DNA of 22,425 bases from a virus. Shown piece by piece: positions 1 to 22,425 of the stretch. A program made the position numbers and the translations under genes. The stretch's first letter is position 1. The number at the start of each line of letters is the position of its first letter. The stretch lies in IMG/VR virus record IMGVR_UViG_3300014495_000250, positions 1 through 22,425 of that record. The stretch is one strand, 5' to 3'. The notes under the pieces were generated by a model. The model worked only from the letters and a program-made list of their open reading frames with translations. It searched no databases and had not been told where the DNA came from.

Positions 1-237
1 TCAGTGTTGGGGACCATTCAGGTCAATCCAACGAATCTGCGGACTGGGCGCCGTTTCAATATCTTTTTCTTCGCACAGTTTTTCCAGCAAAACGTAGATG
101 TGGGGCAGATGGCTGGTGGCCATGTCCTCGACGAATGTGCGCGTCATTTCGTCATTGCGGATACGCCGGTACAGCCAGCGCAAGAAAAGGCAAAACTGCA
201 CTAGGGAGGTCAAAGCGAATGTCCCAGTAGGGGTCAA
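1..237 (-). CDS. Small phage protein, unknown function, start uncertain
   Basis: This encodes 78 residues from a TTG start and ends in TGA at the window edge. The second half looks like genuine protein: a basic stretch (LYRRIRNDE), an amphipathic segment (TRTFVEDMATSHLPHIYVLL) and a C-terminal IRWIDLNG. I recall similar small proteins at the end of phage structural operons but cannot name a function. No ribosome site precedes the TTG. An overlapping frame opens with ATG at 250 and reads MRDRIDPYWDIRFDL before running to a stop. That peptide looks like the natural N terminus, so the gene may carry a frameshift near 205-220 and really span 1-250. The frame used here is also open upstream to a stop near 343, without an ATG. 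Confidence 0.5.
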   Translation of the reverse strand: MTPTGTFALTSLVQFCLFLRWLYRRIRNDEMTRTFVEDMATSHLPHIYVLLEKLCEEKDIETAPSPQIRWIDLNGPQH

Positions 238-452
238 TCCGATCGCGCATGATTTTTTGGGAACCGTGATCGTGGCAACAGTGAAATCGCAAGGCGCGGA
301 TTTTTCACTATCCGGAACGAAAAGCAGAAGCGGTCGCGCTCACTGATTTTGTAAATCGATCACATGCGAACGAGAAGACGTGACATGCACCTGTTCGCTG
401 TAAGCTACGCCAAGTGCGCCACCCGTACCGCGCGGTCAATGGGCATCGGCAT

Positions 453-1007
453 TTAGCCGAAAAGTGACGCGATTCCACTACCCAGTCCGACCATGCTACC
501 AACGCCTGCGACGGACGATCCGGTTGACGCTCGTTGTCGTACGCCGAGCAGCTCGGCCGGCACACCCATCGCCTTGCCCAAAAGGTTCGTGTCTACTCCG
601 TACGTTTGTCCTAACGCATTGAGACCCGCCAGTTGTTCCTTGTACTGCTGGTTTGCAAATGCAATTTGGTTTTGTTGCGCCTGAGATGCATCGGTCTGGG
701 CCTGTTCGCGACCGAGCTGTGCCGTCAAATCACCGTATCCGGCGGAGTTATTAGTAGCAGCCATCCGGTTCGCAGCGCGCTCGCGCAGAGCATCGAATGC
801 TGTATTCGAAGCGCCCAAGCTTTGTTGCGTGATTGCCGACTGTTGTTGCGGAGTGTACCCCTGACTATTGAGCAGGCTCTGAATCGTGGGCATTAGCAAG
901 GAGCGGTCCTGCGCGTCTGACTGTCCTTCTTGCGAGATTTGGCTGTTCTGTTGTGCGAGCTGCTGATCGGTGAGATTTCGGGTCGTCTGTTGCGCACCTC
1001 GAGACAT
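453..1007 (-). CDS. Gln-rich virion protein with Gly-rich hydrophobic C terminus (T7 gp14-like ejection protein candidate)
   Basis: This encodes 184 residues from ATG at 1007, chosen over the in-frame TTG at 1022 because a GGAGG lies five bases upstream of the ATG. Residues 1-130 are rich in Gln, Ala and Asn and predicted helical (repeated QQ, AQQN). The last 20 residues are Gly/Ser/Val/Leu-rich and end in SLFG, which suggests a membrane-inserting or helix-packing tail. The protein follows a GNAT-like gene, as T7 gp14 (196 residues, internal core and ejection protein) follows gp13. Its length and position match that role, but I see no diagnostic motif, so the ejection assignment is inferred from context. 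It could equally be a tail-assembly protein. Confidence 0.7.
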   Translation of the reverse strand: MSRGAQQTTRNLTDQQLAQQNSQISQEGQSDAQDRSLLMPTIQSLLNSQGYTPQQQSAITQQSLGASNTAFDALRERAANRMAATNNSAGYGDLTAQLGREQAQTDASQAQQNQIAFANQQYKEQLAGLNALGQTYGVDTNLLGKAMGVPAELLGVRQRASTGSSVAGVGSMVGLGSGIASLFG

Positions 1008-1012
1008 AAGTT

Positions 1013-1017
1013 CCTCC
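1013..1017 (-). promoter_or_regulatory. Shine-Dalgarno site that decides the start at 1007
   Basis: The minus strand reads GGAGG here, five bases before ATG at 1007. It lies inside the reading frame that would start at TTG 1022, so the longer start is unlikely. Confidence 0.7.
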
Positions 1018-1095
1018 GTCAAATGTAGTTTATGAAATGAGCGAATCCGGGGCTTTAAGGTTCGAGGTTGCAGTGCATCCGCACTCCAGTGTCTG

Positions 1096-1536
1096 TCACT
1101 TACCGTTGCGCCTTAGTGCAGAGCAATATGGTGTCCAGGCATCGTCGCGAATCCAGCCCAGCTGTTCCAGCCTTCGGCCAAAGCGTTTGGCGATGCGCGG
1201 TGGCAACCAGGCGTGGGCGTCATCTAGACCTCGCGCTAGCAAATCTCGTTTCGCAGCCTCGTGTAACTCGAGCATACGCGCGTAACGCTCGCGCGGATTT
1301 CCTGCCCCCACTGATGGGACAACAGTGCAATTTTCAGTGTCGTTTTGAACTCCGCCGGCAGCGGCGGGCGCGGCCTCGCGCCCGCCGCGTTCAAGCAGAA
1401 AATACATTTCGCAGGTTAGACGCGCCAACGACGCCATTACTACGCGCCCCGCGTCATCCTCTATAACCACCTTTGAAACGAAAATTGGATCGTGAATGTC
1501 CGGAAACGGGTAGTCGAATCCTTGTCGCGCATGCAT
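1096..1536 (-). CDS. GNAT-like acetyltransferase-fold phage protein, annotated start lost
   Basis: The open frame from ATG at 1536 gives 146 residues, but the frame is open upstream. The 16 codons from 1584 to 1537 encode VKIRPYQECDFQALLG, which looks like the first strand and helix of a GNAT fold. The rest fits too: FVSKVVIEDDAGRVVMASLA resembles strands 2-4, and the C-terminal RRLEQLGWIRDDAWTPY resembles the last GNAT helix and strands. A Gly/Ala-rich insert occupies roughly residues 51-80. Codon 1584-1582 is GTT where a GTG start would be expected, eight bases after the upstream stop. ATG 1536 has no ribosome site. Position before a gp14-like gene suggests T7 gp13, the internal virion protein with a GNAT-like fold. 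Enzyme activity is not implied. Confidence 0.65.
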   Translation of the reverse strand: MHARQGFDYPFPDIHDPIFVSKVVIEDDAGRVVMASLARLTCEMYFLLERGGREAAPAAAGGVQNDTENCTVVPSVGAGNPRERYARMLELHEAAKRDLLARGLDDAHAWLPPRIAKRFGRRLEQLGWIRDDAWTPYCSALRRNGK

Positions 1537-1591
1537 GCCAAGGAGAGCCTGGAAGTCGCATTCTTGGTAGGGCCGTATTTTAACGAGCCGC

Positions 1592-2044
1592 TCAGAAAAT
1601 TCTATGCTGCAGCAAAGGATGCACCCGGGCTATCGCTTCAGCTGCTTCGAAGGTGGTCGCTCCGGGCGCCACGCCATGCTTTGCCAACGCATTTTGCGCG
1701 AGAACTGAAATCGATCGTTGCGCGAGAGGGTGCGGCAGCAACTCAAAATCAGGGTTATCCTGAAGCATCAGGTGAGCGCCCTCGTCTGCCTCCACTAGGG
1801 CGATAATCACCGTCGTGTCATCGATCACCGCAAAATCACTGTCGGGGCGCGCGCCACACATCGTGCTTTCCCGCACTTCAAGCGAAGCTCCGTCGGATTC
1901 AATCCTCGTCGAAATGACGGCGTTGTCTACCGCGGGCGAAGATAGCGCGCCGGGGTGAAGTGCCAGCCAATGAGAATTCGTCAATCTGGCGGCGTGTCGC
2001 TGCCAAGCGCCGAACGTTGTTAAGTAATACGCTTTTCCAGTCAT
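1592..2044 (-). CDS. Phage structural-region protein, unknown function
   Basis: This encodes 150 residues from ATG at 2044. A TTG at 2071 in the same frame would add nine residues. A weak GAG lies about nine bases before the ATG, which is why I prefer it. The protein starts MTGKAYYLTTFGAWQRHAARL and ends with an acidic and then hydrophobic region (EADEGAHLMLQDNPDFELLPHPL) and a helical tail ending HPLLQHRIF. No catalytic motif, signal peptide or membrane segment is visible. It sits 42 bases after the Hint-domain fibre gene and just before the GNAT-like gene, so it is probably co-transcribed and virion-related. I do not recognise the family. Confidence 0.65.
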   Translation of the reverse strand: MTGKAYYLTTFGAWQRHAARLTNSHWLALHPGALSSPAVDNAVISTRIESDGASLEVRESTMCGARPDSDFAVIDDTTVIIALVEADEGAHLMLQDNPDFELLPHPLAQRSISVLAQNALAKHGVAPGATTFEAAEAIARVHPLLQHRIF

Positions 2045-2086
2045 AAAATTTCGCTCGAGACGGCTTACCAATGTTTCGAAGAGTGG

Positions 2087-3103
2087 CTAAGAGCTAAACG
2101 TATAATTGTGCGTCAGGATGGACGCCGCGTGGCGCCCGGCGAAGAATTGATGGGTCGGCTCGCAACCCACCGTTACTTTCTGCGACTCTTCTAGGACCGC
2201 TTCAATCTTTCGTATCGTCACGCGACCAAAACGTCCAACCAAAATGTCCGACAAGCATAAGCGCTCCGCGCGCATTGGCGAACCGTCCGCGAGCGTAAAA
2301 ATATGGTGCGGCGTCACGTCCAGCGATTCCTCGTTTGAGAAATGCAGCCGGATGAAAGTGTCCGCGTGACGCGCTTCCAAACGCACGATGCGCGTCCACG
2401 CTTCGGGCCTAGCCGCGCCAGGACAGCGCAAGTGCTCGCCGGCCTTGCAAGATTCGATGGCGACAGTTCCGCGCTCCTGCGTCAACACCATAGTTCCACT
2501 TCGCAAACAACTCCCGCTGCCACTGCCGGATCCCCCGCCGGTACCGGACGTCGTAGTGGCCGCGATCATCGCTCCTTGGGACAACGGGATGCGCCCTTGC
2601 AAAGCTTGCTGCTGTGCCGCGACGTTCATCTTCGAAGTAAATCCGTTCGCGGGACTTCCAGCGCTGCCCGCAAGTCCACCCACCCACGTAAGTGCCAGCG
2701 CGGAATCATCCCAGTATGGATAGAAATAATAGCTAGTGCCCGCGGTCAATCCGGTCACAGGAAGCGATCCATTTGCCACTGCCGTACTCGTTCCATCCGC
2801 GCGCGCTATCGTAAGCGATGACCATGTCCAAGTAATCGTCGTGGTCGTCGAAACGTACGTGAATGCTCCCGACCAGGTTGGAGGCACCGAGCCTTTCATC
2901 AAAACGCCCGGTTTAGTTGGATCAATACTCCCAGCGGTAATCGCGGCCGTCGCTACGCGCGCATAATTCGCACCATCGGTTATCTGATCATCGAGGCTCC
3001 ATCCCTGGTTCGGTCCCAAAGCAGCCCTGGCGATGCGCTGCAGTGCCTCATACAGTTGCGGATTGGTGCGGCGCAGCGCTTCAATTTGTGGAACGTTCAG
3101 CAT
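2087..3103 (-). CDS. Fibre-like phage protein with C-terminal Hint (bacterial intein-like) domain
   Basis: This encodes 338 residues from ATG at 3103, with AAGGGG about eight bases upstream. Residues 1-60 are helical (NPQLYEALQRIARAALGPNQ), and 75-135 are Thr/Ser-rich beta structure resembling a fibronectin-like fold (LPVTGLTAGTSYYFYPYWD). A Gly/Ser linker at 186-198 leads into a Hint domain at 199-333. C199 begins block A (CLRSGTMVLT), T264-P-H-H267 is the TxxH of block B (LDVTPHHIFTL), and it closes with H332-N333 (ILTHN). No homing endonuclease fits in the 135 residues. Only YTFSS follows N333, and +1 is Tyr rather than Cys, Ser or Thr. That matches A-type bacterial intein-like domains, which cleave and sometimes splice. 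Catalytic activity is inferred from the residues, not shown. Confidence 0.85.
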   Translation of the reverse strand: MLNVPQIEALRRTNPQLYEALQRIARAALGPNQGWSLDDQITDGANYARVATAAITAGSIDPTKPGVLMKGSVPPTWSGAFTYVSTTTTITWTWSSLTIARADGTSTAVANGSLPVTGLTAGTSYYFYPYWDDSALALTWVGGLAGSAGSPANGFTSKMNVAAQQQALQGRIPLSQGAMIAATTTSGTGGGSGSGSGSCLRSGTMVLTQERGTVAIESCKAGEHLRCPGAARPEAWTRIVRLEARHADTFIRLHFSNEESLDVTPHHIFTLADGSPMRAERLCLSDILVGRFGRVTIRKIEAVLEESQKVTVGCEPTHQFFAGRHAASILTHNYTFSS

Positions 3104-3196
3104 GCGACCCCTTTTTCGGTCAATAGCTGCACGACGGTAAAGACTGAATTTGCCGAACCGCTCCGTCTCTCCTCAAAACTAGGGGAACACGGCGCG

Positions 3197-3337
3197 TCAG
3201 TTCATCCCACGCACAACCGCAAAAGGATCCGGTTTGGCCCACGGGACAAGTTTAGTCACCGCAAACCACGCGCCTGGCGCATTGGTTCCGATCCGATACG
3301 AAACCCGTTCTGCCAGCACGTTTGTGAATTGCTCCAT
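3197..3337 (-). pseudogene. Probable C-terminal piece of the tail-nozzle-like protein, separated by an amber codon
   Basis: ATG at 3337 opens 46 codons to a TGA. The peptide (MEQFTNVLAERVSYRIGTNA, then GAWFAVTKLVPW and PDPFAVVRGMN) looks like real protein. It lies in the same frame as the 734-residue gene upstream: after that gene's TAG at 3365-3367 the frame continues TLNAPASRD and then this peptide. No ribosome site precedes the ATG. Endings of the type 'GAWF...DPxxxVRG' are what I recall at the C terminus of short-tailed phage nozzle-like proteins. The best reading is one protein of about 790 residues interrupted by a nonsense codon. Alternatives are a separate small gene or amber readthrough. 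TAG also ends the terminase and scaffold genes, which argues against a recoded genetic code. Confidence 0.5.
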
Positions 3338-3364
3338 ATCGCGCGACGCAGGCGCGTTAAGCGT

Positions 3365-5569
3365 CTAGGCTCCCAGCGCATTCAGCGTGACGCCTCCAGG
3401 CGAAATCGCCGAAAGCGCGAGTGATCCAGCGCCTTGTACGTATCCCGTTAGGTAGGCGAATAAATTTCTTCCGCTCAAGCCGGTAGCGGCAAGAAATGCC
3501 GTGGAATAAAAAGAATTAATGGCTACGCCGTCGTCAGAATATTGCCCTTCGACTGGCGAATAGATTTTTCCGCTCAAATTGTTTGAGCCCAAAAATATCT
3601 GGGCAATACCGTTCGCGCGTTCGATCAACCCACATGAATTCGCCGCGATGATCCAAGGCGCCCATTTGCGTCCACGCTCCGGCGTCGTAAGTACCGCAAC
3701 CAACGGATCCTGAAATCCCTCGGTGTAGTCCAGCACCAATATTGTTGCCGTGCCCATTGGCACGCCCACAAGAATTCGTTTGTGCTGAGCATCGACCTGC
3801 ACCCACAAATTCTGTCCGTACTGCCAGTTGATTGCGTCCCAGGTCGGCTGAATCTTCTGCGACAGCTTCACAGGTTCGCTGCCATCGAAATAATAAAGCC
3901 CCGACCGCCCGGCGATCACAGCCCACTCTTCGCCGACTCCCACGCCGTGCGCCGAAGGCGTTCCCACCTTGTTCGAGATTTCCTCCACCTGCCATAACGC
4001 TGGTTCATTCACGCCGTCCGTCGCAGTCACGTACATGGAACGTTCTTTCACAAGATACAGATTATTTCGTAGCGCAAAAGCGGACCGAATTCCCTGCCCA
4101 TTATTCTCCGCAATGCTCTGGATTCCGGTCACTCCATCGTAGCTCTCGGGCGATTCCGTGGATGATGCACGCACCAGCGACGCATTTTGCGCGGCATTTG
4201 TTGGGAACACCTCAATATTGTCTACAAGAAAAGATTCGCCACTAGGCCCGGGAAGTCCGTCGGCATAGACACGCAACGTCAAATCCGTCGGCAGTGAGGT
4301 CTGCGGAGTGAATAGATCCGCAGTGAATTCGACATAGCTCGTGGCAGCCTGTGCGGCTGTGACGGCAATTCCCTGCCCCACTTGCCCCATAGTCGGGCTG
4401 AAGGCGTTGACGCGCAATGTGCCAGCGCTCAAATTTGCGCTTCGTGGCACGCGAGCCCGCACCGAATAATCCGTGTTGTTGACCAACAGTGGATTTCCCG
4501 AAGCGTCAGCGATGGCATTCTGTGATATGTATCCGCGTTCGACGTTTACCCCATCGGCGGTAATCCGAAACGCATCGCCCCACACTACATTGTTGGGCTC
4601 GCGACTCGCCCCTGCCCCGAACGTTGGATCGAGTGTCCAACCGAGCGGCCGGCCATCGCCCGAAGCATCCCATCCTCCATCGAACGAGGGGTTGCGCCAA
4701 TTATCCATCTTGGCGCGTTCACCCCACCAAAAAAGCCGTTCCACATAAGCCGCCACGCCCACTTGATTCGGTAGCTCAATCAAGCTGAACAGATAATCCA
4801 TGCTGACGCCGCTGAGCAAAATCGTGTCGGTAAAATCCACCTCCAGCGATGCGGCGGTGTTGTCATTAATCGTCATCGTCGCAGGCACTTGATAGAATGT
4901 AGTTCCGCCGCTTCCAGTAAAAGCAAGCAGGCGCCGCACCACATTCGAAGGTCCAGTCGGAATATTCGTAACATTCACCTTCTTACCGCCAGCTGCAGTC
5001 CACGACACGGGCGGTGAGGGCGCTGTCCAATAACCTTGCCGGGTAACAAAAATCACCGAACATTGATGAACGCCCGGCGAAATATTTCCGGGATCAGTTG
5101 CGTCGGCCAGCACGGGCCCCTCAGCCGGGCCGATCTGGCTCACTCGGTCCAAGTACACATCATCGAATTGCCGCGGCATGTCCTGCCCAATTAATCCGTC
5201 GGAAAGTGCGATGTATTCACGACCGAATTGCGTTGTCGAAGACATGAACAGGTTCTGAACCACGCCCGAGGACACGAGCGACAACACACCAGGTGAACTT
5301 TCCTTATAAATGTTTCCGAGTGAGTCCAGCGCCAGGAGCCGCTGTACTAAATTCGTCGTTGCGTATGTTTTCACACCATTGATCTGCGGCGTCCCAGCGA
5401 AAACGGGAAATTGCGCGGCCAATCCAGCGCGGGTTCTCACCCCACCCGGAAAGAATTCCACATCACCAAGTCCAGGAGACATTCCGGCCGGGACGTCTGA
5501 AGGATCGAGCAAAGTCACCCAGGTGCCAAATACGTTCAGCGCCAATGGCGAAAATGATTCAATGGACAT
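3365..5569 (-). CDS. Large tail protein, T7 gp12 / P22 gp10-like nozzle candidate
   Basis: This encodes 734 residues from ATG at 5569, which lacks a clear ribosome site. The N terminus (DVEFFPGGVRTRAGLAAQFP) has the 'deduce a genome-wide profile, correct for given parameters' look of phage tail nozzle proteins. The body is repetitive beta structure: short hydrophobic strands with FYQVPATMTINDN, WGERAKMDNWRNP and LYLVKERSMYVTATDG, suggesting a beta-propeller or platform barrel. There is no signal peptide or membrane segment. With the in-frame piece at 3197-3337 the product would be about 790 residues, close to T7 gp12 (794). It lies downstream of an adaptor-like gene and upstream of fibre and core-like genes, as in T7. 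Nozzle identity is an inference from size, order and style. Confidence 0.6.
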   Translation of the reverse strand: MSIESFSPLALNVFGTWVTLLDPSDVPAGMSPGLGDVEFFPGGVRTRAGLAAQFPVFAGTPQINGVKTYATTNLVQRLLALDSLGNIYKESSPGVLSLVSSGVVQNLFMSSTTQFGREYIALSDGLIGQDMPRQFDDVYLDRVSQIGPAEGPVLADATDPGNISPGVHQCSVIFVTRQGYWTAPSPPVSWTAAGGKKVNVTNIPTGPSNVVRRLLAFTGSGGTTFYQVPATMTINDNTAASLEVDFTDTILLSGVSMDYLFSLIELPNQVGVAAYVERLFWWGERAKMDNWRNPSFDGGWDASGDGRPLGWTLDPTFGAGASREPNNVVWGDAFRITADGVNVERGYISQNAIADASGNPLLVNNTDYSVRARVPRSANLSAGTLRVNAFSPTMGQVGQGIAVTAAQAATSYVEFTADLFTPQTSLPTDLTLRVYADGLPGPSGESFLVDNIEVFPTNAAQNASLVRASSTESPESYDGVTGIQSIAENNGQGIRSAFALRNNLYLVKERSMYVTATDGVNEPALWQVEEISNKVGTPSAHGVGVGEEWAVIAGRSGLYYFDGSEPVKLSQKIQPTWDAINWQYGQNLWVQVDAQHKRILVGVPMGTATILVLDYTEGFQDPLVAVLTTPERGRKWAPWIIAANSCGLIERANGIAQIFLGSNNLSGKIYSPVEGQYSDDGVAINSFYSTAFLAATGLSGRNLFAYLTGYVQGAGSLALSAISPGGVTLNALGA

Positions 5570-5616
5570 GAGATTTTGCGGCGAAGGAGGCTGAAATACA
5601 GACAGTCGCGGGGGCC

Positions 5617-5970
5617 CTACTGCAATTTCTTGAATATTCCGTAGAACGTAATCGTATCCGCGGTAATCGCGGCTGGATAGCCCCCCGTCGCCAACTCTGG
5701 GAATGCCCCCGCGGACGCGCCCTGCTGAAAGATTTTCACCTTATTCGCGTTCATCGTGGCGCCCGGATAGAACACATAGTCATACCCAGCGAGCCCATCC
5801 ATCCATGCCGTACCTTGGATGGGCGGCTGAGCCGAAGCGACAATCGGTACCTGTGAAAGGTCGAGCGTATCTCCGCTGGCGATGTAATTCCCTGAAGCCG
5901 TCACGGTACCGCTAACGTGTACTCGTTTTCCGTCGTCCCATGTGTCCACTATTGAAAATGTGAGTGCCAT
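5617..5970 (-). CDS. Small phage virion protein, unknown function
   Basis: This encodes 117 residues from ATG at 5970, with a strong GGAGG six bases upstream. It is predicted all-beta: MALTFSIVDTWDDGKRVHVS opens alternating strands and ITADTITFYGIFKKLQ closes the chain. There is no Cys, signal peptide or membrane segment. Similar short beta proteins, as I recall them, lie next to capsid or adaptor genes in phage structural operons and may decorate the head or form tail parts. The function is not determined. It is the first gene after the inserted NHL gene and sits 47 bases before the nozzle-like gene, so the two are probably co-transcribed. Confidence 0.75.
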   Translation of the reverse strand: MALTFSIVDTWDDGKRVHVSGTVTASGNYIASGDTLDLSQVPIVASAQPPIQGTAWMDGLAGYDYVFYPGATMNANKVKIFQQGASAGAFPELATGGYPAAITADTITFYGIFKKLQ

Positions 5971-6079
5971 ATTTCCTCCGAACAGCCCGATGTCCTCAAC
6001 CCGTTTCTGGTGTCGTTAATTTCTGATAGCTCTACTGGAATCGTCTCTAGTAGGAAGTGAAATTTCTGCCTATCCGGAC

Positions 6080-6109
6080 TGGCAACCGATTACTCTTCAC
6101 TGCTATGAT
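6080..6109 (+). promoter_or_regulatory. Candidate extended -10 promoter for the NHL gene
   Basis: TATGAT at 6104-6109 matches five of six bases of the -10 consensus and is preceded by TGC, an extended -10 motif. A weak -35 (TGGCAA) lies 18 bases upstream. Transcription would begin near 6116, almost on the TTG at 6119, which favours translation from GTG at 6203 with a leader of about 90 bases. It reads away from the phage operon. Confidence 0.35.
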
Positions 6110-6191
6110 GTTCGATTCTTGACGCAACCCGAATGCCTGCAGTTGAATCCTAAGCGTCGATGTTCACTTCACTTTGAAACAGAAGACAATT

Positions 6192-6198
6192 GGGGGAG
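6192..6198 (+). promoter_or_regulatory. Purine-rich ribosome site supporting GTG start at 6203
   Basis: GGGGGAG ends four bases before GTG at 6203, a slightly short but usable spacing. The TTG at 6119 has no comparable site. Confidence 0.45.
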
Positions 6199-6202
6199 CT
6201 TG

Positions 6203-8506
6203 GTGCGGCAACTGAGAATTCTCTGTGTGTTAACGATTATCGCCTTTGCAGCGCTGGCACTGTATGTCGCGTTGCAGACTCCGTCCTCGCGAGCGCAAAG
6301 CTCAAGCCTGATCGCCGCTATTCAGGCAAATGAATCTGAGCCTGTTGCTGTTCCACGTTTAGTGGCTGCAGCATCCGCAAACGGTACTTCGCCCGCAGTC
6401 GTTGCCTCTAACATTGGTATTCGAACTCTCGCGGTTAGTTCAAAAGATGACAACGCTTCCACATTGCCTGACGCGTCAGCAACGACTGAGCTTTACCTGA
6501 CAGCCATCGACCGGCCGGATCGCATTTTCTCCTTTGCCTTTCGCAACAGTCCCGCGCTCCTTTCCGCGACCGTCGGCAAGATTCTTGCCGTGCCTTTCGT
6601 CGGCACAGGCGCCATTGGTTCCGTCGGCGATGGCGGCGCTGCCCCTAGATCCGAACTCGATCTGAGTCAGAATCAATTCACCATGCGCAGCGGCGTGGCA
6701 GTTGCCCCAGACGGAACTTTCTTTATCGCTGACACCGGTAACGCTACCATTCGCGAAGTGGCGGGACCTGCTTCCAGCGAACCAGGAATTATTCGAAGCA
6801 TCGCCGGAAGGTGGGCGCCACGACAAAACGTGGAACTTGCCGAACCCATGGGCATCGCGCTCGATCGCGCCCAAAATCTCTATATCGCTGATCGCGGAAT
6901 GAATGCGATTTTGGTGCTGTACGGCTCGGCGTCACCGAAAGCAGGCGAGCTTGCGATTCTCGCGCATATGGTGTCGCCTGCCAGCGTCGGCGTCAGTCCC
7001 GATGGCACCACCCTCTTTGCATCGTCGGCAGATTCCGGAGCCGTGGTTGTCATCAATACGCAAACCCATGCATTGCGCTCTGTTGCTGGAGCTGCGGACT
7101 CTCTATTCGCTTCTGCGCTTCAACATTTGGAGGGCTCTCGAAATATCCCGGCGGGCCTGGCGGTCGACGGAGGCGGAAATTTATTCATCGCCTATAGCAG
7201 CCCCCGTGCTTCCTACGACCAGATCCTGCGGCTCGATGCCCTTTCGTCTCATTGGACCGTAGCGGCGCGCGGCTTGAGTGGTCCCGGCGACATTTCATTC
7301 GACCGCCAAGGTGACCTATTCGTCGCCAATCAGGGGACCCGCCAAGTACTAGAATTCAAAGGTATGGGTGATCCCGCCACCGGCGTCACGCTCACACCTC
7401 CAGCCCCGTGCGCCAGTGGGACTACTACATTCTGCGATCAGCTGATCGGCGGGACCAGTTCGCCTCTCCCATTTGAGCTCAGCAACAACACAGCCAGCGC
7501 GATCACAGGCATCACACCAAGTTTCACGGGCGGTAAGACACCAGATTTCACAATCGCAAGTTCTTCGTGCGCCTCGTCGCTCGCTGCTGGTGCGAGCTGC
7601 GCTCTCAATATCGCCTTCGTGCCCACCGCTAATGCGACTAGCTCCTGCGGTGCTGGTTTTGCTCCGAATAGTCGCTGCTCAACGGTGTCGGTGGATTACA
7701 ACGGCGCCACTGCGCCAGTAACCGCGTCGGTCAGCGGAATTGCTGACGATTTCCAAGTCACCTGCATGTCTACATCGATGTTTACGTGCCCGCCGCTGTC
7801 GAACGGGGCCCCGTATCAAATCACAATCGCACAAGGCGCCTATGGCACATTTCAGCTGCAGATTGTTCCAGACCACACCTTCAGCGGAGTAGTGACACTG
7901 ACGTGTCCCACAGGCTTGCCCGTCGCTCCGGCCGGAACAATTGGAAGCCCAACCACCTGCGGCATCTCGGCTGGTACCTCAGTGACGGAACCGCTAGTGA
8001 ATACACTCGCGCTCAATGTCACCCCGGGTACCGCCGTTCCTTTTAACGTCACATTCCAAACCACCACAACAGCTGGAACTCAAACTTTGCCCCCGACGAC
8101 TACATCGACATCAACGAGTGAGCGTCAACGCGCTGCGTTATTTTCAGGAGCTTATAATGGTGGCCGAGGCGGTCCGTGGCTTCACAGCCTGCGCACTTCA
8201 ATCGCAGCTCATCAGGTCGACCGTACGGGTGTGCTCGAGTCGTTAAAGATCCCAACCCTTCTGCTAGCAGCGCTTGTGCTCGTGATGCTTCCGCTGTTTC
8301 ATCCAAGAAACTCGCGTCCCTTGGGCGGTTTAGCACCGGTATTCGTGCTTGCTTCATTCGGGGCGCTACTCGCTGGATGCCATCACAGCTCCACCAAAGC
8401 CAAACCCGTAATACCGTACACGCCAATGGGAACCTACACGTTAACAGTGCAGGGTTCCGCCCAGAACGCATCGCGGGGATTTACGGTTACCCTGGTAGTG
8501 GACTAG
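6203..8506 (+). CDS. Exported NHL beta-propeller protein with Ig-like domain and C-terminal membrane segments
   Basis: The frame is open from TTG at 6119 (795 residues). I prefer GTG at 6203, which puts a signal peptide at the N terminus (RILCVLTIIAFAALALYVAL, cleavage near SSRAQS). Five NHL-type blades follow at about 192-215, 244-268, 288-312, 345-372 and 389-414 of the long form, with motifs such as GTFFIADTGNATIREV and NLYIADRGMNAILVLYG. Residues 425-545 resemble the ASPM-SPD-2-hydin-type 'choice-of-anchor' fold with paired Cys. A second beta region, two hydrophobic segments (711-727, 737-753) and a closing GTYTLTV strand domain follow. This layout is common in acidobacterial surface proteins. 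It probably sits in the envelope, but its ligand is unknown. It runs against the phage operon and overlaps the 3' end of the adaptor gene by 20 bases. Confidence 0.8.
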   Translation: MRQLRILCVLTIIAFAALALYVALQTPSSRAQSSSLIAAIQANESEPVAVPRLVAAASANGTSPAVVASNIGIRTLAVSSKDDNASTLPDASATTELYLTAIDRPDRIFSFAFRNSPALLSATVGKILAVPFVGTGAIGSVGDGGAAPRSELDLSQNQFTMRSGVAVAPDGTFFIADTGNATIREVAGPASSEPGIIRSIAGRWAPRQNVELAEPMGIALDRAQNLYIADRGMNAILVLYGSASPKAGELAILAHMVSPASVGVSPDGTTLFASSADSGAVVVINTQTHALRSVAGAADSLFASALQHLEGSRNIPAGLAVDGGGNLFIAYSSPRASYDQILRLDALSSHWTVAARGLSGPGDISFDRQGDLFVANQGTRQVLEFKGMGDPATGVTLTPPAPCASGTTTFCDQLIGGTSSPLPFELSNNTASAITGITPSFTGGKTPDFTIASSSCASSLAAGASCALNIAFVPTANATSSCGAGFAPNSRCSTVSVDYNGATAPVTASVSGIADDFQVTCMSTSMFTCPPLSNGAPYQITIAQGAYGTFQLQIVPDHTFSGVVTLTCPTGLPVAPAGTIGSPTTCGISAGTSVTEPLVNTLALNVTPGTAVPFNVTFQTTTTAGTQTLPPTTTSTSTSERQRAALFSGAYNGGRGGPWLHSLRTSIAAHQVDRTGVLESLKIPTLLLAALVLVMLPLFHPRNSRPLGGLAPVFVLASFGALLAGCHHSSTKAKPVIPYTPMGTYTLTVQGSAQNASRGFTVTLVVD

Positions 8507-9212
8507 CTCCTCGGCCCCGGTGTCCATAGGGCTTTCGGCGTCGCCCTTTAGTTTGCTCCGGCCTTATATAACGATTGATCAAATTCTCGATCGCCGTTTG
8601 AGCCGCGCCCAGTAAATCTACCGCTAACGCCCGCGCACCGCGTGACCTGGCTGCCAGTGCCGCCGTCGCATATCCTAAAGCATCCGTAGCCGATCGAATT
8701 TGCACTGGATCTGTACCCAGAGTCTGCTCCGGAAGCACCTTTTCATAACGCACTCGCACGGTAATCGACTGCGTCGCGCCGATTAGATTAATTTTGTCCT
8801 CCCGCCACTCCCACAACCGCAGGTAGGTGCTCGGCTGCAGGTTCAACATGCTCCCGCCGCTTGTGAATTTCTCCATGGGTACAAGAACATCCGCGGTATT
8901 CGCCGTCGCTCGTTCCCACAGCATGTGCGGCATCAGGCAATCGGTTGGAAGTTGCGGACTTGAAACGTCGCTGATCTCCAAGTTTGTCGCACCCGTCGAA
9001 CTATTTACATCCAGCTCAATGTCTTGCTGCTCCACCAGTACGCTCACCCCATTTTCTGCCAACTCGCGCTGCAACCCGCGATATGCCGAATTCAGAAGCG
9101 GCATCAGAAGCGCGTCTGTGAACACCACGCCCGCCGAATCGTTCACCAGTGCTCGCACCAGCGTTAGAGCGTCCTCGGCTTGCGAGTACGCCGTTGTCGA
9201 TAGTACGGGCAT
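8487..9212 (-). CDS. Phage head-tail adaptor-like protein (T7 gp11-like candidate)
   Basis: This encodes 241 residues from ATG at 9212, with GGAGG six bases upstream. The N terminus (SQAEDALTLVRALVNDSAG) and the following helix (LLMPLLNSAYRGLQRELAEN) look like the helical core of adaptor proteins that seat on the portal. A beta-rich middle follows (ISDVSSPQLPTDCLMPHMLWERA, WEWREDKINLIGA), then a long helix (SATDALGYATAALAARSRGA) and a basic tail (KGRRRKPYGHRGRG). T7 gp11 is 196 residues with a similar helix-beta layout. In the operon it precedes the 117-residue protein and the nozzle-like gene, once the inserted NHL gene is ignored. Its 3' end overlaps that gene's 3' end tail to tail. The adaptor role is inferred. 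Confidence 0.65.
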   Translation of the reverse strand: MPVLSTTAYSQAEDALTLVRALVNDSAGVVFTDALLMPLLNSAYRGLQRELAENGVSVLVEQQDIELDVNSSTGATNLEISDVSSPQLPTDCLMPHMLWERATANTADVLVPMEKFTSGGSMLNLQPSTYLRLWEWREDKINLIGATQSITVRVRYEKVLPEQTLGTDPVQIRSATDALGYATAALAARSRGARALAVDLLGAAQTAIENLINRYIRPEQTKGRRRKPYGHRGRGASPLPG

Positions 9213-9385
9213 GAATCCTCCGATTTGGTATATTCGGACGTGCTAACAATCGCGGCCAACTGGATCGGCGCTTAGTCGCAAATCACTATCGAAGCTTTGT
9301 TGCAGACGACCGACCCATACAAGTCGCTTGCTCGTTATTGGAGCTGCGATACGATGATCTGCTCAGCTAGTCCATGAAATTTGCA

Positions 9386-9391
9386 AGGAGG
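9386..9391 (+). promoter_or_regulatory. Shine-Dalgarno site that sets the GTG start of the RidA-like gene
   Basis: AGGAGG ends four bases before GTG at 9396. The TTG at 9381 lies upstream of this site and would have none. A weak -35/-10 pair (TTGCTC, 16 bases, TACGAT) lies at 9328-9355. Confidence 0.6.
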
Positions 9392-9395
9392 GATT

Positions 9396-9692
9396 GTGGC
9401 CAACAACGAAAAACGTGAATACATATCCCCGCCTGCGGGTATGGGCGATCTGCCATTCAGCAACGCGGTAGCAGTCGGAAATACTCTCTTAACGCGCGCC
9501 GGTTTCAGCATGCAAGACATTGTATCCATGACGATATTCTGCCCCGATCTCTCCCTCTATGATGTGTTCAACAAAGTCTATCGCAATTTTCTCCGTCCGC
9601 CATTTCCGGCGCGCGCATTCATCGGCTCGGGCCCTCTACTCTTTGGAGCGCACTTCGAAATCCAGGCAATCGCGGTGAAAGGCGGCGACTAA
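9396..9692 (+). CDS. RidA/YjgF-family protein with an internal deletion
   Basis: This encodes 98 residues from GTG at 9396. RidA proteins are trimeric enamine/imine deaminases that clear reactive products of PLP enzymes. The N-terminal strand (LPFSNAVAVGNTL) and the C-terminal half (MTIFCPDLSLYDVFNKVYRN, then FPARAFIGSGPLLFGAHFEI) match the family, including the conserved Pro-Ala-Arg whose Arg binds the substrate carboxylate. After L31 the usual strand and first long helix (the 'SGQxxxDPxTG' to 'VLxNxxAxL' region, about 30 residues) are absent, and the frame jumps directly to LTRAGFSMQDIV. Family members are about 125-130 residues. The reading frame is kept, so a protein may be made, but the fold and trimer are probably lost. 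It is a plus-strand gene among minus-strand phage genes. Confidence 0.75.
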   Translation: MANNEKREYISPPAGMGDLPFSNAVAVGNTLLTRAGFSMQDIVSMTIFCPDLSLYDVFNKVYRNFLRPPFPARAFIGSGPLLFGAHFEIQAIAVKGGD

Positions 9693-9715
9693 AAAACCTG
9701 GATGCAATTCCCGCG

Positions 9716-10093
9716 TCACTGGCCGCCGCTTACGACCGGGATTTCTTTCTGCAAAAATGGAACTTTCGCCGCAGCCCAGTCTGCGAGGCTATCGCCAGAT
9801 AACCCGAACATCGCAGCGGTGGCGTGGCCCGGCTCCAGCGTGAAATTCGCCGGAATCCCCAGCGCCCCGATTGCATGCGTCGCCGCATCCGGGTGGGCCA
9901 ACCAATACGAAAACGCAGCCGCGTTCACGAAGAATCGAATTCCCAGATTCAATGCATTAGTTCGCAACCATTCCGCACGTGTCTTCGTTCCTGAAATCGA
10001 CGATTGCGCCGATAAACTGGCGCGTTTCATCACATGCAACCCGTGCCCGGCAACAAATAGACCCCAGAAATGCGCGGATTCGGGTATGTGCAT
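9716..10093 (-). CDS. Unknown protein downstream of the beta-helix gene
   Basis: This encodes 125 residues from ATG at 10093. A TTG at 10114 would add seven residues, and a weak GAGA lies near it, so the start is uncertain. The sequence contains WGLFVAGHGLHVMKRASL near the N terminus and a hydrophobic stretch (LGIRFFVNAAAFSYWLAHP) that could be one membrane or amphipathic helix, followed by Gly/Ala-rich sequence and FLQKEIPVV near the end. I do not recognise the family. It follows the 1470-residue beta-helix gene by 24-45 bases on the same strand, so the two may be co-expressed, for example a fibre partner or chaperone. That role is a guess. Confidence 0.55.
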   Translation of the reverse strand: MHIPESAHFWGLFVAGHGLHVMKRASLSAQSSISGTKTRAEWLRTNALNLGIRFFVNAAAFSYWLAHPDAATHAIGALGIPANFTLEPGHATAAMFGLSGDSLADWAAAKVPFLQKEIPVVSGGQ

Positions 10094-10138
10094 ATGCGAG
10101 GGCGGATCAGGCAAGCAAATTCTCGAAATGTCGCCGAA

Positions 10139-13100
10139 CTAATTCGGATTCCCAACGCAGATGTACATAATCGTGTCGGTGCCGCTCGACTGCGTCAGAG
10201 TCAGAGTAGTCGCCGTCGTCTGTACCCGCACCGTCGCGATCGCGGAAGTATCGTTGGCGGTGCAAACCGGCGCCGAACTATAGGCGGTTGGAAATGTCAC
10301 GGCAGCCGCTCCTCCCACAAGCGCGACGGTGCCCGCAAAATTGGCCGCCCCTGCCTGATTCAAATGCTGCGACACACTTAGCGAACCATACACAACGGGG
10401 TTTTGGGAATCGTGTAATGGAGCAAGTCTTAAATCAGGCGTCACCGGACCTTGCGACAGGATCACGTCGTCAAAATAAACGTAGTTCCCCGCCGCTGCGG
10501 TATTTTCCAACAGAAACACCCGCATCGAATGGGCGACGGTAGTACTTAGCGAATATCCATTCGGCACGCGAAAAATCAATCCATAATTCCTCGTTGGTGT
10601 CCAGGCATTGGCAGTGCTCACCTGCCAGTCCGCTCCTGTCACGTTGCATCCGCAAGTAATCCCGTTGTTGTAGGTCATCGACGCATTTGTCGACTGCCAA
10701 TTCCCCGTCGCCGCGGAATGCCCATCGTAATTTATCGGAGCGAGCACCCTCGCATTGGTCGCTACGCTCGAGATCACATCTGCGGAAGTGCAGTTTGAGT
10801 CCCAATAAAAACGCAAGCCTGGCCGGAAGTTATTCGATGTCGACCCAGATGCCACGCGCATCATCAGCGTGTACTCCTTGGTCGCATCCACTTGAATGCA
10901 ACCGGAGTCAATGCCCAGCCCGGCGGTGGCACCGTCACCGACGCGCACATTGTAATTCCCCTGTGTATAGGCATCTACCGCCGGCGTGGCGCTGGACGAC
11001 GTATTCTGCAGATAAATCCCGCTGCCAGGCTGATTGATCGTTCCACCCGCCGCTACTCCCCCCCAGTAATAGAGTGAAGTTGTGTTTTGCCAACCTTCAA
11101 AGCTGCCGTTGCCTAGCAAATTGTCGCCGGCAAGATCGTTCATGCCGTAATGCATTGAAGGCGTCCAGTTATGCCCATTGTTATCCATCGCGACCATTGC
11201 CGTGGCCGGCTCGTTCGGCTTCACCTGGGTATTGTTCGTAATCGAAAGATAAGGATCAAGCACGTGAATGCCATCCGATGATCCATCGCTGGGAAATTGA
11301 TAACAGTTGTACACGTTCTCGCAACGATTATTCGGCCCAAACGTAATCGATGTAGCCCCGACGATGTTGAAACAAATCTGATTGAACGCTTGGGATGAAG
11401 TTTCGCAATCGTTGCCATACACTTCGTCATTGTTGGGATAATTGCCGCCTGAATCTTTCGCGAATGTGTATCCCGTCGAAGCCGCGGGCGGCAGCACGCA
11501 GGCATTCTGTTCCAACACCACGGCGTTGTACGTCCCCGTCAAAGAAAAACAAGCGTCGCCCGAACTCTCCGGCTGGAAATTGTTATGTTTGAATATCGTA
11601 TTCGACCCGTCGAACCCGCCGACCGACGAACTCCCGTAGACCCCGAATGAATTGCCGCCGGTACCGAGCTGTAGGTTATTGTTCTCAATATCTGAATGCC
11701 CGATTGCCGTCATGTCGATTACTTTTGAACTCGCTCCGTTGGCTTGAAGATACATCCCGAAGATATGAACGTAATTGATTTTGGATACCGTCGGATTCGG
11801 CTTTTTCACTACGGTGCATCCCGCTATCCCGCAACCGATATACCCAGAAGGGTCGGGCGCTGCGACGGTTCCCAGCCCACTCTCCTGATAGCCGACGAGT
11901 GATGCGCCGTCACCCGTCAATTCGATCGCATCCGTCGTCGCTGTATCTGAAATCACCAGCTGCGCTTGCCCCCACTCCAAGGTAGTGCCGGCGGGAATCG
12001 TTATATGGTGTGTCGCAGTCAGTGCTCCGAATAAACCGCGCGCATCACATACGCTAGACGATGCGGCGGCAGCTGCTAAACACGCGTTTATTTGCGCGCC
12101 CGCGTCCGACCCCGCAAATCTCTCGGCTTTTTGGACACTGTTCAAAGAGTTGACTGCGGCCGTGCCGTTCACGTCCAAATTGTATTGCGGATTTGTAGTA
12201 TTGACGCCCAACGATGTGGGTGTGAAACGATGCACGCTTCCCAGGGCCGTAGACAACCTTAACGCTCCGTTGCCTGTAGGAATTGAGGTCATTAATGTAC
12301 TATTCGTCGATGCGCCGGTTACAAACAGAGCTCCATACTGCTGCGGACTCCAATAGGCGGTGCCCACCATGCTGGGCGTCGTAGTCAGGCTCACGCAGTA
12401 GCCTACAATTGCACTTGTTCCTGCTGCGGGCAGGGTCCATGCGACAGTTAAAGCGTTGTTAGGTCCCCCAAGTACCACCCCAGCGCTCTGGATCGACTCC
12501 ACAGATTGATGTGTGCAATTATCCGACGTCGAGCTCACCGTTGAGTAGTAGGTTCCCGCTGCAAGTGCGCCTCCCGTCGTTGCTGTGCCGACAACGTTGA
12601 TAGGCGGATACAGCGGTGCAAACTCCACATCGATCGTCCCCGTGCTGTTTTCCGCAAATGATGCGCCGAAACCAAACATACTTCCGGTGCTGAACATATA
12701 GCCCAGAGCCGGATCGATCGCCACAGTTGCGAACCGGCTGCCTGCTGCAGTCGCACGAAAGGCGGGACCGGTGTCGTCGCCGAGTGGAAATAGATCGCTA
12801 CGCAATCGATCCGAATTGCTCGTAGTGACGATGAAATCCAGGCCATTGGAAGTCTGGGAGGAGCATCCACCAACGGGCATTCCGTTCGCATCCACAACCC
12901 ACGTTGAGGCCTGCGGTCCTCCATAAACCTGGCATTGTGTGAGCGTTCCCGCGTCCATCCTCACCGCGGGCCCCTGCCCAGCGTTGCCGGCGAAACTGTT
13001 GACAATATAAACTCCTTGGAGAATGGAACCTGAAGAGTTGAACTCCATCAGCGCGTTCGTCGGTGTAGTCGCGTCGGAAGTCGTCACATTGTCGAATGTA

Positions 13101-14551
13101 ATTTCGGACATCGACGGCATAGCAGTTCCGCCCGGATTGCCGGTGGCATTGGTAACCGTGAAAAAACTCGTCGCCGGGGATTCAATGGCCGACATATTTC
13201 GGAACACGAAGTTCCCTGGTCCGCTTCCCAGCGTATTTACCCGTTGTATGTACTGAAAACCACCACCGGTCCCTTGAACGTTGGTGAAATAAGCCAATCC
13301 CGCCAAAGGCGCTTCGCCGCTGAGCGGCGTCTCGCCCGTAAAGATTGCGATCGATTGGGATCCAGAACCTGCCTGTAAACATCCTCCATCCATAAAAAAC
13401 CAGAAGGTATTCGTAATTTTTAAGGGCGTATTGTCGGTCTTACCCGTTACGTTTGTGGTTAAACATACGTTATGCAGCACATTTTCAAGCGAGTCATAAA
13501 TATTCATGGCCTGGTTTTGCCCATTGATCGTCAAATTTTCGAACGTGTCCGTAGAGCTGCTGGGATATGTCATAGAGAACACGGCTGCGCCGTTAGGATT
13601 CGCGCCGCTGTTGGCGATCAAACGAACCTGCGGCACACGATTGAACTGCGCGCCGCTCTCCGCGCTCCCGGTACCATTTCCGCCTATAAAATGTAGGGCA
13701 CCGCACGGCAGCGGGAATATCGCCGCCGTCGACGGCAATTGCGGCTGCGACAGTTTATAAATGCCAGGCGGAAAGAAAATGCTACCCCCCGCAGTGTTAT
13801 TACTATAGCCGTTGCACACGAACGTTATTGCGGCTTGGATAGCCGCAGTATCATCCGTCACGTTGTCTCCCTTTGCGCCAAATGCAGTCACGTCCACACG
13901 TGGCCTGGGTCCCGTCACCGTTTCGTTCCCCAGCACGCTCAGCGTTGACGGCGAAAATATCCCAGGATTGAAGCTGGTGGTGGTCAACGTTCCAGCTATC
14001 GACGCGTTCCCTGCCACGCTCAGATTTCCACCCAGTGTCAAACCAAACGCAGAAATGTTATTTCCAGCGCCTGACGAAGAAACGTCGGCTGGCAAAATCA
14101 CATCGGGATATGTAATCGTTCCCGGGATTTGGGGCCCGGTAATCTGCAGCAGGTAACGGCCAGCGGGCGCATAAAAGTGATAGTTGCCAATGCCGTCAGC
14201 CTGGAAAGGGTTCGAAGATGTCACCGTCAGCGTTGCATCGGTATATACCGTCGCAAGAGGGCTGCATGGCGTCCCGGTTGCTGTTGTCTGGCACACCGTT
14301 ATGGTCGCGCCCGAAATTGGGTGACCCGAAGGTCCAAAAACTATATCGTCCCGTCTCGATCCCTGTGCATTTGTCGGTAGCGCCGCCGGCAGCATCAAAG
14401 CGCACAGGAAAATAAAAAGCGCCAAGGCTTTGAGAGCCGTAATCTTTGCGGATAATTTATTATGCGCCTCCGCAACGCTAAAACGCACACACTTACGCGC
14501 AGAAGTCATTCCCACCGCCACCGTGTGATTTTTTTCACGCAAAAGTCGCAT
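10139..14551 (-). CDS. Giant beta-helix (pectate-lyase-like) fibre or surface protein with signal peptide
   Basis: This encodes 1470 residues from ATG at 14551. An ATG at residue 15 is an alternative, and neither has a clear ribosome site. A signal-peptide-like hydrophobic run lies at 38-58 (LKALALFIFLCALMLPAAL) with a likely cleavage after PTNAQ. Residues 68-153 form an N-terminal beta domain. A pectate lyase 3/GH28-like right-handed beta-helix begins near 219 with the typical VTAFGAKGDNVTDDTAAIQAA. A second helix-like region begins near 810 (GSDAGAQINACLAAAA). A jelly-roll carbohydrate-binding-like segment starts near 1145 (NLLGNGSFEGW), and a Cys-containing tip ends MYICVGNPN. Beta-helices of this kind bind or cut host polysaccharide in phage tailspikes. 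A secretory signal is unusual for a virion fibre, so it may instead be a cell-surface protein. No lyase active site was assigned. Confidence 0.8.
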   Translation of the reverse strand: MRLLREKNHTVAVGMTSARKCVRFSVAEAHNKLSAKITALKALALFIFLCALMLPAALPTNAQGSRRDDIVFGPSGHPISGATITVCQTTATGTPCSPLATVYTDATLTVTSSNPFQADGIGNYHFYAPAGRYLLQITGPQIPGTITYPDVILPADVSSSGAGNNISAFGLTLGGNLSVAGNASIAGTLTTTSFNPGIFSPSTLSVLGNETVTGPRPRVDVTAFGAKGDNVTDDTAAIQAAITFVCNGYSNNTAGGSIFFPPGIYKLSQPQLPSTAAIFPLPCGALHFIGGNGTGSAESGAQFNRVPQVRLIANSGANPNGAAVFSMTYPSSSTDTFENLTINGQNQAMNIYDSLENVLHNVCLTTNVTGKTDNTPLKITNTFWFFMDGGCLQAGSGSQSIAIFTGETPLSGEAPLAGLAYFTNVQGTGGGFQYIQRVNTLGSGPGNFVFRNMSAIESPATSFFTVTNATGNPGGTAMPSMSEITFDNVTTSDATTPTNALMEFNSSGSILQGVYIVNSFAGNAGQGPAVRMDAGTLTQCQVYGGPQASTWVVDANGMPVGGCSSQTSNGLDFIVTTSNSDRLRSDLFPLGDDTGPAFRATAAGSRFATVAIDPALGYMFSTGSMFGFGASFAENSTGTIDVEFAPLYPPINVVGTATTGGALAAGTYYSTVSSTSDNCTHQSVESIQSAGVVLGGPNNALTVAWTLPAAGTSAIVGYCVSLTTTPSMVGTAYWSPQQYGALFVTGASTNSTLMTSIPTGNGALRLSTALGSVHRFTPTSLGVNTTNPQYNLDVNGTAAVNSLNSVQKAERFAGSDAGAQINACLAAAAASSSVCDARGLFGALTATHHITIPAGTTLEWGQAQLVISDTATTDAIELTGDGASLVGYQESGLGTVAAPDPSGYIGCGIAGCTVVKKPNPTVSKINYVHIFGMYLQANGASSKVIDMTAIGHSDIENNNLQLGTGGNSFGVYGSSSVGGFDGSNTIFKHNNFQPESSGDACFSLTGTYNAVVLEQNACVLPPAASTGYTFAKDSGGNYPNNDEVYGNDCETSSQAFNQICFNIVGATSITFGPNNRCENVYNCYQFPSDGSSDGIHVLDPYLSITNNTQVKPNEPATAMVAMDNNGHNWTPSMHYGMNDLAGDNLLGNGSFEGWQNTTSLYYWGGVAAGGTINQPGSGIYLQNTSSSATPAVDAYTQGNYNVRVGDGATAGLGIDSGCIQVDATKEYTLMMRVASGSTSNNFRPGLRFYWDSNCTSADVISSVATNARVLAPINYDGHSAATGNWQSTNASMTYNNGITCGCNVTGADWQVSTANAWTPTRNYGLIFRVPNGYSLSTTVAHSMRVFLLENTAAAGNYVYFDDVILSQGPVTPDLRLAPLHDSQNPVVYGSLSVSQHLNQAGAANFAGTVALVGGAAAVTFPTAYSSAPVCTANDTSAIATVRVQTTATTLTLTQSSGTDTIMYICVGNPN

Positions 14552-14619
14552 CCGTTAAGCCTCGCGCTTGTCGGTCCGCTGAATATGAATTCTAATTCCC
14601 ATCCTGCCCTAACAGCTAC

Positions 14620-14636
14620 GCCGGTACGCTACCGGC
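14620..14636 (-). terminator. Perfect 7-bp hairpin after the zinc-ribbon gene
   Basis: GCCGGTA and TACCGGC pair with a three-base loop. It lies 18 bases beyond the minus-strand stop at 14655 and before the beta-helix gene start at 14551. No T-run follows on either strand, so an intrinsic terminator is doubtful. It could be a weak terminator, an mRNA-stabilising stem or chance. Confidence 0.25.
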
Positions 14637-14654
14637 AGCCATAATCGTCGTAAC

Positions 14655-14954
14655 CTACGCCTCAGTCTTAGTCTCGGTACGCATGCCATTCGTGGCCTTT
14701 TCGTACCCTGGAACCGCACCCAAGCCGAGTCCGTGCTTCGCCGCTTTTTCAGCGTTCAGAATCGCTCTGCAGTGTTTGCACACCGCGACTCCCTGTTTCA
14801 CTTTTTCTCCACACGCAGGACAGTCATCCATACGCATAGGCACATATGCCCACTCGCGTTCAACACCCAGCGCAATCGCCGCCCGCCGGTGAAGGTCGGA
14901 AATCTCCCGGAATGAATGCCCGCGCGCCCACATCGTATCGCCGTCCGTAACCAA
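14655..14954 (-). pseudogene. Truncated phage protein with a C-terminal zinc ribbon
   Basis: The frame from TTG at 14954 encodes 99 residues. A helix (FREISDLHRRAAIALGVE) leads to a zinc ribbon, C45-P-A-C48 and C59-K-H-C62, with ten residues between the pairs, then a polar tail. The frame upstream adds YLLIYQRL and then meets TAG at 14976-14978. Proteins of this type that I recall from phage head operons carry a longer helical N-terminal part reading into this sequence, so the gene appears cut off at about 14980, where unrelated sequence begins. The zinc ribbon is intact. Function is unknown, and zinc or DNA binding is only possible. Expression would depend on the TTG or on readthrough from upstream. 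Confidence 0.55.
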
Positions 14955-15227
14955 TCGCTGATAAATCAGCAGGTACTACAGATCCTCACACCGGGCGTAG
15001 CACTTCGGATCATCGATTCTTACATCGTTACGGCAACCGGAACCGGCGGCGCAGTAAACTGGGCTCTGGTCAACTCCAGTCTCTCCACTCTTGTCGACAA
15101 TTTCATAGCTTCCGGTCTAATCCATCTCACGCCATCGCTCACGGTCACGCAGATTAAGTCGTTTACAAGCTCGCTGGCACAAATTATCAGCAACTACAAG
15201 CTTTCGACCAATCGCGCCTCATTGTAG
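14916..15227 (+). other. Open reading frame of uncertain coding status
   Basis: This plus-strand frame has ATG at 14916 and gives 103 residues. From about residue 20 it reads like real protein (LTPGVALRIIDSYIVTATGT, then VNWALVNSSLSTLVDNFIAS), with predicted helices and hydrophobic spacing. The first 20 residues overlap the zinc-ribbon gene antisense and look like noise. No ribosome site precedes the ATG, and I do not recognise the peptide. The minus strand here is full of stops. It may be a fragment of a foreign gene whose start was lost when this stretch joined the phage operon. Confidence 0.25.
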
Positions 15228-15340
15228 AGCGCTGTTTGCAACCACTGTAGGCTCAAATATGCGTTTTCATGCATAGAGAGCTTAAACCCGTTCAGCCGCA
15301 CCGTCAGGACCATCGACGAAGCTCCAACCTTTCCGCTGCG
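14979..15340. other. Disrupted stretch between scaffold-like and zinc-ribbon genes
   Basis: No intact minus-strand gene is visible in these 362 bases, although the order of related phages would put a capsid gene near here. The left two thirds hold the uncertain plus-strand frame. Bases 15228-15340 hold nothing I can support. No terminal inverted repeats, tRNA or insertion-sequence ends were seen. Confidence 0.4.
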
Positions 15341-16647
15341 CTAAAGATTTAATATGTCCGCATCCGACATACGCCCGTAATCGACGTCTCGAGAAGACAC
15401 CGCTCGACGCCCATCATTCCCGGCGCCTCCAGAACCTGCAATATCCACAGGACGCTCGGCCGTTCGTTGTCGCGCACGTCTCGCCTGATTCGCTGACACT
15501 ACTGTGGTCGTCCACTCGTCTAAAACGCGTTTTGCAACGCTAGGTAATGCTTGCCGAGCTCCCCCCGTCACCAGCGATACAATCGCGTGCCGATGATCTT
15601 CGTCAAGCGATCCAGACCGGAATGCTTCCCGCATCTGTTGCCCTAAGGTTCGATTCCCGCGCAGCGTCGCGTCGATCTCGCGGTAGATTTCTCCAACTAC
15701 CCTGTTCCGCGCCGTCTTAGCTATCCCTTCAGGCAACAACCGCTCAACCTGCGTTTCAATGGCATCAAGTACGCTCTCCACCGCAGCAGCATTCGTCGAA
15801 TAAAAGAATTGTGTCTGCGCAGGGGTAATACCGAGGGTCGAAGCGACATCTTCAGCCGACGGAAGGTCATTGACCTGTTGCCGACTCTCTTTCGCTTGTA
15901 CTTGCTGCGAATGTCCCAGTTCGCCATCTGCTCTTTGGTAATTTGGCGCCGCCGGATCCAGCCCGCGCCGATCTCCCGGGCGCCCAAATTCAACTCTCGC
16001 GGTCGAGCGCGTTCCCATTGCGGATGGATCGGTCGCGCCAGGCACCAGACCGCCATTGCGCGCGCCAACGAAGCAAACGCTGCGGGATCCAATTGCGCCA
16101 CGACCCGAGCGAGTTCCGCATGATCTTCAGGACGCTTCGAGAAAAATAGCGCATCCATCCGATTCAAATCATTGAGCATCGTTGTCGCCGCGCGAGCCTC
16201 CGCCGGTGTCGCAAATACTTCGCGATACGCTTTGGCGTCGAGCCAATCGTCGCGAAGCCCGGGGTTCAATTCGAACGCTTCACGCAAGGTTGCCGGGTCG
16301 GGCTGATCCGTCAAAGCTTCGGGCGTACTCTCGAATTCTTCGCCAGAATCGGTGTTTGAAGTGCCTTGGAAATCGGTGCGTTCGTATCCTTCGCGCGCGC
16401 GAGTTCGTGGCAAGCTAGAACTACCATCATCCTCATTGGGACTTTCAGGGCGACAGGGAAGGTTCCCGTCATATCCTTGAACCCTGTATTCCAACTTTGC
16501 TTCCCCTTCCTTCGTCGCAGTTTCCTTAGCCGCAGGAACTGCACCATTTCTTCCAGTCCTGCGTGGCAAGTGCGTGGTCAGACCAAGCATCTCGTCATCG
16601 GTCGAATGCGACGTTAAGACCGTTGACTTTGCGGTGTCAGTTCCCAT
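15341..16647 (-). pseudogene. Scaffold-like phage head protein split by a one-base frameshift
   Basis: ATG at 16647 has AAGGAA about seven bases upstream. The first frame gives an acidic, disordered N terminus, then a helical region (LREAFELNPGLRDDWLDAKA, LNDLNRMDALFFSKRPEDHA) up to SLARAMA at about 16051. It then runs into basic nonsense until 15721. A second frame, shifted by one base, carries on with LVPGATDPSAMG, the helices FFYSTNAAAVESVLDAIETQ and TARNRVVGEIYREIDATLRG, and the C terminus DYGRMSDADILNL, ending at 15341. Adding one G to the GCGGTC at about 16049-16053 restores a single frame of about 435 residues. Helical, acidic content and position after the portal suggest a scaffolding protein, which is an inference. 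Confidence 0.65.
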
Positions 16648-16865
16648 ATTCAAATTCCTTTGGTTTCCAGGCTTGCACTAATCTCGGAGCATCCGTCGTA
16701 CAAAACAAGCGCGCAACCCACTGACATGATGACACTTAAGTATTGGCCGGCTGCGGGGCGACTGAAATCCTTCGAAAACGAAACGACAGTACTATTCCCC
16801 GCGCTGCGTTGGTCTTATCTAATCTAATATCTGGGTCGGGGCTCGTTTCGCGCTGAGCGAACACG

Positions 16866-17750
16866 ATGGTCTCCGTCCATTCCATTGAGGCTCTAGTGAG
16901 TTCGCCAACAAACTCCGACGACTCAAAAGCAACCCCCGCGATATCCACAGGAACCGACAGGCGTCGGCGCAAGCGCGCCAAGATCGCAGCCCAGGTCCAC
17001 GTTCGCGGCGTGAACGCGCCGGAGCCCTTCGAAGAAGTTTGCAAAAGCATTGACGTGTCGCGTCACGGCCTCTTATTCACCGCCGCTCGCGCCGGTTATT
17101 GGAAAGGCCAGCGCCTCGAAGTAACTTTTCCCTATTCCACCGCGCCAGCGGCCTTCGATTCCGGACAACAAGCGGAAATCGTCCGCATCTTGGAGCGAAA
17201 CGGTACTTACGCGATCGCGGTGCAATTTCTTAACTCGAAATACAATCCGGCCACCGCTGTCGGCACCGACCGATTTGGCTCTGCCACCCAATTCGCGCCC
17301 AGCGCCAGCCGTGCTTCACCACAAGTCATAGTCCTGACGGTTGATTCCGACGTTGCCACATCGGACCTTGCACACCAAACGCTTTCGAAAGACGGCTACA
17401 CGGTAGTCTCTGTTTCCAGCGCCCGCCAAGCCCTCGATTTTCTGCGCACTGCGGTGCCCGCCGTTGTAATTGCGGACATCGGGGGAAACGACATACCCGG
17501 CCAGGATCTCTGTGTCATCATTAAACGCGACGAGCGTCTGCAGCGTGTGCCGGTGATTTTGTTAACGCGCTCCGACGAATCCGCCGATCAAGCCGCGTCC
17601 CAGCAGCTCGGCGCAATGGCTTGCATTGCTAAACCATTCAACCCTGGGCGTCTATCGCAGGTGGTCCGGCTCGTCGCTCCGCCACCCGGGAAACGAAGCG
17701 TATACGGCGCTTCACGCTATTTCAGCAGCAGCATTGAGCGCGCACTTTAG
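16866..17750 (+). CDS. PilZ domain fused to a response-regulator receiver domain
   Basis: This encodes 294 residues from ATG at 16866, with only a weak GAG upstream. Residues 31-125 are a PilZ domain with the c-di-GMP-binding RxxxR inside DRRRRKR (32-37) and the DxSxxG motif at D63-V-S-R-H-G68. Residues 153-270 are a receiver domain: acidic pocket D160/D162, predicted phosphoacceptor D204 in VVIADIGG, T234 and K256 (IAKPF) are all present. The protein could join c-di-GMP sensing to phosphorelay input. PilZ proteins commonly act on pili, motility or exopolysaccharide, but no output domain or partner kinase is visible. It lies between portal and scaffold, opposite to both, and ends seven bases from the portal stop. 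It looks like a host gene carried by the prophage. Confidence 0.85.
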   Translation: MVSVHSIEALVSSPTNSDDSKATPAISTGTDRRRRKRAKIAAQVHVRGVNAPEPFEEVCKSIDVSRHGLLFTAARAGYWKGQRLEVTFPYSTAPAAFDSGQQAEIVRILERNGTYAIAVQFLNSKYNPATAVGTDRFGSATQFAPSASRASPQVIVLTVDSDVATSDLAHQTLSKDGYTVVSVSSARQALDFLRTAVPAVVIADIGGNDIPGQDLCVIIKRDERLQRVPVILLTRSDESADQAASQQLGAMACIAKPFNPGRLSQVVRLVAPPPGKRSVYGASRYFSSSIERAL

Positions 17751-17757
17751 CCCATGA

Positions 17758-20358
17758 TTATCTTCCCTTCGTCTCGTTCGTCTGCGGTGCATTGCCCATA
17801 GCCGCCGCCATCTGCTGCTTCCGCAAATAATCGCGGTGGAAAAGTGCATGCGCCCGGACGTTGGCATATCCGAGTGGGGCCTCGATCTTGGCTACCTGTC
17901 CCGCATCGGCCGAAAACCACCGCATGCAAATCTCCAACTCCACAGCATGATTGTCCGCGAATTCATCTGGCATAATGCTCGGCAAAATGACTTCCGCATC
18001 CACGGCTCCGCCGGCAGCTGCAGCAGCGGTTGGACCCACTGCCGCAGTCACATCTTGTCGTCGCACCAGTGGCATCTCGCCTACTAATTGTGCGATCTCG
18101 CGATACTGCTTCGTCCGCGATTCATCATCTGGAATCACAAGCTCTTCCAACCCGATCAGTCGCTTCACCAAAGCCATGTTTTCAGGATGCGCCAGGACCG
18201 CCTGCAGCTGTGGATCAGGATTCCCCAACAGCTGCAGTAACACAGCGCGCTGCTGTGACCAAAGAGTCGGATACTGCTCGTCGGTCTCGGGATAGCTGAA
18301 TAAGTTCCCTTTTAGGTCGGCCAGCCGTATCCACTTCGATTCGTACGCGGCCCCCGCTCCTAGCAGCGTTACCTCCACATCGTTAGGCCGGTTCCTCCGG
18401 AAACAGTCAACAGCCAAAAGCATGATGTCCGCATGGAAAAATTTCATGCGACGCCACACCAAACCAATCCGTCCCATCGCTTGATCGCGCGCCATCGCAT
18501 ATCCAGACGCCGTATCATTATTCGACATTGCCCCGCCAAATTGCGCGGGGAATGCTCCCGTAAGAAATTGTGCGACGGGCCCCATCAAACCAGCGGCATG
18601 TTCCGCTAGATCGGGCGGTACTTCGGCAGCGTCGGGCTGAAAGAATCCTGACGCCAGCGATTGTCCAGGCTTCGCTCGTGCCGGATAATGCGCCCCAGGT
18701 TCTGCGGTCTGACTTTGCAGCGCATCGAAATCCAGCACTTCGCTGTCCGCATAGATCGGCGGAATCCCGTACTCATACGTTTCCATCTGCAAATTTGACA
18801 GCGTATTGAACCGTTCCTGAACGCTGATCAGCGCATCTCCCAATGCTGGTCGCCCACTTGAACCGTCTCCAGGCAAGGCGTGCAAAACCCGCCAGTGATC
18901 GTCCATGTTTTCGCTGCGTGATTCGCAGTACGTGTCCCCAGCGAACGCTACGTACGCGCCGTCAGGAAACATTCCCAGCAGGTCATCGCGTAACCCCTTA
19001 TCATCCAGAGCAAAAAACGCCCAGGGTCTCAGCCACGTCCTCTGAAACGTAATCAAATTAATATTTATGTCGCCGCCTTCCGTGAGTGGTCCACCTTGCG
19101 ACTGCGACAAACGCGCCAGCCGCTCGTATTCCTGCGATCCGGTTGCCACCGGCGACCCGATCTTGTCCGCCGCATGCGGGTAAGCAGCCCTCAACCGTGC
19201 CTGATGAACTTCCATGTTCCATTGAATATACGGATACTCATGCATCTCATTGGCCCAGGGTGGAGTCTTCAATTCCAAGCCTCCGACGATTGTCACAACC
19301 TCCTGCCCATTAGGCACGCGCTGTCGCGTTTCCGTGGTTGGCACAGTCACTGTCTCACCCGCGACGAAATCTTCCTCGGTCAACGAAGCCCCGCAAACGT
19401 CGCATGGCGAAGAAAGATTGTCGTCACTCAAAGCGGGACCGTCGTCGGCACCCTGAGTCTCGATCCTTCGACCTCGAACGTCATCCCGACGGTCGGCTCC
19501 GCCCGCCGCAAGTATCTCTCTTCGATCCTCAACTCTGCCCTTAGCCTTATTCTCCGCGCCGCATTCCGGGCAAACATAAACGTCCGCGCCGATCTTGACC
19601 TCGCGCGCGCCAATTTCGGTTTCCGGATGAAATCCAAAACGCTGCCCATCCACCACGAAACGCACATAGGCCCCAACCTTGCCGTCAGTCCAAAGGTTGA
19701 AGGCCTCCTCAACAATCAAATTCCCAATCCGATTGTTGCGTTCCACCAACTGCGCGACTTCCGTGGCCGCCTTAGCGGCGGCCACATCCTCTTCGGCCTG
19801 CGCCGACGAAGGAAAGAACCTCACCCGCGGCACATCCTGCGAAAGCACGGCCACAAGCGAAAGGCCAAACGCCTGGTAAATATTCGTCACAAATTCGTAT
19901 AGCGGCAAGTCGTCTAACGAAGAGCCATCGGATAAGTTCTGTTCGAATGGCAAATGCCAATTCTGATCGCGCTCGTTCCACCACAAATACTGGAGCCCGC
20001 GCCAGAACTGGTGTGCCTGCTTGATCCTCCGCACTTCCTGACGTCGCGTAGAATCTGACTCAAACGAAAATTGCTGGACTAACCTTCGCAGCGCACCCTC
20101 CAGCCGCTCCGGCAACTGTTCATTATTCGGCCCGTAGGGACTCTCCTGGAGATTTGTAGCCGAATTCAACATCCTTGCTTTGCCGGAACGGCCATCCGTG
20201 TTGAGGCCCTTCATCCGTCGTCGGTTGCCCGTGTCGTCCGCATCCGTCGAATTTCGAGAGCCCACGCCCGCTACGTGAGCTCTCCCTTCAGCCTTCACCG
20301 GCCCTTCAACCGGCACAATGGCCGGATCAGCTGCTGAAATCGGTTTCTGCATCGGCAT
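17758..20358 (-). CDS. Phage portal protein with inserted Cys-pair (zinc-ribbon-like) region
   Basis: This encodes 866 residues from ATG at 20358, with GAGGA six bases upstream. The portal is the dodecameric ring at the head vertex that passes DNA and seats the packaging motor. Portal-like sequence includes a helical clip/stem region (SVQERFNTLSNLQMETYEYG), a C-terminal barrel-forming helix (LVWRRMKFFHADIMLLAVDC) and the wing (WWNERDQNWHLPFEQ). The size fits large P22-type portals (725 in P22). An insert carries C263-P-E-C266 and C319-D-V-C322, two CxxC pairs about 52 residues apart, with a charged low-complexity loop between. Such zinc clusters are not part of the classical fold. The gene lies after the terminase as expected, and its stop is seven bases from the PilZ-receiver gene. 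Confidence 0.85.
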   Translation of the reverse strand: MPMQKPISAADPAIVPVEGPVKAEGRAHVAGVGSRNSTDADDTGNRRRMKGLNTDGRSGKARMLNSATNLQESPYGPNNEQLPERLEGALRRLVQQFSFESDSTRRQEVRRIKQAHQFWRGLQYLWWNERDQNWHLPFEQNLSDGSSLDDLPLYEFVTNIYQAFGLSLVAVLSQDVPRVRFFPSSAQAEEDVAAAKAATEVAQLVERNNRIGNLIVEEAFNLWTDGKVGAYVRFVVDGQRFGFHPETEIGAREVKIGADVYVCPECGAENKAKGRVEDRREILAAGGADRRDDVRGRRIETQGADDGPALSDDNLSSPCDVCGASLTEEDFVAGETVTVPTTETRQRVPNGQEVVTIVGGLELKTPPWANEMHEYPYIQWNMEVHQARLRAAYPHAADKIGSPVATGSQEYERLARLSQSQGGPLTEGGDININLITFQRTWLRPWAFFALDDKGLRDDLLGMFPDGAYVAFAGDTYCESRSENMDDHWRVLHALPGDGSSGRPALGDALISVQERFNTLSNLQMETYEYGIPPIYADSEVLDFDALQSQTAEPGAHYPARAKPGQSLASGFFQPDAAEVPPDLAEHAAGLMGPVAQFLTGAFPAQFGGAMSNNDTASGYAMARDQAMGRIGLVWRRMKFFHADIMLLAVDCFRRNRPNDVEVTLLGAGAAYESKWIRLADLKGNLFSYPETDEQYPTLWSQQRAVLLQLLGNPDPQLQAVLAHPENMALVKRLIGLEELVIPDDESRTKQYREIAQLVGEMPLVRRQDVTAAVGPTAAAAAGGAVDAEVILPSIMPDEFADNHAVELEICMRWFSADAGQVAKIEAPLGYANVRAHALFHRDYLRKQQMAAAMGNAPQTNETKGR

Positions 20359-20426
20359 GCACTGTCCTCTGAGCGGCGAGCCGCAAAAATAATCATCCTA
20401 ACCAAGCCAATTGAAGAACAGTGCAC

Positions 20427-20900
20427 TTACCGCTTGCAATCCTTCGCAAACTCATCCTTCAAAAAACTCCTTAGATCGCGATGATCCCCGAACACATGAG
20501 TTTCCGGGCGCGCAGCATAGGCACCCGCCGACGTATGTCCCGGTGACGCCGAATGAAATGCGGATCCGCCATTTGTTGTCCGCTGCGCACCTGAATCGCT
20601 CGACGATCCCGCTCTGCTGCCCGCATCCACAGCACTTTCTCGATGCACACGTGCGACAAAACCCCGCTGCGCTCGCCCCGAATGAGATGGAACGAGCGCA
20701 GCGGCATCAATTTCAATCCGATGAATTGGGCCCCTGTCGGCGTTGTTGGCCGCCCCAGCCTCGCCGCCGTCATTGTCATCGCCGCCGCCCTGTTCTGAAT
20801 CTTGGTCCAGCGCCAATAGTGCCGCCTCGGCTTCGCGCGCAGCTTCCAATGCTTCCCCCGCTATCCCATTAATATGGTAACGCCCTCGAATAAATGGCAT
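20427..20900 (-). CDS. Phage head-region protein, unknown function
   Basis: This encodes 157 residues from ATG at 20900, with a strong GGAGGGG a few bases upstream. The N terminus (MPFIRGRYHINGIAGEALEA) leads into an Ala/Glu-rich helix, then an acidic Gly/Asp-rich linker. A more ordered block (IHRIEIDAAALVPSHSGRAQ) precedes a Ser/Gly/Ala-rich segment, and the chain closes with HRDLRSFLKDEF. No membrane segment, Cys or catalytic motif is visible. It lies between the terminase and the portal and is probably co-translated with them. I recall similar small proteins before portals in soil phage genomes but know no function. Confidence 0.7.
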   Translation of the reverse strand: MPFIRGRYHINGIAGEALEAAREAEAALLALDQDSEQGGGDDNDGGEAGAANNADRGPIHRIEIDAAALVPSHSGRAQRGFVARVHRESAVDAGSRAGSSSDSGAQRTTNGGSAFHSASPGHTSAGAYAARPETHVFGDHRDLRSFLKDEFAKDCKR

Positions 20901-20957
20901 GTCCCCTCCAAATCAAGAGATCACCAGCTCAAACAACATTCTCCACACCTCGCATCA

Positions 20958-21302
20958 CTATCCGCAAACTACGCCGTTTCTTTTTTTCGAGCTGAATTGA
21001 TCTCCAGCCTCCGATAAACCTGATGCCACAAGCATCGCCTTTTGGATGCCGCCGGCTGCTTTTGCATCGTGCTCCGTCACAGTAGGGACCGGAACCTTCG
21101 CCGCCGCAACGGTTCGCAGTCCCAATTCCAAATGTCCCAGCGATCGGTCATCAACGTTAACCGCGATCAGCGGCACCCCCGCAATCCCAAGAATAGAATT
21201 CAAAAGCGCTCGATCCTCGCCGCGCAGCCTCATCACCTCGATCTCCAGCTGACCCGTATATCTCCGAACAACAATACGACGCCACATGTCCCGCAACTTC
21301 AT
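20958..21302 (-). CDS. Small coiled-coil phage protein, unknown function
   Basis: This encodes 114 residues from ATG at 21302, chosen because GGAG lies five bases upstream. A longer frame from 21386 would add 28 residues that look unstructured. A basic N terminus (MKLRDMWRRIVVRRYTGQ) runs into a probable coiled coil (LEIEVMRLRGEDRALLNSIL), then a hydrophobic GIAGVPLIAVNV and a polar tail ending NGVVCG. It follows the terminase gene by about 140 bases on the same strand. It could be a terminase partner or head protein, but nothing diagnostic is visible. Confidence 0.6.
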   Translation of the reverse strand: MKLRDMWRRIVVRRYTGQLEIEVMRLRGEDRALLNSILGIAGVPLIAVNVDDRSLGHLELGLRTVAAAKVPVPTVTEHDAKAAGGIQKAMLVASGLSEAGDQFSSKKRNGVVCG

Positions 21303-21444
21303 CGTCGCTCCATTCACCAAAATATAAAGATATAAACTCAGTTCCGCGGTCTTCTTTTCCCGCGAAAAAGAAGGGCGGCGCGACATTCAAACCCTGGAGT
21401 ACGCTGCCAAACCAGGCGCAGCCAAGAACACCCATATCTCGTGG

Positions 21445-22425
21445 CTATCTTCGCCTCCGTAAAAACGACACCGGCAGCATTCGCTTCTCTTCTTCAAGCT
21501 GTGCTTTACGCGCCTGAATCGCGCGAACGGTGGGATCCAGCGACGTAATTCGCTGCGCTAACCGCTGCTCCAAGGGCTCCCTTACGAATCCGCTGCGCTG
21601 CGCCGAATAGCGCGATTTCAATCCATACCGCGCAGCGTCAGCTGAATCGTCGCCGTCCATTTTTTCCACATCTTCAATCCGCGCAGTATCTCGAACCAAA
21701 GTCGGCAATGTCCGAATCAATTCAATGCAGCTGTCCGTCAGAAGCCACTCGCCGGCATCCAGCATTTGATACATCAGCATCCAACCGCCGATCCTATCGT
21801 CGTCCGCGGGAATCGGGCGCGGAAAGCCAGCGGCCGCAAAAACATCGCCCATCTGTTCCGCAATCGATGCCTCATCAGTCCGTCGCGCGAATGCATCCGG
21901 AGAAAGATAAATCGCATCAATGTTTTCTGTCGCGGAACAATTGACGCCACGCCGCTCCCCAGTGGCACGTCCCACACTGCGCGCGATGATTTCACGCGCT
22001 AATTCTCGAGGAGTAGTGCGATGAGTCACATACTCGCGGTAGGTAATGACTCGCGTCGCCGCTTTGGCCGCGGCGCGCTCAGCCTGTCGTTCCAAAGGCG
22101 TCTGCGCGTGCCAATAACTAGCCGCAGGATGCTCGAATCCCCAATCGATCGAAATCCACCGCGGCCACCACGCCCGCCATTCCAGGCTCTCCGCACGCGC
22201 TATGTGCCGTCCAACATCAAACTTGTCAAAATACTGCCCGGCGAAAACATCCCAGTCGCCGTCCAGAAAAGCGCGCTTCAGGTGCGTCGGTAGCGCTTCA
22301 AGCGTTTTTTTATAATTCTCATCGACCGCATAAATCGGATTATCTCCCAGCCGTGCCGCAATAAAATCATAATCCGCTGCATCGTATTGCTCGGGACGCT
22401 CCATACCTGGTGCCGGCTTCTTGTC
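21445..22425 (-). CDS. Phage terminase large subunit, C-terminal nuclease part (5' end outside window)
   Basis: The frame is open to the window edge, so this is the C-terminal part. Counted from the internal Met at 22404 it is 319 residues. The enzyme packages DNA: an N-terminal ATPase, not in this window, pumps, and a C-terminal RNase-H-like nuclease cuts. The nuclease is recognisable from ISIDWGFEHPAAS with D87 as first metal-binding acid, a middle YLSPDAF (D170) and a late DDSADAARYGL (D252/D253, D256). The linker LKRAFLDGDWDVFAGQYFDKF is the usual link between motor and nuclease. The C-terminal tail is basic (FLRRRR), ending TAG at 21445. It heads the operon whose next members are the small head proteins and the portal. 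Confidence 0.9.
   Translation of the reverse strand, partial: DKKPAPGMERPEQYDAADYDFIAARLGDNPIYAVDENYKKTLEALPTHLKRAFLDGDWDVFAGQYFDKFDVGRHIARAESLEWRAWWPRWISIDWGFEHPAASYWHAQTPLERQAERAAAKAATRVITYREYVTHRTTPRELAREIIARSVGRATGERRGVNCSATENIDAIYLSPDAFARRTDEASIAEQMGDVFAAAGFPRPIPADDDRIGGWMLMYQMLDAGEWLLTDSCIELIRTLPTLVRDTARIEDVEKMDGDDSADAARYGLKSRYSAQRSGFVREPLEQRLAQRITSLDPTVRAIQARKAQLEEEKRMLPVSFLRRRR

Follow-up and report, generated by a model that had tools for sequence, protein, structure and literature searches.

Why should a phage fibre-like protein carry a Hint domain at its very end, with just five residues left before the stop codon? We address this question for a window that is an entire IMG/VR record, a phage contig of 22,425 bases, in which such a domain forms the last 140 residues of a 338-aa protein (stop codon at 2089-2087; Table 1). 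The fibre-like host protein has no match to a Pfam or PHROG family. A sequence-only reading of the locus had picked out C199, T264-H267 and H332-N333, followed by Y334TFSS338, all of which are exact against the coordinates of the open reading frame. That reading had also proposed an A-type bacterial intein-like (BIL) Hint domain with a non-nucleophilic +1 residue at the fibre C terminus, and the proposal is supported by the profile matches, the confidently predicted Hint fold and the conserved catalytic residues described below.

Because homologues of the fibre-Hint gene lie in Acidobacteriota MAGs, the contig most likely belongs to a soil phage with Acidobacteriota hosts. The order of the fibre-Hint gene and the 149-aa gene downstream of it is kept in most homologous loci, making the latter a possible companion, and its similarity to the genes that come after the Hints of two tail proteins from other phages (L006 and L054) is no more than weak. 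The plus strand carries a host-like signalling gene for a PilZ and response-regulator protein (16866-17750), opposite to the late genes, and, among the virion genes, one for a 795-aa NHL-repeat (beta-propeller) protein (6119-8506). Promoter and terminator scans of positions 1500-3700 of the window gave nothing above chance level.

Table 1. Coordinates of the fibre-Hint gene, its parts and other genes of the window.
Feature	Position	Strand	Basis or remark
Fibre-like protein with C-terminal Hint domain, 338 aa	2087..3103	-	ORF and homologues
Beta-sandwich module, residues 59-150	2654..2929	-	common to phage tail-tip proteins
Gly/Ser-rich linker, residues 186-198, module-swap junction	2510..2548	-	near-invariant in 18 homologues
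Hint domain, residues 199-333, A-type BIL-like	2105..2509	-	AF2, Foldseek, profile
Cys199, position 1 nucleophile, block A CLRSGTMVLT	2507..2509	-	18/18 family, 31/31 phage tail Hints
Block B Thr264-Pro-His-His267 (TxxH)	2303..2314	-	18/18 homologues
Block F His318	2150..2152	-	17/18; Ala in L004
Block G His332-Asn333	2105..2110	-	18/18 family, 31/31 phage tail Hints
C-terminal tail Tyr334-Thr-Phe-Ser-Ser338 after HN	2090..2104	-	Y, F and last S 18/18
Possible companion gene, 149 aa, M(T/N)GKxYYxTT...HPLLRHRVF	1592..2041	-	role suggested by position only
Virion structural protein	3365-5569	-	fibre-Hint gene 3103..2087 comes next
Pectate-lyase-like protein, probably tailspike	10142-14551	-	
Terminase large subunit	21445-22425	-	PHROG E 1.1e-11

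Identity of the C-terminal domain

Searched as a single sequence, the domain gives weak evidence: the Pfam Vint family is matched at E 0.02-0.1, under the cut-off, and phmmer finds the Clostridium thermocellum A-type BIL structure 2lwy at E 0.005. A profile of 18 homologues recovers 2lwy at E 2.2e-4, with almost the whole domain aligned and HN placed on HN, and a profile of 31 phage Hint sequences reaches it at 1.1e-16, together with many inteins. AF2 run on the whole protein with 8 rows left the Hint part at a pLDDT under 30, with no usable model, so we turned to a 31-row alignment of the Hint domain, which yields a mean pLDDT of 86.8 and a pTM of 0.79 (116 of 155 residues at 90 or above). 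That alignment takes in distant Hints, to the benefit of the prediction; independent support comes from the match made by the profile of the family alone. Foldseek places 2lwy first for this model (E 2.8e-10, TM 0.77/0.85), then Tetrahymena BIL2, inteins and Hedgehog (1at0, 6tyy). Profile matches, modelled fold and the invariance of the catalytic residues in homologues thus confirm, at the level of sequence and prediction, a real C-terminal Hint domain and no chance pattern.

The features of an A-type BIL are all present: a Hint fold, Cys at position 1, a TxxH in block B, a terminal His-Asn and, at +1, Tyr334; a homing endonuclease is absent, the 135-residue domain having an all-beta model, and the host protein is no conserved enzyme. 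By profile and fold, 2lwy is the nearest solved structure, sharing the endonuclease-free fold, Cys1, TxxH, His-Asn and the lack of a +1 nucleophile. The window Hint differs from it in closing off a phage fibre-like protein at its C-terminal end, behind a Gly/Ser linker and before a conserved five-residue tail, and in having Thr at block F position 4; its activity is a prediction.

Other classes of Hint protein fit less well. We rejected a class 1 intein because the +1 residue is Tyr, not Cys, Ser or Thr, and the domain is five residues from the stop rather than internal; the phage class 1 inteins of terminase and ribonucleotide reductase, which have the same Hint fold and motifs and appeared in the same scans (L012, and within L038-L049), are internal with Ser or Thr at +1, whereas the fibre Hint is terminal with Tyr. 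The conserved Cys314 does not make the domain a class 3 intein, since alignment with 2lwy puts it at F:7 and not at F:4 (Thr311), and Cys1 is present. Membership of Vint (PF14623) was likewise rejected at 15.2 bits against a Pfam cut-off of 27; some relatives of the same architecture reach that cut-off (27.4 bits for the isolated L006 domain, 39.1 for L022), while the window domain stays below it and has no VWA domain. The Hog domain of Hedgehog has the same fold, the same C-terminal position and a thioester at Cys1, and requires only the first acyl shift, after which cholesterol is added (PMC7664689); the window protein, in contrast, has no sterol-recognition region, keeps HN and a tail, and stops five residues past HN.

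Conservation within the family

Homologues were found in five other IMG/VR contigs, at 73-75% identity, and at fourteen loci of Acidobacteriota MAGs, with one copy of the gene per genome in the eleven genomes searched. We aligned 18 full-length sequences, the window protein and 17 others from IMG/VR and the MAGs. The Hint is present in every full-length homologue, and C199, TPHH, C283, C314, HN, Tyr334, Phe336 and Ser338 are invariant in all 18, so that C199, H267, H332 and N333, the residues on which the sequence-only reading had staked its case, are kept throughout. A search for a close Hint-less allele, in empty or spliced form, found none, and only distant relatives with another module. 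Synonymous differences among the 18 are near saturation (pS about 0.65-0.85), and pN/pS comes to 0.265 across the Hint, with values of 0.133 near block B and 0.125 in the final five residues; by these sequence measures the Hint family is under purifying selection.

The YTFSS codons vary among homologues, which shows that the constraint acts on the protein and rules out an RNA- or DNA-level cause for the conservation of the tail. That conservation is high and not exceptional: of all five-residue windows in the protein, 16% are conserved to the same degree. No member of the family has Cys, Ser or Thr at +1. Some departures from the usual catalytic set count against self-removal of the domain: F:4, usually an Asp, is Thr311 in the window family, the block F His is missing in homologue L004, and the block B His is missing in the related Hint L045.

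Three MAG copies depart from the common layout. In L032:3842-4705 the stalk between two GGSG stretches is lost, and the sandwich meets the Hint directly at GGSGSC. In L034 and L037 the reading frames are broken inside the Hint, indicating decayed prophages or assembly errors.

Hint domains in other phage tail proteins

We scanned for a Gly-rich linker joined to block A and for a block F/G motif with no linker requirement; both scans build on known motifs and do not amount to a census. Hints in phage tail or fibre-like proteins occur in three placements: C-terminal, N-terminal and internal. The C-terminal group, with 4-6 residues after HN in every complete phage tail Hint found there, comprises the window family, L006/L007, L054/L044, L014/L100, L022, L039, L042/L050/L051, L045, L052, L053/L103 and L055, and the residues past HN read YTFSS, FKSN, LNKF, VFKN, LKEV, VKIV, NKIGP, SKMV, LKVK or VKPEPI. 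L006/L007 and L054/L044 are tail proteins, with a Phage-tail_3 domain in L006 and L054; for L022, L039, L042, L045, L052 and L103 the tail role is read from Gly-rich beta-repeat make-up and phage context rather than from a named family. N-terminal Hints follow a short Gly-rich lead in J-like tail-tip proteins (L011, L019 and L020/L023), of which L011 is a central tail fibre J (PHROG E 2.6e-250), and a Gly-rich stretch in L021. The internal case is L016:4266-9884, a 1873-aa homologue of the virion structural protein that neighbours the fibre-Hint gene in the window, in which the Hint occupies a Gly-rich loop near residue 250 and HN is followed by ILKAS. Across these tail Hints the +1 residue is Tyr, Phe, Leu, Val, Asn, Ala, Lys, Gly or Ile, with Ser in one family. 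The block F/G scan also matched eight ribonucleotide-reductase-type inteins, named by their flanking sequence, all internal and with Thr at +1; the Hint sequence of L056 runs off its contig.

For cultured phages, tblastn against 50,697 phage records was run with the window protein, with the Hints of L006 and L022 and with the upstream modules. No homologue among tail proteins emerged, the matches being to enzyme inteins or one unannotated record, or none at all; for the N-terminal Hint of L011 the phage records gave helicase inteins and, from Ruminococcus phages, proteins without a name. BFVD contains structure matches among uncultured-phage proteins, which bear automatically assigned names ('Hint' or 'Fibronectin type III', for example). 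Literature searches, largely of freely available papers, turned up no account of Hint domains in the tail proteins of phages, which is no proof of absence. The kind of domain is known; for its repeated recruitment as a terminal tail-tip or fibre module with a conserved short C-terminal flank we met no earlier description.

The beta-sandwich that precedes the linker in the window protein (AF2 strands at 76-141, core pLDDT about 70-79) is 44% identical to that of L006, 49% to L054 and 48% to L100, yet the Hints behind these sandwiches are about 20% identical. A tree that holds the Hints behind the shared module in one clade is rejected (AU p 0.002), and one that unites the window Hints with the J Hints of the N-terminal placement is not (AU p 0.37); branches in the Hint tree are long, leaving its detail unsure. 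In the Hint-less relatives L088-L090 the sandwich and the Gly-rich linker recur and lead into a different fibre module. From the rejected single clade and the alternative module in these relatives, sequence comparison identifies the linker as a module-swap junction at which Hints from at least two lineages have been placed.

Predicted chemistry and possible uses

From its fold and residues, the domain is expected to follow A-type BIL chemistry, with a thioester at C199 and Asn cyclisation at N333. After translation, Cys199 would attack the Ser198-Cys199 bond to form the thioester, and Asn333 would cyclise and cut the Asn333-Tyr334 bond. Water could then resolve the thioester, giving plain N-terminal cleavage, or the freed amino group of YTFSS could attack it and so ligate YTFSS to the fibre. 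Both ways would remove the Hint and leave a fibre ending at a flexible Gly/Ser linker, with or without a conserved five-residue tag, and this self-removal would constitute a maturation step. Transesterification is impossible with a +1 Tyr, which is no nucleophile, and since the +1 residue is never Cys, Ser or Thr in the window family, its sequences exclude canonical splicing there. A-type BILs form the thioester N-terminally and cyclise Asn C-terminally, mostly with cleavage (PMC4031507; PMC7664689; PMC7765530), and can join the freed C-terminal flank to the N-terminal thioester through aminolysis (PMC4031507). As a Magnetospirillum BIL, also with Tyr at +1, needed that Tyr replaced by Cys before it would splice (PMC4031507), ligation may be poor in the fibre Hint.

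The five-residue tail has a pLDDT of about 55 in the AF2 model, with no confident fold, so packing offers no obvious reason for its conservation. An HN pair acts only when a residue comes after it. Ligation to the fibre end would explain a conserved YTFSS, as would a tail that positions the C-terminal bond. The sequence-only reading had held that splicing to five residues makes no obvious sense; we depart from it here, given that Y, F and S at +1, +3 and +5 are kept in 18 of 18 sequences, that pN/pS is so low in the tail, and that BILs are capable of aminolysis. A fibre joined to YTFSS after Hint removal would be a sensible product, the tail being conserved though the model gives it no confident fold. 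The protein is probably self-processing. That the Hint removes itself, by cleavage or by ligation, we judge likelier than any rival reading, with about an even chance of being right.

As an attachment device, the Hint would instead pass the fibre C terminus from Cys199 to a nucleophile on another tail subunit or the host surface, in the manner of Hedgehog, whose N-terminal domain goes to cholesterol, or of covalently binding thioester adhesins; thioester-based covalent binding by a bacterial surface protein is a precedent (PMC4450167). The Hint does occupy the place of the distal fibre module of Hint-less relatives, a flexible Gly linker precedes the Cys, and Hints lie at the termini of tail-tip proteins in several phages. 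Attachment nevertheless seems unlikely to us, for Hedgehog-type transfer needs neither HN nor a C-terminal tail and both are conserved, an acceptor-binding domain after the Hint was not seen, water and the freed tail would compete for the thioester, and no paper was found on Hint attachment in phage tails. The same position in place of a distal module would suit an uncleaved Hint kept as a fixed structural or binding module, as would the loss of one assisting His in each of L004 and L045; such a module, however, has little reason to keep C199, TxxH and HN invariant in 18 of 18 sequences, which makes this the reading we would least expect.

Self-removal could also be of no use to the phage at all, the Hint being a selfish or passenger element made harmless by it in a recombining terminal position. 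In keeping with this, Hints lie close to the ends of chains, where one flank is short, or inside a Gly-rich loop, two Hint lineages share one junction, and Gly linkers look recombination-prone, to judge from the stalk lost in L032. We consider this improbable, as there is no homing endonuclease and no +1 nucleophile for clean splicing, the Hint is fixed in the full-length homologues with no close Hint-less allele found, and the tail residues are conserved. A C-terminal chaperone for folding or trimerisation, cleaving itself away once the fibre is assembled, would account for terminal placement on fibre and tail-tip proteins and for the conserved processing site. This reading, drawn by analogy with S74 domains, seems quite improbable: we know of no record of Hint domains as chaperones, a conserved tail past HN is not required, and N-terminal and internal Hints misfit a last-to-fold role. 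The S74 domains of tail fibres and spikes do act in this way and, like the Hint, are self-cleaving domains on tail-fibre proteins, but S74 is an unrelated Ser-Lys autopeptidase and was not detected in the window protein (PMC7824862).

The retained catalytic residues, and the presence of this kind of domain at the same place in unrelated phage tail proteins, point to an undescribed self-processing step in building or using phage tails. In a broader and tentative form, which we hold to be possible though doubtful, phage tails would use the Hint thioester as a device: the fibre tip would be passed covalently to a partner in the tail or to the envelope of the host, or would gain a short conserved peptide through nucleophile-free ligation, and different Hint lineages would have been recruited to one place for this. 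BIL domains have lacked a clear biological role, and their recurrent, conserved placement on tail-tip and fibre proteins of phages provides a testable setting. Should infectivity depend on the processing, tail fibres would have a route of maturation that involves neither S74 nor host proteases, and protein ligation or attachment would have a natural example that dispenses with a +1 nucleophile.
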